Origin: Sedimenticola sp. | Lineage (GTDB): Bacteria > Pseudomonadota > Gammaproteobacteria > Chromatiales > Chromatiaceae | NCBI GenBank assembly: GCA_002869585.1 | Contig: PKUO01000105.1 | Coordinates: 62,001-126,000 of the forward strand | Reading direction: 5' to 3' | DNA length: 64,000 bases | Shown here: positions 1 to 64,000 of the stretch, piece after piece | Position numbering within the stretch: position 1 is the stretch's first letter | Layout of the letters: each line of letters starts with the position of its first letter | The notes under the pieces: model-generated | What the model saw: only the letters and a program-made list of their open reading frames with translations | The model's database searches: none | What the model was told of the DNA's origin: nothing | Position numbers and translations under genes: made by a program

Positions 1-1091
1 TCCTGGATCGGCTTGAGCTCCTGTAGCACCGCATCTATCACCGGCTGTTTGCACTCGATACAGCCTATGCTGGCGGATTTGCATCCATTCTGCACCCACT
101 GCTTCACATCCTCGCCCGAGTAGACCTCATGGAACTGCCAGACCGGGCATCGGGCCGGATCACCCGGATCGATGCGGCGTACCCGATTGGTATCGGTGGG
201 CATGGTTCTCAGGGCTTTTTCTATCACTTCAGGCTCTTCGCGTAAGGCGATGGTGTTGTTGTAGGACTTGGACATCTTCTGTCCATCCAGACCCGGCATC
301 TTCGAGGCCTTGGTCAACAGCGGTTGCGGTTCGGGCAGAATGATGCGACCGCTGCCCTCGAGATAACCGAATAGCCGCTCACGGTCGTTCACCGTGAGAT
401 TCTGCTGGCTTTCCAACAGCGCCTGGGCCGCCTCCAGGGATACGAGATCCCCCTGCTCCTGATAACCTTTACGGTAACGGTAGTAGAGTTTGGCGTTTTT
501 CTTACCCATCTTTTTCATCGCATGAATGGAGAGTTCTTCAAAATTCTGCTCACGCCCGTAGATGTGATTGAAGCGCCTGGCCACTTCTCGGGTCAGCTCG
601 ACGTGGGCCACCTGGTCCTCGCCCACCGGCACCAGACCAGCCTTGTACATCAGGATATCCGCCGCCTGCAGCAGCGGGTAGCCGAGAAAGCCGTAGGTCG
701 CCAGGTCCTTCTCTTTCAATTTTTCCTGCTGATCCTTGTAGCTGGGTACCCGTTCCAGCCAACCCAGCGGGGTGATCATCGACAGCAGCAGGTGAAACTC
801 CGCATGTTCGGGGATCTGCGACTGAATAAACAGCTTTGCCTCACCGTGGTTGACCCCGGCGGCCAGCCAGTCGATCACCATGTCCCAGATACTGTTGGGA
901 ATGATACTGGGGTCCTCATAGTGGGTGGTCAGCGCGTGCCAGTCGGCCACAAAAAAATAGCAGTCATACTCGTGCTGCAAATCGACCCAGTTTTTCAGCA
1001 CCCCGTGATAATGTCCAAGATGCAGGCGACCCGTGGGCCGCATCCCGGATAGAACCCTGGCATGCTGTGCAGAGATATTCAGTTTATCCAT
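1..1091 (-). CDS. trpS: Tryptophan-tRNA ligase, C-terminus cut by window edge
   Basis: Charges tRNA-Trp with tryptophan in the cytoplasm (class Ic aminoacyl-tRNA synthetase). I translated the minus strand from the ATG at 1089-1091 and found no stop to the window edge, giving 363 residues of an unfinished protein. The HIGH-type motif is HLGH near residue 29 (context RPTGRLHLGHYHG) and the KMSKS motif is intact (GQKMSKSYNNT). The frame is still open at residue 363, so this is the long form of about 400 residues rather than the 334-residue E. coli length. It starts 14 bases after the M50 protease stop and is probably the distal gene of a four-gene operon with rnm and yciO. Confidence 0.95.
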   Translation of the reverse strand, partial: MDKLNISAQHARVLSGMRPTGRLHLGHYHGVLKNWVDLQHEYDCYFFVADWHALTTHYEDPSIIPNSIWDMVIDWLAAGVNHGEAKLFIQSQIPEHAEFHLLLSMITPLGWLERVPSYKDQQEKLKEKDLATYGFLGYPLLQAADILMYKAGLVPVGEDQVAHVELTREVARRFNHIYGREQNFEELSIHAMKKMGKKNAKLYYRYRKGYQEQGDLVSLEAAQALLESQQNLTVNDRERLFGYLEGSGRIILPEPQPLLTKASKMPGLDGQKMSKSYNNTIALREEPEVIEKALRTMPTDTNRVRRIDPGDPARCPVWQFHEVYSGEDVKQWVQNGCKSASIGCIECKQPVIDAVLQELKPIQ

Positions 1092-1105
1092 TTGTATTAT
1101 TTACT

Positions 1106-1771
1106 TTAAAATATTTGTCTAACTATTTCAGATCCTGGTAAAATTTGTATTACCAGAGTCACCAGTGGCCAGAGTATCTTACCCAGAATACCTGAGATCA
1201 ATAACCCGATAAGGATAATCATCCCGTAGGGTTCAAGCCGGGAAAATGCCAACGCAAATTTTGGCGGCAGCAGTGAGTTGAGAATCCGCCCGCCATCCAG
1301 CGGGAGTATCGGCAACAGGTTGAGCACCATCAGTACCGAGTTGAACAGCACCCCGGCACCGGCCATGTAGATCATGGGTACGGCGGCCCATTTATAGTCT
1401 GGAAGCAGAGCAACGCCCAGCAGAATCAACAACGACCAGCCCAGAGCCATGAGCAGATTGGCCCCCGGCCCCGCCATTGCCACCAGTGCCATGTCGCGAC
1501 GCGGATTGCGCAAATTGCGCCAGGTGACCGGCACCGGCTTGGCCCAGCCGAAGATGAACCCACTCAGAAAGAAGGTCAACAGGGGAACCAGCACAGTCCC
1601 CATCGGATCGATATGCTTCAGGGGATTCGAGGTTACCCGTCCAAGCATCAGCGCGGTTTTGTCACCGCACCGGTTCGCCATCCAGCCGTGTGCCGCCTCA
1701 TGCAGGGTAATGGCAAACAGGATGGGAATCGCAAATACAGCGATCTTCTGAATAATCGTTAAGGCTTCCAT
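1106..1771 (-). CDS. Site-2 protease family (M50) membrane zinc metalloprotease
   Basis: A 221-residue polytopic membrane protein of the M50 / site-2 protease family, which cleaves substrates within or near the membrane. The zinc-binding HExxH motif is seen as HEAAH near residue 24 inside the first hydrophobic segment. The second conserved motif appears late as N-LLPILPLDGGRIL, whose Asp is the third zinc ligand in the family. At least four further hydrophobic segments are visible. Its place between yciO and trpS is a common gammaproteobacterial arrangement. The physiological substrate is not known for this subgroup. Start ATG at 1769-1771. Confidence 0.88.
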   Translation of the reverse strand: MEALTIIQKIAVFAIPILFAITLHEAAHGWMANRCGDKTALMLGRVTSNPLKHIDPMGTVLVPLLTFFLSGFIFGWAKPVPVTWRNLRNPRRDMALVAMAGPGANLLMALGWSLLILLGVALLPDYKWAAVPMIYMAGAGVLFNSVLMVLNLLPILPLDGGRILNSLLPPKFALAFSRLEPYGMIILIGLLISGILGKILWPLVTLVIQILPGSEIVRQIF

Positions 1772-1810
1772 CAGCGGATTATACCCATCTCGACCCCTGC
1801 CGGCAGTCCC

Positions 1811-2434
1811 TTAGACATCAAACAACGAGGCATCGCCCTTGCCTACCCGGATAATCTGCGGCGTATCATCGATCATATCGACCACGGTGGTTGGCTCAAA
1901 GCCGCAATAGCCACCATCGATCACCAGATCGACATCGTGTCCGAGTATGTCGCGCATCTCATAGGGATCGGTCATCGGCTCGTTGTCTCCGGGCAGCAGC
2001 AGAGTCGAGCTCATCAGCGGCTCGCCGAGCTCGTCAATCAGGCTCTGAACGATCTTGTTGTCCGGGATGCGTATACCGATGGATTTACGCTTCGGGTGCT
2101 GCAGTCGCCGGGGAACCTGCTTGGTGGCCTGAAAAATGAACGTGTAGGCGCCGGGCGTAAGCGCTTTCAGCATACGATAGTGTTGATTGCCCACCTTAGC
2201 GTAGTGGGCGATCTCGGACAGATCCCGGCAAACCAGGGTGAAATTGTGCTTTTCATCGAGCTGCCTGATGCGTCGAATCCGCTCCATCGCGGCCTTGTAG
2301 CCAATATGACAACCCAGGGCGTAGCTGGAGTCGGTGGGATAGATCACCAGTCCGCCTTTATGTATGATTTCAACCGCGTTTCGGATTAGCCTGATCTGCG
2401 GGTTATCAGGGTGTATCTGGAAAAATTGCGCCAT
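1811..2434 (-). CDS. yciO: YciO, Sua5/YrdC/YciO-family protein
   Basis: A 207-residue protein of the Sua5/YrdC/YciO family, the fold that makes threonylcarbamoyl-AMP for the t6A tRNA modification. YciO members are paralogs of YrdC whose cellular role is less certain. Visible family features are the N-terminal KGGLVIYPTDSSYALGC segment with a KRKS stretch (PKRKSIGIRIPDN) typical of the nucleotide site. I chose the ATG at 2432-2434 (MAQFFQIHP) instead of the longer frame from 2494. The longer start would overlap rnm by 34 bases, and the short form matches the 206 residues of E. coli YciO. It lies directly downstream of rnm, the same pair as yciV-yciO in E. coli. Confidence 0.9.
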   Translation of the reverse strand: MAQFFQIHPDNPQIRLIRNAVEIIHKGGLVIYPTDSSYALGCHIGYKAAMERIRRIRQLDEKHNFTLVCRDLSEIAHYAKVGNQHYRMLKALTPGAYTFIFQATKQVPRRLQHPKRKSIGIRIPDNKIVQSLIDELGEPLMSSTLLLPGDNEPMTDPYEMRDILGHDVDLVIDGGYCGFEPTTVVDMIDDTPQIIRVGKGDASLFDV

Positions 2435-2460
2435 AAAAAAACTGTCAGACTCCGGGTAAT

Positions 2461-3318
2461 TCAAGCCGTTTTTGCCATGCGCTGGATGGGCCAATCACGC
2501 CATATCGGCACAACGCCGTCTGGCAGCTGGGTCAGACGGCCCAACTCCACCCAGGGATTCTCGGGTCCGTGAAAATCTGAACCCGCTGAACCCTTGAGAG
2601 AGAAATCCTTGGCGTGTCGCGCCATGGTGAAATTGTCATCGCGGCTGTGACTGCCGGAGACCACCTCGAGGGCATCACCACCGGCTTCGACAAATTCTGC
2701 AATCAGGCGTCGCAGCTTGGTCCGGGTAAACGGGTAACGTGCCGGATGAGCAATCACTGCCTCGCCTCCTGCGGCCTTGATCCAACCCACCGCATCTTCG
2801 AGTTCCGCCCATTGCCCGGGAACATGTCCTGGCTTCCCTCGAGTCAGATATTTCTGAAATACCTTTTTTGTTTCAGTCACATAACCCTGATTCACAAGAA
2901 AGCGCGCGAAGTGTGTACGGCTGATCAAATGGCCATTTGACAGGGCCTTGGCCCCGTCATAGGCGCCCTCGATACCGGATTTTTCCAGCCGCCGTCCCAT
3001 CTCCTCTGCACGCCAATCCCTGAACTCCCTGAGCTTGACCAGCCCTTGCTGCAAAATCTGATTAGCGGGGTCTATCCCGAGTCCGACAATATGCACCACA
3101 TGGCTATTCCAGGTGACCGATATTTCGATACCGGGGACAAGCTGCAGTCCTGCGGTTTGGGCTGCAAGCGCGGCCTCGGTTATGCCCTCGGTGGTGTCAT
3201 GATCGGTAAGAGAGAGCACATCGACACCCGCCGCTGCTGCATGCTCGACCAGCAGCCTGGGCGCGAGCGTCCCATCCGAAGCGGTTGAGTGAGAATGTAG
3301 ATCGAAACTCATTGTCAT
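2461..3318 (-). CDS. rnm: PHP-domain phosphoesterase, RNase AM (YciV) type
   Basis: A 285-residue PHP-domain protein. E. coli YciV/RNase AM removes 5' nucleotides from short RNA and 3',5'-bisphosphate nucleotides, and I assign the same role by family and neighbourhood. Metal-binding motifs seen are FDLHSHSTASDG at the N-terminus, SLTDHDTTEG near residue 37, the EI of PGIEIS, the histidine of VIAHPARYP and the C-terminal GSDFHGP. The start may be the ATG at 3316-3318 or the one at 3310-3312 (MSFDLHSH), two codons later. It is divergent from the gene at 3391 and probably heads the rnm-yciO-M50-trpS operon. Confidence 0.92.
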   Translation of the reverse strand: MTMSFDLHSHSTASDGTLAPRLLVEHAAAAGVDVLSLTDHDTTEGITEAALAAQTAGLQLVPGIEISVTWNSHVVHIVGLGIDPANQILQQGLVKLREFRDWRAEEMGRRLEKSGIEGAYDGAKALSNGHLISRTHFARFLVNQGYVTETKKVFQKYLTRGKPGHVPGQWAELEDAVGWIKAAGGEAVIAHPARYPFTRTKLRRLIAEFVEAGGDALEVVSGSHSRDDNFTMARHAKDFSLKGSAGSDFHGPENPWVELGRLTQLPDGVVPIWRDWPIQRMAKTA

Positions 3319-3390
3319 CCGCGAATTGTACCCTAAAGCTCATCCCGAAGACGTAGCTATTTGGGGGCTTTACAGTCTAGAATTGCAGCC

Positions 3391-4143
3391 ATGATTATCC
3401 CACCTGCAGATATAAACTGGTTCGCTGAACAATTTGCCGATATCTCCCAGAAGATGCTGGACGCCTGGGAAGACGCCGGAAAACCCACCGTTGGCGATGA
3501 GCCCTCGCCGGATCTCCTGTGTGACGCCATGGATCAACTGATTGATTTATTGAAGATTATCGACAGTGGTACACCCAAGGAAAACGATCCATCCGTGAAT
3601 GAAGATGCGGATATCACAGAACTGGGTGATTATGGCCTGAGCATTCTGGAAGAGTTCATCAACCTCGCCGAGGCCTTTAATCTGCCTGAGCAGATTCCGA
3701 ACTGGGAGCAGTTGTCCATCGCCCTTGGGCGCTGGGTTATTATCCATGAAGGGGAGGTGTCGATTCTCTCGTCGGTGGTCAATGGCCTCGCCTACCTCGC
3801 CAACCATACAACCGAGCAGGTGATGCTGGAAGGACTCTACCTGGTGATGTCGGAGATCGTTGAGGCCGTGCCACTGTCTTCCATTGAGGACAGTGACAGT
3901 GATGACCCACTTGAACCCTGGCGCATTTTGATTTTCAATCGCGCCATTGTCGCCACCCGCGTCTTTTCACCCCGGCTGATGGATGAATCCTTCAGGGATA
4001 TTGCCGAGTACTTCCCCAACGAAGCGCCGGATTTTTTCCGGGAAGGCATGGAGCAGATGGATATTCAGGGCTACCCACAGGAAGTCCGGGAGGTCATGGA
4101 GAGCTATTACAATACCTGGCCGATGAAACGCACCCTACACTAA
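3391..4143 (+). CDS. Unrecognised acidic soluble protein
   Basis: A 250-residue protein I do not recognise. It is acidic and predicted soluble, with no signal peptide or membrane segment, and consists mostly of amphipathic helices (for example DAMDQLIDLLKIID and LGDYGLSILEEFINLAEAF). A strongly acidic patch, EDSDSDDPLEP, lies near residue 170. The frame is also open from a TTG at 3361, but the ATG at 3391 (MIIPPADIN) is the more natural start. The gene is divergent from rnm and is followed after 14 bases by yciB and then yciI, so it probably shares their transcript. Codon use looks like its neighbours. Confidence 0.75.
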   Translation: MIIPPADINWFAEQFADISQKMLDAWEDAGKPTVGDEPSPDLLCDAMDQLIDLLKIIDSGTPKENDPSVNEDADITELGDYGLSILEEFINLAEAFNLPEQIPNWEQLSIALGRWVIIHEGEVSILSSVVNGLAYLANHTTEQVMLEGLYLVMSEIVEAVPLSSIEDSDSDDPLEPWRILIFNRAIVATRVFSPRLMDESFRDIAEYFPNEAPDFFREGMEQMDIQGYPQEVREVMESYYNTWPMKRTLH

Positions 4144-4157
4144 GGTTTTTTGTCCCT

Positions 4158-4709
4158 ATGAAGTTTTTAACCGATTTTTTTCCGATACTGCTGTTTTTTA
4201 TCGCCTACAAGATGTACGACATCTATGTGGCAACCGCTGTGGCCATCGCCTCCTCGGCCATCCAGGTCGGCTTCGCATGGTTCCGCCATAGAAAAGTGGA
4301 AAAGATGCACCTGATCACCCTGTTGTTGCTGGTGGTATTCGGCGGCATGACCCTGCTGCTCCGAGACCCGGTGTTCATCAAGTGGAAACCGACCGTGGTC
4401 AACATACTCTTCGGCATGGCCTTTATCGGTAGCCAGTTCATTGGTGAAAAGAACATCATCGAACGCATGATGGGCCATGCCGTTGAACTGCCCTCGATTG
4501 CCTGGACACGGCTGAACATGGCCTGGAGCCTGTTTTTCTTCGCCATGGCAGCGACCAATCTGTTTGTCGCCTACAACTTTTCGGAAGAGACCTGGGTAAA
4601 CTTCAAGTTGTTCGGGATGTTGGGCATGACCTTTCTATTCGTCATCATCCAATCCATTTACATTGCCCGGCATATCCAGGAACAGCCGCCTGCAACGGAG
4701 GAGTCCTGA
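4158..4709 (+). CDS. yciB: Septation protein A / YciB inner-membrane protein
   Basis: A 183-residue polytopic inner-membrane protein of the YciB (IspA, intracellular septation) family, linked to cell-envelope integrity and division. The N-terminus MKFLTDFFPILLFFIAYK is characteristic, followed by about five hydrophobic helices and the family segment KPTVVNILFGMAFIGSQF. Length is close to the 179 residues of E. coli. Its stop codon TGA abuts the GTG start of yciI, which indicates translational coupling; yciB and yciI are also near each other in E. coli. Confidence 0.93.
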   Translation: MKFLTDFFPILLFFIAYKMYDIYVATAVAIASSAIQVGFAWFRHRKVEKMHLITLLLLVVFGGMTLLLRDPVFIKWKPTVVNILFGMAFIGSQFIGEKNIIERMMGHAVELPSIAWTRLNMAWSLFFFAMAATNLFVAYNFSEETWVNFKLFGMLGMTFLFVIIQSIYIARHIQEQPPATEES

Positions 4710-5009
4710 GTGTTATACGCCATCATTGGAACCGATAGGGAAGACAGCCTGGAAGCACGCCTGCAGGCGCGCCCGGAACATGTAGAGCGCCTCAAGTCAC
4801 TGCAAGCGGACGGCAGACTGTTATTGGCAGGTCCTCATCCCGCACTGGACTGCGAAGACCCGGGCCCGGCGGGTTTCACCGGCAGCCTGATCGTTGCCGA
4901 ATTCGACTCCCTTGAGCAGGCCCGGGAGTGGGCGGACGCCGATCCCTACACCACAACCGGGGTGTTCGCCAGCGTCCTGGTAAAACCCTTCAAAAAGGTC
5001 CTGCCCTGA
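4710..5009 (+). CDS. yciI: YciI family protein
   Basis: A 99-residue YciI-like protein, a small ferredoxin-like dimeric alpha/beta barrel of uncertain activity. The family histidine-aspartate pair lies in [13 protein letters not shown] and the conserved C-terminal segment is [10 protein letters not shown]. The start is GTG at 4710-4712, immediately after the yciB stop; no ATG offers a better start. Upstream 'ggaggag' inside the end of yciB is a good ribosome-binding site. Length matches E. coli YciI (98 residues). Confidence 0.92.
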
Positions 5010-5061
5010 TAGTGGCCGGATCAAACCTGACAACACGCCATCCAACAATAGCGAAGAAATC

Positions 5062-5922
5062 ATGAAATTCAGACCGATAACATTTATCACGACCCTCCTC
5101 GTCAGCTCGCTGTTACTCCCGGTCAGTGTCGCGGCACAGAGTGCCGATAACACGGAGAGTGAATCGCTGGTAATAATCAACGGCCAGCCTATCACCGAGG
5201 ATCTATTCAGGGCTTACTTTGCGGTACGCCACAAAAATCAGGGGCATAACAAAGGCATCACGCCCCAGGAACAGATGGCTATCATCAACGAACTGATCAA
5301 TTACACCCTGCTCGCCCAGGATGCGGAAGCCAACAAGCTGACAGACAATCCTGCCATTGACGCGCAGATCAAGCTAAGTCGCAGTCAATTGCTGGCCAAT
5401 GCAGCGATACAGCACTATTTTGCAGCGCACCCGGTCCAGGAAGAGACCCTGAAGCAACGCTATCAGGAGAGATTCAAAAACGCCAATAACAGCGAGTACA
5501 AAACCAGTCATATCCTGGTTGAAAGTGAAGATGAGGCGAAAAATCTGGTTACTGAGCTGGAAAATGGCGCGAATTTCGGAGAATTGGCAAAAAGCAATTC
5601 CAAGGATACTTCATCAGAGGCCGGTGGGTCACTTGACTGGTTTTCAGCGGGACAGATGATACCTGAGTATGAACAGGCCGTTGCTGAACTGAAAGAGGGA
5701 GGCTACACCCATACCCCGGTGAAAACAGACTTTGGCTGGCACATTATTTTGCTGGAAAAGACCCGCAGCGTACCTCAACCGGCCTTTGAAGAGCTACGCG
5801 GCGATCTGCTGCAAGAGATCAGACAAGAACAGATGAACTCCCGTATCCGGGAACTGCGCGAGAAAGGTGAGATTAAATTCAAGACCACACAGGCTGACAA
5901 GGCAACAACAAAAACTGACTGA
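5062..5922 (+). CDS. Exported parvulin-type peptidyl-prolyl isomerase
   Basis: A 286-residue PpiC/SurA-type isomerase that probably helps fold secreted proteins. Residues 1-26 form a signal peptide (hydrophobic run ITTLLVSSLLLPVSVAA). Residues about 35-125 resemble the SurA N-terminal chaperone region. The parvulin domain follows at about 145-235, with KTSHILVESEDEA and FGWHIILLE. The C-terminus is charged and lacks a lipobox or anchor, so it is likely periplasmic. It follows yciI by 52 bases and runs convergently into moaA with only two bases between the stops. Confidence 0.88.
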   Translation: MKFRPITFITTLLVSSLLLPVSVAAQSADNTESESLVIINGQPITEDLFRAYFAVRHKNQGHNKGITPQEQMAIINELINYTLLAQDAEANKLTDNPAIDAQIKLSRSQLLANAAIQHYFAAHPVQEETLKQRYQERFKNANNSEYKTSHILVESEDEAKNLVTELENGANFGELAKSNSKDTSSEAGGSLDWFSAGQMIPEYEQAVAELKEGGYTHTPVKTDFGWHIILLEKTRSVPQPAFEELRGDLLQEIRQEQMNSRIRELREKGEIKFKTTQADKATTKTD

Positions 5923-5924
5923 GT

Positions 5925-6905
5925 TCAACCACCAGTCATGGACATGATGCGCACCACCTGGTCCGGCTTGCTATTGAATTCATGCTTTTCAGGCTTTTGC
6001 AGAATCGCCTGATGGATGGCCTGTTCGAGTTCCGCGTCCGACAGCCCCTGACGGACCAGCGGACGCAGCTCCAGCTTGTCATGCTGGCCAAGGCAGAGGT
6101 AGAGGGTTCCTTCCGAGGAGAGGCGTACCCGATTGCAGTCACCGCAAAAATGTTGTGACATCGGTGTGATAAAGCCGAACTTGAGCCGCCCGCCAACCAC
6201 CTTCAGGTACTTTGCCGGCCCAGCCCCTTTCATCTTCGCCGGTTCCAGGGCAAAGCGGGTTTCGATGATCTTGATGATTTCATCCATCCCGACATAATTA
6301 TCAGTCGCCTCCTGGCCGGCAGCACCGATTGGCATGGTTTCGATGAAACGCAGGGTGAAGTGGTTCTCAAGACAGAAATCGACCATATCGCCGACCTCAC
6401 CCAGGTTCAGGTCACGCATCACCACCATGTTGATCTTAATGGGATGCAGACCCGCTGCCTTGGCGGCCATCAGGCCATCGATCACCTTGTTCAGATCACC
6501 CTGGGTAATCTGTTTGAATACATCCGGTTTGAGCGAATCCAGGCTGACATTGATTCTGGAGACACCCGCCTGCTTCAGAGTTGTCGCATGCTGCGCCAGT
6601 TGTGAGGCGTTGGTGCTCATCGATAGATCATCGATTCCCGGCAGGGCGCCAATCTGGGTTACCATTTCAGCAATATCGCGCCGGACCAGCGGTTCTCCGC
6701 CAGTAAAACGTATTTTACTGACTCCCATACGACTGAAGATTCCCACCAGCCTGACGATTTCATCCAGGGTCAGACGGTTCTCGTTATCACTGAAATCCTT
6801 AAATCCCTTGGGAATACAGTAAAAGCAGCGGAAATCGCATCGATCAGTGACAGAAAGTCGCAAATATTCGATTTTTCGTCCAAATTGATCGATCAGCTCG
6901 GGCAT
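5925..6905 (-). CDS. moaA: GTP 3',8-cyclase MoaA
   Basis: Radical SAM enzyme that, with MoaC, turns GTP into cyclic pyranopterin monophosphate, the first step of molybdenum cofactor synthesis. The N-terminal cluster motif is CDFRCFYC near residue 24. The C-terminal cluster motif is CGDCNRVRLSSEGTLYLCLG, and the protein ends in the functionally important Gly-Gly. Length (326) fits E. coli MoaA (329). The SD-like AAGG lies eight bases before the ATG at 6903-6905. It lies downstream of napC, separated by a strong terminator hairpin, so it supplies the cofactor needed by NapA encoded upstream. Confidence 0.96.
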   Translation of the reverse strand: MPELIDQFGRKIEYLRLSVTDRCDFRCFYCIPKGFKDFSDNENRLTLDEIVRLVGIFSRMGVSKIRFTGGEPLVRRDIAEMVTQIGALPGIDDLSMSTNASQLAQHATTLKQAGVSRINVSLDSLKPDVFKQITQGDLNKVIDGLMAAKAAGLHPIKINMVVMRDLNLGEVGDMVDFCLENHFTLRFIETMPIGAAGQEATDNYVGMDEIIKIIETRFALEPAKMKGAGPAKYLKVVGGRLKFGFITPMSQHFCGDCNRVRLSSEGTLYLCLGQHDKLELRPLVRQGLSDAELEQAIHQAILQKPEKHEFNSKPDQVVRIMSMTGG

Positions 6906-6939
6906 ATATCACACCTTGATAGGCACATTTTTCACTGCA

Positions 6940-6990
6940 TGAAAAAACCAAGGCAGCGTCCAGAGACATCATCCTCTGGATCGCTGCCTT
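6940..6990 (-). terminator. Rho-independent terminator between napC and moaA
   Basis: On the minus strand the arms AAGGCAGCG and CGCTGCCTT plus the inner arms CCAGAG and CTCTGG form a stem of 15 pairs with a small internal bulge and an 8-base loop. A run of six T follows (six A at 6942-6947 on the plus strand). It begins 45 bases after the napC stop and ends only about 35 bases before moaA. Confidence 0.85.
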
Positions 6991-7034
6991 TAATCAATAG
7001 CGTTTTTACTGGGGTTTTCTTAATTTACCGGCTA

Positions 7035-7619
7035 TCAGCCTTCGTTGGTTGCATCTGCAGCGGGGTCATAGCCTGCAGGCAGACTGTGTGCAATACCCTT
7101 GTGGCAGTCGATACAGGTCTTTGTCGGTGAGTTGCCATCAACCGCTTCCCAGTAGTGTGGGTCATGGGCGTCCGCACTGCGGGAGTCCTGCTTATCCAGA
7201 TCCATCGATACGAACTTGTGGCAGTTACGGCATTCACGCGAGTCGGTCTTCTTCATTGCCCGCCATACATTGTTCGCCAGTTCAAGGCGCTTGGCCTCAA
7301 ATTTCTCAGGCGTGTCAATGGTTCCCAGGACCTTGTGGTAGAGCTCGTTACTAGCCTGGATCTTGCGAACGATCTTATGCACCCACTCTTTCGGTACATG
7401 ACAATCAGGACAAGTGGCCCGCACACCAGTACGGTTAGTGAAGTGAATGGTCTCTTTCAACTCCTGATATACATTCTCTTCCATCTCATGGCATGAAATA
7501 CAGAAGCTTTCGGTATTCGTCCACTCCATTGCCGTATTGAAACCGCCCCAGAGGATAATACCCAGGATTATGCCTATGACCAGGGTGCCAAACACACCGC
7601 GTTTTACAACTTTAGTCAT
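7035..7619 (-). CDS. napC: NapC/NirT-type tetraheme cytochrome c
   Basis: Membrane-anchored quinol dehydrogenase that passes electrons from the quinol pool to periplasmic NapB and NapA. One N-terminal helix (residues about 9-29) anchors the protein. Four CxxCH heme sites are present: CISCH, CPDCH, CRNCH and CIDCH. The 194 residues are typical. It is the last gene of the nap operon, separated from napB by a 119-base gap that holds a hairpin, and is followed by the terminator at 6940-6990. Start ATG at 7617-7619. Confidence 0.95.
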   Translation of the reverse strand: MTKVVKRGVFGTLVIGIILGIILWGGFNTAMEWTNTESFCISCHEMEENVYQELKETIHFTNRTGVRATCPDCHVPKEWVHKIVRKIQASNELYHKVLGTIDTPEKFEAKRLELANNVWRAMKKTDSRECRNCHKFVSMDLDKQDSRSADAHDPHYWEAVDGNSPTKTCIDCHKGIAHSLPAGYDPAADATNEG

Positions 7620-7681
7620 AATTATTACTCTTTTCGATTATTGTCAGGCCGATTCGCAGGCTGACATCTGTTTATATCCAA

Positions 7682-7735
7682 ATCGGTCCTGTCCAAGGGA
7701 CCCCTGGCCCAAATTGAGCCAGGGGCCAAACCGAT
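7682..7735 (-). promoter_or_regulatory. Intercistronic RNA hairpin between napB and napC
   Basis: Perfect 8-base arms CCCCTGGC (7701-7708) and GCCAGGGG (7718-7725) enclose a 9-base loop. Outer arms ATCGGT (7682-7687) and ACCGAT (7730-7735) could extend it. No T run follows in the minus direction, so it looks more like an mRNA processing or stability element, or a partial attenuator, than a terminator. Confidence 0.5.
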
Positions 7736-7738
7736 CAC

Positions 7739-8167
7739 TTATTTCGCGCCGATGAAGGTATTCTCTACCAGAGGATTCGCTTCCACCTGAGGAGCATGGC
7801 ACTGGTTACAGAAATAGCGTCGACTTGAAACAGTCTCCAGAACCTTGCCATCACGGTCAACGTAGTGGCTATCACCGGCCTTGGGCGCCTTTTTCTCTTC
7901 ATAGGTTTTTTCAGAGTGGCACTTCATGCAGGTGTTGACCTTCATGTTGATCTCTTCCTTGTCGATCTTATGCGGGATCATCGGTGGCTGGATCTTATAA
8001 CTTCTTTCAAATCCACCCTGAACCACCTGTTGCTTCTTCTGATCAGGTTCCTTGGCAGGATCCATCAGTTCCTGATTGCCACGCAGGAATTCAACACCCG
8101 CAAAGGCGCTTGAGGAAAATACAATGGTCGCCATGACCATCAGCAGGATTGTGATTGATTTTTTCAT
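7739..8167 (-). CDS. napB: NapB, diheme cytochrome c subunit of periplasmic nitrate reductase
   Basis: Small electron-transfer subunit that receives electrons from NapC and reduces NapA. Residues 1-23 are a signal peptide (ITILLMVMATIVFSSSAFA). Two heme motifs, CMKCH and CNQCH, are present. The NapB hallmark PPMIPHK lies before the first heme. I chose the ATG at 8165-8167 (MKKSITI) over the upstream in-frame ATG at 8188. GGAG sits six bases before the chosen ATG, and the signal peptide then begins properly. That gives 142 residues. Confidence 0.93.
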   Translation of the reverse strand: MKKSITILLMVMATIVFSSSAFAGVEFLRGNQELMDPAKEPDQKKQQVVQGGFERSYKIQPPMIPHKIDKEEINMKVNTCMKCHSEKTYEEKKAPKAGDSHYVDRDGKVLETVSSRRYFCNQCHAPQVEANPLVENTFIGAK

Positions 8168-8226
8168 ATCTATCTCCATCAAACTCACTGTTTGAAAAAT
8201 CTGTTCTAAGTCAGATGTACATCGGA

Positions 8227-9210
8227 TCAGCCTGGATTATGCTGCTGACCTGCCGTACCTGATACCTTGTTCATCTCAACGCCAGAGAAACGACTGCCAA
8301 AGTTGAAAACATCTTTCGCGCAAACATCGATACAACGACCACAATTTGTACAATTGGATGAGAGAATCACCGGTCCTATGCCTTTGCTTTCTCCCTTCAG
8401 TGCAGGCTTGATCACCTGCGCCTCCGGACAGACGGCAAAACAGTCCATGCAGTCATCGCAGGCTTCACGCTTGGTTGCTACCACACGCAATGGACTTTTG
8501 GTTCCCAGCAGGCTGTAGAATGCGCCGACGGGACATAACCGGCCACACCATCCATCCTTGCTGACCAGCAGGTCGAACAGGAAGACACTCAGCACCAGAA
8601 CCCAGGCCGTTCCCAGACCAAACACGATTCCGCGAAACAGCATGGATACCGGATTGAACAGTTCCCACACGATTGAACCCGTTACCAGAGGAAGCACCAG
8701 GGTCAACCCCAGCATCCAATAACGCGTGCTACGTGTAATACGGGCGCTGCTCTTTATACCGAGCTTTCTGCGCAACCAGGAGGCCGCATCTGTGACCATG
8801 TTGACCGGGCATACCCAGGAACAGTAGACCCTGCCACTGACCAACAGATAGAAACCGATCACGATAATCACACCGATAATGGCATCCCTGTGGGGCTCCA
8901 CGCCTGCAAAGATGGCCTGTAACAGGATGTGTGGATCTGTCAGAGGCAGTACATCCAGCGTCATACTCGCCGCCAGATTACCCTTGACTACCCACATCCC
9001 TTCCAGTGAAGGCCACTGGTCCAACAGGCTGTTCCAGAACGAAGCGAAAAACCCACCGGTGCTTTCTGACAGACGACCTGGCAGAACCGGCAACAGAAAG
9101 AGACCAAGAATGCTCAACTGGCTAATACGACGCAGGATCAACCATTTATAGGCTCCAAACCAGCCTTTGGCTTTAATGGCTTCTGCACCAACAATTAATT
9201 GCTTGGCCAT
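8227..9210 (-). CDS. napH: NapH, membrane ferredoxin-type quinol dehydrogenase subunit
   Basis: Integral membrane iron-sulfur protein that, with NapG, forms a second quinol-oxidising route to NapA. Four or more membrane helices are visible. Two Cx3CP motifs near the cytoplasmic side are CSWVCPVNM and CGRLCPVGAF. Two 4Fe-4S ferredoxin motifs follow: CDDCMDCFAVCPE and CTNCGRCIDVCAKDV. At 327 residues it is longer than E. coli NapH (287), mainly by a longer loop after the first helix. The start codon overlaps the napG stop by one base. Confidence 0.94.
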   Translation of the reverse strand: MAKQLIVGAEAIKAKGWFGAYKWLILRRISQLSILGLFLLPVLPGRLSESTGGFFASFWNSLLDQWPSLEGMWVVKGNLAASMTLDVLPLTDPHILLQAIFAGVEPHRDAIIGVIIVIGFYLLVSGRVYCSWVCPVNMVTDAASWLRRKLGIKSSARITRSTRYWMLGLTLVLPLVTGSIVWELFNPVSMLFRGIVFGLGTAWVLVLSVFLFDLLVSKDGWCGRLCPVGAFYSLLGTKSPLRVVATKREACDDCMDCFAVCPEAQVIKPALKGESKGIGPVILSSNCTNCGRCIDVCAKDVFNFGSRFSGVEMNKVSGTAGQQHNPG

Positions 9211-10076
9211 TATTTATCCTCCAGTCCACGGTTCAGGGTGTCCAGCGGGTTGGAGGAGATGGGTAACTCGTCACTCCCCTCCGACTCGAAAATCAACCCC
9301 TTGCCCTGCAGGTCATAGCGCACGCCTTCCGGCAGATTGTACTGATGCTCTATGTCCGGAGTTACCAGTGACTTCCCAGCCTTGTCCTTCTCATCCCAGC
9401 CGATTCGATAGTGTCTGCCCAATTCTCCCTTTGCCAGATGCATGGGAAAAATCTTGATCGCCGCCTCTTCGAGGATGCAGGCCTTTTCGCAGAGCCCACA
9501 ACCGGTGCAAGCATCGGAATGCACCACTGGAATAAACAGTGCATGCTTGCCAGACCGGTCATTGTGCTGATACTCCAGCGAAATGGCCTCACCCCGAATA
9601 GGGCAGATATTGAAACAAACTTCACAGCGCAAGCCGAGAAATGCGATACAGGACTCTTGATCCACCAGAACCGCGAGGCCCATGCGTGCATCTTTGATTT
9701 CAGTAAGACTATGATCGAGCGCATTGGTCGGGCAGACCGGAATACACGGTATATCCACACACATCTCGCACGGGCCGGTTCTCGAGGTGAAATACGGCGT
9801 ACCTGTCGGTACATCATCACCCAGCTGACCCAATTTGAGAATGTCATAGGGACAATCGCGCACACACAATCCACAGCGGATACACGCCCCCAGAAACTCA
9901 TCCTCCGGGAGTGCACCCGGTGGACGAATCGCCATGGCAGGCAAGGAGTCGGCCTTATTTGCATAAAAACCGAGCCCTACGCCCATCAATCCCACACCAC
10001 AGGCGGTCTTGAGCATATCGCCCATGAATTGCCTGCGATTGACGGTTCTAGTCTTATCTTTACCTGAATCTGACAT
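9210..10076 (-). CDS. napG: NapG, periplasmic ferredoxin-type protein
   Basis: Tat-exported iron-sulfur protein working with NapH in electron transfer to NapA. The twin-arginine motif is seen as VNRRQFMGD near residue 13, followed by a hydrophobic stretch. Four ferredoxin clusters are recognisable, among them CIRCGLCVRDCP, CEMCVDIPCIPVCP, CEVCFNICP and CTGCGLCEKACI. The protein has 288 residues, longer than the E. coli form (231). Its stop overlaps the napH start. An 86-base gap containing a GC-rich hairpin separates it from napA. Confidence 0.94.
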   Translation of the reverse strand: MSDSGKDKTRTVNRRQFMGDMLKTACGVGLMGVGLGFYANKADSLPAMAIRPPGALPEDEFLGACIRCGLCVRDCPYDILKLGQLGDDVPTGTPYFTSRTGPCEMCVDIPCIPVCPTNALDHSLTEIKDARMGLAVLVDQESCIAFLGLRCEVCFNICPIRGEAISLEYQHNDRSGKHALFIPVVHSDACTGCGLCEKACILEEAAIKIFPMHLAKGELGRHYRIGWDEKDKAGKSLVTPDIEHQYNLPEGVRYDLQGKGLIFESEGSDELPISSNPLDTLNRGLEDK

Positions 10077-10126
10077 CTTCGTACTACTCTGTGTTATCGA
10101 TTCGGCACCAGTTTCAACTTAGGCAT

Positions 10127-10151
10127 CCGGCCCGCGGGCTGCGCGGGCCGG
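10127..10151 (-). promoter_or_regulatory. GC-rich intercistronic hairpin between napA and napG
   Basis: Perfect 10-base arms CCGGCCCGCG (10127-10136) and CGCGGGCCGG (10142-10151) around a 5-base loop lie 12 bases after the napA stop. There is no following T run. It probably stabilises the upstream napFDA part of the message or sets the ratio of napA to napGHBC expression. Confidence 0.6.
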
Positions 10152-10162
10152 GCCGCTTTCAT

Positions 10163-12709
10163 TTACGCCTTGACGATTTTCACCGCACACTTTTTATAGT
10201 CGGTCTCTTTTGACAGAGGATCGGTTGCATCCAGAGTCAGTTTGTTGACCAAACGGTGTGCATCGAACCAGGGGATAAACACCAAGCCTTCGGGCACACG
10301 GTTACGACCACGTGTTTCCACGCGAGCAACCACTTCACCACGACGGGTTTGCAGTTTAGCCATCTGACCATCACGCAACCTGCGTTTCTTGGCGTCATTG
10401 GCGTGCATGTAGACCACTGCATCAGGTACCGCACGATACAGTTCAGGTACACGACGGGTCATGGAACCGGAATGCCAGTGTTCAAGCACCCGACCAGTAC
10501 ACAACCACAGATCGTATTCCTTGTCCGGGCTCTCCGCGGCAGGCTCAAACGGTGCCGTAATGATATTTGCCTTGCCATCAGGATTACCGTAAAACTTGAC
10601 GTCCTCGCCAGCAGCTACATGTGGATCGTAGCCTTCACGGAAACGCCACAGTGTCTCTTTACCGTCGATCACCGGCCAACGCAGACCACGAGCCTTGTGA
10701 TAGACGTCGTACTCTGCCATCTCATGGCCTTTCTTGATGATATCCGGAGCGGAGTTGAACAGACGATACTCTTCGAACAGGCCTTTCTGGGGATAGAATC
10801 CAAACAGGGCCATTTCGTCATTTTCATAGACATTGCCGTCAGAGTCCTTCACTTCCTGGGCGGCAAACTTGTTCACCTGGCCATTTTCATAGAGGACTTC
10901 AAACAGGGTTTTGCCTTTGTACTGAGGCGCCTTGTCGAGGAGATCTCCAGGCCACACCTCTTCCATTTTGAAGTATTTTGCAAACTCCATGATCTGCCAC
11001 AGATCGGACCTTGATTCACCCGGCCCTTTCACCTGCTGGCGCCAGAACTGGGTCCGACGCTCGGCGTTACCATAGGCGCCCTCTTTCTCCGCCCACATGG
11101 AAGTAGGCAGAATCAGGTCAGCCGCCTGTGCGGATACCGTTGGATAGGGATCAGACACAGTAATGAAGTTATCCGGGTTACGCCAACCAGGATAGGACTC
11201 TTCATTCATGTTGGCCGCGGCCTGCATGTTGTTGTTACACATGACCCAGAAGGTGTTCAGCTTGCTGTCTTTCAGCATGCGATGCATCAACACGGCGTGA
11301 TAACCGATCTTGCCGTTCAACGTACCTTCAGGCAGTTGCCAGACCTTCTCAGAGAAGGCGCGATGTTCCGGTTTTGCAACCACCAGGTCGGCGGGCAGAC
11401 GATGGCAGAAGGTACCGACTTCACGTGCAGTACCACAAGCGGATGGCTGACCGGTCAGAGAGAACGGACCGTTGCCTGGCTCGGAGATCTTGCCCATCAA
11501 CAGATGGATGTTGTAGACCAGACCATTGATCCAGACGCCACGGGTGTGCTGATTCATACCCATGGTCCAGTAGGAGACTACCTTCTTGTTGGGGTCAGCG
11601 AAGACCTTGGCCAGTCTTTCCAACTGGTCTTTCGGCACGCCGGACAGCTCATGGGCCTTATCCAGAGTATAAGGTGCGACAGACTCGGCATACTCTTCGA
11701 ATGTAATCGGGCTCAGCTTGCCCTTGGCGGCGTTTTTAGCTGCCTTTTCCAGAGGATGCTCGGGACGCAGACCATAACCGATATCGGTCGGGGTCTTGGT
11801 GAAGTTCACGTGTTTATCGATGAACGACTGGTTGTAGGCCTTGTTCTGGATGATGTAGTTGGCGATGTAGTTGGCGATCGCCAGATCAGACTGAGGCGTG
11901 AACACCATGCCATTGTCAGCCAGCTCAAAGCAACGATGCTCGTAGGTGGATAGCACATGGACTTCACAGCCCTCTTTGGTCAGACGGGTATCCGTCAGAC
12001 GCGACCAGAGAATCGGGTGCATCTCGGCCATGTTCGCGCCCCAGAGAACGAACGCATCAGCGTGTTCCAGGTCATCATAGCAACCCATGGGCTCATCGAT
12101 ACCGAAGGCGCGAATGAAAGCGCCTACCGCAGAGGCCATACAGTGGCGTGCATTCGGATCAAGGTTATTGGAACGGAGACCGGCCTTCATGAACTTGGAA
12201 GCGGCATAGCCTTCCCATACAGTCCACTGACCTGAACCGAACATACCCACGCGGGAGGTCATTTCGTTGACCGGCTTGCCCGCGTTCTCTTCAAAGCTTT
12301 TGTTAATGGCCTTCTTCCAGTGATCAGCCATTACTTGGAAGGCCTCATCCCAGGATACGGGCTCGAACTTGCCTTCTTTCGCGTATTTGCCGTCTTTCTT
12401 CCTCAGCAGAGGCTGGGTGAGACGATCCTTACCGTACATGATCTTGGGCAGAAAATAGCCCTTGATACAGTTCAGACCCTTGTTCACCGGCGCATCAGGG
12501 TCACCCTGACTCGCTACCATCTGGCCGTCTTTTACACCAACCAGTACCGAACAGCCGGTGCCGCAGAAACGGCACGCGATCTTATCCCAGCGGATGCCGT
12601 CAGCATCTGCAGCTGTTGCAGTCTTTACACCAGGTAGTGTAACGCCCGCAACCGCTGCGGCTGCCGCAACCGCATTGCTTTTTACAAAGTCACGCCTTGT
12701 TAATTTCAC
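10163..12709 (-). CDS. napA: NapA, periplasmic nitrate reductase catalytic subunit
   Basis: Molybdenum enzyme of the DMSO-reductase family that reduces nitrate to nitrite in the periplasm. The Tat signal is LTRRDFVKS at the N-terminus with a long Ala-rich hydrophobic region. The 4Fe-4S binding motif [13 protein letters not shown] lies near residue 46 with its fourth cysteine at NKGLNCIKG. The molybdenum-ligand cysteine is in [11 protein letters not shown]. The molybdopterin-dinucleotide domain near the C-terminus begins about [18 protein letters not shown]. Length 848 against 828 in E. coli. It overlaps napD by four bases (ATGA). Confidence 0.98.
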
Positions 12710-12963
12710 TGTAATACCTCCTCGTTAGCAGCTTCTTCTCCACAATAGTGGTAGATCATCACTGTGCTGATTACACCGTCCACATCATTGAACTTGGTCA
12801 AGGTGTCCGCGAGGGCGTCATCTTCAGTACCCTCTATTGTTACGATTAGCTTCCCTTCTTTCTGTCCACCGTGAACTTCAACACCAGAAAACGTTTTCAA
12901 CCTGTCACTTACTAATACGGCCTTTTCAGGTTTTGCATGAACAATTGCACTACACAGATTCAT
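12706..12963 (-). CDS. napD: NapD, NapA maturation chaperone
   Basis: An 85-residue cytoplasmic chaperone that binds the Tat signal of NapA and holds back export until the cofactor is inserted. The ferredoxin-like fold pattern is visible: [20 protein letters not shown] at the start and a final YHYCGEE segment typical of NapD. It sits between napF and napA, and its stop overlaps the napA start. Confidence 0.92.
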
Positions 12964-12978
12964 TGATTAGATCCCCCT

Positions 12979-13494
12979 TCACGCAACTTGAGCGCGCACA
13001 CTATTGTTTGAGAAGTCGATTGATTTGACGGGACACACGGCAAGACATTCGCCACAGCCGTTACACTGCTCGGCAATAAGCAAGGGTTGTGCGGAACCGC
13101 CTGGTTTTAAAGAGAAACGAATTGCCCTGGTCGGGCATACTTCTGAACAGGAACGGCAGACAACGCCATTCATAGAAAGACATTCTTTTAGAAAACTGGC
13201 CTGGATACTCCAGGGCGCTGAATCCTCTGACTGATCAATGCACAGCGCTCCGGTTTTACAGGCCTGGACGCAGAGCTGGCAAAAATCACACCCGTTGTGG
13301 GTAAAGTCGACAATGGGGTATTGACCAGGACCGGTCTTGATAATCTGTTTTGGACAAGCGCTGATGCAGTCGTTACAGCGAGTGCATTGATCCAGGAAAC
13401 GCGTCTCGGCAATCGTCCAAGGCGGGCGTATCGGATTACCCACTCCCTTTAGATCGCCTCTGATGAAACGTGATCGGCTGGAATCGTGCATCAT
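12979..13494 (-). CDS. napF: NapF, cytoplasmic ferredoxin-type protein
   Basis: A 171-residue iron-sulfur protein thought to help load the 4Fe-4S cluster of NapA before export. Three 4Fe-4S motifs are seen: CTRCNDCISACPKQI, CDFCQLCVQACKTGAL and CNGCGECLAVCPVKSI, plus an additional CRSCSEVCPTRA cysteine group. It is the first gene of napFDAGHBC. Two adjacent ATG codons (13489-13494) are possible starts; a GAGG lies 14 bases upstream, so initiation may be inefficient. An FNR-type site is centred about 64 bases before the start. Confidence 0.93.
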   Translation of the reverse strand: MMHDSSRSRFIRGDLKGVGNPIRPPWTIAETRFLDQCTRCNDCISACPKQIIKTGPGQYPIVDFTHNGCDFCQLCVQACKTGALCIDQSEDSAPWSIQASFLKECLSMNGVVCRSCSEVCPTRAIRFSLKPGGSAQPLLIAEQCNGCGECLAVCPVKSIDFSNNSVRAQVA

Positions 13495-13909
13495 GGTGTC
13501 ATGTTTACCCTCATGGCGCAGAATTCTCTCAACTGGGGCTGAAAACTACATTGACACTAATCAATCAACACTGGAACTAACTTATTGAAAATAAAAGTAA
13601 TTTAGTTGACTAAATCACTAGGAAATACTCATATTTAGGTATAGGCATAACCCTTGGCTTGCCAAAGATCGCTTTATCCCCCAGAGAGATAAAAGAGTGT
13701 TTGTGAATTCGATAACTGGCTATATTTTCAGCTGTTTTTGATCGTATTTCCTGATTGCTACCATAGGATTATCCGATAGATAGCAGAGCAAAGACCCTAC
13801 TTATAAAGTGAGTTTATAATACTCGTTTTTTATAAAAGGTTATTTTTACCCCGTAAGAGGTAGGTATTAATACCAATAATTATTCTCGCAAACCTTTATA
13901 TATAAAAGG
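13495..13909. other. 415-base AT-rich region upstream of napF with many small palindromes
   Basis: No gene is visible. Besides the FNR-type site it holds several symmetric sequences. These are TTTAGT-TG-ACTAAA (13601-13614), TTGGC-TT-GCCAA (13654-13665), TTTATC/GATAAA arms (13673-13678, 13688-13693), TTATAAA/TTTATAA arms (13801-13807, 13813-13819), the perfect palindrome GGTATTAATACC (13863-13874) and AACCTTT/AAAGGTT arms (13891-13897, 13905-13911). AGAGGTA at 13856-13862 matches the reverse of the NarL heptamer TACYYMT. The distal 100 bases probably include the 3' end of the upstream gene's transcript. Confidence 0.5.
13551..13564 (-). promoter_or_regulatory. FNR-type operator of the nap operon
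   Basis: Read on the minus strand the site is TTGAT-TAGT-GTCAA, matching the FNR consensus TTGAT-N4-ATCAA at 9 of 10 positions. If centred at -41.5, transcription would start near 13516. A GAGAAT hexamer (13528-13523), matching TATAAT at 4 of 6 bases, then lies exactly at -12 to -7. This fits a class II FNR-activated promoter for anaerobic nap expression. Confidence 0.6.
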
Positions 13910-13913
13910 TTAT
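13831..13913. repeat. 13-base exact direct repeat TATAAAAGGTTAT, two copies
   Basis: The sequence TATAAAAGGTTAT occurs at 13831-13843 and again at 13901-13913, exactly 70 bases apart. The second copy overlaps the stop codon of the GGDEF/EAL gene. The 70-base period is near seven helical turns, so a paired binding site is conceivable, but chance in AT-rich DNA is not excluded. Confidence 0.45.
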
Positions 13914-16900
13914 AGACTGGCGCTAGCCGAAATAATGGTAATTGGGGATCTATCCTGCAGAAACTCGAAAAATGCATCGGCTGCCATTGGGCGGGCGAAA
14001 TGATAACCCTGAAAGAGCTGACATCCCCGCTGGGTCAGGAAATCAAGCTCCTCTACCCGCTCCACCCCCTCGGCGATCGCCTCCAGACCCAGTTGCCGGG
14101 CCATGGTCAGGATGGTTTCGACAATCTTGGCGTCACTCGGGTCTTCAGGTACATCCTTGACGAACGAGCGATCAATCTTGATTTCATCGAGGGGCATGCG
14201 CTTCAGATAGGCCAGCGAGGAGTAGCCGGTTCCAAAGTCGTCAATTGAAAACCTGACACCTATCTTCTTCAGCTTCTCCATTTTTTCAATGGTTGAGTCC
14301 AGATCATCAATCAGCATGCCTTCCGTCACCTCAAGCGTCAGGAATTTCGGGTCTACCCCCACTTCCGCCAGCGTCTGTTCGACTGTGAAGGCAAAGTCGT
14401 GTTGCCTGAATTGCACGGGACTGACATTGACAGCGATGCGATTCATGCTCAGTTGCGGGATCTCTTTTTGATAGCGCTTGAATTGCTCCAGGGTATAGGC
14501 CAAAACCCATGTCCCGATCGAGATAATCTGTCGAGACTCCTCTGCCAGCGGAATAAACTCTTCGGGGGAGATAAAGCCCCGCTCAGGATGATCCCAACGC
14601 AGCAGGGCCTCGGCGCCGATCACGCGGCCCGATGCGTCGATCTGTGGCTGGAAATAGACTTTCAGTTCATGGAGTTTTTCCGCACGTTGCAGATCATTCA
14701 TTATTTTCAGTCGTTCATCAGCCGCCAGTTGCATACTCGGCAGGAAGAAGCGGATGGCGTTGCGACCGGAATCCTTGGCGCGATACATCGCCGTATCGGC
14801 CGCGCGCAGCAGATCGGTGGGAGATTCGTCCCCCATGGGAAACAGCGCAATACCGATGCTTGGAGTAACGTGCAGGTGTCTTTCCTGAATCAAATAGGGC
14901 TCAGAGATGGATAAGCGAATCTTCTCCGCCAGCGATTGAACGACATCTATTGCTTCGTTGGTATCGTCATCGATTTCGGAAACCAGGATCACGAATTCGT
15001 CGCCCCCCAGGCGGGAGACTGTGTCTTCTTCCCTGAGCGCGGCCTTCATTCGACTCGCCACCTGTTTCAGCAGTTCATCTCCGACCGGATGACCAAGAGA
15101 ATCATTGATGGTTTTAAAGTTATCCAGATCGAAGAACAACAGTGCGCCAATGTGGCCGTGGCGTTTGCTTTGTGCCAGCACCTGGGTCAACCGATCGAGC
15201 AGAAGCCTGCGATTGGGCAGTTCTGTCAGCGGGTCAAAATTGGCTTGCCGTTCGATAATCGCCGCCGAGCGTTTGTATTCGGTGACATCCTCGGAGAGCA
15301 GCAGATAGCCCAGCAGTTCCTGATCCCTGTTCCAGATCGGGGATATTCTTGAATCAATATACCGCAGCCCCTCCTTGCCGTTGAGATTCTGCTCCATTGA
15401 AAACCGGAATTCACCCTCTTTTCTGGCGATCTCCAAGGCCCGCTCGAGCATTGGCGTCTTCACTCCCAGGGCGTGGTGGATAGCGCCCAGGTTCACGCCC
15501 ATTACCTGCTCTGGCGCCATTTCGAACACCTGTTCTGCGGTTGAATTGTAGTAGTTGATGTTGAGGTCATTGTCTATGGCGACGATACCGACAGTGTTTG
15601 TTGAACTGAGGATACTGTCCAGATAGGCGGTTTTCTCAATCAGGGATTTTTCCGCCAATTTCAGAGCAGTCACATCCTGCACCGCACCGATCATTTTTAC
15701 CGCCTGCCCTCCTGCATCCCGCTCGACCCGACCGATCTCACGCACAAACTTTATCTCGCCAGATGGTCTTACGATCCGATGAAGCACGTCATAAGGTATA
15801 TCCTGTTCAACCGACAGTCTGACCCCCTCCTCCACAATCTGCCTGTCCGCCGGGTGGATGAAGCCCAGAAAAGCCTGATAACTAGCGGAAAAACTCTCTC
15901 GATTTATGGAAAACAGGCTGTAGATTTCATCGGACCAGTAGAGATCCCCGGTCAGGATATTCCACTCCCAGTACCCCATGTTGGCAATATTCTGCGCTTG
16001 GGCGAGTCGATCCCTGGCAATCTGCAACTCAACCGACTGACTGGAAAGCACGCCCAGATGGTTGTTGATCTGTCGATTCTTCCGAAAAAAGATATACAGA
16101 AAAATTGACAGCATACACAACAGGAACACCCCGCCGGCGATGGCCAGCGCGACAATTGCCTTGTAATTGCGCTGATAAAAGGTACTGGGGAGGTTGATGA
16201 TCGACACGGATTCAGCCAGATCCTCAGGCAGCACCAGTTGAAGCCTCTCCAGCTCATGTTGATTGAACATGTAACTGTTCGGGCTGGTCAGTACCGGGCG
16301 GTCAAGCTTTCTGCCTTCTGAAGCCAGATAGTTGATCACCAGTTGCGCTGCTGCCTCACCCTGGTGAACGCCGCTGGTAACGTAGCCGCCCAGTACACCA
16401 TCCACCAGATAACTGTCTTCCAGACTGAGAACAATAAAATCACCGGCCTGCACAATCTGCCGGATAGAGTCTGAAAGCAGCAGAGTTTGGCCGCGGTTAT
16501 CCCGCATCTCGCCCAGAGTGGTCAAAAACAGATATCGCTCAGTGCGGGGTTTCAGAATATCGACAACCCGCTCAATCCGGTTTTCCGCAATAAAGGTGGC
16601 TGTTATATCGCTATGGTGGGTCAGTTCCTCGAGGATTGTCCGTTTGATGGCATCATAGGTGTAAGAGGCATCCCCGAGAATCAGAATCTCCTTCATCGAC
16701 GGTTCCATCAGCCCGAGCAGGTCGATATTCACCCCGACCTCTTTGTCCTCGAAGACCCCAGTGATCCGTCTGTCGCCGTTTAACCTGGTCTGTACATCGT
16801 AGTCGTTGACTCCGGAAAAAAACAGCGGTGCATCCGGAAACACCCCTGCCAGATAATGCTCGGCAAACTGGAAGGCCGCATCATCGGTCAGATAGATAAT

Positions 16901-17185
16901 ATCAGGGGTATAGCCTGCATACTTTTTTTGCAGATACTCCGCGAAGAATCGGGAATAGCTGTCACTGAGGGTCCGTCTTTTGGTATCGAGATACTCGGTG
17001 CTGAACTGGATGGGGCCAGGGCTTTTTGCAGAGAGCGCCTGGACAAATCCCTGGTGCTGATTCTTTGTCCAGGGATACTCCTGACTGTAGGAATGCAGAA
17101 TGAGGATGTTTGTCGTCTGTACGGATAACACACTCCCTGAGATCATCCACAGAGCCAAAAGAAATAAAATTCTTATCTGGCGCAT
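13910..17185 (-). CDS. Periplasmic ligand-binding / PAS / GGDEF / EAL sensor protein
   Basis: A 1091-residue inner-membrane protein that probably makes and/or breaks cyclic di-GMP in response to a periplasmic ligand. The order is signal segment (residues 1-22), an ABC-type substrate-binding domain (about 25-330, beginning NILILHSYSQEYPWT), a membrane helix (about 345-368), two PAS domains (about 395-520 and 525-645), GGDEF (about 655-820) and EAL (about 835-1080). The GGDEF site is RLGGDEF with an RxxD inhibitory site (REED) five residues before it. EAL motifs are intact: EALLRW, DDFGTGYSS, KIDRSF and the late EGVE. Both activities are therefore plausible. It lies 118 bases after narL on the same strand. 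Confidence 0.93.
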   Translation of the reverse strand: MRQIRILFLLALWMISGSVLSVQTTNILILHSYSQEYPWTKNQHQGFVQALSAKSPGPIQFSTEYLDTKRRTLSDSYSRFFAEYLQKKYAGYTPDIIYLTDDAAFQFAEHYLAGVFPDAPLFFSGVNDYDVQTRLNGDRRITGVFEDKEVGVNIDLLGLMEPSMKEILILGDASYTYDAIKRTILEELTHHSDITATFIAENRIERVVDILKPRTERYLFLTTLGEMRDNRGQTLLLSDSIRQIVQAGDFIVLSLEDSYLVDGVLGGYVTSGVHQGEAAAQLVINYLASEGRKLDRPVLTSPNSYMFNQHELERLQLVLPEDLAESVSIINLPSTFYQRNYKAIVALAIAGGVFLLCMLSIFLYIFFRKNRQINNHLGVLSSQSVELQIARDRLAQAQNIANMGYWEWNILTGDLYWSDEIYSLFSINRESFSASYQAFLGFIHPADRQIVEEGVRLSVEQDIPYDVLHRIVRPSGEIKFVREIGRVERDAGGQAVKMIGAVQDVTALKLAEKSLIEKTAYLDSILSSTNTVGIVAIDNDLNINYYNSTAEQVFEMAPEQVMGVNLGAIHHALGVKTPMLERALEIARKEGEFRFSMEQNLNGKEGLRYIDSRISPIWNRDQELLGYLLLSEDVTEYKRSAAIIERQANFDPLTELPNRRLLLDRLTQVLAQSKRHGHIGALLFFDLDNFKTINDSLGHPVGDELLKQVASRMKAALREEDTVSRLGGDEFVILVSEIDDDTNEAIDVVQSLAEKIRLSISEPYLIQERHLHVTPSIGIALFPMGDESPTDLLRAADTAMYRAKDSGRNAIRFFLPSMQLAADERLKIMNDLQRAEKLHELKVYFQPQIDASGRVIGAEALLRWDHPERGFISPEEFIPLAEESRQIISIGTWVLAYTLEQFKRYQKEIPQLSMNRIAVNVSPVQFRQHDFAFTVEQTLAEVGVDPKFLTLEVTEGMLIDDLDSTIEKMEKLKKIGVRFSIDDFGTGYSSLAYLKRMPLDEIKIDRSFVKDVPEDPSDAKIVETILTMARQLGLEAIAEGVERVEELDFLTQRGCQLFQGYHFARPMAADAFFEFLQDRSPITIISASASL

Positions 17186-17303
17186 ATCTATCGTACTTCA
17201 ACCCCGAGACCTGACGAATGGCTATTCCTACTGTTATCGGCGGTATTTCAGAGAAATTTAATCGTGCCCGAATAAAATTCTATCTCTATGATTATGAAGT
17301 TAT

Positions 17304-17954
17304 TTATTGCGTGTTCTTCAGGGCCCAAACGGCCGCCTCGACACGGGAGTGTAGATTGAGCTTTCGCAGCAGATGCTTGACATGCACCTTGACCGTGCCT
17401 TCCGAGATATCCAGTTGACGTGCAATCAGCTTATTGCTCATGCCCTCTGCAATCAGCTTCAGAATTTCACTCTCACGGTCTGTCAGATCCGCGCCGGCAA
17501 TGGTCTTCGGTGACTTCTGCTCCTCGCGCAGGGCGTGCGCAAGGAGTTGCGTCAGCCGCTCACTGATGACGATTTTGCCATGCACGGCGTTGCGCAGGTA
17601 CTCAAGGGTATCCTCGGGCTCCATATCCTTCAGCAGGTAGCCGTCAGCGCCGAGGCGCAATGCGTCAATCACATCCTCCTCATTATCCGAAACGGTCAAC
17701 ATCAGCACCCGTGAATCGATGTCTTTTGTTTTGATCGCCTGCAGGGTCTCCAGGCCAGACATCCCCTTCATGTTGATATCCAGCAGGATGATATCCGGTT
17801 GCAGCTCCTCGGCGATTTTCAATCCGTCCTGGCCGTTGGCCGCCTCGCCAATCAGAACCAGTGAATCCTCCATATCGATCAGGTCGCCCACCCCCTTGCG
17901 AAACAGAGGATGATCGTCGATCGTTACCACGGTGTACTGTCCGTTATTGTCCAT
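17304..17954 (-). CDS. narL: NarL/NarP-family response regulator
   Basis: A 216-residue two-component regulator with a receiver domain (about 8-125) and a LuxR-type helix-turn-helix (about 150-212). The phosphorylated Asp lies in IILLDINMKGMSGLE, with the conserved acidic pair IDDH at the start and the Lys in LLKDMEPED. The DNA-binding part reads LTDRESEILKLIAEGMSNK. Its ATG overlaps the end of narX by 11 bases, so the two form a nitrate/nitrite-sensing pair that probably controls nap. Whether it is closer to NarL or NarP cannot be told from sequence reading alone. Confidence 0.9.
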   Translation of the reverse strand: MDNNGQYTVVTIDDHPLFRKGVGDLIDMEDSLVLIGEAANGQDGLKIAEELQPDIILLDINMKGMSGLETLQAIKTKDIDSRVLMLTVSDNEEDVIDALRLGADGYLLKDMEPEDTLEYLRNAVHGKIVISERLTQLLAHALREEQKSPKTIAGADLTDRESEILKLIAEGMSNKLIARQLDISEGTVKVHVKHLLRKLNLHSRVEAAVWALKNTQ

Positions 17955-19899
17955 TGCCTACTCGCTTGATTTGAATTTCTGATTGTATATTTATCTGGTC
18001 TTCATGGGCTATAAACGACAGCTTGATCTGCGTTCCCCCTTTCTCAGGTTCACCGATCTCCAATTCACCCCCTAGCCATTCTGCCCGTTCCTTCATGATG
18101 GGCAGACCGTAATGGAGCATCATTTCACGATCGCTGGCAATACCTACACCATTATCCTCCACCACAACGGTCACCTGTCAGGAGTCACTGCAATCCAGAT
18201 AGACCCGGGCGTGGGTCGCATCGGCATGCCGGATCACGTTGGAGAGGGACTCGCGGATGATCTGCAGCACATGAATCTCGGAATTGGGATTCAGCTTACG
18301 ATTGATCAAGCGATTATCCAGCTCGATGCGAATGCCGCTTCTCTCCCTGAACTCCGCTACGGTGTCCTCGAGGGCGGCACCCAGGCCAGCCTCGCTGATG
18401 CGCAGACGGAAGGTTGTCAGTAATTCCCGCAGTTGTCTATATGCACCGTTCAGCGCGGTTCGCAACACATGGGATATCTTCAGGATATCTCCGGTCGATC
18501 GGCCATCCACCAGCTGCTTTTCCAGGCGGCTCACCTGGATCTTCAGGTATGACAGGGATTGAGCCAGTGAATCATGCAACTCCCGGGCAATAACGCTACG
18601 CTCCTCCAGCAGTGAGACCATACGGCTCTGCATGGCGCGCCGCGCCATGTTGATCGCCAGGGCGATGTGGCTTGCGACCGTTTCCAGCAGTCGCTTCTGC
18701 CAATCTTCCAGATGCTGGCCTTCGCCTTCCGGCACCTCGACCAGCAACACGCCATACTGCTCATCCTGATCCCTGATCGGGGTGGAGAAGATCATGCGTT
18801 TTCGGTGATGAAGCTGGACAATATGGGAGGTGCCATCGCCAAAGCAGAGGTTGCATTCCAGATCCTCGATGGCGTCATCCCCGAGTCTGGTTGCGGTACA
18901 GACTGTCTGCTCGTCAGCAAGATGTTTCAGACAGATCACCCCGCCTCTGATATCGATCTGCTGCTCGATATCGTTAATCACCTCCTGCAGGATCTCCTGA
19001 TTCGGCGGGGCCTCGCTCAGTCGCCTGGTCGTTAGATACAGCAGTTCCAGCGAACGGTTGCTGCGCTCCAGATCGGCGGTCTTCTCCTTGACCCGCAATT
19101 CGAGATCAGCATAAGTCTTGGACAGATCCACCGCCATGACATTGAAGGCATTACCCAACTGGCCCAGCTCATCCTCCTCCAGGTACTGGCTGCGTACTGA
19201 AAAATCGCCATGCCGGGCCGCTGTGGCACAGACCAGAAGCTCTTTCAGCGGCTTGAGCACGCTCTTCTGGGTCAGGTACATACTGACCACGGCCACCAGT
19301 AGTATCAGGACCAGGGAAACGATCTGAATCAGCCGCAGTTGCTGGATTTTGCTCTCGGCATCCAGCTCCAGCACCTTTACAAAATGGTGGATCGACTGCA
19401 CGAAGTCATCCACGTTGAACAGGTAGTACTGGCGCTGAACCCCGATTCCCTGGCCACCCAGGACACTCTCTCTGGCATTCGACTGTAGCATCACATAATC
19501 CAGCAACTGCGGCTGAATGTGCTCTTTCCACTTCTGCTCGACACTGTGATAGGCCTCCTCAACCCGAAGGCTCGAGCGTTTCGACAGTACATTGTGGATT
19601 CTTGGACTGAACAGGCGCTCCTCAAACTCATCTACCAACTCTTTTGTCCTCGCGCCCACATACTCGGATGAAACCGCGGTGCCGTGCACCAGGCTGGTGG
19701 CGATACGATAGGACTGCATGCGCAAGGTGCCCGCCTGATTGATCGCGGCGGCATAGCCTTCAGAGGTCTGAGCGATAAAACCCGAGCTGAGCATACCCAC
19801 CACCGCCAGGGTGATGATGATCGCCATGGAAAACCCCACCCGCAGTAGCAGGGATTTTTTCAGTATCTTGCTGGATGCCTTGTCTTTCTCTGTTTCCAT
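17944..19899 (-). pseudogene. narX: NarX-type nitrate sensor kinase interrupted by in-frame TGA
   Basis: Reads as one 651-residue sensor kinase if the TGA at 18178-18180 (codon 574) is ignored. Parts in order are membrane helix (about 17-40), periplasmic P-box AINQAGTLRMQSYRIA typical of nitrate sensors, second helix (about 185-207), HAMP, a central Cys-containing module (CLKH...CNLCFGDG), the histidine box RELHDSLAQSLS and the N-box RESLSNVIRHAD. Then comes the stop, and then in the same frame VVVEDNGVGI (G1 box) and a C-terminal ATPase end. The stop removes the G1 and G2 ATP-binding boxes, so the 573-residue product should lack kinase activity. I chose the ATG at 19897-19899 because GGGAG lies six bases upstream. 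Readthrough or a sequencing error would make it functional. Confidence 0.88.
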
Positions 19900-20087
19900 T
19901 ACCGGCTCCCGGGGCAGAATCAGAATGTTGAGCCTGCTGATAACGCACTCTAGAACGTGCAACGCAGAGTGACAACCCGATTGTTCCGTATAATCGCTGG
20001 AAAATCCTCCAGCAGGAATCAAGTTATTTTCGTATTTGCCCCGGCTATGAGAAAATTGCCCGTTTCCCGAATCCTAGCCGACAAAAC

Positions 20088-23000
20088 ATGCCGAAGCCGT
20101 CAACATCACCGCAATCACCGGGCCTTGCCAATCCCCTGCATCCGCCACTACCCGCCAAACCGGGGGAGAAGCTGCACTGGGGCCGTCTTTACGGGCTGAG
20201 CGATGTCCTCGCTATCGCCTCGGCGGTTGAAAGCCATGATGGCCCCCTGCTGATCGTTACCGACGATGTGAAAAGCGCCGCATTACTGGAAAACGGCCTG
20301 GCCTTTTTTCTCTCGGAACAGGCGATTCCGGTGCTCTCCTTTCCGGATTGGGAAACCCTGCCCTACGATGTCTTTTCGCCCCTGCCGGAGTTGATCTCCC
20401 AGCGTCTGTTGACCCTCTACCGCCTGCCGCAGCTGCAAAAGGGGGCACTAATCGTTCCGGTCAGCACCCTGCTCCAGCGTCTTGCGCCCAACGAGTACAT
20501 CGACAGCAACTCCTTTGTCTTTTCCGTGGGTGACCGCTTGGCGCTGGACGCCATTCGCAGGCGCCTGGACAAGGCGGGCTACCAATATGTATCCCAGGTG
20601 ATGTCCCACGGCGAATTCACCGTGCGTGGCTCCCTGCTGGACATGTTCCCCATGGGCAGCGAGATACCCTACCGCATCGACCTGTTTGACGATGAGATCG
20701 ACACCATTCGCACCTTCGATCCGGAAACCCAGCGAACCCTGGAAAAGGTTGAGCGGATTGAGTTGCTGCCTGCCCGTGAATTCCCCATGGACGAGGCCGG
20801 CATCACCCAGTTCCGACGTAAATACCGCATCACCTTCGAGGGCGACCCGCAGGGCAGCCTGATCTATCGGGAAATCTCCGACGGACGCGCCCTGGGCGGG
20901 ATCGAATACTATCTGCCGCTGTTTTTCGAGCAGACGGCAACACTGTTCGATTTTCTGCCGGAAAACCTGCTGACCATTCAGTTCGAGCAGACCCGTGACC
21001 AGGCGGAAGCATTTCTGCAAACGGTGACCAATCGCTATGAACAGCGCCGTCACGACACCGAACGGCCGATACTGGAGCCGAAACAGCTCTACCTCGGCAG
21101 CGATGAGCTGGCCGCGCAACTCAATGCACGCAGCGGCATTCTGATCCAGCGCCCGGAGATCGAAAACCGCCGCAAGGGCTTCAGCGACTTCTGTAACTTT
21201 CAGAGCAAAGCCCTGCCCCCATTGAGTATCCAGGCCAGGGCCAGCCGGCCGGCCGGGGCGCTACAGGACTTTCTCGCCAACACCGAAGAGCAGGTACTGT
21301 TTTTGGCGGAGAGCCCGGGACGCCGCGAAATTCTCAAGGAGACCCTGGGCCACTACGACATCCGCGCCACCACCCTGGAGGGCTGGGGGGCTTTTCGCGC
21401 GTCCGACAGCAGGTTTGGACTGGCCGTTTCGCCCCTGGAAGATGGTCTCTGGCTGGATCAACAGGGCCTGATCATCATCAGTGAAACCCTGCTCCTGGGA
21501 GAGCGTGTAAAACAGGAACGCCGTCGCCGGGCCAAGTACAAGGATGCCGACCAGATCGTCCGCAACCTGACCGAGCTGCACATCGGCGCGCCGGTTGTCC
21601 ACGAGGATCATGGCGTCGGCCGCTATCTCGGCCTGCAGACGCTGGAAGTAAGCGGCATGGCCACCGAGTTCCTCACCCTGGAGTATGCCCGTGGCGACAA
21701 ACTCTACGTGCCGGTCTCCTCACTCCACCTGATCAGCCGTTACTCCGGGGCATCGCCGGAAAATGCCCCCCTGCACCGGCTGGGTGGCGACCTGTGGGAG
21801 AAGACCAAACGCAAGGCGGCGGAAAAGGTGCGCGATGTTGCCGCTGAACTGCTGGAGATCTACGCACGGCGCGCGGCCAACCAGGGGTTTGCCTTCCCCG
21901 AAACGGGCGATGAATATGCCAGCTTTGCGGCGACCTTTGAATTTGAGGAGACTCCGGACCAGCAGCAGGCGATTGACGCGGTAATCAGCGACATGGCCTC
22001 ACCACACCCGATGGACCGAGTTGTCTGCGGCGATGTCGGCTTCGGCAAAACCGAAGTGGCGATGCGCGCGGCATTCATGGCCGTGCAGGGTGGTAAACAG
22101 GTTGCTGCTCTGGTGCCCACCACCCTGCTCGCCCAGCAGCATTTCGAGAACTTCTCCGACCGTTTCGCCGACTGGCCGGTAAAGGTGGAGAGCCTGTCGC
22201 GGTTTCGCACCGGCAAGCAGCTCAAGACCATTATCGAGGGTCTGACAAACGGCAAGGTGGATATCGTCATCGGCACCCACAAACTGCTCCAGGACGACAT
22301 CAAATTTAAGAACCTGGGGCTGGTGATCATCGACGAAGAGCACCGCTTTGGGGTGCGCCACAAGGAGAAATTCAAAAGCCTGCGAAGCGAGGTGGACATG
22401 CTGACCCTGACCGCCACGCCGATTCCCCGAACCCTGAGCATGTCCATGTCGGGCATGCGTGACCTGTCGATCATCGCCACACCGCCTACCGCGCGCCATC
22501 CGATCAAGACCTTCATCAACCAGTGGAACGACGCCACCATTGTCGAGGCCTGCCAGCGCGAGCTGAAACGCGGTGGCCAGGTCTTTTTCCTGCACAATGA
22601 AGTCAGCACCATTGATAATATGGCCAACAAGCTCGAACAGCTGATGCCTGGTGTACGCATCCAGGTGGCCCACGGCCAGATGCGCGAGCGGGATCTGGAA
22701 GCCATCATGCGCGACTTCTACCACCAGCGCTTCAATATCCTGGTCTGCACCACCATTGTCGAGAGCGGCATTGACGTCCCCAGCGCCAACACCATCATCA
22801 TCAACCGCGCCGACAAGCTGGGGCTGGCCCAGCTGCACCAGCTGCGCGGCCGGGTCGGTCGTTCCCATCATCGCGCCTACGCCTACCTGATCACTCCGCC
22901 GGCCAAAAACATGACGCCGGATGCGCGCAAGCGCCTGGAGGCGATCGAATCACTGGAAGAGCTGGGGGCTGGATTCACCCTGGCAACCCACGATCTGGAA

Positions 23001-23588
23001 ATCCGTGGCGCGGGCGAACTGCTGGGAGACGAACAGAGCGGTCAGATCCACGAAATCGGCTTTACCCTCTATACTGAGTTGCTGGAACGGGCGGTTAAGG
23101 CACTGAAAGCCGGGAAACAACCGGATCTGGACCGTCCCCTGGACCACGGCGCCGAAGTCGATCTGCAACTCCCCGCCCTGCTGCCGGATGACTACCTGCC
23201 GGATGTGCACAGCCGTCTGGTGCTCTACAAGCGCATTGCCAGCGCCGCCGACCACGCGGAGTTGCGCGAGCTTCAGGTCGAGATGATCGACCGCTTCGGT
23301 CTGCTGCCGGAACACGCCAAGGCCCTGTTCGGCATTACCGAGCTGAAATTGAAGGCGACGCCCCTGGGTATCAGAAAGATCGAAGCCGGTCCGGCCGGTG
23401 GGCGCATCCTTTTCGAGGGCACACCTGCCATCGATCCGGGACACATGATCCGACTGATTCAGACCCGTCCCAAGGAGTTCAAGCTGGATGGCGGCGACCG
23501 GATCCGGTTTTACGCCAACCTGGAAGATCGGCAGAAACGCATCGATCGTGTTTCCGGGGTGTTGGATCTCCTCAGCGGCAGGCAATAA
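20088..23588 (+). CDS. mfd: Transcription-repair coupling factor Mfd
   Basis: Removes RNA polymerase stalled at DNA damage and recruits UvrA. The 1166 residues match the usual length (1148 in E. coli). Domains run as UvrB-like region (about 25-350), RNA-polymerase-interaction domain (about 490-560, with VVHEDHGVGRYLGL), the SF2 translocase and the C-terminal TRCF domain. Walker A is GDVGFGKTEV and the DExH box is DEEH (VIIDEEHRFG). The late helicase motif QLRGRVGRS is intact. Transcribed divergently from narX. Confidence 0.97.
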   Translation: MPKPSTSPQSPGLANPLHPPLPAKPGEKLHWGRLYGLSDVLAIASAVESHDGPLLIVTDDVKSAALLENGLAFFLSEQAIPVLSFPDWETLPYDVFSPLPELISQRLLTLYRLPQLQKGALIVPVSTLLQRLAPNEYIDSNSFVFSVGDRLALDAIRRRLDKAGYQYVSQVMSHGEFTVRGSLLDMFPMGSEIPYRIDLFDDEIDTIRTFDPETQRTLEKVERIELLPAREFPMDEAGITQFRRKYRITFEGDPQGSLIYREISDGRALGGIEYYLPLFFEQTATLFDFLPENLLTIQFEQTRDQAEAFLQTVTNRYEQRRHDTERPILEPKQLYLGSDELAAQLNARSGILIQRPEIENRRKGFSDFCNFQSKALPPLSIQARASRPAGALQDFLANTEEQVLFLAESPGRREILKETLGHYDIRATTLEGWGAFRASDSRFGLAVSPLEDGLWLDQQGLIIISETLLLGERVKQERRRRAKYKDADQIVRNLTELHIGAPVVHEDHGVGRYLGLQTLEVSGMATEFLTLEYARGDKLYVPVSSLHLISRYSGASPENAPLHRLGGDLWEKTKRKAAEKVRDVAAELLEIYARRAANQGFAFPETGDEYASFAATFEFEETPDQQQAIDAVISDMASPHPMDRVVCGDVGFGKTEVAMRAAFMAVQGGKQVAALVPTTLLAQQHFENFSDRFADWPVKVESLSRFRTGKQLKTIIEGLTNGKVDIVIGTHKLLQDDIKFKNLGLVIIDEEHRFGVRHKEKFKSLRSEVDMLTLTATPIPRTLSMSMSGMRDLSIIATPPTARHPIKTFINQWNDATIVEACQRELKRGGQVFFLHNEVSTIDNMANKLEQLMPGVRIQVAHGQMRERDLEAIMRDFYHQRFNILVCTTIVESGIDVPSANTIIINRADKLGLAQLHQLRGRVGRSHHRAYAYLITPPAKNMTPDARKRLEAIESLEELGAGFTLATHDLEIRGAGELLGDEQSGQIHEIGFTLYTELLERAVKALKAGKQPDLDRPLDHGAEVDLQLPALLPDDYLPDVHSRLVLYKRIASAADHAELRELQVEMIDRFGLLPEHAKALFGITELKLKATPLGIRKIEAGPAGGRILFEGTPAIDPGHMIRLIQTRPKEFKLDGGDRIRFYANLEDRQKRIDRVSGVLDLLSGRQ

Positions 23589-23681
23589 TCGCGATCAACC
23601 AAGCAAGGCTATACATTTTCCTCTATCCTGCGCAAAATGTGGCCTGATATTTTTGATATAAAAAGTGACCGACCCGCATCC

Positions 23682-24347
23682 ATGAACAGACTTCTCCTGA
23701 TACTACTGCTGCTGAGCATGCCTCTGGGCAATCCCCTGGCGCAGTCGGCAACGCCGTTTTTCGACATAGAGCTGTTGCTGTTTGAGCGCACCAGCCCCAA
23801 TGCCGGAAACAGCGAGGCCTGGTCTTCCGATACCCGGATACCCTTTCAGCCCAATGTGGTTCGTATCCAGTCTGAGTCTGTCGCGGGTTATCGTCTGCTA
23901 CCGGAGAACCATCGGCAGTTGTCTCCCGATGCCTACACACTGGAGCGCTCCGGGCGATTCAAAACCCTGGCGCACCTCAACTGGCGTCAACCAGGGCTGA
24001 GCAAATCCAGGGCCAAAGCTGTCTATATCAGCGGGGGTGGTCTGGAAGGTACGGTGACCATCAGTCTCAGCCGTTTTCTGCATGTCGATTTTGACATGCT
24101 GCTCAACCGCTTCTCGCCCCAGCGTGGCGAGTACAAGACTTACGCCTTCAACGAACACCGAAAGATGCGTAGTGGTGAACTCCACTATGTCGATCACCCG
24201 CTGATCGGCGCCCTCATCAAAATCGAGCGCTACGATCAGCCGACCCCTGATCTTCCGGACACCGAACCGCAGGAGGGAATGCAGGAAATGGGTAGCGAAA
24301 ATACGAATAACCCGCCTCTGGAGACTGAAGAGACACCCTCAGATTAA
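23682..24347 (+). CDS. CsiV-family peptidoglycan-binding-like exported protein
   Basis: A 221-residue exported protein resembling CsiV, a periplasmic protein found after mfd in many gammaproteobacteria. The signal peptide is clear (LLLILLLLSMPLGNPLAQS). The mature protein begins with the family feature FFDIELLLFERTSP and contains LTHLNWRQPGL-like KTLAHLNWRQPG. The frame is open from 23637, but the ATG at 23682 starts directly with the signal peptide and is preferred. The C-terminus is acidic and low in complexity. CsiV affects chitin-utilisation signalling in Vibrio cholerae; the role here is unknown. Confidence 0.75.
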   Translation: MNRLLLILLLLSMPLGNPLAQSATPFFDIELLLFERTSPNAGNSEAWSSDTRIPFQPNVVRIQSESVAGYRLLPENHRQLSPDAYTLERSGRFKTLAHLNWRQPGLSKSRAKAVYISGGGLEGTVTISLSRFLHVDFDMLLNRFSPQRGEYKTYAFNEHRKMRSGELHYVDHPLIGALIKIERYDQPTPDLPDTEPQEGMQEMGSENTNNPPLETEETPSD

Positions 24348-24369
24348 CGAGAATCGCACTTATCTGATT

Positions 24370-24636
24370 TCAGACATCGGTATATTTTGAACCCTGCCGG
24401 GCCGTCTGCCCACACTGCTGCCTGATCCGCACAGACAACGCCACCACTCCCGCACCGCATAGCGTCGCGCCGAGAATGATATCCACCGGTGGGGCAAAAA
24501 ACACCAGAATCAGGATACCGTGCAGGATGAACAGATAAGGGATGGATTCGTAAAAGGCCGTCGGCCACCAGCACCGTTTTTCCATCCAGCAGGGCAACAG
24601 ATAATCTTCACTACTTTTTCTTGAATGCGCTTTCAT
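24370..24636 (-). CDS. Small membrane protein of unknown function
   Basis: An 88-residue protein I do not recognise. Two hydrophobic segments (about SIPYLFILHGILILVFF and IILGATLCGAGVVALSVRI) suggest a helical hairpin in the inner membrane, with a Cys/Trp-rich N-terminus (PCWMEKRCWWP). A GAGG-containing stretch precedes the ATG at 24634-24636. It converges on the CsiV-like gene with 22 bases between stops. The frame could be fortuitous, but length, membrane pattern and ribosome-binding site favour a gene. Confidence 0.55.
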   Translation of the reverse strand: MKAHSRKSSEDYLLPCWMEKRCWWPTAFYESIPYLFILHGILILVFFAPPVDIILGATLCGAGVVALSVRIRQQCGQTARQGSKYTDV

Positions 24637-25015
24637 TACTACCTACCTCACTACCAGGAAGCGCTGTGACAGAGACAATCTCGAAATGTGGGGATGACTG
24701 CTTGGAAGACCCCGCATTTGCCACAACAATTGCCGTCTCGAATTCTATAATCTGTTAGCGGCCCACCGCTTCGATTTATTAGTGGCAAATAGTGATATGG
24801 ATCAACTGATATTGAACTAAGCAGACTCTTTAATTTTCTTGAAATACAATTATTTAACTATATTAACAGACACTCCGGAACCTCCCCTTGCAGACCGGCC
24901 CTGATCTCAAATATCCCCCATGCAATCCGTGTTGTAATGGATGGAACAAAGCCATAGGCTTTAGAAGAGCAACCGGTTCCAGTCCAGATGTGCCATTGAA
25001 TAAGGATGTGATGCC
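24637..25015. other. 379-base intergenic region before transaldolase, with a long-spaced inverted repeat
   Basis: No coding frame is supported. Perfect 9-base arms ATTTGCCAC (24716-24724) and GTGGCAAAT (24782-24790) enclose 57 bases that themselves contain a small hairpin, GCGG-CCCA-CCGC (24758-24769). Downstream, 24820-24870 is AT-rich and could hold the transaldolase promoter. AAGGA before 25016 is the probable ribosome-binding site. Confidence 0.4.
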
Positions 25016-25969
25016 ATGCCAGACAAATTAACCCAGTTAAAAACCATGACTGTTGTCGTAGCCGATACCGGTGAATTCGAACTGGTGAAGGAGTATGCCC
25101 CTGATGATGCGACCACCAACCCGTCACTGATTCTCAAGGCCGCCAAGCAGACCCAATATGCCCATCTGATTTCAGAGGCGATTGATTGGGCCAGGCAACA
25201 GGAAAACCAGGCTGATTTCCTGAGCAACTGTATCGACCGGCTGTTTGTCACATTCGGCAGAGAACTCCTGAAGTTGCTGCCTGGACGGGTATCAACCGAG
25301 GTGGATGCACGGCTCTCTTTCGATACAGAAGCGACCATCAAGCGCACCAGGCGCATCATCAAGCTTTACGAGGCGGCCGGCATCAGCCGGGAACGCATCC
25401 TGATCAAGATCGCCTCGACCTGGGAAGGGATATGCGCCGCGGAGGTGCTGGAAAAAGAGGGCATTCACTGTAATCTGACCCTGCTGTTCAGCTTCAGCCA
25501 GGCGGTTGCCTGTGCTGAGGCCGGCATCACCCTGATTTCGCCTTTTGTCGGGCGTATTCTGGACTGGCATAAAAAGGCGACAGGCCAGGAGTACACGGCG
25601 GCCGAAGACCCCGGTGTGCTCTCCGTGAAACAGATCTACAACTATTACAAGAAATTCGACTATCCCACCATTGTCATGGGGGCAAGTTTCAGAAACTCCG
25701 GCGAAATCGAGGAGTTGGCCGGTTGCGATCGATTGACCATCAGCCCGACGCTGATGGCGGAGTTGCAGGCTGATCAGCGACCCTTGCCGAGAAAACTCTC
25801 GGTTGAATCGGCCAAGGCCATGGATATCGAGAGAATCGGGATCGATGAGAAACGCTTTCGCTGGATGCTGAACGAAGACGCCATGGCCACGGAAAAGCTG
25901 GCCGAAGGCATACGCTCATTCAGTCGGGATATCGAAAAACTCGAGGAGATGATTCTCGCACAGTCCTGA
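25016..25969 (+). CDS. tal: Transaldolase
   Basis: Transfers a three-carbon dihydroxyacetone unit between sugar phosphates in the non-oxidative pentose phosphate pathway. It is a class I aldolase-type (TalB-like) enzyme of 317 residues, as in E. coli. The N-terminal signature [12 protein letters not shown] is complete. The Schiff-base lysine lies in [19 protein letters not shown]. Start ATG 25016-25018 (MPDKLTQLK), with AAGGA upstream. It stands alone with small genes converging on it from the right. Confidence 0.96.
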
Positions 25970-25988
25970 GTTGAGTCCAGTTCTCCAC

Positions 25989-26300
25989 CTACTGCATGCC
26001 TTGGATCAGCTGACCCAGTATACGGGTGCAGTCGGAATCTGACAGATCATTCACGATCGACCTGTCCGTCAACGTTATATTGTCCGCCAGCGGTGGGTAC
26101 CTGGTTTTTATCTCATGGCCGGTCTTTTCCGAAAGCTCAAGAAGTTGATCTTTGGACAGGTAACCATCCCTGACCGCCACCTCACCCATAACACACAGGG
26201 AAGCAATGACGTCACCTTTTCCCAGATATTTTCCACCCAGGTAGATCCCCAGAACGAGACACCCCGCCGCGAAGAATGTAGTAAATAACGATGCCTTCAT
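25989..26300 (-). CDS. Small membrane-anchored protein of unknown function
   Basis: A 103-residue protein not recognised. Residues about 5-25 are hydrophobic (TTFFAAGCLVLGIYLGG), an uncleaved anchor or a signal peptide; a lipobox is not convincing. The remainder is polar and probably periplasmic, with two cysteines (SLCVMG and SDCTRIL) that might form a disulfide. Start ATG at 26298-26300. It converges with transaldolase, with 19 bases between the stops. Confidence 0.55.
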   Translation of the reverse strand: MKASLFTTFFAAGCLVLGIYLGGKYLGKGDVIASLCVMGEVAVRDGYLSKDQLLELSEKTGHEIKTRYPPLADNITLTDRSIVNDLSDSDCTRILGQLIQGMQ

Positions 26301-26405
26301 TTTTTATCCAATAATCCAGAGAAATACATCAAGCGTGTCTTGATCAGACATGCCGGAGAATCCGTAATCAGTAATACCCTAGTCAAGCCCAGAAGCGTCT
26401 GTTCC

Positions 26406-26834
26406 TCATTTTATCAGCTTGGCATTCGCCGCATCCCAACACCAGCTATTTTCACCTGTCAGATGAACTCCGCCAATCCAGCAGTCAAGGTCATGAATCT
26501 CAAGCCAGTTCAAGTCACCGTTCAACACCGCCAATCCCGTCTGGGTAATGGAGAGTCGCTGGTCAGGCGTTACCGGCAAGGTTAATACCTTGCTTCCGGT
26601 GGACAGGCTTAACAATGGAGGATCGGACTGCAAAAACTGATTGATAATATCCCAGAAAACCACATCGCCCATGAACCATCGCTCTTCGCTGGCCTGATAG
26701 GCGCCGAACAGCTCGCCCGGACTTTGCCGGCCCTCGGCTAGTGGCAGACCCGCTTTTTGCATGATCGTGACAGCAGAGTCGCCATTGGTGATATTGAGTG
26801 TGGGTTTCATCTGGGGATTCACATTTCCAGCCAT
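26406..26834 (-). pseudogene. DUF1835-family protein shortened by an in-frame internal deletion
   Basis: A 142-residue frame that joins two ends of a DUF1835-type protein, which is normally near 280-300 residues. The N-terminal piece TLNITNGDSAVTIMQKAGLP matches the family start. The usual next segment (LPWxDVLHEGP) and the whole middle are missing. The C-terminal piece resumes at LAEGRQSPGELFGAYQASEE and continues through FMGDVVFW, the LT-like stretch and the late WIGGVHLTG signature. The join lies near residue 31-32, around 26740. The frame is preserved, so a small product may still be made. The function of the family is unknown. My family call is by pattern recall and needs a profile search. 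Confidence 0.6.
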
Positions 26835-26868
26835 GCAAAAAATACTGAGTGGAACGTTATTAAATAAC

Positions 26869-27414
26869 TTAGCCTTTAAAGGCCTCTTTCGAGTTCAGAT
26901 ATTCCAGCTCATCCACCGTGCTTTCGCGACCCAGTATCTCATTGCGGTGTGGAAAACGGCCAAATCTTTCTACAATCGCGTAATGGTGTTTTGCAAATTG
27001 GGCATTTGACGCCAGTCCTGCCTTGGTAAACAACGCTACCGATAACGTCTGATCAGCGAGATCTTCACTGTGCATCAGGGGCATGTACAGAAATGCCAGT
27101 CGATCTTTGGGCAATTGCCGATCAAACCCCTGCTCGACTGCCCACTTGGATAAATCGATGGCCAACCTCTCGGTTGCAAAGCTTTCAGCCTTGCCCCGGA
27201 ACATATTCAGCGGAAACTGATCCAGCACAATGGCCAGCGCCAAGGCCCCTGTCGGACTGTTTCGCCAGGAGGCATCCAGGACCCCTGCCGAAGCATCCTC
27301 CCAGAGCGCTTTAAATCTGTCCCTGATTTCCCGATCTATCTCAGGCGTGGAGGAGAACCAGTGTTTTCTTATGCGCTCAGAGAACCAATAGTCGATCACA
27401 TCCTCTGGCGTCAT
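26869..27414 (-). CDS. DUF924 family protein
   Basis: A 181-residue all-helical protein of the DUF924 (UPF0721-like, TPR-resembling) family, function unknown. Family markers are the start TPEDVIDYWFSE, the WFSSTPEIDREIRDRF segment, ALAIVLDQFPLNMFRG, FLYMPLMHSED and RFGRFPHRNEILGR. The ATG at 27412-27414 overlaps the stop of the upstream DUF442-like gene by four bases (ATGA), so they are co-translated. Confidence 0.88.
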   Translation of the reverse strand: MTPEDVIDYWFSERIRKHWFSSTPEIDREIRDRFKALWEDASAGVLDASWRNSPTGALALAIVLDQFPLNMFRGKAESFATERLAIDLSKWAVEQGFDRQLPKDRLAFLYMPLMHSEDLADQTLSVALFTKAGLASNAQFAKHHYAIVERFGRFPHRNEILGRESTVDELEYLNSKEAFKG

Positions 27415-27869
27415 GATTGTTTTGCAAGTCCGATATCAGAAAGTGTCATGAATTTCTGCCAGGTTTCGTTGGGATTCCAGCCTGGGAGCATCACCTTTTT
27501 TGCCTCCGATAACGGGACCCCAAGCGCCAGCCTGTAGTGCTGATACAGGAAAGCCGAAACCCGGTAATTCAGCACACAGTGAACCCACACTTTATCTTTC
27601 GGGAAAGCTTGCATAATCTGAATAAAATCTCGCAGGTGTCGGCTGTCAGGCGCTTCGAATGGGACAGGAATATGCACGTATCTCATACCCAGGGCGGTGA
27701 CGATATTACCCTCTTCGGGAATGGCATTTTCCGAATTCGGCATGGCGAGGTTGATGACGGCGTGATAGCCAGCCTCGGCAATTGCTTTGAACTGGCGATC
27801 CTCCGGTTGACCCGAGGAGGCCAGCCGGTCGGAAACCTGGATGTAGTTCAAAATAGTCTCAACACCCAT
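27411..27869 (-). CDS. DUF442 / protein-tyrosine-phosphatase-like protein
   Basis: A 152-residue protein of the tyrosine-phosphatase-like DUF442 family. The start VSDRLASSGQPEDRQFKAIAE is typical, as is the active-site loop VHCVLNYRVSAF, where Cys and Arg are four residues apart as often seen in this subgroup. A phosphatase role is inferred, not shown. It is coupled to the DUF924 gene by a four-base overlap and lies nine bases downstream of the cytochrome c gene. Confidence 0.8.
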   Translation of the reverse strand: MGVETILNYIQVSDRLASSGQPEDRQFKAIAEAGYHAVINLAMPNSENAIPEEGNIVTALGMRYVHIPVPFEAPDSRHLRDFIQIMQAFPKDKVWVHCVLNYRVSAFLYQHYRLALGVPLSEAKKVMLPGWNPNETWQKFMTLSDIGLAKQS

Positions 27870-27878
27870 GCACGCAAC

Positions 27879-28346
27879 TCAGGGTAACGGCGGTGGATTG
27901 TCATTGATCATACGCATAAACGCCAAAAGCTCCGCCCTGTCGGAATCCTTGCGAATCCCCCGGAAATTCATTATCCGGCCAGGTACGGCACGATCGGTTT
28001 TTGTCAGATAATAATTCAGTGTGTCCAGGGTCCAGGTATGACCGGAATTACGCATGGCGTCCGAATAGGTGAAGCCTGGCATGCTGCCAGCCTTGCGACC
28101 GATAATATTCCACAGATGAGGACCCTTGCCATGGCCTCCCTTCTGTTTATGATCATGACAGGAAGAGCATTTACGCATAAACGACTCCTTGCCCGCGTCA
28201 GGACTTGCATTACGCAACATCTCCTTGAATTCTTCGCTCATTACCGGTTGATACTCCGCAAGTGTACCCTCCTCTTCTGCACTCCATGCAAGTGAAGCTG
28301 TAACCAGTAAAACCACCGCAACTGCATAATTCAAACCGCTTTTCAT
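27879..28346 (-). CDS. Exported class I cytochrome c
   Basis: A 155-residue monoheme cytochrome c for periplasmic electron transfer. The signal peptide covers about residues 1-22 (VAVVLLVTASLAWSAE). The heme motif is CSSCH near residue 60, followed by a class I core (KGPHLWNIIGRKAGSMPGF) and the likely Met ligand in GRIMNFRGI. The fold resembles c-550/c-552 cytochromes of oxidase and sulfur pathways. Start ATG at 28344-28346. The electron partner cannot be identified from the context. Confidence 0.88.
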   Translation of the reverse strand: MKSGLNYAVAVVLLVTASLAWSAEEEGTLAEYQPVMSEEFKEMLRNASPDAGKESFMRKCSSCHDHKQKGGHGKGPHLWNIIGRKAGSMPGFTYSDAMRNSGHTWTLDTLNYYLTKTDRAVPGRIMNFRGIRKDSDRAELLAFMRMINDNPPPLP

Positions 28347-28538
28347 CGTAATTCCCTCTAATCCTCAGACACCAGAATACAGACAGCTCAGACGAAAGAC
28401 GCCTACACCCCCCACTAAAAATAGCAGGATTAAACAATTCTCAGTTAAATATTGCGCTGAATTGCAACGAATACAAGGCATCCCGGGCAAAACATCAGAT
28501 TCATTTTCAGTGCCGATTCGAGTGGAAACAGACTGAAT

Positions 28539-28949
28539 CTATGCCCTGGGTGGAGGTATGGAGTAGGTGCCCACAGCGTGGGCTACAGGCTCGTCGTTGC
28601 CTTCGGAGTAGAGAGTCACCTCCCCCACAACCAGCGATTTGCCAGTCTTCATCAAACCGCAAACCCCGATGATGTCGTTTTCCGGAGAGGGTTTTCTCAG
28701 AAAATTGATGGTCAGCCCGGTCGTGACCGCAAGGGGAACGATACCGATCTGGCCGAGTATCGCCACATATAGGGCGACATCCGCCACCGCCATCAATACC
28801 GGACCTGATACCGTACCGCCGGGACGCAGTTCATCCGTACCGATTTTGTGTCTGACCGTTGCAGAGCGGTTGCCGACCTCCTCAACAATACACTTGCTTT
28901 GAGGAAATTCGGAACACATGAATTCGATGATTGTCTCTTTCGAGGCCAC
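28539..28949 (-). CDS. PaaI-type hotdog-fold thioesterase
   Basis: A 136-residue hotdog-fold protein that probably hydrolyses an acyl-CoA or acyl-ACP thioester. The family segment LRPGGTVSGPVLMAVADVALYVA corresponds to the PaaI motif, with Asp in place of the catalytic acid and Arg-Pro where many members have His-Gly. LTINFLRKPSP and the late YSEGNDEPVAHAVGTYS strands follow. It starts 23 bases after the ligA stop and may be read from the smc-zipA-ligA transcript. Substrate unknown. Confidence 0.8.
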   Translation of the reverse strand: MASKETIIEFMCSEFPQSKCIVEEVGNRSATVRHKIGTDELRPGGTVSGPVLMAVADVALYVAILGQIGIVPLAVTTGLTINFLRKPSPENDIIGVCGLMKTGKSLVVGEVTLYSEGNDEPVAHAVGTYSIPPPRA

Positions 28950-28972
28950 AGTGTCTCCTAGTGCCTGTTACA

Positions 28973-32043
<3,071 letters not shown>

Positions 32044-32067
32044 ACGGATTCAGCCTTGGTCGGTTAA

Positions 32068-35000
32068 TTACATTGCCGCCAGTTTGGCAGCCTCTTCCAC
32101 ATCCACTGACACCAATCGGGAAACGCCGGGCTCGTGCATGGTGACACCAGTGAGCTGGTGGGCAATCTCCATGGTTATCTTGTTATGGGTAATAAATATA
32201 AACTGGACACGGTCGGACATGGATTTTACCAGTTCACAGAAACGAGCGACATTGGCATCATCCAGCGGTGCATCCACCTCGTCCAGCATACAGAAGGGCG
32301 CCGGATTGAGCTCGAAGATGGCAAACACCAGCGCCACGGCAGTCAGGGCCTTCTCACCACCCGACAGCAGATGAATGCTTGAGTTGCGCTTGCCAGGGGG
32401 CCGCGCCATCACCGTGACTCCTGTTTCCAACAGATCGTCACCGGTCAACTGCAGGTAGGCGTGCCCACCGCCGAACAGTTTAGGGAACTTCTCCTGCAGA
32501 CCGGTATTGACCTTATCGAAGGTCTCCTTGAACCGGGTGCGTGTCTCGCGGTCGATCTTCTTGATGGCGTTTTCCAGGGTCTCCAGGGATTCGGTAACGT
32601 CCGCATGCTGGGCGTCCAGATAGTGCTTACGTTCGGACTGCTCCTGAAACTCGTCGATGGCCGCCAGGTTGATAGGACCGAGACGGCGAATGCGCAGATC
32701 AATGCGCTCCACCTCTTCCTGCCAGACGCTTAACGTGGCGTCGCCCTGCATCTCCATAAAAAGCTGTTCCCGCTGGAAACCGCTTTCGTTAATCTGTTCC
32801 TCGATGGTCTTGCGCCGAATCAGCACTTCCTGGCGCTGCATCCTTACCTGGTCCAGCGCCGAGCGCTGCTCCTGCACCCACTGCTCCGCTTGACTGCGAT
32901 CCTGTTCCAGGGCGCGCAGCCGGGCATCGATCTCTTCCAGCGACTGGCGCGACTTGGCCAGTTGCGCCTCGACCTCGATGCGCAACTGCAGCTGTTTCTC
33001 CAACTCCTCGCTCTTCTCCAGCAACGGCATCTGCCCCTCTTCCAGGGCGGCGCGCAGCTCCTCGCGCCGGGTCGTCAGATGAGAGAGTTGCCCCTTCATG
33101 CGATCCAGGCTCTGGGTGAGTGATTGCTGGGAACTGCGCATGGATTCGATACGCAGGGCGATCTCATGGGCCAGGCTGCGCTGCCGGCTGGCCTCCTCGC
33201 GCACCTCGGTGAGGCGGTTTCTCAATTCGTCACGACGCTGAATCAGGGCTTCACGCCGCTCGCCCAGGCTCTCCATCTCTTCCAGTGCCGTGTGCAGACG
33301 GCCACGGGCCACTTCCAGATCCTCTCTGCCCTGGGTGATCTGCTGCTTCAGCTCCTCGATATCCTTGGTAATGCTTTCCGAACGATGCTGCAGGTGTTCG
33401 ACGCGGGTGCGCTTTCCGCTCAGGGACGAGCGTATATCGGAGAGGGCGCGATTGATCTCGTTGACCTCACGCTGGGTCTGTTCGCGCATCTGCTCATTTT
33501 CGCGGACCCGCTCACGACCACTTTGCAGTGTCTCCTGCAGTGTCTCGACCTTCTCGTCGAGAATGGCGATCTGTTCACCCAGTTCACGGATTTCACGCTC
33601 TCGCTCAAGCACGCCCGAGGCGCCTTCCGACTCTCGGTTGAGACGTATCCAGTTGATTCCCACCCAGATGCCGTCCCGGGTGACAATTGATTGGCCCGCT
33701 TTCAGGCTGGTCCGCAGCTGCAAGGCCTGAGCCAGATCATCCGCCAACAAGACGCCTGCGAGCAATCCGGACATCGGCCAGGGCGCCTTGATCTTGGAGA
33801 GCAGCGTGTCGCTGCCGGAGTCGGCAGCTGGCTGAAAGGCCGAAGTATCCAGCAGGGAGAGCGCCCCGGCCTGGAGCTTGGCGAGTTCCAGGCTCAGCGC
33901 GTCGACGCCCTCGACACAAACCGATTGTAGATGGAAACCAAGTACGGTTTCTACGGCCTGTTGCCAGTCGGATTCGACTTCGATCTTTTCCGCAAGCCGC
34001 GCTGCCTTGGCCAGTCCCTGCTCTTCCAGCCATTCGGTGACGGCGTTCTCCTGTTTCCCGAGCGCCGCCTGCTGCAAGGCTTCGAGCGAGGCATGCCGTC
34101 CGCGGGATGTCTGCTGCCGTTCGCGCGCCTCATTCAGTTCATTGGTCCGGTGATTGTTCTCTTCACGCAGCTGGCTGATCTGCTGGATGGTACTGGCCAG
34201 CTTCTCCTGCAATCCTGATATCTGCTCCTGGCGCTCCTCTTCCTGGGCCTCCAGCTCGCGGATGTCCTGTACCAGTTTATCGTCACTCAGACGCTCCAGC
34301 TCGTCATGCATGCGCTCGATGCGCTTTTGCAGGTTCTGCTCCTGCTGCTCCTGGTGATTGATGCGGGTACGCTCCACCTGGGCGGTCTGGGCCGGTTCGG
34401 CTGCCTGTCGGTTGAAGTTTTCCCATTCGCTCTGCCAGTTCTGCATCGCCTGTTCAGACTCGGCCAGGCGCTCGGCGGATATCTCTTCGATGCCCCTGGC
34501 CTCTTCAAAACGCGGGGTTTCCTGGCCGAGCCGCAGAATCAGCTCCTGCAGGCGCGACTCGTCCTGATGCTGATGATCGGTCGATTCCTGCCAGGCCTGT
34601 TCGGTGATGTGCAGATCCTGCTCATGCTGGGAACGGCTCTCCTTGATAAACTGGATCGACTGTTCCAGCCGGGCGATATCGCTGCCTACAGCGTAGAAGC
34701 GGCCCTGCACGGTATTGAAATTGTCGTTGGCCTCGACATGCAATTCACGTTGCTGCTCGATATCGGCCTCGTGTCGACGCTGTTTGGCGATTGCCGCTTC
34801 CAGGTCGGTCTCACGTTCGGTGATGGCCTTCTCCCTGGTCTGGGTCTCCTCATCGAGCACCCGCCAGCGCAAGGCGAGCAGTTCCGCCTTGAGACGACGC
34901 TCCTGCTCCTTATAAACCTTGTAGCGTTCTGCGGTGGCCGCCTGACGTTGCAGGTGCTGCAATTGTTTATCGATCTCCTCGCGCAGGTCGTTCAGGCGGT

Positions 35001-35574
35001 CGAGATTTTCGCGGGTGTGCTTGATGCGGTTCTCGGTCTCGCGCCGCCGCTCCTTGTACTTGGATATACCAGCCGCCTCTTCCAGAAAGGCGCGAAGGTC
35101 TTCGGGCCTGGCCTCGATCAGCCGGGAGATCATCCCCTGCTCGATAATCGAGTAACTGCGCGGGCCTAGACCGGTCCCGAGAAACAGATCGGTAATATCG
35201 CGCCGTCTGCAGCGCACATTGTTCATGAAATAGCTGGACTGCCCATCGCGCGACACCTGGCGTTTGACCGAGATGGTGTTGTACTGGGCATACTGGCCAC
35301 CGGCGCTGCCGTCGCTGTTGTCGAACACCAGCTCGATCGTGGCGGTACCCACGGGTTTGCTGCTGTTGGAACCGTTGAAGATCACATCAGCCATGGATTC
35401 GCCGCGCAGCATCTTAGCGGATGTTTCCCCCATTACCCAGCGTACGGCATCAATGGTATTCGACTTTCCACAACCATTGGGACCGACCACTCCGACCAGA
35501 TTACTCGGGAAGTGAACAGTGGTTGGATCGACGAAAGATTTGAATCCCGCGAGTTTTATTTTTTCCAGACGCAT
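32068..35574 (-). CDS. smc: Chromosome segregation protein SMC
   Basis: A 1168-residue SMC ATPase that organises and segregates the chromosome with ScpA and ScpB. Walker A is GPNGCGKSN near residue 32 and the signature motif is LSGGEKALTAVAL. Walker B is FCMLDEVDAPLDDANV. Two long coiled coils (about 165-500 and 670-1010) flank a hinge (about 515-660, SVCVEGVDALSLELA). No ScpA/ScpB genes lie in the window. It heads the smc-zipA-ligA operon and is divergent from queF. Confidence 0.97.
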   Translation of the reverse strand: MRLEKIKLAGFKSFVDPTTVHFPSNLVGVVGPNGCGKSNTIDAVRWVMGETSAKMLRGESMADVIFNGSNSSKPVGTATIELVFDNSDGSAGGQYAQYNTISVKRQVSRDGQSSYFMNNVRCRRRDITDLFLGTGLGPRSYSIIEQGMISRLIEARPEDLRAFLEEAAGISKYKERRRETENRIKHTRENLDRLNDLREEIDKQLQHLQRQAATAERYKVYKEQERRLKAELLALRWRVLDEETQTREKAITERETDLEAAIAKQRRHEADIEQQRELHVEANDNFNTVQGRFYAVGSDIARLEQSIQFIKESRSQHEQDLHITEQAWQESTDHQHQDESRLQELILRLGQETPRFEEARGIEEISAERLAESEQAMQNWQSEWENFNRQAAEPAQTAQVERTRINHQEQQEQNLQKRIERMHDELERLSDDKLVQDIRELEAQEEERQEQISGLQEKLASTIQQISQLREENNHRTNELNEARERQQTSRGRHASLEALQQAALGKQENAVTEWLEEQGLAKAARLAEKIEVESDWQQAVETVLGFHLQSVCVEGVDALSLELAKLQAGALSLLDTSAFQPAADSGSDTLLSKIKAPWPMSGLLAGVLLADDLAQALQLRTSLKAGQSIVTRDGIWVGINWIRLNRESEGASGVLEREREIRELGEQIAILDEKVETLQETLQSGRERVRENEQMREQTQREVNEINRALSDIRSSLSGKRTRVEHLQHRSESITKDIEELKQQITQGREDLEVARGRLHTALEEMESLGERREALIQRRDELRNRLTEVREEASRQRSLAHEIALRIESMRSSQQSLTQSLDRMKGQLSHLTTRREELRAALEEGQMPLLEKSEELEKQLQLRIEVEAQLAKSRQSLEEIDARLRALEQDRSQAEQWVQEQRSALDQVRMQRQEVLIRRKTIEEQINESGFQREQLFMEMQGDATLSVWQEEVERIDLRIRRLGPINLAAIDEFQEQSERKHYLDAQHADVTESLETLENAIKKIDRETRTRFKETFDKVNTGLQEKFPKLFGGGHAYLQLTGDDLLETGVTVMARPPGKRNSSIHLLSGGEKALTAVALVFAIFELNPAPFCMLDEVDAPLDDANVARFCELVKSMSDRVQFIFITHNKITMEIAHQLTGVTMHEPGVSRLVSVDVEEAAKLAAM

Positions 35575-35742
35575 GGGGCGCTAAGATACAGCCAGCAGGA
35601 GTATGTGACAAGCACTGACAACAATGCCTAATAACTTTAACTATATTATTTATTCCATTGTATTTATTATATTAATTATGCTTTTGTCTAATATTTGATC
35701 AGCGCCTTTTACTCACAACTTCTGATCACTGATCGAGTTGCG

Positions 35743-35748
35743 TATAAT
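35743..35748 (+). promoter_or_regulatory. Probable sigma-70 -10 box of queF
   Basis: A perfect TATAAT (35743-35748) is preceded by TTGCG and, 17 bases upstream, by the weak -35 candidate TTCTGA (35720-35725). Transcription would start near 35755, leaving a leader of about 31 bases, too short for a preQ1 riboswitch. Confidence 0.5.
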
Positions 35749-35785
35749 CCCACCCCGTTCGCTAATCTCAATTTGGAAATTGTCT

Positions 35786-36175
35786 ATGCCCAGCCAACCC
35801 AGCAAGAATCTGGAAACCTTTGATAACCCGCAACCCCAGCGGGACTACACCATCCGCATTCGCGTCCCGGAGTTTACATGTCTCTGCCCGAAAACAGGCC
35901 AACCGGACTTTGCCGAGCTGACCCTGGAGTATGTCGCCGACAAACTCTGCGTGGAGTTGAAGGCACTGAAAATGTATGTCTGGTCATTCCGAGACACCGG
36001 CGCTTTCCATGAGGCAGTGACCAACAGGATTCTCAGCGATCTGGTCACAGCCATCCAGCCGCGTTTCATGCGTCTGACAGCCGATTTCAACGTGCGCGGC
36101 GGCATCTATACCACCGTCGTTGCCGAGCACCGCGATGAAAACTGGCAGCCACCGGTTGCTGTGACCCTTCCCTGA
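35786..36175 (+). CDS. queF: QueF, NADPH-dependent preQ0 reductase (short type)
   Basis: Reduces the nitrile of preQ0 to preQ1 in queuosine synthesis. At 129 residues it is the short, single-module form (B. subtilis-like), not the two-module E. coli form of 282 residues. The catalytic cysteine lies in [16 protein letters not shown]. The NADPH/substrate segment reads [20 protein letters not shown], where E and K are the family residues. The frame is open from 35738, but [15 protein letters not shown] starting at 35786 is the family start. Its stop is followed five bases later by the sugar-kinase frame. Confidence 0.95.
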
Positions 36176-36179
36176 GCAC

Positions 36180-37466
36180 TTGTCGGGGCAACCGGTATTT
36201 CTGGGAATCGATGTCGGCACCTCCGGGTGCCGGCTCGCCATTATCGATTCAGACGGGCTGTTTATCGGGGAGCTTGCCCTGCCCCTGCCAGAACCTGCAC
36301 ATCCCGGCCCGGGCCAGTCACAGCAGGAACCGGTCATCTGGTGGGAAACGGTTCGCAGCCTGCTCAAGACGTTTTCCAACCGTTATGCCGGGTATCAACC
36401 CCAAGCTCTGGCGATAGACGGTACCTCTTCGACCCTGCTGATATGCGATAACAACGGCGCACCCCTGCATCCAGCGCTGATGTACAACGACAATCGCTCC
36501 CTGGAACAGCTTGCGATTCTGCAAAAAACTGCCCCAAACGACAGCCCGGTCCTCGCCGCCAGCTCCAGTCTGGCCAAGGCACTGTTTTTTCATGCGCATT
36601 TTAGTGAACGGAAAAACGCTCATCTGCTGCACCAGTCAGACTGGTTGTTGGGCCAGTTGGCAGGACGCTTCGACGTGAGTGACGAGAATAACTGTCTGAA
36701 GCTGGGCTACGATGCCACACATCGTCAATGGCCAGATTGGCTGGCCAGACTGCCTATCCCGAAGTGCTGGTTTCCCCAGGTTTTTCCGGCAGGCACGCCA
36801 ATCGGGCTCATCGACAGGAGAGTGTCAGAAGAGCTCGGTTTACCCGACGGTCTGCAACTGATCACTGGTACCACGGATTCAACAGCCGCAGCACTGGCTA
36901 CCGGGATCTCCCGGCCCGGCCAGGCAGTGACCTGTCTCGGCAGCACCCTGGTGTTGAAAATACTATCCGAGAAACCGATCTTCGCTGCCGAGCAGGGTAT
37001 TTACAGCCAGCGCATCGGCGATTTATGGCTGGTGGGCGGGGCCTCCAACAGCGGCGGAAATGTACTCAGGAAACTCTTCACGGAAGACGAGATAGCAGGA
37101 TACACCTCGCTGATTGATCCCGATAATCTGACCGGCCTGGACTACTACCCTCTGTCCACGCCCGGAGAGAGGTTCCCTGTCAACAGCCCTGATTTAGTAC
37201 CAAGACTCGCGCCCCAACCAAAAGACCGTGCACGCTTTTTCCAGGGTGTTCTGGAAGGAATAGCCCGCATAGAGGCACAGGGTTATCATCTGCTCATGCG
37301 ACTGGGTACGCCAGAGATCACGGAAATTCACTCGATTGGCGGAGGGTCTGTCAATCAACCCTGGCGAGAGATAAGGGAGCGGTTCATTGGCAAAACTGTG
37401 CTGATTGCACCGCATCAGCAGGCGGCTTTTGGGGCAGCTCTGTTGGCAATGCGTTCGTCCAGTTAG
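36180..37466 (+). CDS. FGGY-family carbohydrate kinase
   Basis: A 428-residue sugar kinase (xylulokinase / ribulokinase type) that phosphorylates a pentose or related sugar. The ATP-binding fold starts with FLGIDVGTSGCRLAIID. Substrate-region residues are visible in AIDGTSSTLLICD and PALMYNDNR. The second nucleotide-binding half contains ITGTTDSTAAALATG and SIGGGSVNQPW. It is shorter than typical xylulokinase (about 480). Its closest match by impression is the D-ribulose kinase-like group of cyanobacteria. The start is TTG at 36180-36182, because no ATG is available between the queF stop and the conserved start. Substrate uncertain. Confidence 0.82.
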   Translation: MSGQPVFLGIDVGTSGCRLAIIDSDGLFIGELALPLPEPAHPGPGQSQQEPVIWWETVRSLLKTFSNRYAGYQPQALAIDGTSSTLLICDNNGAPLHPALMYNDNRSLEQLAILQKTAPNDSPVLAASSSLAKALFFHAHFSERKNAHLLHQSDWLLGQLAGRFDVSDENNCLKLGYDATHRQWPDWLARLPIPKCWFPQVFPAGTPIGLIDRRVSEELGLPDGLQLITGTTDSTAAALATGISRPGQAVTCLGSTLVLKILSEKPIFAAEQGIYSQRIGDLWLVGGASNSGGNVLRKLFTEDEIAGYTSLIDPDNLTGLDYYPLSTPGERFPVNSPDLVPRLAPQPKDRARFFQGVLEGIARIEAQGYHLLMRLGTPEITEIHSIGGGSVNQPWREIRERFIGKTVLIAPHQQAAFGAALLAMRSSS

Positions 37467-37478
37467 GCAATTAATGGG

Positions 37479-38552
37479 TCAGTAACTGACAACCCTATTT
37501 CGACCTGAGTTCTTTGCCTGATAGAGTGCGGTATCGGTGCGCTTGTATATGGAGCCGACCGTATCGCCCTGAGTATACTCGGTTACACCAAAACTACTGG
37601 TCAGTTTCAGTGAATTATACAATTCAGCCTCAGAGATCAGGCATCTGATCTTTTCTATGCTTAACATGGCCTGTTCAAGATCCACTCCAGGCAGAATAAT
37701 GAAAAACTCATCACCCCCCCAACGGCCGAGAACATCCGTTTCACGGATATTTTCACGTGTCAGCTGACCAATTTTCTGCAGCACCAGATCGCCCACCTGA
37801 TGCCCACAGGTGTCATTGATTGTCTTGAAGTTGTCGATATCAAACAAGGCCACGGAGAACGGTGACCGGTAGCGTTTGGAGCGGGCGATTTCATGATTGA
37901 GTTCCTTCTCGAGTTTCTGGCGATTGTATATCGCTGTCAGATAATCGGTATTGCTTAACTGGTCGATTTGCTTGATGTTTTCTTCCAGTTTACGATTTGC
38001 CTCCTGCAATTCCGAGGTACGTTGTTTGACCAGGTTTTCCAGGGTGAACTTATCCTCACTCAGCAGTTCGTTTTGACGATGCAAGGTGAATTGCGCAATT
38101 TTCTGCTCATGAATATCCAGATGGGCGCCGATCATGCGGGCCACTGAACCATCCGGGTTTCTTTCGACAATCTTTCCCTGATCCCTGATCCAGAGATACT
38201 CACCACCGGCCTTGCGACAGCGGTATTCGATCTCGTAGGTCGCTATACTGCCGCTCGTATAGTCCTCAAAGTGCTGCATGACTGTGGCAAAGTCATCCGG
38301 GTGAATGACGTTTTCCCAGGTAAAGACCGTTTCCGGAAACACACCCACGTCATAATCGAGCATACGATACCAGCCGGGGCTGCGCTCAACATGGCCGGTT
38401 TTCGCCTTCCAGTCCCAGACACCCTCCTGGATGACCTCCAGAACGTAGCCCAGTTTTCTCGCATCACCCTGATCGGGTGTTGTATCGTCCGGATCGTTCA
38501 TAATCTCTTGAATCTGATGCCATTGTTCAGTCTGTTGAGGGTCTTTAGACAT
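37479..38552 (-). CDS. PAS-GGDEF diguanylate cyclase
   Basis: A 357-residue soluble enzyme that makes cyclic di-GMP. One PAS domain of the PAS_3 type spans about residues 30-150 (VWDWKAKTGHVERSPGWYRM ... RCRKAGGEYLWIRDQG). A coiled coil follows (about 155-190), then the GGDEF domain (about 192-355) with the active motif RWGGDEFFII. The product-inhibition site RxxD (RETD) lies five residues upstream. No membrane segment is seen. It converges with the sugar-kinase gene and lies downstream of the broken chemoreceptor. Confidence 0.92.
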   Translation of the reverse strand: MSKDPQQTEQWHQIQEIMNDPDDTTPDQGDARKLGYVLEVIQEGVWDWKAKTGHVERSPGWYRMLDYDVGVFPETVFTWENVIHPDDFATVMQHFEDYTSGSIATYEIEYRCRKAGGEYLWIRDQGKIVERNPDGSVARMIGAHLDIHEQKIAQFTLHRQNELLSEDKFTLENLVKQRTSELQEANRKLEENIKQIDQLSNTDYLTAIYNRQKLEKELNHEIARSKRYRSPFSVALFDIDNFKTINDTCGHQVGDLVLQKIGQLTRENIRETDVLGRWGGDEFFIILPGVDLEQAMLSIEKIRCLISEAELYNSLKLTSSFGVTEYTQGDTVGSIYKRTDTALYQAKNSGRNRVVSY

Positions 38553-38692
38553 GAGCTATGCCGTTTCGCGTCCGATTAAAGTCATCATTAATCCAAACTT
38601 ACCCGATAAATATTAGGCTACTCTGAACATTCAGCCTTCACTATCACCCTACTGATGCGGCGCCCAGTTCATAGACGGACACCGCCAGGCAT

Positions 38693-40321
38693 TCAAAGCC
38701 TGAACTGGCTAACCTGCGATTCCATGTTTTTCGCGCTTGCAGCAATATCCCTGCCTGACAACAGCAGGTTATTCGCCTCCTCTCCGGTATGCCGGGAGAG
38801 CTGATTTATGCTGGTGATACTGCGATGTATCTCCTCGGTGACTGCCAGTTGCTCAGTTGAGCTGACGGCGATCTGCTGGTTCATCTCTGCGATCGCCGCA
38901 ACCGCATTGGCAATGGTCGCCAAAGACCGCCCAGCGGAAGCAGCCTGCTCCACGCTTGTATCCGCCTGCTGGCGACTCTCGCTCATCACCTTCACCGCCT
39001 GTGCCGCTCCTTGTTCGAGTTTTTCGATCATGGTTTGAATTTCACTGGTCGAGTCCTGGGTCCGCCCAGCCAGCGTTCGTACCTCATCGGCAACCACCGC
39101 AAAGCCCCGGCCCTGTTCACCGGCACGCGCCGCTTCGATTGCCGCATTGAGTGCGAGCAGATTGGTTTGTTCGGCAATTCCGCGGATGACATCAAGCACC
39201 TTACCTATGTTCTATACATCCGCCTCGAGTTTCTGGATGACGTCAGACGCGCCTTCAACATCTCTGGCAAGGCCTCCAATCGCCTGGATCGTCTGTTCCA
39301 CCACACTGGTGCCTTCGACGGTGGCCTGATCGGCCTCTCGCGCGGCTTCAGCTGCACGCTCTGCATTACCGGAGACCTGACTGACCACGGTCGTCATCTG
39401 ATCCATGGCGGTGGCCACTTGGTGAATGTCGCTCTGTTGCTGGTCGAGATCTTTTTGGGTGCTCTGAATGATCACTGAAAACTTATCGGAGGCAATAGTC
39501 AGATCAGTCGCGGAATTGCGCACGCTCTGGATGATTCGGCCCAGATGATCCTTGACCTTCTGGGTATCCTTGACCACATCTCCCAGTTGCCCATCAAACT
39601 CCGGGATATCCGCCGGGGAAAAATCGCCGGTGGCAAAGCGGTTGAGGCAGGCTGAGATATGCCGGGTTGGCGCTATGACCACCCGTCGGACCATCCAGAT
39701 ACTAAGTGCAATGATAGCGACCAGCGACAATACGGACAGAAAAACAGAACCCGTGATGGTGCGAGTCCCTTCACTCTTCAACGCACTGGTCTTGTCTGAA
39801 ACGGACTGGGTTATCGCCTGGGCCGCCTGAGCCAACACCTCGGTAGGCTCGCGGTCAATGCCCTTCACGGCCTTGTCACCCGCGGCTGGTTCGAATCCTG
39901 CTTCCTTGAACTTCACCAGACCCTCGCGATAGGCCTGCCCCATAGTGCTGTGTGATTTGATAAAGTCTTCCAGAAGCTGCTTGGCTTCAGGCTGCCTGAT
40001 TTCCCCCAGCAATCGGGTCGCGAGTTCCCTGAGTTCCATCTCTTTCGCTTCGAATTTTCCCCAGTATTTGGTTAGATTATTTTGATCATAGCCACGCAAC
40101 AGCACATTTTTCCACTCCTGCACCTGCTCCTTGAAGCCTGCCTGGACGATCAATATGGCCCTCTCGTTACTAACCTGTTCGTTCAATGCAACATCATAAA
40201 TTCCGATGATCCTTGAAAGGGACCAAAATCCGTAAAAGGTCGATCCTCCGATCAGAAGCGAGCCGACCAGCATTAGCATGGTCAGACGCAACTCCAATGT
40301 CTTGGCCTTGAAAAACATCAT
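38693..40321 (-). pseudogene. Methyl-accepting chemotaxis protein interrupted by in-frame TAG
   Basis: One 542-residue chemoreceptor if the TAG at 39212-39214 (codon 370) is read through. Order: membrane helix (about 12-34), periplasmic four-helix sensor (about 40-190), second helix (about 200-222), HAMP (about 223-275) and signalling domain with hairpin tip [20 protein letters not shown]. The stop replaces a residue in the helix just before this tip (KLEADV[15 protein letters not shown]), where Gln would be natural (CAG to TAG). The truncated protein would lack the CheA/CheW-binding tip and should not signal. I took the ATG pair near 40321 as start because GGGAGAGG lies directly upstream. 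No frameshift is seen on either side. Confidence 0.88.
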
Positions 40322-40636
40322 CCTCTCCCTTGGTACCTGGTTTTCTTTATGGTTTTCGGTATTGATTTTGTACAAACCCGGCATGTGTTTCTGCGAATAC
40401 GCCATTTAACCGGATCTGCCCATTTACCGATCGCGTTTTCAACTAAATAAATGCAAAGTTATCTGGAAAACCCATATAACGCCCGGAGTACGAAAATCTT
40501 TAGCATCTGGATACAAAAAACCAAGAAATTCACAGAGTTAAGGAATTTATTTCATATGAAAGGTAATCAGGACGATTATCTAAGGGGAAGGAGTGGCTGT
40601 TGAACAAACCCCTGCGGCGCGCAAAAACTGCAACAG
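40322..40636. other. 315-base region between hydrolase and chemoreceptor genes
   Basis: No gene is supported. The part next to 40321 carries the ribosome-binding site of the chemoreceptor gene. AT-rich sequence at 40440-40560 may contain its promoter, but I could not fit a convincing sigma-28 or sigma-70 box. No strong terminator is seen after the hydrolase gene. Confidence 0.4.
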
Positions 40637-41458
40637 TTAATTGGCATGCTGCTCGACCTTATCCACCGAATCATGCCCTGCCCCTTCAATCTCGAGCAGT
40701 GTCAGATGGGGCATATCACAGTTGCCGATTATCGCCCGGGAATCCTCAACCGGCACTGTGCTGTCAGCCGTTCCATGCACCAGCAATACCGGGCAGGTCA
40801 CATGGCAAACGGTCTCCAGCGGGGCGATTTGTGCAAACCGGTGGCCGATCACCCATTGCACGTAGTAAAGAATTCCAGCAACCAGTGGCTTAGGAAGGCG
40901 CTTGAGATAGCGTCGCATCATCCATTCCGGGTGTGCAAAGGCAGAAACACTGATCGCGGCAGCAATATCTGCACGCCTGGAGGCCGCAAGTAGTACCGCC
41001 CCGGCGCCCACCGAGTGGCCCAGCAGTACGACTTTTTCGGCAATGCCACCATGCTCCCGCTTCAGCCAGTCGATCACCATACCCAGATCCTCGGCAAACT
41101 TTGGCATTGAGGAGAAACTGTGACCGTCGCTGGAGCCATGATTTCTGGCATCGAACAGTAGCACATTCAGTCCCGCCCGCCGAAAGGGTATCGCCAGGGG
41201 CATCATCAGTTCGGCATTACCGCCCCATCCATGCAGAATGATCAGCGTGGTATTCGAGCTTGCAACCGGTAGCAGCCAACCGAACAACTGCCTGTTCCCA
41301 AGTGTAGGGATTGTCACCTGCCGGTAGTCGAACCCGAAATCTCCAGGTGTCCCCCGCTCCCGGTTTCTGGGCGCCCTAAACCCCAGATGGATGGCTATCA
41401 GCAACAGCGCGGTGATTGAAAGGAGGACACCAGCAGGGATCAAAATATACGACATCAA
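40637..41458 (-). CDS. Membrane-anchored alpha/beta hydrolase
   Basis: A 273-residue serine hydrolase with an N-terminal membrane helix (about 3-24). The nucleophile elbow is GHSVGAGA, the acid is in LLVHGTADSTVP and the histidine in EGAGHDSVD. The oxyanion region LHGWGGNAELMMPLA and the FDARNHGSSDG segment are typical of BEM46/YqkD-like acyl hydrolases. Substrate unknown. It follows lpxA on the same strand after a 68-base AT-rich gap. Confidence 0.85.
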   Translation of the reverse strand: MMSYILIPAGVLLSITALLLIAIHLGFRAPRNRERGTPGDFGFDYRQVTIPTLGNRQLFGWLLPVASSNTTLIILHGWGGNAELMMPLAIPFRRAGLNVLLFDARNHGSSDGHSFSSMPKFAEDLGMVIDWLKREHGGIAEKVVLLGHSVGAGAVLLAASRRADIAAAISVSAFAHPEWMMRRYLKRLPKPLVAGILYYVQWVIGHRFAQIAPLETVCHVTCPVLLVHGTADSTVPVEDSRAIIGNCDMPHLTLLEIEGAGHDSVDKVEQHAN

Positions 41459-41526
41459 TATTAATATATTTATTTAAAAATAATTTATATCTAATTGATA
41501 TTTTTAGTATAAATAGAAAGACAAGC

Positions 41527-42294
41527 CTAGCCTCGTGCCAGCCCCTTGTCCGAGCTTTCAAGAAACTGATAGATCACCTGCAGGTACTTATTGTCATTCT
41601 CCCTGAGCTCATCCTTGATCTGTGAGAGGGTCTTATCGGTCTTGAATATCGCTTTGTAGACCCGGTGAATCTCGCGGATATCAGCCTTATCCACACCCAG
41701 TCGTTCAAGACCCACCTTGTTGATGGTCACCGTCGCTGCGGGTATGCCATCAGCGATACAGTAGGGCAACACATCATGTGTAAGCTTTGAAAAACCGCCA
41801 ACAAAGGCATGTTCGCCAATCTTGACGAATTGTATGACCCCGGTCATACCGCTGACGATGGAGCCATTGCCCATTACCACATGCCCGGACAGCTTGGCGC
41901 CACTGCTGAGAATGACCTGATTACCCAGGAGGCAGTCATGCGCTACATGGCAATAGGCTTGAATCAGACAATCATTGCCGACGATGGTCTCGTCGCCATC
42001 ATTGGTTGCTGCATGTACTGTGGCATATTCGCGGATCGAGTTCCTGTCCCCGATCCGCACCCTTGGCTTGCCGCCGCGAAATTTCATATCCTGGGTCTGC
42101 TTGCCGAGACAAGCGTAGGAGAATATCTCGTTATCATCCCCGATAGTGGTACACCCGTCGATCGTGACATTGGAATGAATGTTGTTGTTTTTCCCGATTG
42201 TCACTTCGCTGCCGATGACGCAAAACGGACCCACCCGGGTGCCATCGCCGATGACTGCACCCTCTTCAATGACCGCTGTGGGATGAATCTGCAT
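41527..42294 (-). CDS. lpxA: LpxA, UDP-N-acetylglucosamine O-acyltransferase
   Basis: Adds the 3-hydroxyacyl chain to UDP-GlcNAc, the first step of lipid A synthesis. The left-handed beta-helix hexapeptide repeats run from residue 1 to about 185 (for example IHPTAVIEEGAVIGDGTRVG). The catalytic His lies in AYCHVAHDCLLGNQV. The C-terminal helical part begins near LGVDKADIREIHRVYK. I chose the ATG at 42292-42294 (MQIHPTAV), giving 255 residues against 262 in E. coli. Unusually it is not next to lpxD, fabZ or lpxB, so it may be a second copy or a relocated gene. Confidence 0.92.
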   Translation of the reverse strand: MQIHPTAVIEEGAVIGDGTRVGPFCVIGSEVTIGKNNNIHSNVTIDGCTTIGDDNEIFSYACLGKQTQDMKFRGGKPRVRIGDRNSIREYATVHAATNDGDETIVGNDCLIQAYCHVAHDCLLGNQVILSSGAKLSGHVVMGNGSIVSGMTGVIQFVKIGEHAFVGGFSKLTHDVLPYCIADGIPAATVTINKVGLERLGVDKADIREIHRVYKAIFKTDKTLSQIKDELRENDNKYLQVIYQFLESSDKGLARG

Positions 42295-42379
42295 TAATAG
42301 CCCCTTCTCATGGAGAGTGCGGAACAGCCATGTTTCGTTCACGCAGGTCTGTATTTATTCGCTGGGAAAATCTTACCAC

Positions 42380-43288
42380 TCACTGGGCTTCAGCAATACC
42401 GCCAACCGCCTCGAAAAGGTGCGGCAAAAAGCGCTCCAGTTCCAGGGTCATCAGCGAAAAATCGACATCAAACCGGGTTGCTGCATCCTCGGCCTCAGCC
42501 TCTGCTGCCTGCTCCTGAATTACATCGAGAAATTTCAGGCGCTTCACTGACATGTCTTCGGTAAACACAAACGAGAGGCGCTCACCCCAATTCAGGGAGA
42601 GGCGTACCACCTGTTTACCGGCCTTGAGATGAGTGGTGATCTCATCCCCTTCAAGATCCTGGCGACGGCAGCGGACTATAGCCCCCTCCTCGACCGGATC
42701 ACGCAGTTCACACTCATCCTGCAGCAGGAACTCATCAGACGGATGGCCGCTCAACCAGGCAGTCATCACCGCGGCCGGAGAGAGATTGACCTGTACCGGC
42801 CGGACCTGAAAACTGCCCAGGGTTTCGCGCATCAGGCTGATCAACTCCTCGGCTCGCTTGGGGCTGGCGGCATCCACGACCAACCACTCATTCTTGGTGT
42901 CGATATAGGCATAGGTGAGCGCGGATTTACTGAATGCCTTGGGCAGCAGGTCCTGCATGATCTCATCACGCATTTCGCCCTGCTCACGACGGCGCACCTT
43001 GCGGTCCTCGGCCTCCTCGATCTCGGCTACCCGATCGGCCAGCACCTCGCGCACCACCGCGGCAGGCAGTACCTTCTCATCCTTGCGGGCACAGACCATG
43101 ATGCATTTGCCGACGGCATGGGTCAGTTGCGAACCGCTGCGTCCTAGAGGACTCTGCCAGCCGATGGTGGACATCTCCAGACTCCCGCACGCCCTGGCGG
43201 ACTTCTCCAGCATCCGATCGTGCAGCGCCTCTGAATCGAGTTCGAACGGTTTGGTGAGAAGGTAGATCTGGAGATTTTTAAACCACAT
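42380..43288 (-). CDS. rdgC: Recombination-associated protein RdgC
   Basis: A 302-residue ring-forming DNA-binding protein that limits RecA action. The family start MWFKNLQIYLLTKPF is complete. The central segments MTAWLSGHPSDEFLLQDECEL and GKQVVRLSLNWGERLSFVFTED are characteristic. Length equals that of E. coli RdgC (303). It lies upstream of lpxA on the same strand, with 85 bases between. Confidence 0.96.
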   Translation of the reverse strand: MWFKNLQIYLLTKPFELDSEALHDRMLEKSARACGSLEMSTIGWQSPLGRSGSQLTHAVGKCIMVCARKDEKVLPAAVVREVLADRVAEIEEAEDRKVRRREQGEMRDEIMQDLLPKAFSKSALTYAYIDTKNEWLVVDAASPKRAEELISLMRETLGSFQVRPVQVNLSPAAVMTAWLSGHPSDEFLLQDECELRDPVEEGAIVRCRRQDLEGDEITTHLKAGKQVVRLSLNWGERLSFVFTEDMSVKRLKFLDVIQEQAAEAEAEDAATRFDVDFSLMTLELERFLPHLFEAVGGIAEAQ

Positions 43289-43366
43289 GAGTTTGTTCCC
43301 GGGAAAAATCGGGCATTATGGCGAATGGCTCTCCGGCTTTCCAGGGCTGCCGTTCGGTTTTTCTAC

Positions 43367-43430
43367 TTACTTGTTAATCTAATATTATTTTTTAAATTAT
43401 TACATTTAGTTAGATAATTAATATAAGTAA
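43367..43430. repeat. AT-rich imperfect inverted repeat
   Basis: The ends TTACTT (43367-43372) and AAGTAA (43425-43430) are complementary. They continue inward with partial pairing between TTAATCTAA and TTAGAT..TTAA. Base composition here is far more AT-rich than in the genes. It lies between the amrS stop and the rdgC start, so it could hold the rdgC promoter or a weak terminator. Confidence 0.4.
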
Positions 43431-43490
43431 CAACATTAGCTTTTAACCAGGGGATATTGAATCAAGTGAGAAACCCCTGTAGCGGTCCGA

Positions 43491-44579
43491 TCAAGCCATC
43501 CGTACCGGCAGTCGTTTCGCCCCCCAGTCTCCGGAGCGGCTCTCAAAAACACCGGGACATTGCGCACCGCAAAACCGGCAGGTGCCTGATTCTGTCAGAT
43601 TCCACTCGCCCAGTTCATACCAGTCCCGGGCGATCAGCAGTTTCCCGCAGGAGGAACACCAGGTACTGCCGCCGGCGCTGTCATGAACATTGCCGGTATA
43701 GGCGAAGTGCACACCGTTAGCCATTGCGATCTCCCGCGCACGGGTCAAGGTGGCCACAGGGGTGGCCGGCGTGTTCATCATCTTGTATGAGGGGTGAAAG
43801 GCGGTGAAATGCATCGGCACCTCCGGCCCGAGGTGCTCGACCACCCATTGTGTCATCTCGTTCAGCTCCTTCTCAGAGTCGTTTTCCCCGGGAATCAGCA
43901 AGGTGGTCAGTTCAAACCAGACCGGGGTTTCCTGCTTGAGGTAGACCAGTGTTTCCAAGATCGGCTGCAGCGATGCGCCGGTCAGTTTTTTGTAAAAGCT
44001 CTCGGTAAAGGCCTTCAGATCAACATTGGCGGCATCGATATGGCGGAAAAACAGCTCTCGCGGTTTGGGAGAGATGTAGCCGGCCGTCACCGCGACCGTT
44101 TTGATCCCGAGCGCATGACAGGCAATGGCGGTATCAATGGCATACTCCATGAAAATTACCGGATCGTTATAGGTAAATGCGACGCTCCGACAATCCAGCT
44201 GTTGGGCCTTTTGGGCAATGGCCTGGGGAGATGCTGCGTCTGCCAGGGTGTCCATCTCCCGGGATTTGCTCATATCCCAGTTCTGGCAAAAACGGCAGGC
44301 CAAATTGCAGCCGGCCGTACCGAAGGAGAATACCGGGGTACCCGGCAGGAAATGGTTGAGCGGTTTTTTCTCGATCGGGTCCACGCAGAATCCACTGGAA
44401 CGGCCATAGCTGGTCAGTACAATCTCGCCGTTTTCACAGGCGCGGATAAAACAGAGCCCCTGTTGCCCCTCTTTCAGCTGGCACTCCCTGGGACAGAGAT
44501 CGCACTGAACACGCCCATCGTCCAGCTTGTGCCAGTACTCGGTAGGGAAACTGTTGCTCTGAATAGCCATCACTGCCAC
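43491..44579 (-). CDS. amrS: AmmeMemoRadiSam system radical SAM enzyme
   Basis: A 362-residue radical SAM protein of the AmmeMemoRadiSam system, whose chemistry is still unclear. The cluster motif is CNLACRFCQNWDMS, near residue 91. An N-terminal cysteine group (CDLCPRECQL, GLCFIR) and a C-terminal group (WCSSCGKLL, CRFCGAQCPG) may bind additional metal. It is divergent from amrB, with a 117-base gap containing a near-perfect palindrome, and forms a cluster with amrB and amrA. Start ATG at 44577-44579; the second Met is three codons later. Confidence 0.93.
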   Translation of the reverse strand: MAVMAIQSNSFPTEYWHKLDDGRVQCDLCPRECQLKEGQQGLCFIRACENGEIVLTSYGRSSGFCVDPIEKKPLNHFLPGTPVFSFGTAGCNLACRFCQNWDMSKSREMDTLADAASPQAIAQKAQQLDCRSVAFTYNDPVIFMEYAIDTAIACHALGIKTVAVTAGYISPKPRELFFRHIDAANVDLKAFTESFYKKLTGASLQPILETLVYLKQETPVWFELTTLLIPGENDSEKELNEMTQWVVEHLGPEVPMHFTAFHPSYKMMNTPATPVATLTRAREIAMANGVHFAYTGNVHDSAGGSTWCSSCGKLLIARDWYELGEWNLTESGTCRFCGAQCPGVFESRSGDWGAKRLPVRMA

Positions 44580-44587
44580 CTTTGTTA

Positions 44588-44606
44588 CCTATACTTCAAG
44601 TATAGG
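44588..44606. promoter_or_regulatory. 19-base operator-like palindrome between amrS and amrB
   Basis: CCTATACTT and AAGTATAGG are perfect 9-base complementary arms around one central base. It begins nine bases upstream of the amrS start codon, inside the divergent amrS/amrB region. It resembles the compact dyads used by MerR- or GntR-type regulators, but no regulator gene lies nearby. Confidence 0.5.
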
Positions 44607-44696
44607 ATTCCGTGTCCTTGATTTTTTCGAATTTGCATCACATTGTTATGCTGTAGAAGACATTGAGATATCCAAACCCCAGCAGAGGTTTCAGTC

Positions 44697-45485
44697 ATGA
44701 CGACCATTCGCAGACCGGCAGTTGCCGGGATGTTTTATCCAGGAGATCCGGCTGAACTCAGGGCAGAAATTCAGCAGTTTCTGGCACAGGCCAAAGGCGC
44801 AAAAATTACAGCTCCAAAGGCACTGATAGCCCCTCATGCCGGTTATATCTATTCCGGACCGATCGCCGCCAATGCCTACGCACTGCTGAACGGCATCGCC
44901 GAGCACATACAGCGGGTAATCCTGCTCGCCCCTGCCCACCGCATGGCATTCAGCGGTCTGGCGGCATCCGCCGCGGATCGTTTTCAGACGCCCCTGGGCG
45001 ATATCGAGGTAGATAAACCGGCGCTGCGACAGGTGCTGGCGCTGGATCAGGTCAACACTATCGAACAGGCTTTCGACAACGAGCACAGCATCGAGGTGCA
45101 TCTGCCCTTTCTACAGGAGATGCTGCCCAACTTCAGGATCGTCCCTCTGCTGGTGGGGGATGCCAGCGCCGAACAGGTTGATGAGGTGCTGGAGATTCTC
45201 TGGGGTGGAGATGAAACCCTGATCGTCATCAGCTCGGATCTCAGCCACTTTCTCGACTACGCCACGGCCAGACAGATGGACGCCGAGGCGACGCGGGCCA
45301 TCGAATCCCTGGAGCCCGAAGATCTTTCCTATAACCATGCCTGTGGCCGTATCCCGATCAAGGGTTTGTTGCTGGCGGCCCGTCATCATCATCTGAAGGT
45401 AACGACACTGGATCTGCGAAACTCCGGCGATACGGCCGGACCACGCAATCAGGTTGTTGGGTATGGTGCCTATGCATTCTCGTGA
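44697..45485 (+). CDS. amrB: AmmeMemoRadiSam system protein B (Memo-like)
   Basis: A 262-residue Memo-family protein, related in fold to class III extradiol dioxygenases. Family segments are RRPAVAGMFYPGDPAEL at the start, ALIAPHAGYIYSGPIAANAY, ILLAPAHRMAF, EHSIEVHLPFLQ and the late SSDLSHFLDY. The histidines HAGY, AHR and SIEVH correspond to the metal-site residues of the fold. Its end overlaps the amrA start by 14 bases. Confidence 0.93.
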   Translation: MTTIRRPAVAGMFYPGDPAELRAEIQQFLAQAKGAKITAPKALIAPHAGYIYSGPIAANAYALLNGIAEHIQRVILLAPAHRMAFSGLAASAADRFQTPLGDIEVDKPALRQVLALDQVNTIEQAFDNEHSIEVHLPFLQEMLPNFRIVPLLVGDASAEQVDEVLEILWGGDETLIVISSDLSHFLDYATARQMDAEATRAIESLEPEDLSYNHACGRIPIKGLLLAARHHHLKVTTLDLRNSGDTAGPRNQVVGYGAYAFS

Positions 45486-46053
45486 AGCTGATCATCCCCC
45501 CCTCTCGACCGAAGCAAGAGAGACGCTGTTGAGGATAGCCGGGTAATCGATTCGAAACGGTCTGCAGCAGGGAGAGCCATTGCAGATCAGCGCCAGTGAT
45601 TTTTCGGACGAGTTGCAGCAACGGCGCGCCAGCTTCGTCACCCTCAATCGCGGGGGCAATCTGCGCGGTTGCATCGGTCATCTGGAAGCTGTGCTGCCAC
45701 TGATCGAGGATGTCGCGGAAAACGCCTTCTCGGCGGCCTTTCGCGATCCGCGCTTTCCACCCCTGTCAGATCGGGAGATGACCGATCTGGAGATTCATAT
45801 CTCGGTATTGACCCCGGCCTCACCCATGGATTTCGAGTCAGAAAACGACCTGTTGGACAAGATCCGACCGGGGATAGATGGTCTGATCCTGGAAGAAGGC
45901 TATCACCGCGGGACCTTCCTGCCTTCGGTGTGGGAGTCTTTACCCGACGCTAAAAGCTTTCTGCTGCACCTGAAACAGAAGGCTGGCCTGCCGGCAAACC
46001 ACTGGTCGGATAAAATCAAGGTATCGCGCTACCAGACTGAGTCATTCCCCTGA
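45472..46053 (+). pseudogene. amrA: AmmeMemoRadiSam system protein A (AMMECR1) with early in-frame TAA
   Basis: A 193-codon AMMECR1 frame beginning at the ATG 45472-45474 inside the end of amrB. Codon 25 is TAA (45544-45546). Before it the sequence reads LSTEARETLLRIAG and after it, in the same frame, SIRNGLQQGEPLQI and the complete core SFVTLNRGGNLRGCIGHLEA. The missing residue is probably Gln (CAA to TAA), Lys or Glu. A TTG at 45580-45582 preceded by AGGGAG at a seven-base distance could restart translation and give a 158-residue protein without the first helix, so some function may remain. No frameshift is present. Confidence 0.8.
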
Positions 46054-46058
46054 CGGGG

Positions 46059-46973
46059 TCATTCAGCCTTCACACAACTGCCGACTGAGCCCGCCTGACA
46101 GACCGTTCCATCAACCCAGATGGCGTGTCCCAGCTCTGCCCCGGCAAATACCGCACCGCCGATAGTCGCGCCGGTCAGATCGGCAAAGCTCAGATCAGCC
46201 CCGGCCAGACCGGCATTGGTGATATCCGCCTTGCGCAGACCGGCGCCCTTGAGCAGAGCCCGGCTCAGATCCGCATAGCTTAGATCAGCCCCGGCCAGAT
46301 CTGCGTATTGCAGATCGGCAGCGATGAGTTGTGCGCCAGAGAGTCTGGCGCCGGCCAATACCGCATTATTCATCAGAGCGCCTTGCAGATTGGCCGATTC
46401 TGCAACCAGACCATCCAGGCGACAGTTGCGCCAGTTCACTCCTGCGCTTGCCACGGCCCGGCAGTCCGGTTCGTCCACTGCAACGGGTTTTTCCAGGTAA
46501 AAGCCATACCCCAGTGTCAGCATCACCACCACAATCAGCACAGCAATGGCCAGTAAGGGCCGTTTTCGACTCTCAGCCTGTTCGCGCAGCACAGTCTTTG
46601 CAGAACGATGTTGCTGTAGCAACTCATCCTCATCCTGGCGTCGCTCCCCCTGCCTGCGTTTCGCATGGAGTCTGTCGCTCTCGGCAGTGCGGCGTTCCCG
46701 GCCGGTACGCTCATCCTCCCGCAGACGGGCTGCGAGCAACTGCTCCTCGGTCCCCTCCTCCATCGCCTTGCGCAGTTCGGGGGGGATCACCTCCGGCGTA
46801 TCTGAGACCAACACCCAGTTTTCCCGGTCGCGACTCACATAATCGTTCAACAGCACTCGCCCGAGAATCAGGAAGCGCCTCAGGGTACCTGAGGGAAAAG
46901 GCCCCTTGACGCTGCTATTGCGGCGGATATACCAGAGGATCTGCTTACCCGATTGTCTGTTCTCGTTGGTCAT
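46059..46973 (-). CDS. Membrane protein with N-terminal GYF-like part and pentapeptide repeats
   Basis: A 304-residue protein of unknown role. Residues about 10-58 (ILWYIRRNSSVKGPFPSGTL ... RENWVLVSD) resemble a GYF_2-type domain. A highly charged linker (about 65-140, rich in Arg and Glu) follows, then one membrane helix (about 142-162, LLAIAVLIVVVMLTLGYGFY). The C-terminal part (about 180-290) is a pentapeptide-repeat helix with A(D/N)LxxA units such as ADLQYADLAGADLSYADL. The cytoplasmic N-terminus and periplasmic repeat domain are inferred. It converges with amrA with five bases between the stops. Confidence 0.78.
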   Translation of the reverse strand: MTNENRQSGKQILWYIRRNSSVKGPFPSGTLRRFLILGRVLLNDYVSRDRENWVLVSDTPEVIPPELRKAMEEGTEEQLLAARLREDERTGRERRTAESDRLHAKRRQGERRQDEDELLQQHRSAKTVLREQAESRKRPLLAIAVLIVVVMLTLGYGFYLEKPVAVDEPDCRAVASAGVNWRNCRLDGLVAESANLQGALMNNAVLAGARLSGAQLIAADLQYADLAGADLSYADLSRALLKGAGLRKADITNAGLAGADLSFADLTGATIGGAVFAGAELGHAIWVDGTVCQAGSVGSCVKAE

Positions 46974-47070
46974 AATGCTTATTTGTTGAATATAACAGTA
47001 AATAGATCGGCTAATTGGTCGATAAACTATAGTGTAATTAGTAGCGAGCGACTAACCCATTGTATTTTCA

Positions 47071-48591
47071 ATGCAAATATCAGACCTAATCGCCAATCCC
47101 CGCTTGGCGGTTGAGGAAATCAAAGGCCAGACGTTACAAAACCTCCGGCCGGGGCAGACTGTTGCCGCCAGGGTTTCGCTGCCGACCGTCAATGAAATGG
47201 CGAAAATCAGGATCGGCAACAGCGAAATTCCAGTAAGCACCCGGGTAACACTGACCGAAGGCCAAAATCTGACACTGACTGTGGTGAAGGTCGGCGAGAG
47301 ACCCGAATTTCAGATTGCCAGAGCGCCGGATAGCCAGGAACTCACCGCCCGGGTCCTGCGGGAGATACTGCCGAAGCAGAATTCGGTTGCCAAGTTCATG
47401 GAGAAACTGGCGACACTGGCGGGAGAAAAACCGGTAACAGGCAATCCATCGCAGACTGCACAGACTAAGCTAGCTGTTTTAGCACGGGGGGGACCATCGC
47501 CTGATCCGGCCGTTCTGGCCAACCGCATGGCGGCCCAAATAGAAGGCAGGCCGCAGCCTGCCATCAACAACGCCCCAGCGGAAACCCAGGGTCGGGTCTC
47601 ACTGAAAAACGATGCGCAGATAATCGCCAAACTGCTCCAACAATCTACTGTCACAGTAAAGACAGCGGATAGTGCACGCGTTACTGAAACACTCGCCAAT
47701 CTGGCGACCCGATTGACTGGCAACACTGTTCAAACAGGGGATCTGAAAAGACCTCAACCCCCGTTAGCCCAGACACAGACTCAGCCGGCCCAGACTCCCG
47801 TGCAGAGTGGCAACACAGCCGAACTTGCAGTCCTGAAGGGGTTGCTTGAACCCAAGGTACTGGAGCAGATCAAAACCCTCCTCAATCAGGTGGGCGCGGT
47901 GGAGAAAGGCATATCCCCCGAGCTACTGCGCCAGGCCCTGGATCAGTCCGGGATACTTCTCGAAACCAAACTGGCTATGGGGCAACCCCCGTCCATAGAC
48001 CTGAAATCGAGCCTGCTACGCCTGTTGTTTTCTATTCGCCCCACAGCGCAGGCGAGCGAACAGGGCAATGTCCAGACGCAACAGCAGTCATCCCAGACCG
48101 GCAGTTTGAACGCCAGCCTGCTGAGAGCCATGAACGAGATCCAGGCCCAGGCAGAAAGCGCACTGGCCAGAATCAATATGAACCAGTTGGCTTCGGTCGC
48201 AGGGGACTCAGATACACGCCAGGTATGGCAGTACGAGCTTCCCCTGAGACATCAGGAACAAACCACCGGATTCATGATCCGCATCGAACGCGAGGCAAAA
48301 CCCGGAGAGACCCCGGAGCAGGCCTGCTGGTCGGTGTTGATCAATTTCGATCTGGAACCCATGGGTCCGATCAGCGCCAAGATCGGCCTGAGCAGCGATG
48401 AGGTCTCCAGCCATTTTGTGGCGGAACGTAGCGAAAGCGTGCAAAAGGTAGAACAGGCCCTGCCGAAGCTAGACCAGGCCTTCCAACGCGCCGGGTTGAA
48501 TGTGAAACACCTGAGTGTTCGTCAGGGCAAGGCCATCCAGCCGCCTACTGCATCAAACCTGTCCCGACAACTACTGGATGAGAAGGCATGA
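47071..48591 (+). CDS. fliK: Flagellar hook-length control protein, FliK-like
   Basis: A 506-residue protein with a long polar, Gln/Thr/Pro-rich middle (about 120-340). The C-terminal FliK/Flg_hook domain is at about 385-490 (WQYELPLRHQEQTTGFMIRI ... GPISAKIGLSSDEVSSHFVAE). FliK measures hook length and switches export specificity through FlhB. The N-terminal 100 residues are hydrophilic and not typical of classical FliK, so it may be a FliK-like paralog. The stop overlaps the ATG of the FlhB-like gene (ATGA), a FliK-FlhB coupling that supports the assignment. Confidence 0.78.
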   Translation: MQISDLIANPRLAVEEIKGQTLQNLRPGQTVAARVSLPTVNEMAKIRIGNSEIPVSTRVTLTEGQNLTLTVVKVGERPEFQIARAPDSQELTARVLREILPKQNSVAKFMEKLATLAGEKPVTGNPSQTAQTKLAVLARGGPSPDPAVLANRMAAQIEGRPQPAINNAPAETQGRVSLKNDAQIIAKLLQQSTVTVKTADSARVTETLANLATRLTGNTVQTGDLKRPQPPLAQTQTQPAQTPVQSGNTAELAVLKGLLEPKVLEQIKTLLNQVGAVEKGISPELLRQALDQSGILLETKLAMGQPPSIDLKSSLLRLLFSIRPTAQASEQGNVQTQQQSSQTGSLNASLLRAMNEIQAQAESALARINMNQLASVAGDSDTRQVWQYELPLRHQEQTTGFMIRIEREAKPGETPEQACWSVLINFDLEPMGPISAKIGLSSDEVSSHFVAERSESVQKVEQALPKLDQAFQRAGLNVKHLSVRQGKAIQPPTASNLSRQLLDEKA

Positions 48592-48875
48592 GCAAGACCT
48601 ACACCCAAGCGCCGGATGTGGCGGTTGCCCTGCTCTACGATGGGAATAATGCCCCGCGCATCACCGCCAAGGGCCGTGGCGCTGTTGCCGAGAGAATATT
48701 CGCCATCGCCGAAAATCACGGTATTCCACTAGAGAATGACCCTGAACTTGCCGCTATACTCGCGCAGATACCGCTTGGCGACGAAATTCCCGAAAACCTC
48801 TATCGGGCGATTGCGGAAATCATTGCATTCGCCTATATGCTCTCAGGCAGAACACCCCCGGGATACAAAAAATAA
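48588..48875 (+). CDS. FlhB C-terminal domain-like protein
   Basis: A 95-residue protein matching only the cytoplasmic C-terminal part of FlhB/YscU export proteins (APDVAVALLYDGNNAPRITAKG ... ENLYRAIAEIIAFAYML). The self-cleaving NPTH motif of full FlhB is absent. Such free FlhB-CTD homologs (YlqH-like) occur next to fliK-like genes in many bacteria. It is translationally coupled to the FliK-like gene. Confidence 0.88.
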   Translation: MSKTYTQAPDVAVALLYDGNNAPRITAKGRGAVAERIFAIAENHGIPLENDPELAAILAQIPLGDEIPENLYRAIAEIIAFAYMLSGRTPPGYKK

Positions 48876-48910
48876 CAATTATTTTTTTTAAGTTTAATTA
48901 GTTATAGTGG

Positions 48911-51571
48911 ATGTCTATGTTGTACTCTAAAATTATGAATAAAGGGACACCAATCACTTTTTCAATAATTGGGTCAATCCTCCTCGCCATCTCTTCCAGT
49001 GCGCAGAAATATGCCCTGGGCATTCCCCTGACATGGCCCAGCTTCATCGTTCCCATTCTTTTTGGCGCCATCTCAGGATTTCTGATCGGCCTCTGGTACT
49101 GCAAGTCCAGAAAATATCTACATAGCCTGAAACAAAACGAAACCCGACTCAAAGCGATATTGGAAGGGGCCTCGGTCGGTATTGTGTTGGCAGATAACAA
49201 CCATAATTTCCTGAGTACAAACCCCGCATTCTGTAATTTTGTCGGCTATACAGAAGAAGAGTTGCAGAAGATGACCTTCCGCGAGATCACTCATCCTGCT
49301 GATATTTCCGCCAATTCACAATTGGTCGATCAGGTGCATGCGGGCAAAATCGATGAATACTCCCTGGACAAGCGTTACATCACCAAGGACGGCCGAACCG
49401 TCTGGGGCCAGGTATCGGTCGCGGTCGTCGAAGAGAAGGGACAATCGAAACAGTTCATTGCCATCTGCAAGGATATAACCAAGGAAAAACTGACCGAGCA
49501 AAAGCTTAGCTTCGAACGCCACTTCAACCAGGCCATGCTGGATACCGTTGGCAGCCTGATTATGGTCATGGACAAGAATGGGCAGATCGTTCGTTTCAAC
49601 AAGGCCTGTGAAAACCTGACCGGTTACTCACTCGAAGAGGTCAAGGGACGCTATCCCTGGGATTTCCTGCTACCCCCGGAAGTCAGAACCACTGTCCAGG
49701 GTGTGTTTGGTCGCCTTGCTGCTGGTGATTTCCCCAACACCCATCAGAACGAGTGGCTGACGCGCAGCGGTGAACGCCGCATTATCAACTGGTCGAATAC
49801 CGCAACCCTCGATGAAAACAACGGTGTCGAGTATGTCATAGCCACAGGTGCGGACATCACGGAACACATCAAGACCGAATCGGAATTACGCCGCCTGAAT
49901 GAAAACAACCAACTGCTGCTCAACTCTGCGGGAGAAGGCATCTTTGGTATCGATCGCGAAGGCCTGTGCACCTTCATTAATCGCGCCGGCCAGGAGTTGT
50001 TTGGCTATCCGGCGAACGAGTTGATTGGCAAGAAAATCCATCTACTGACCCACCATACCCATGCCGACGGCTCCCCATACCCCGAGAGCGAATGTGAAAT
50101 CCAGAAGGTATTCAGAAACGGTGAAGGCATCCGGGTAAACGATGAGATCATGTGGCGCAAGGATGGCACCTCCTTCCCGGCCGAATACTCGGCCTATCCA
50201 ATGACCAGCGATGGGGAGATTTCCGGCACCGTCATCGTGTTCCGCAATGTGACCGATGAGCACGCCATGGTTCGAAAAATGAACTATCTGGCCTCTCACG
50301 ATGCGCTCACCGGCCTTGGCAATCGCTACGCTTTCGAACGCAAACTGCAACAGGCCCTGGAAAATACCGGTAACAATCAGCAGCATACACTCTGCTACCT
50401 CGACCTTGATCAGTTCAAAGTGGTCAACGACACCTGCGGGCATGTCGCAGGCGATGAGATGTTGCGCCAACTCAGCACCATCCTCACCCAGCATCTGCGC
50501 CAGGGCGACACCCTGGGCCGGCTCGGTGGTGACGAATTTGGCCTGCTGCTGGAAGATTGTTCGATCGATGACGCCCACCGCGTGGTCAATGACTTGCGCA
50601 GCGCAGTTCAGGAGTTCCGATTCGTCTGGGACGACAAGACCTTTGCAGTTACTCTGAGCGCCGGCATGGTGCTGATCGATGTCAATACCCCCAGTGTGAC
50701 CGCTGCGCTCAGCCATGCCGATACGGCCTGTTATGCCGCCAAGGAGAGCGGTCGCAACCGGGTACACATTCATCACCCCGACAATAAAGATCTGGTGCGT
50801 CGCCATGGTGAAATGCAGTGGGTATCGCGCATCCATGAGGCCTACGAGGAAAATCGCTTCTATCTGCGCAGACAGAAGATCTTCTCCATAGGTAATGAGT
50901 TGGATGGCAAGGAACGTTTTGAAATCCTCATCGGCCTGCGCGACAGAAACGGCAAACTGGTGCCGCCGGGGGCCTTTCTGCCGGCTGCGGAAAGATACAA
51001 CCTGATGCCGACCATGGATCGCTGGGTGGTGAGAACCGCCCTGAAATGGCTGGTCACGGCCCTCCCCGACCTGGACAGGCTGGACTTCTGCACCATCAAC
51101 CTCTCCGGCACCAGTCTGGCCGACGAACATTTCGCGGACTTCGTAGTTCAGCAATTACACAGTTCCGGAATTGAACCGCATAAACTCTGCTTTGAGATCA
51201 CGGAAACCGCCGCTATTGCAGACCTGCCCCGCGCTTTGCGGTTTATGACTGAGTTGAGAATACTGGGTTGCCTTTTTGCCCTCGACGATTTCGGCAGCGG
51301 CATGTCATCTTTCGCCTACCTGAAAAATCTGCCGGTAGACATACTCAAGATCGACGGCACCTTTGTGCGTGATATCACTCACGACCCGGTTGACCGGGCG
51401 ATGGTAGAGGCGATCAATCAGGTGGGGCATGTCATGGGGCTTGAGACTGTTGCCGAGTATGTTGAAGATGAGGCGATTCTCAATACACTGAAACAGATCG
51501 GCGTTGATTATGCCCAGGGCTATGGCGTCGGCATGCCGGAAGAACTCGTCTGGCCCAACCCATCAAGCTAA
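48911..51571 (+). CDS. Membrane PAS-PAS-PAS-GGDEF-EAL protein
   Basis: An 886-residue protein for cyclic di-GMP turnover. Two N-terminal membrane helices (about 12-32 and 40-63) are followed by three PAS domains (about 80-200, 205-325, 330-450), GGDEF (about 460-620) and EAL (about 640-880). The GGDEF motif is RLGGDEF with RxxD (RQGD) five residues before it. The EAL motif reads EILIGL, with the catalytic Glu kept, and the other sites (DDFGSGMSS, KIDGTF, EYVED) are largely intact. This EAL subtype, with PPGAFLPAAERY, resembles active phosphodiesterases of MorA type. A terminator follows. Confidence 0.92.
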   Translation: MSMLYSKIMNKGTPITFSIIGSILLAISSSAQKYALGIPLTWPSFIVPILFGAISGFLIGLWYCKSRKYLHSLKQNETRLKAILEGASVGIVLADNNHNFLSTNPAFCNFVGYTEEELQKMTFREITHPADISANSQLVDQVHAGKIDEYSLDKRYITKDGRTVWGQVSVAVVEEKGQSKQFIAICKDITKEKLTEQKLSFERHFNQAMLDTVGSLIMVMDKNGQIVRFNKACENLTGYSLEEVKGRYPWDFLLPPEVRTTVQGVFGRLAAGDFPNTHQNEWLTRSGERRIINWSNTATLDENNGVEYVIATGADITEHIKTESELRRLNENNQLLLNSAGEGIFGIDREGLCTFINRAGQELFGYPANELIGKKIHLLTHHTHADGSPYPESECEIQKVFRNGEGIRVNDEIMWRKDGTSFPAEYSAYPMTSDGEISGTVIVFRNVTDEHAMVRKMNYLASHDALTGLGNRYAFERKLQQALENTGNNQQHTLCYLDLDQFKVVNDTCGHVAGDEMLRQLSTILTQHLRQGDTLGRLGGDEFGLLLEDCSIDDAHRVVNDLRSAVQEFRFVWDDKTFAVTLSAGMVLIDVNTPSVTAALSHADTACYAAKESGRNRVHIHHPDNKDLVRRHGEMQWVSRIHEAYEENRFYLRRQKIFSIGNELDGKERFEILIGLRDRNGKLVPPGAFLPAAERYNLMPTMDRWVVRTALKWLVTALPDLDRLDFCTINLSGTSLADEHFADFVVQQLHSSGIEPHKLCFEITETAAIADLPRALRFMTELRILGCLFALDDFGSGMSSFAYLKNLPVDILKIDGTFVRDITHDPVDRAMVEAINQVGHVMGLETVAEYVEDEAILNTLKQIGVDYAQGYGVGMPEELVWPNPSS

Positions 51572-51599
51572 CCGAACTCTTGCAGCCAAAAGTCCAGCA

Positions 51600-51630
51600 G
51601 GATCTCTGTAGGTTATAGAGACCATTTTTT
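51600..51630 (+). terminator. Rho-independent terminator after the GGDEF/EAL gene
   Basis: Arms TCTCTGTA and TATAGAGA (one G-T pair) with flanking GG/CC form a stem around a 3-base loop, followed by six T (51625-51630). It lies 29 bases after the stop codon. On the minus strand a run of A precedes it, so it serves mainly the plus-strand gene. Confidence 0.65.
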
Positions 51631-51651
51631 CACCCTTTACCAATAGGTGAA

Positions 51652-52086
51652 TTAGCGGGAGGATCGGCGCTGATTGCGCTCATCGGTATCCTTCTGATCC
51701 TTCTTCTCGCTGGCTTTGCTCTCCTCTGCCTTATAGCGATCGACAACCTTGTCCAGCACTTTGGTTCTGACGTGTTTTTTCTGCCAGGTTTCCTTCTTGT
51801 CGCTGCAGTCGTTTCTGCTGGCGACGACAATCTTCTCCTGCTCCTTGATAGCGCGTTCCAGCTTTCCGATGAAAGCCCGGTACTCCATCAGTTGGGATGC
51901 CGCCATACCCCGTCGGGCGTTGGCTTCGAACTGCTCCAGGTACTCCTGATGATAGCGTTTCAGCTCTTCGAGCTTGGACTCCTGATCACGAAACTTTTTC
52001 TGCGAGTCACCGAGTTGCTTGGCCGCCTTCTGCTCTTTGGATTTGGCGACGCGCTGCACCGGCTTGAATCGTTTTGATGGGACCAT
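51652..52086 (-). CDS. fliJ: Flagellar export chaperone-like protein FliJ
   Basis: A 144-residue, highly charged, coiled-coil protein (two long helices, about 10-70 and 75-125) of the flagellar export ATPase complex, where it links FliI to FlhA. The sequence is Lys/Glu/Gln-rich, with the family-like EYLEQFEANARRGMAASQLM and MEYRAFIGKLERAI parts. The C-terminal tail is basic. It is the last gene seen of the fliEFGHIJ operon, 35 bases after fliI. Confidence 0.88.
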   Translation of the reverse strand: MVPSKRFKPVQRVAKSKEQKAAKQLGDSQKKFRDQESKLEELKRYHQEYLEQFEANARRGMAASQLMEYRAFIGKLERAIKEQEKIVVASRNDCSDKKETWQKKHVRTKVLDKVVDRYKAEESKASEKKDQKDTDERNQRRSSR

Positions 52087-52121
52087 GGGTCATTTTCCCG
52101 TTTTTATTGGTGGTATGAGGT

Positions 52122-53534
52122 TTATTCAAACTCTTCATCTGGGTTAAACAGCCCTATCAAATCTCCAATGCTCTCCTCCAGAGGGACGGGTGTATTCATA
52201 TCCTGACGCAAAAAACTCTCCAGCGTCGGGATCGCCTCGATCGCCGCATCAATCCGCTCATCCGAGCCGCGCTCATAGGCGCCGACACTGATCAGATCCT
52301 GGTTCTGCCGGTACACCGAATAGAGTTGCTTGAAGCCGCGCGCGGCCTCGATATGCTGTTTACTGGTTATGCCGTTCATCGCCCGACTGATGGATGCCTC
52401 GATGTCGATCGCGGGGTAGTGACCGCTATCGGCCAATTGGCGCGACAGAACGATATGACCATCGAGAATCGCCCGGGCCGCATCGGCGATGGGGTCATTC
52501 TGGTCATCGCCTTCAGTCAGCACGGTGTAGAATGCGGTGATCGAACCACCGCCCTTATCGCCGTTTCCTGCCCGCTCCACCAGTTGCGGCAATTTGGCAA
52601 ACACCGATGGCGGATAGCCCTTGGTCGCCGGTGGCTCGTGAATCGCCAGGGCGATTTCACGCTGCGCCTGGGAAAAACGGGTGAGTGAATCCATCAGCAG
52701 CAACACCTGCTTGCCCTTATCACGAAAATGTTCGGCGATACTGGTGGCCAGCATTGCGCCATGCATGCGTCGCAACGGGGGATTGTCCGCAGGAACGGCA
52801 ACCACCACCGCGCGGGCCAGGCCATCGTCCCCGAGAATATTCTCGACGAACTCCTTCACCTCTCGCCCACGTTCGCCGATCAGGGCGACCACGGTAATAT
52901 CGGCATTGGTGTACTTGGTCATCATGCCAAGCAACACACTTTTGCCCACGCCAGAACCGGCAAACAGCCCCAGCCGTTGTCCTCTGCCGACGCTCAACAG
53001 GGCATTGATGGCCCGAACGCCGACATCCAGGGGCTGATCGATCGGTGATCTGGCCAGTGGGTTATAGGTCTGACCAGTCAGCGGCCGACGTTCGGTGGAG
53101 TGGATCGGCCCTTTGCCATCAAGGGGCTTGCCGGCACCGTCGATCACCCGCCCGAGCAGATGATCGCCTACCGTCGCCTCGCACACCTTCCCCGCGGGCA
53201 CCACCCGCGCATCCTGTTCGAGACCGCGGATATCCCCGGTTGGCATCAGGTACAGGCTCTCGCCGGAAAAGCCGACGACTTCGGCCTCGATGCTGTCGCC
53301 ATTACTACTGATGACATCGCATTGTCCGCCGATGGCGGCGCGACAACCTATCGCCTCCAGCGTCAGACCCACCATGCGGGTGAGACGCCCTTCGACCACC
53401 AGACCACGGGTATCACCCAAACGTTGTTGGCACTGTTTCAGCCGCTCGTTCCAGATCCTGCTTCTGTTTGCCTCGGGTATCGGCACCTCAACCCCCGCTT
53501 CCGTCAGGCGGGGTGGATTCGGATTCACGCTCAT
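52122..53534 (-). CDS. fliI: Flagellum-specific ATPase FliI
   Basis: Drives export of flagellar subunits at the base of the flagellum. The Walker A motif is [15 protein letters not shown]. The F1-ATPase-like core continues through [33 protein letters not shown] and [23 protein letters not shown] prefer the ATG at 53532-53534 ([10 protein letters not shown]) over the frame start at 53552, giving 470 residues (E. coli 457). It overlaps fliH by 47 bases. Confidence 0.96.
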
Positions 53535-54177
53535 CCCCCAGCAACGGGGCAATCAAGGTCGCCAGCCGTGATTCAAGCGTGGCGTCGACCTGCGAGGTAT
53601 TGGTCAGCACCCGGCAACCGCCGCGCGCCAGCACCGGGTCTTCCACGATTTCCCAGCCGATATCATTGTCGCTGACCTCGTACACCTTGCGCACGAAGTC
53701 GGCATCTTCCGGGTGCAGAACCACACGAATGTTGCGCGAGGCGATCGGCAGGATTGACAGCGCCTCACGAACCACGCCGATGATCTGCCCCGGATCGGTC
53801 TTCACCTCGCGGCGCACCAACTGGCGAACCATGGAGATGACCAGTTCCACCAGCGACTGTTCCACCTGGTCATCGAGAATCTTCAGAGGTGACTCGAAGG
53901 TCATCATCAGGGCATCAAGGCGTTGAACCTGTTTTTGAATCAGGGCCTTGCTCTGTTCGAGTCCCTCTTTGTGACCGAATTCGAAACCTTCCCGCTTACC
54001 CTGCTGAAAGCCCTCGTCATAGGCCTGCTTCTGTAACTGTTCCAGTTGTTGCGCGGTCAGCGGCGTGGTGCCCGAGATCATTACATCCTCGCCCTGTTGC
54101 AGGGGACCATCCATATTCGGCGCTTTCCACTGAATGGCGCCCAGATGCTGACCATCGATGATCTTAGACGAACTCAT
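53488..54177 (-). CDS. fliH: Flagellar assembly protein FliH
   Basis: Regulates FliI and tethers it to the C ring. The glycine- and Gln-rich helix [19 protein letters not shown] (GxxxG pattern) is typical of FliH. The C-terminal domain from about residue 115 has [16 protein letters not shown]. The ATG at 54175-54177 ([10 protein letters not shown]) is the likely start, overlapping the fliG end by 14 bases. That gives 229 residues; the frame stays open to 54264. Confidence 0.9.
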
Positions 54178-55183
54178 CGCCACCTGCGCCTCCCAGACTG
54201 ATCTCACCTGCATCAGACAGGCGTCGAGTGATGGTGAGTATCTCTTTCTGTGATGCCTCGACATCCTTCAGGCGTGCAGGTGCGGCAGCTTCCAGATCAT
54301 CACGCAGCATTTCCGCTGCACGCTTGGACATGTTCTTGAAAATCTTCTCTTTCAACGCCTCATCAGCGCCGCGCAACGCCAGCAGCAGTTGATCCGAAGC
54401 GACTTCACGCAGCAGGGTCTGAATACCCCGGTCATCGATATCGATCAGGTTATCGAAGACAAACATGTTGTCCTGAATCAGTTGCGCGAGATCCTGATCG
54501 GCTGTAGTGATCTGTTCCATGATGTTGCCTTCAATGGCGCCATCGACCAGATTGAGGATATCGGACGCGGTTTTAATGCCACCGAGGCTCGAGGATTTGA
54601 CATTGCTGGCACCGGTGAACTGCTTTTCCAGTATCTCGTCGAGCTCTTTCAAGGCCGCCGGTTGTATGCCATCCAGGGTGGCGATACGCATGATAACGTC
54701 CGGACGCACCCGCTCGGGAAATTCCGATAACACGGCGGCGGCCTGATCGGACTCCAGGAAGGAGAGTACGATGGCGATGATCTGCGGATGTTCGAGCCTG
54801 ATCAACTCGGCAATGGCGCGCGGGTCCATCCATTTCAGCTGTTCCAGCCCCTTGCTGTTGCGTCCCAGCAGAATCCGGTCGATAACACCGCCAGCCTTGT
54901 CTGCACCCAGGGCGGTTGTCAGTATATTGCGGATATATTCATCCGAATCCAGGCCCAGCGCCGTCTGATCCCGCAAGGTATCGACGAACGAACGCATCAC
55001 CTGTTCCATCTGCACCGTGGTGACATTGGTCATCCCTGCCATGGAAAGCCCGAGTTCCTGCACCTCTTTCGGCCCCATATGTGAGAGTATGGTTGCCGCA
55101 TCCTTTTCACCGAGCGCAAGCATCAGGATGGCTGCCCGTTGAATGCCTCTGAGATCGTTCAGTACCTGTTTGTCTTCGGCCAT
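54164..55183 (-). CDS. fliG: Flagellar motor switch protein FliG
   Basis: Rotor protein that meets the stators and sets direction. A 339-residue FliG with the three domains in order. N-terminal: QRAAILMLALGEKDAATILSHM. Middle, with the EHPQ motif: IRLEHPQIIAIVLSFL. C-terminal torque domain: VFDNLIDIDDRGIQTLLREV, with the charged LALRGADEALKEKIFKNMSKR helix. Start ATG at 55181-55183, four bases after the fliF stop. Confidence 0.97.
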   Translation of the reverse strand: MAEDKQVLNDLRGIQRAAILMLALGEKDAATILSHMGPKEVQELGLSMAGMTNVTTVQMEQVMRSFVDTLRDQTALGLDSDEYIRNILTTALGADKAGGVIDRILLGRNSKGLEQLKWMDPRAIAELIRLEHPQIIAIVLSFLESDQAAAVLSEFPERVRPDVIMRIATLDGIQPAALKELDEILEKQFTGASNVKSSSLGGIKTASDILNLVDGAIEGNIMEQITTADQDLAQLIQDNMFVFDNLIDIDDRGIQTLLREVASDQLLLALRGADEALKEKIFKNMSKRAAEMLRDDLEAAAPARLKDVEASQKEILTITRRLSDAGEISLGGAGGDEFV

Positions 55184-55187
55184 CGGC

Positions 55188-56843
55188 TTAACTTTCTTCT
55201 TCGGCTATCCAGCGTTTGACCACCTGGGCAACCCGTTTCGGGTCGTCGGCCACCATCTGCCGTGCGGCATCAAGGGTGTCTGCATACTTTTCCGGACCGG
55301 CCAGTTGCATGTGCTCACGGTCCTGGCCCAAAGCCCGGGTTCCACCACCGTCCAGACTTTCTGCATTCTCACCACCCGCCTCTTCAGCGCTGATCTTCTC
55401 GATTACCGGTGGTGCGGACAGCCGCTTCATGGTTGGCCGCAGAACGAACAGGATCAGGAACAACACCAGCAGCACGCCACCGACCTGCTTGGCCAGATCC
55501 CATACCCAAGGCTGCTCCCAGAGCGGTACTTCAGGCAGGGGTTCAGGAACCGGCGGCACCATGAAGGAGGCGTTGATTACCTTGACACTGTCACCGCGCT
55601 GTACATTGAAGCCAATCGCCTCCTGCACCAGTTGAGTGATTCTGCTGATATCCTCGGGGGTGCGCTCACTGCGCACAACTGCCCCTTCGGCATCGGCAAT
55701 CAAGCGGTCATCGACAACCACGGCCACGGACAGACGACGCAGATCGCCGGTCGAGAGCCGGGTATGACTGATGGTCTTATCAAGTTCGTAGTTGCGTGTA
55801 GCGCGCTTGCTGGAGTTCAACGGCGTGCCCGCGGCGGCATTGGCGCCTTCGCCACCGGCCACTTCCGGTGCCGTGCCAGCTGCCGGCGGCTGATTACTGA
55901 GGGCACCGGGTACACCCTGAGCGGCAGTCAACTGGCTTGCCTGTTCAGTGACCTGTTCGCTGCGCAGTGCAGGCAAATCGGGATTGAAGCGTTCCTGGGT
56001 CTGTTCGGTGACTGTAAAATCCACCTCGGCAGTTACCTGGGCACGCACATTATCAATGCCAAGAATCGGGGTGAGGATATCCTCGATCCGCAGCCGATAA
56101 TGCTCCTCCAGTTTCTTGGTGTAATCAAACTGGCTGGCGGTGAGCATCATCTCGCGGCTGTCAGCGGGATTGCTGAGCATGTTGCCCTTGTGGTCAATCA
56201 GCGTCACCTTGCCCGGCTCCAGCTCCGGCACGCTTGAGGCGACCAGATGGACGATGGAGGTAACCTGTCCCTGCTCCAGTACGCGCCCGGGATAGAGTTT
56301 CAGAACAACCGAGGCGCTGGGTATCTTTTTCTTGCGAACGAACACCGATTGTTTTGGTGTGGCGAGATGGACACGGGCGCTCTCCACGTTGGCCAGCGTA
56401 CTGATGGTCCGGGCCAGTTCGCCTTCCAGCGCCTTGTGGAAGCGCGCCGCTTCAAGGGCGCGGCTGGTGCCAAAGCCGCTCTCTTCCTGGAGCAGTTCAA
56501 AGCCGATTGAATTGCTGCGCGGCAGACCCTGACCGGCAAGCTTCATCCGCGCCTCGTGCAGTTGCGCGCTGGGCACCATCAGGGCGCCGGAGCCTTCGTC
56601 GATTTTGTAGCCAATACCGGCCTGGTCCAGGGCGGTGATCACCTCGGTGATATCTTTTTGGGAGAGACTGCCGTAGAGCAGACCGTAAGAGGGTGTCTGG
56701 GACCAGAGCACAATGGAGACACCCAGGGCGACGCTCAGGGCTATACCCAGCATCACAGCCAACTGTCTTACAATAGGATTGTGCATGATCGGCGTCTGCC
56801 GGGCAGTGATCCTTGATTTACTATCTACGATTTCGGTAGCCAT
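55188..56843 (-). CDS. fliF: Flagellar MS-ring protein FliF
   Basis: Forms the membrane ring on which the flagellum is built. A 551-residue protein with membrane helices at about 27-48 and 440-460 and a periplasmic YscJ/FliF region between. That region contains YGLLYGSLSQKDITEVITAL and GYKIDEGSGALMVPSAQLH. The cytoplasmic C-terminus (about 465-551), which binds FliG, ends in MVADDPKRVAQVVKRWIAEE. It follows fliE by 37 bases. Confidence 0.97.
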   Translation of the reverse strand: MATEIVDSKSRITARQTPIMHNPIVRQLAVMLGIALSVALGVSIVLWSQTPSYGLLYGSLSQKDITEVITALDQAGIGYKIDEGSGALMVPSAQLHEARMKLAGQGLPRSNSIGFELLQEESGFGTSRALEAARFHKALEGELARTISTLANVESARVHLATPKQSVFVRKKKIPSASVVLKLYPGRVLEQGQVTSIVHLVASSVPELEPGKVTLIDHKGNMLSNPADSREMMLTASQFDYTKKLEEHYRLRIEDILTPILGIDNVRAQVTAEVDFTVTEQTQERFNPDLPALRSEQVTEQASQLTAAQGVPGALSNQPPAAGTAPEVAGGEGANAAAGTPLNSSKRATRNYELDKTISHTRLSTGDLRRLSVAVVVDDRLIADAEGAVVRSERTPEDISRITQLVQEAIGFNVQRGDSVKVINASFMVPPVPEPLPEVPLWEQPWVWDLAKQVGGVLLVLFLILFVLRPTMKRLSAPPVIEKISAEEAGGENAESLDGGGTRALGQDREHMQLAGPEKYADTLDAARQMVADDPKRVAQVVKRWIAEEES

Positions 56844-56880
56844 TAAAAATTACGCCTCGTTAAACAGATTCCGAACCGCC

Positions 56881-57198
56881 TTAGATAGGCATGTTCATAA
56901 CATCCTTGTAGGCATCGACCAGTTTGTTTCTAACCTGCACCATGGCCTGGAATGAGATATTCGCCTTTTGCGAAGCGATCATCACCTCCGCCAAATTTAC
57001 GTCACCCTCCCCCAGCTCGAATGACGTCTTCAGTTCACTGGATTTCTGCTGGGCCTGACTCACAGTGTCGATGGATTGTTTCAGCATATCGCCGAAATCC
57101 ACCGCCGAGGCCTGTGGCTTGGGGTTTATTCCACCGGAAGCCTGGGTCGCCAGGGTTCGCATCTGGGCAAGGACTTGGTCAACATTCATTGTGCTCAT
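56881..57198 (-). CDS. fliE: Flagellar hook-basal body protein FliE
   Basis: A 105-residue adaptor between MS ring and rod. The C-terminal family segment LAEVMIASQKANISFQAMVQ and the final KLVDAYKDVMNMPI are diagnostic. The start may be at 57198 (MSTMNVDQV) or at the third-codon-later ATG. It heads fliEFGHIJ and has its own sigma-54 promoter candidate just upstream. Confidence 0.95.
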   Translation of the reverse strand: MSTMNVDQVLAQMRTLATQASGGINPKPQASAVDFGDMLKQSIDTVSQAQQKSSELKTSFELGEGDVNLAEVMIASQKANISFQAMVQVRNKLVDAYKDVMNMPI

Positions 57199-57239
57199 GG
57201 TCTTGAATACCTTATCGCTTTCCGTTCATTAAATTTATA

Positions 57240-57256
57240 TGCAGATTACGCACCAA
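57240..57256 (-). promoter_or_regulatory. Sigma-54 promoter candidate for fliE
   Basis: On the minus strand TTGGTGCGTAATCTGCA has GG and GC ten bases apart, as needed for the -24/-12 elements (consensus TGGCAC-N5-TTGCW). Transcription would start near 57229, about 30 bases before the fliE ATG. It lies between the fleR stop and fliE, fitting FleR/FleQ control. Confidence 0.65.
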
Positions 57257-57262
57257 CTTTTA

Positions 57263-58615
57263 TCAACCCGGGATTGCAACACCCGAATCCCGCAAGCGGG
57301 CAATCTTGTAGCGCAGGGTTCGCTGGCTGATACCGAGTTTCTCAGCGGCATTCTTGCGGTTGCCATTGCCGTCGCGCAGCGCATCGATAATCAACTGTTC
57401 TTCGCGGCTTTTCAGATCGTCGTTGAGATGGCCCTTGTTGTTAAAATCCACGGTTTCCGAACCCCGCGGCTGTTCCTGGCGTATAGACGAATCCATTTCG
57501 AAGGAGAGGTGTTCCGGCAGAATTTCATCGCCACTACACAGGATAAGTGCACGCTGAACGACGTTATCCAGCTCCCGGACATTGCCCGGCCATGAATGAC
57601 TGATAAGGCGCTGTTCGGCAACACGGCTCATCTGTGGTGCCAACCTGCCCTGCTCCGCGCAGTGGCGCTGTAGCATATGTTTTGCCAGCGGCAGAATATC
57701 CCGGGGACGCTCGCGCAGTGCCGGCAGATAGAGCGGAAATACATTCAGACGATAGAACAGGTCTTCACGGAAACGCCCTGCCGCGACCTCTTCGCGCAGA
57801 TTGCGGTTGGAGGTCGCCAACACCCGAACATCCAGGGGTATCAGAGTACGCCCCCCCAGCCGTTCCACCTCGCGTTCCTGGAGAACCCGCAACAACTTGG
57901 CCTGTAGCCCGAGACTCATCTCCGAGATCTCATCCAGCAGCAACGTGCCGCCCTGGGCCTGTTCAAACTTACCCGGTGCCGACTGGTAAGCGCCGGTGTA
58001 CGCCCCTTTTTCATAACCGAAAAGGACCGCTTCTAACATGTTGTCCGGAATTGCCGCGCAGTTGATCGCGACAAAGGGGGACTCGCTTCTCGGCGAGTGC
58101 CTGTGAATGAAACGGGCGTAGACCTCTTTACCCGCACCACTATCACCGGCAATCATCACCGTCACCTCACTCCTGGCAACCCGCTCGGCCAACAGCAGCA
58201 GTTCTCGTGAACGCAGATCTTCGGCAATTACCAGCTGATCTTCACCCTGGTGATGGATAACCGACTTTTCGACCTTTTTCAGCAGCAGTTCCGGTTCGAA
58301 GGGCTTGGCCAGGTAATCAACCGCGCCATCGCGCATGGCGGAAACCGCCTTCTCGATATTGCCGTAGGCGGTCATCAGCAGCACCGGGATATTCGGGTAA
58401 CTGTTTTTAATCCGGGCCAGCAGCTCATTGCCATCCATCGGCCGCATCTGGACATCGCTGATAACCATGCCGACCTGCTCCCTTTCCAGGGCATTCAAGG
58501 CTGAGCGGCCATCACCAACTCCAATTACCTCGTAGTCAGCCAGTTCGAGCGTGTCGCATATGGCTTCACGCAGGGTGGGATCATCTTCAACGACAAGAAT
58601 GGTTGCCTGACTCAT
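57263..58615 (-). CDS. fleR: Sigma-54-dependent response regulator FleR (FlrC type)
   Basis: A 450-residue activator with receiver (about 4-120), AAA+ (about 140-375) and Fis-type DNA-binding domain (about 405-448). The phosphorylated Asp is in MVISDVQMRPMDG. Walker A is GDSGAGKEV, and the sigma-54 contact loop is GAYTGA, a natural variant of GAFTGA. The C-terminal helix-turn-helix includes NRKNAAEKLGISQRTLRYKI. It overlaps fleS by four bases (ATGA) and should activate the later flagellar genes. Confidence 0.94.
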   Translation of the reverse strand: MSQATILVVEDDPTLREAICDTLELADYEVIGVGDGRSALNALEREQVGMVISDVQMRPMDGNELLARIKNSYPNIPVLLMTAYGNIEKAVSAMRDGAVDYLAKPFEPELLLKKVEKSVIHHQGEDQLVIAEDLRSRELLLLAERVARSEVTVMIAGDSGAGKEVYARFIHRHSPRSESPFVAINCAAIPDNMLEAVLFGYEKGAYTGAYQSAPGKFEQAQGGTLLLDEISEMSLGLQAKLLRVLQEREVERLGGRTLIPLDVRVLATSNRNLREEVAAGRFREDLFYRLNVFPLYLPALRERPRDILPLAKHMLQRHCAEQGRLAPQMSRVAEQRLISHSWPGNVRELDNVVQRALILCSGDEILPEHLSFEMDSSIRQEQPRGSETVDFNNKGHLNDDLKSREEQLIIDALRDGNGNRKNAAEKLGISQRTLRYKIARLRDSGVAIPG

Positions 58616-59826
58616 GCGACACCTCTCATGCTTTGCGTGTCCAGTTGTGTTTGGGTATGGGTGGATTCGAGGCCGAGACCCGGAAACGCCATCCTGAAAC
58701 CCGCGCCTCCGGTGGCGGGACGAAACAGTGAAATATGCCCCTGATGTCCCAACACTACCGACTGGACAATCGCCAGCCCAAGCCCGGTACCGTCTCCACG
58801 CGTGGTAAAGAAAGGGTCGAACACCTGTGAAATGATCTCGGCGTCAATCCCCGGGCCATCGTCGTAAAAAGACAGCTCAATCCGGTCATCGGCCTGTTGC
58901 AGGGAGACGAACAGGCAGACCCCTTCGCCCCCGTGATCAAGGGTATTGTTGGCGAGATTGTTGAACGCCCCCAGCAGCGCATCCGCATTGCCGCTGATAG
59001 CCAGATCACCGGAGGTTTGATCATCCAGAATGATGCTGGCGTTCTGGTGTTTGAACAACGGCTCCAGTGTCTGCACCATCTCATCGAGTACCTGTGTCAG
59101 CCAGATAGTTTCCGGCTCATATTGGCCACCACGCGCAAAGGCCAGCATATCGTTGATCTGCCGCTCCATGTGATGCAGGCGTGTCCGGCATCTTTCCGAG
59201 AATTTTTCACGCTGCCCGGCGCTGAGATCCTGGCGCGCCAGGTTAGCGGTGTACAACAGGGCTGAGGAGAGTGGCGTTCTGATCTGATGTGCCAATTGCG
59301 CCGCCATCTCACCCATGGCGGTCAACCGCTGCTGGCGATCGAGCCGCTCCTGCATCTCACGCTTCTCAGTGATATCCAGAATCAGGATGATCTGGCCTGC
59401 CTCGCGGTCCAGCGCCTTCTGAGTGAGATTGATCAGGGTTCCCGAGCGTAGTCGGTGCTCTTCACCCTGGGGTTTGCCACTGAAATGGAATTTGGTGACC
59501 TCAGGCCATAACTGACCGATGGCAATCCCCGGCATCAGGGACTCCGCCACCGGATTGATCTGTTGCAGGCGTTGCTCGGCATCGATAACGATTACCCCCG
59601 CCGGAAGGGTATCCAGCAGCTTTGACAGGCGATTGGCGAGAATCTCTTTTTCAGCCAGTTGGCGCATACGCTCACTGCGGGCGGCAGTGAGTTCATGGTT
59701 GAGTTTGGCTACCCGAGTCTGGAGCTGATGGTAGGAGTCAACGAGTTGCTCGGATACCTGGTTAAAAACCTGGAAGGCATCTTCAAGCTGTTGTTGCTGG
59801 TTCGGACTGCTGCTGTCGGTTTGCAT
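58612..59826 (-). CDS. fleS: Sensor kinase FleS (FlrB type)
   Basis: A 404-residue soluble histidine kinase paired with FleR. A coiled-coil N-terminus is followed by a PAS domain (about 65-160) and the phosphorylation site in QLAHQIRTPLSSALLY. The ATPase boxes are AFNNLANNTLDHGGEG (N), FYDDGPGIDAE (G1) and GTGLGLAIV (G2). No membrane helix is present, as in FleS. All boxes look functional. It is preceded by a sigma-54 promoter candidate. Confidence 0.94.
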   Translation of the reverse strand: MQTDSSSPNQQQQLEDAFQVFNQVSEQLVDSYHQLQTRVAKLNHELTAARSERMRQLAEKEILANRLSKLLDTLPAGVIVIDAEQRLQQINPVAESLMPGIAIGQLWPEVTKFHFSGKPQGEEHRLRSGTLINLTQKALDREAGQIILILDITEKREMQERLDRQQRLTAMGEMAAQLAHQIRTPLSSALLYTANLARQDLSAGQREKFSERCRTRLHHMERQINDMLAFARGGQYEPETIWLTQVLDEMVQTLEPLFKHQNASIILDDQTSGDLAISGNADALLGAFNNLANNTLDHGGEGVCLFVSLQQADDRIELSFYDDGPGIDAEIISQVFDPFFTTRGDGTGLGLAIVQSVVLGHQGHISLFRPATGGAGFRMAFPGLGLESTHTQTQLDTQSMRGVA

Positions 59827-59869
59827 TTATCTTGGCCACTGTCTTTGCATTTGAGCTCAGACCAGTAAC

Positions 59870-59885
59870 AGCAAAATGCATGCCG
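59870..59885 (-). promoter_or_regulatory. Sigma-54 promoter candidate for fleSR
   Basis: On the minus strand CGGCATGCATTTTGCT has GGCA and TTGCT with the -24 GG and -12 GC ten bases apart. Transcription would start near 59859, about 33 bases before the fleS start. FleQ-type activators normally drive fleSR from such a promoter. Confidence 0.65.
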
Positions 59886-59939
59886 AAGATGGTTTTTATC
59901 GATTAATCAGCGGGTTACAAACTGCACCGAGCGGTACAG

Positions 59940-61421
59940 TCAAATAATTGGCATCTCATTACTGCGCTGAAGGCCATATTTACGTAACTTCTCGACCAGG
60001 GTGGTTCTGCGCATCTTCAGACGTTTTGCAGCATGGGCTACCACGCCGTCGGACTCATCCAGGGCCTGGCGAATCAGATTGAACTCCAGGGTGCTGAGAT
60101 GCTCCTTGAGATCTATCCCCTCATTGGGCAGGCGCGGTACCGTCACTACCGTTTCCGGTTCGTCACCCTGCACGGTCACCTCGGGCAGCACTGTGGAGGC
60201 CTGCACACTGCCCATCCCCAGCCGGAACTTCTCCGGCAGTTCTCTCACATCCACCACCCCATAGGGGTAGAGAATGGCAAGACGTTCGATCATGTTCGCC
60301 AGTTCGCGGACATTGCCGGGCCAGTTGTACTGGGTGAGGGCCATCACTGCGGCCGGCGTCAGCCTCACTGAACCGCGTTTCTCGGTCTCGATACGCGAGA
60401 TCAGGTCGTTGACCAGCACGGGAATATCCTCGACCCGGTCACGCAGGGGAGGCATCTCAATCGGGAATACATTCAGGCGGTAAAACAGATCTTCGCGGAA
60501 CTTCTCCTGTTTGATCGCCTCCTCCAGATTACGGTGGGTGGCTGCGATAATCCGCACATTACAGTTGATGGTCTTGTTACTGCCAACGCGCTCGAATGTC
60601 CTCTCCTGCAGCACCCGCAACAGTTTCACCTGCATCGGCATGCTCATGTCGCCGATCTCGTCCAGAAACAGGGTGCCGCCGTCCGCCAGTTCGAATCTTC
60701 CCTGTCGCGCGCTGATGGCGCCGGTAAAGGCGCCTTTTTCATGGCCGAAAAGCTCGCTTTCGAGCAGATCTGCCGGGATGGCTCCGCAGTTGACCGGAAC
60801 AAAGGGTTTACCGCGGCGGCCGGAGTTGTAATGCAGTTTGCGCGCAACCACCTCTTTTCCGGTGCCTGACTCGCCCAGCACGAGAACGGTCGCTTCGGTG
60901 TTGGCTACCTGTTAGATCATTTTGTTGATGCGTCGGGTAGCACGGCTGTTTCCGGAAAGGCTGCGGAAAAGTTCAATGGGGCGCCGGCCCTCGCAGGCAG
61001 ACTTATGCTGTTCCTGATAAATCTGCGCCCTGTGCAGCAGATTCATCAGCACTTCATAACGGGTCGGGAGCAACAGTGAACCAATGAATTGCGATCCTGC
61101 ACGCAGCTCCTCTGGATTCTCTGCATTGTTGATGATGCGGAAAAGCGCTGGCTGGCTGGGTGATTTCTCGACCAGCGCAATCAGCTTGTCGCGTTGATCG
61201 TCATGGATATCGGGGCCAAGAATAACCGAAACGCAGCTATCCTTGAACTCCTTGCCGAGGCGCTCATTCAGATCCTCATCGCCCGAGTGAACTTCGAGCT
61301 TATAGTCGAGGAATTCGAAAATATTTCTCAGATATCCAATGCGTTCAGAATCATCATCGACAAGCAACACACAGCCGCTATCGAGCGTTTGGCATACCTC
61401 AGATTGTGCTCCCCGTTCCAT
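59940..61421 (-). pseudogene. fleQ: FleQ-type flagellar master regulator interrupted by in-frame TAA
   Basis: A 493-residue sigma-54 activator if the TAA at 60912-60914 (codon 170) is bridged; P. aeruginosa FleQ has 490. Before the stop lie the receiver-like domain (about 1-130, GCVLLVDDDSERIGYLRNIF) and the linker ending RRINKMI. After it the AAA+ domain continues in frame, [21 protein letters not shown] with Walker A, loop [20 protein letters not shown] and [19 protein letters not shown]. The C-terminal Fis helix is [20 protein letters not shown]. In relatives Glu commonly occupies this place (GAA to TAA) by my recollection. The truncated product lacks ATPase and DNA-binding parts, so early flagellar expression should fail unless the stop is bypassed. 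Confidence 0.9.
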
Positions 61422-61468
61422 TCAACCGCCCAAGTCTTTCAATGTTGGAAAACCGAAAAATTTCTGGA

Positions 61469-61497
61469 AGTTAAGCACTTTACCGCATCGATGTCAA
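61469..61497 (-). promoter_or_regulatory. Sigma-70 promoter candidate for fleQ
   Basis: A perfect -35 box TTGACA (rc of 61492-61497, with the adjoining base) lies 17 bases upstream of TTAACT (rc of 61469-61474), which matches TATAAT at 3 of 6 bases. The leader to the ATG at 61421 would be about 41 bases. Confidence 0.5.
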
Positions 61498-61574
61498 AAT
61501 AATGTCGCTAGGGGAAAACCTGACAGAAGAAAAACAATCCTAAGATTGTGTTAATCAGAATTCAGCATCTGGTA

Positions 61575-62129
61575 CTATGGATTTACTGATTTCTGGCTGG
61601 CAATCTGTCGCCTGTGATAGCGGAAAATCGCCTTTTCCAGTAGATCCGTCACTAACTCAGACTGTAATTTGAAGGCCAGCAGCATCCGTAAACCACCGGG
61701 CTCCCGGAAGACATTGACCACCTCGGCCAGCAGCTTTAACGGACGGGGTAGTTTCGGGTCAAGACCAAGAGAGAGCCACACCTGCTGAGAGGGTTGCAGG
61801 TCTGTGCTCTCACCCATCCACTCAGCACCCCTGGATGAGAGGCGAAGTGAACAGGGCTTGAGGTCAGCGCTCTCCGTCGTCAGCAGTTCGGAAACCAGGT
61901 CCAACAACAGGTCAAGCTTGGCCTCCACCCTTGCCAGGTTGGCATTGCTCTCGTAAGTCTCGTCATACGAGTCTTTTCTGACATCCTCCAGGGAATGTAG
62001 AAGACCCAGCAGACGTTCATTTCTGTGATTGGCCACAGAGCAATCATAGTCGGTGTATACGCACGCGACCTCCCAGGCAATCGGGAATTCGCCGTGACAA
62101 TCCAGTACGCCGTCGAACGGATCAAGCAC
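61575..62129 (-). CDS. PilZ-like domain protein
   Basis: A 184-residue protein whose C-terminal half (about 95-170) resembles a PilZ domain, the usual cyclic di-GMP receptor. CSLRLSSRGAEW takes the place of the (D/N)xSxxG motif, but the RxxxR motif is not evident, so ligand binding is doubtful. The N-terminal half is helical (NANLARVEAKLDLLLDLVSELL). It lies between fleQ and a divergent membrane-protein gene, suggesting a role in motility or surface behaviour. Confidence 0.65.
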   Translation of the reverse strand: MLDPFDGVLDCHGEFPIAWEVACVYTDYDCSVANHRNERLLGLLHSLEDVRKDSYDETYESNANLARVEAKLDLLLDLVSELLTTESADLKPCSLRLSSRGAEWMGESTDLQPSQQVWLSLGLDPKLPRPLKLLAEVVNVFREPGGLRMLLAFKLQSELVTDLLEKAIFRYHRRQIASQKSVNP

Positions 62130-62240
62130 TCTCTTTCACCTCTGAATCAACTAACCTCTGATTAATTACCCCGATGGCTTGACATATTGGACGGCCTTCC
62201 TTAGAAAGACAACTGTGATAACCCATACAGGCTCCGTCTT

Positions 62241-63509
62241 TTGAGCGACATTCCTTTAAGTGTTCTGTTTACCACCCTGGTAATCCTGATCCTGCTTTCC
62301 GCATTTTTCTCTGGTTCAGAAACTGCGTTGATGACGCTTAACCGTTACCGGTTAAGGCACCTGTCCAATGATGGCCACCCCGGGGCGGTCAGGGCGGAGA
62401 AGCTGTTACAGCGTCCAGACCGGCTGATCGGGCTGATCCTGCTGGGAAACAACTTCGTCAACATCCTGGCCTCGTCAATCGCCACGGTCATCGCCCTACG
62501 CTTGGGCGGAGAAGGCGCCATTGCCATAGCTGCCGGGCTGCTCACCCTGATCATCCTGGTGTTTGCCGAGGTCGCGCCAAAAACCCTGGCCGCGCTGCAC
62601 CCGGAAAGACTGGCCTTTCCGGCCGCGTTCGTCTATACACCGCTGCTCAAACTGCTCTATCCCCTGGTCTGGGTGGTGAATGGCATCGCCAACAGAATAC
62701 TCAGATACCTGGGGGTCTCACCGGACCAGACCAATGGTCAGGCGCTCAGCCGGGAAGAGCTGAGGACGGTGGTGATGGAAGCCGGGGCAATGATCCCCAA
62801 AAAGCATCGCAAGATGCTACTGAGCATCCTCGACCTCGAAAAGGTAAACGTCGAGGACATCATGATCCCTCGCAATGAAGTGGATGGTATCGACATCGAT
62901 GAGCCAATCGAAGAGACCATTCGCATCCTCAAGAACAGTCAGTACACGCGCCTGCCGGTGTTTGATGACAGCATTGATAACATCATCGGGGTTATCCATA
63001 TAAGAAAAGCGATGCACGCGCTGACTCAGGGCGAGCTGACCAAAGATATCGTCCGCGAAATCTGCGACCCACCCTACTTTGTGCCAGAGGGAACGCCACT
63101 CAACATGCAGTTGCTAAATTTCCAGCGCAAAAAGAAGCGCATGGGGCTGGTGGTTGACGAATACGGCGATTTTCTCGGGATAGTCACACTGGTCGATCTG
63201 CTTGAAGAGATTGTCGGGGAGTTCGTCACCGATCCCTCAGACAGTGTTCAGGATGTCCAGCCCCAGGAGGATGGCAGCTACCTGGTCGCCGGCAGCGCGA
63301 ATGTCAAGGAGTTGGTCCGCACCCTGCACTGGCAACTGCCGACCGACGGGCCAAGAACTGTAAACGGCTTGATTCTGGAGTACATGGAGACCATTCCCGA
63401 ACCCGGCACCAGCCTGTTGCTCGAAGGCTACCCGGTGGAAATACTGCAGATTCAGGACAACGCGGTGCGCACGGTGCGGATAGAGCCTGACAAGAGACGC
63501 GAGAACTGA
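62241..63509 (+). CDS. CorC/HlyC-family membrane protein (DUF21-CBS)
   Basis: A 422-residue integral membrane protein with DUF21 domain (about 1-185, four hydrophobic helices, LSAFFSGSETALMTLNRYRL), two CBS domains (about 200-330, VEDIMIPRNEVDGID and RMGLVVDEYGDFLGIVT) and a CorC_HlyC C-terminal domain (about 345-418). The family is linked to Mg2+ or Co2+ efflux (CorB/YfjD type). The start is TTG at 62241-62243, since no ATG or GTG lies between the upstream in-frame stop and the conserved start; no clear ribosome-binding site is seen. Confidence 0.9.
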   Translation: MSDIPLSVLFTTLVILILLSAFFSGSETALMTLNRYRLRHLSNDGHPGAVRAEKLLQRPDRLIGLILLGNNFVNILASSIATVIALRLGGEGAIAIAAGLLTLIILVFAEVAPKTLAALHPERLAFPAAFVYTPLLKLLYPLVWVVNGIANRILRYLGVSPDQTNGQALSREELRTVVMEAGAMIPKKHRKMLLSILDLEKVNVEDIMIPRNEVDGIDIDEPIEETIRILKNSQYTRLPVFDDSIDNIIGVIHIRKAMHALTQGELTKDIVREICDPPYFVPEGTPLNMQLLNFQRKKKRMGLVVDEYGDFLGIVTLVDLLEEIVGEFVTDPSDSVQDVQPQEDGSYLVAGSANVKELVRTLHWQLPTDGPRTVNGLILEYMETIPEPGTSLLLEGYPVEILQIQDNAVRTVRIEPDKRREN

Positions 63510-63545
63510 AGACTGCCAATCGGTAGGACGTCACAATTTGCAAGG

Positions 63546-63572
63546 CCCTATATTGCATGTTGAAATATAGGG
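63546..63572. repeat. Hairpin with 9-base arms downstream of the CorC-type gene
   Basis: Perfect arms CCCTATATT (63546-63554) and AATATAGGG (63564-63572) with a 9-base loop. No T run follows on either strand, so it is not a typical terminator. It may be an operator or RNA element before the FHA gene. Confidence 0.45.
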
Positions 63573-63730
63573 AGTATACTGATTTCCTAAAGGGAAATTA
63601 CATATTTATTGATACGTTAGAGAAACGTTTTAATTTATCTTATCAGCAACAGGGATGTCGATTGGTAATCAAAAAAACGGTAAAGCTCACTAGCTTCCAA
63701 TAACTAGAAGAAAGATAAAACCTTTCCGGG

Positions 63731-64000
63731 ATGACCATGGCTAAATTGACCCTGTTCTACAAAGGCCGCGCTATCCACTCTCATGCCCTCGAGGGCAAAC
63801 GGACCACTATCGGCCGGGATAAAGACTGCGATATCGTCATTGACAGCCTGGCAGTCTCGCCCAAGCATGCGATCATTACCCGATCCGGCCCTCACTTTCA
63901 TATCAAACCTACCGGCTCCAACAAAGATATCCTGGTCAATCACCAACCGAGCGGAGAACAATTGTTGATTCACGGCGATATGATTCAGTTGGGCCAATAC
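63731..64000 (+). CDS. FHA-domain protein, cut by window edge
   Basis: The first 90 residues of a protein starting with a forkhead-associated domain, which binds phosphothreonine. The FHA pattern is clear: TTIGRDKDCDIVIDSLAVSPKHAII, with the conserved GR, S and H. The start is ATG at 63731 or the one at 63737. The frame is open to the last base; the rest of the protein is unseen. Confidence 0.85.
   Translation, partial: MTMAKLTLFYKGRAIHSHALEGKRTTIGRDKDCDIVIDSLAVSPKHAIITRSGPHFHIKPTGSNKDILVNHQPSGEQLLIHGDMIQLGQY

Follow-up and report, generated by a model that had tools for sequence, protein, structure and literature searches.

We read the 415-bp gene-free gap in front of napF as the promoter of the napFDAGHBC operon together with its control region, governed by FNR and NarL, and put the probability of this reading at about 86%. 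The gap contains an FNR box with a -10-like hexamer below it and two NarL-type 7-2-7 sites above it, lying in islands that are conserved in a second genome of the same genus (G001, hereafter the relative), and across the family such NarL sites go together with an upstream narXL. The sites, their conservation, their spacing, this co-occurrence and the genes for NarL, FNR and IHF-alpha can all be read directly from the DNA. The first-pass annotation had offered three options for the region, namely a multi-protein control region for nap, the 3' region of the upstream gene, or a small RNA; the first of these is the one that the sites and the family-wide narXL link support. An impression of many palindromes has in this way been turned into named sites that are open to testing.

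The window, by which we mean the whole 64-kb stretch of DNA analysed, is part of one contig (C96) of a 3.93-Mb genome (G000). The napFDAGHBC operon occupies the minus strand and runs leftwards from 13494 to 7035; besides the genes given in Table 1, NapD, NapA, NapG, NapH and NapB were identified by Pfam and/or NCBIfam. The gap (13495–13909) separates napF from a gene for a PAS-GGDEF-EAL protein on the same strand, the product of which gave no Pfam family match over residues 1–412, and its G+C content is 33% against mostly 44–64% in the surrounding genes. Further upstream lie narL and a gene for a NarX/NarQ-type sensor kinase. The NarL protein matched PDB 1a04 with an E value of 1.6e-69, and the recognition helix, TVKVHVKH, is identical. 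The kinase scored nearly equally as NarX and NarQ (342 and 335 bits), in both cases below the cut-offs (578 and 553), and has the motif LRMQSYR in common with the NarQ structure 5iji; its true start is probably 19899, not 20022, because the match in the relative begins at residue 42. The genome also encodes IHF-alpha and an FNR protein (L124) with the C-x2-C-x5-C iron-sulphur cysteine motif (E 1.6e-71 to the PDB FNR 9qll). The order narX-narL-EAL-napF was also found in the relative. It was observed in passing that a cyclic-di-GMP gene (PAS-GGDEF-EAL) stands between narL and napF in both of these genomes; in the other 34 genomes of the family with narL upstream, narL ends 173–469 bp before napF (884 bp in G057).

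Table 1. Features of the nap locus, in window coordinates; promoter positions (-) are predicted
Feature	Position	Strand	Remarks
napC	ends at 7035	-	Pfam PF03264
napF	12979..13494	-	first gene of the operon; NCBIfam TIGR00402, 116 bits (cut-off 102)
-10-like hexamer GAGAAT	13523..13528	-	4/6 match to TATAAT; predicted transcription start near 13516
FNR/Anr box TTGATTAGTGTCAA	13551..13564	-	1 mismatch to TTGATNNNNATCAA; predicted centre -41.5
IHF-like site TTTCAATAAGTTA	13578..13590	-	1 mismatch; suggestive only
Palindrome ATTTAGT-CA-ACTAAAT	13600..13615	unstranded	partly conserved in G001; no known binder assigned
Proximal NarL-type site TACCTAA-AT-ATGAGTA	13626..13641	unstranded	1 mismatch; centre 76 bp above FNR centre; predicted -117.5
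Unconserved spacer	13655..13840	unstranded	holds several AT-rich dyads of the first-pass annotation; similarity to G001 P 0.88–0.98
TATAAAAGGTTAT, copy 1	13831..13843	unstranded	absent from the G001 gap
Distal NarL-type site TACCTCT-TA-CGGGGTA	13847..13862	unstranded	1 mismatch; centre 297 bp above FNR centre; predicted -338.5
Conserved block TTATTGGTATTAATACCTACC	13859..13879	-	contains palindrome GGTATTAATACC; extra GGTA/TACC half-sites
Hairpin AACCTTT/AAAGGTT	13891..13911	-	at the EAL gene stop codon
TATAAAAGGTTAT, copy 2	13901..13913	unstranded	overlaps the EAL stop codon
PAS-GGDEF-EAL protein gene	13910..17185	-	Pfam; between narL and napF
narL	17304..17954	-	NCBIfam NF007935, 313 bits (cut-off 250)
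narX/narQ-type sensor kinase gene	18178..20022	-	PilJ, HAMP and HisKA_3 domains

In a class II FNR promoter, 34.5 bp separate the centre of the box from the last base of the -10 element below it, which places the box at -41.5. The FNR box and the hexamer GAGAAT show exactly this spacing both here and in the relative, where the box reads TTGATCGACGTCAA and the hexamer is the same, and they predict a transcription start near 13516; the hexamer itself is weak. Among 87 FNR-anchored napF upstream regions (25 genera, weighted by genus), a hexamer TAnAAT emerged 29.5–34.5 bp below the FNR centre, with base frequencies of 0.61 (T), 0.60 (A), 0.47 (A), 0.49 (A) and 0.60 (T) around the free third position. 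These are the 87 of 92 regions in which the FNR box nearest to napF has at most two mismatches and lies between 50 and 140 nt from the start. A promoter scan of our sequence listed two other sites and not GAGAAT, its yield of two comparing with 1.8 in shuffles. The IHF-like site (consensus WATCAANNNNTTR) has a counterpart at the same position in the relative, TATCAATGGGTTA, which matches without a mismatch. Over the family, IHF-like matches (at most one mismatch, at most 90 bp above the FNR box) were seen in 28 of 33 regions with narL (22% of shuffles) and in 10 of 52 without (8% of shuffles), many of the former lying inside NarL sites.

The consensus for NarL and NarP is a pair of inverted heptamers, TACYYMT, set 2 bp apart. 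The first-pass annotation had pointed to a NarL-type heptamer in this region, and two 7-2-7 sites were found: in the whole window, only two places match TACYYMTNNAKRRGTA with at most one mismatch, both of them in the 415-bp gap, and just one of 5000 shuffles of the gap held two such matches. The 7-2-7 layout of NarL/NarP sites is documented (PMC4549865). Across the 3.93-Mb genome the pattern with at most one mismatch occurred at 17 places, against 18 for a reversed control pattern; this is the level of chance, a single match therefore means little, and the weight lies on clustering and conservation. Two of the 17 matches fall in this one gap, and both are within conserved islands. Of the remaining 15, L141 is accompanied by a perfect FNR box not more than 150 bp away, and at the others the best box has at least two mismatches. 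At L141 (1340–1560; contig C32 near 62394), the NarL 7-2-7 site, with one mismatch, and the perfect FNR box are about 108 bp apart; the gene that begins 132 bp below the match has the DNR protein 3dkw (E 3.7e-36) as its closest solved structure. The predicted sites agree with the NarL layout, and the cognate NarL has the NarL recognition helix.

Comparison with the relative, the one same-genus genome on which the statements on conservation rest and whose gap measures 454 bp, divides the gap into two conserved islands, proximal and distal, and an unconserved middle. In an ungapped comparison of the two sequences in 20-bp steps, with the FNR boxes in register, identity was 70–80% over 13894–13845, with the next step at 55%; it was 10–35% over 13844–13645, rose again at 13654, and was 50–75% over 13654–13525 save for one step of 40% and one of 85%. 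Local alignment placed the distal, proximal and 5' leader parts above all 500 shuffled pairs, the similarity of the middle 185 bp at shuffle level (P 0.98 strict, 0.88 lax), and the piece adjoining the EAL stop within the range of shuffles (P 0.23 and 0.32). The proximal NarL site has the counterpart TACCTAT-AA-AGTGGTA with one mismatch, and the distal one has TACCACTAATGTGGTA, in which the outer arms are kept and three mismatches are present. In both genomes they are centred 76 and 297 bp above the FNR box, respectively. The perfect palindrome GGTATTAATACC of the first-pass annotation, at 13863–13874, belongs to the distal NarL cluster. We rejected the idea that the distal block is a repeated operator, as its pattern TTGGTATNANTACCTACC, with one mismatch allowed, was found once in this genome, once in the relative and in none of the 53 other genomes searched.

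The family-wide comparison began with 98 nap loci, from which L039, L044, L049 and L120 (no usable start) and L106 and L123 (less than 250 nt upstream) were dropped, leaving 92 napF upstream regions. The two genomes of this genus were assigned to the narL group since napF is adjoined there by the EAL gene, their narL having been confirmed separately, and "without narL" means no narL match above 50% identity in the upstream flank (about 1.5 kb, shorter at contig ends). A contig scan for relatives in named genomes yielded Vibrio amylolyticus (L052) alone, which was scanned for sites and excluded from the 92. FNR boxes with at most two mismatches were present in 90 of the 92 regions, and with at most one mismatch in 80, as compared to about 2% of shuffles. 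A NarL 7-2-7 site (at most two mismatches, within 300 bp) was found in 33 of 36 regions with narL upstream versus 2 of 56 without (Fisher 4e-19, a value that is too small since the genomes are related). With the two genomes of this genus set aside, the narL group still gave 31 of 34; counted by genus, sites occurred in 6 of 8 with narL versus 2 of 22 without (P 0.0011). Shuffles of the two groups gave a site in 2.9% and 1.3%, respectively. Genera 11 and 57 each contain both kinds: their narL members (two and one) have sites, and the single non-narL member of each has none. The exceptions are G007, G058 and G083 (narL and no site) and G016 and G077 (a site and no narL seen). Among the 33 narL genomes that have a site, 27, which all belong to genera 8 and 20, have one at 84–86 bp above the FNR centre; others are 48–106 bp above it. 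In this one family, NarL sites in front of nap go with a narXL upstream of napF and are rare in its absence. As a separate observation, two FNR boxes 37–41 bp apart were seen in 22 of 56 regions without narL upstream versus 2 of 36 with it; perhaps the nap promoter has two alternative wirings.

Based on these data, we propose the following course of events. In the absence of oxygen, FNR would bind its box at -41.5 and recruit RNA polymerase to the -10 hexamer; in the presence of nitrate, NarL would be phosphorylated by the NarX/Q-type kinase, whose gene is some 5 kb upstream, and NarL-P would then occupy both 7-2-7 sites (near -117.5 and -338.5) and raise or tune FNR-dependent transcription. 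IHF may bend the DNA that separates NarL from FNR. This control can probably do without the TATAAAAGGTTAT pair and the AT-rich dyads of the middle. We offer more tentatively, and with the odds against it, the idea that the two NarL sites act jointly over 221 bp (21 turns of 10.5) by looping or wrapping, across a spacer of fixed length and free sequence, and that this arrangement arose in the genus in which the EAL gene stands between narL and napF. Its basis is that similarity to the relative is lost in the middle while the distances of 76 and 297 bp to FNR are identical. The equal 297-bp distance across a diverged spacer may reflect a constraint on spacing or, with two genomes compared, chance. 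With the distal site and the equal spacing, a simple reporter would suffice to test whether NarL acts from afar.

The stretch 13600–13913 had been singled out in the first-pass annotation for its density of dyads, a direct repeat and 310 bases without a gene. It is the upstream part of the gap ending at napF and is gene-free except for its last four bases, which are inside the EAL gene at the stop codon; its left edge leaves the FNR box outside. As evidenced by 2000 dinucleotide shuffles of this stretch (perfect arms of at least 5, loop up to 12), the density is real: there were 12 dyads versus 5.35 (P 0.0085) and 7 long dyads (arms of at least 6) versus 1.48 (P 0.001), so that shuffled AT-rich sequence gave fewer long dyads, as also in a repeat run of 1000 shuffles (P 0.013 for dyads, 0.002 for long dyads and 0.005 for the direct repeat). 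Perfect 12-base palindromes numbered two versus 0.16 (P 0.011), and those of at least 8 bases four versus 2.15 (P 0.17); with loops up to 20 the dyad excess was marginal (14 versus 8.4, P 0.05). Since the stretch had been picked by eye after looking, its P values are too favourable, and we note that in the true gap, 13495–13909, the excess of long dyads holds (6 versus 1.8, P 0.009). As controls, 19 further stretches of 314 nt were drawn from the window between ORFs of at least 150 aa; all are of higher G+C (0.43–0.61 versus 0.33), and none reached 12 dyads or 7 long dyads. Among the 92 family regions none had 7 long dyads, two had 12 dyads and one had a 13-base repeat; when each was compared with shuffles of itself, P fell below 0.05 in 15 regions for dyads, in 11 for long dyads and in 10 for the direct repeat, and a mild dyad excess is common among napF upstream regions of the family. 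The gap of the relative is also rich in dyads (19, reached by 0 of 300 shuffles; 5 long dyads, P 0.047). As to the conservation of the dyads themselves, the palindrome block and the islands with the sites are kept in the relative, and several dyads and both TATAAAAGGTTAT copies lie outside the conserved sites. The palindrome ATTTAGT-CA-ACTAAAT sits 26 bp below the proximal NarL site.

The direct repeat TATAAAAGGTTAT occurs as described, in two copies 70 bases apart from start to start, and at 13 bases it exceeds the 8.3 of shuffles of 13600–13913 (P 0.0015); the boundary of the true gap cuts it, and the longest repeat there, of 9 bases, is not unusual (P 0.40). Both of its only two exact occurrences in the 3.93-Mb genome are in this stretch. 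We set it aside as a conserved element, given that it is missing from the gap of the relative and confined to one place in our genome, and the pair is a probable local duplication. The option of the 3' region of the upstream gene accounts for the hairpin at the EAL stop codon and for nothing beyond it. This hairpin does not fold better than shuffled sequence (z -0.40, with 57 of 200 shuffles as good), nor does its equivalent in the relative (z -0.85), and the wider segment 13800–13920 does so only slightly (z -1.42, 14 of 200 as good). With nothing terminator-like in 13400–14000 and both stop hairpins at shuffle level, a terminator behind the EAL gene was discarded.

Three other readings of the region were weighed. 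It is unlikely that the distal island (about 13845–13894) serves something else, such as the operator of another regulator or a NarL-driven short transcript that starts near 13809, leaving nap to the proximal island alone. At 338 bp above the predicted start, the distal site is remote for an activator; GGTATNANTACC, part of that site, is a loose fit to the NarL heptamers; a TATTAT hexamer, found by eye at 13816–13821 of the minus strand, is about 34–39 bp below the centre of the site; and the NarL-dependent small RNA PaiI of Pseudomonas aeruginosa, as reported in PMC5703892, provides a precedent. On the other hand, no like-placed hexamer was seen by eye in the relative, and the small RNA option of the first-pass annotation found no support, as the gap is without an Rfam match or a terminator-like site and the 185 bp below the distal island are no more similar to the relative than shuffles. 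The Rfam search over 12000–15500, with E values up to 5, returned a single weak match, to the microRNA family mir-935 (27 bits, cut-off 73), at 12589–12674 and so outside the gap. Neither a conserved transcript body, with one relative compared, nor a known RNA family was found, and a small gene was rejected along with the small RNA; five ORFs of 20–41 aa touch the gap, three of which overlap napF or the EAL gene.

We consider it quite unlikely that NarL represses nap here when nitrate is plentiful, as it does at some E. coli promoters. The direction of regulation cannot be read from sequence, and NarL is described as a repressor at frdA (PMC4549865); the sites near -117 and -338, however, are upstream of FNR and the promoter and not across it, whereas the frdA sites are placed near the transcription start in the same account (PMC4549865). 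A 7-2-7 site at frdA is absent according to PMC1802743 and present according to PMC4549865. Lastly, it is improbable that the dyads arose by chance in an AT-rich gap and at the EAL 3' end and have no regulatory role, the promoter being an ordinary FNR one: the unconserved TATAAAAGGTTAT pair and middle, the folding results, the chance-level NarL pattern genome-wide and the mild dyad excess of the family would fit it, but the NarL matches clustered inside conserved islands and the narXL link speak against it.

The FNR- and NarL-controlled nap promoter that we favour resembles several known systems. At E. coli napF, NarL is centred at -44.5 and FNR above it at -64.5. As a control we scanned E. 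coli K-12, where the best NarL match above napF was TACCCCGATCGGGGTA (two mismatches), which we take to be the known 7-2-7 site on account of the 20-bp step to FNR that -44.5 and -64.5 imply; the FNR match 20 bp above it ranked third (three mismatches), behind one with two mismatches elsewhere. PMC4549865 gives the napF 7-2-7 site as -40 to -49. The operon described here is of the same kind and has the same combination of a NarL/NarP 7-2-7 site and FNR, but order and spacing are reversed, FNR being beside the promoter here and NarL 76 and 297 bp above FNR. E. coli narG has FNR at -41.5, and the layout described here, with distal NarL sites above FNR, is closer to narG than to napF. The narG promoter, as presented in PMC4549865, has NarL regions at -89 and -195, needs both FNR and IHF for full induction, and is without a 7-2-7 site; the sites described here are of the 7-2-7 type, are centred near -117 and -338, and belong to nap.

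FNR and NarP sites have been predicted upstream of napFDAGHBC in 10 of the 10 genomes of Table 1 of PMC1805755. The nap promoters of Yersinia, Pasteurellaceae and Vibrionaceae share the combination of FNR and NarL/NarP-type sites with the one presented here; in those organisms the sites are assigned to NarP, whereas here narXL is upstream of napF, with the EAL gene between them in this genus. In P. aeruginosa, ANR and NarL are reported to activate dnr jointly (PMC5703892). That pair, with PaiI, is comparable in that ANR and NarL act on nitrate-respiration genes, and our genome has a DNR-like gene with both sites; the target genes differ, and a small RNA is unsupported here. The switch is of a known kind, and its unusual part is the far NarL site, the sites lying further out than in E. 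coli napF.
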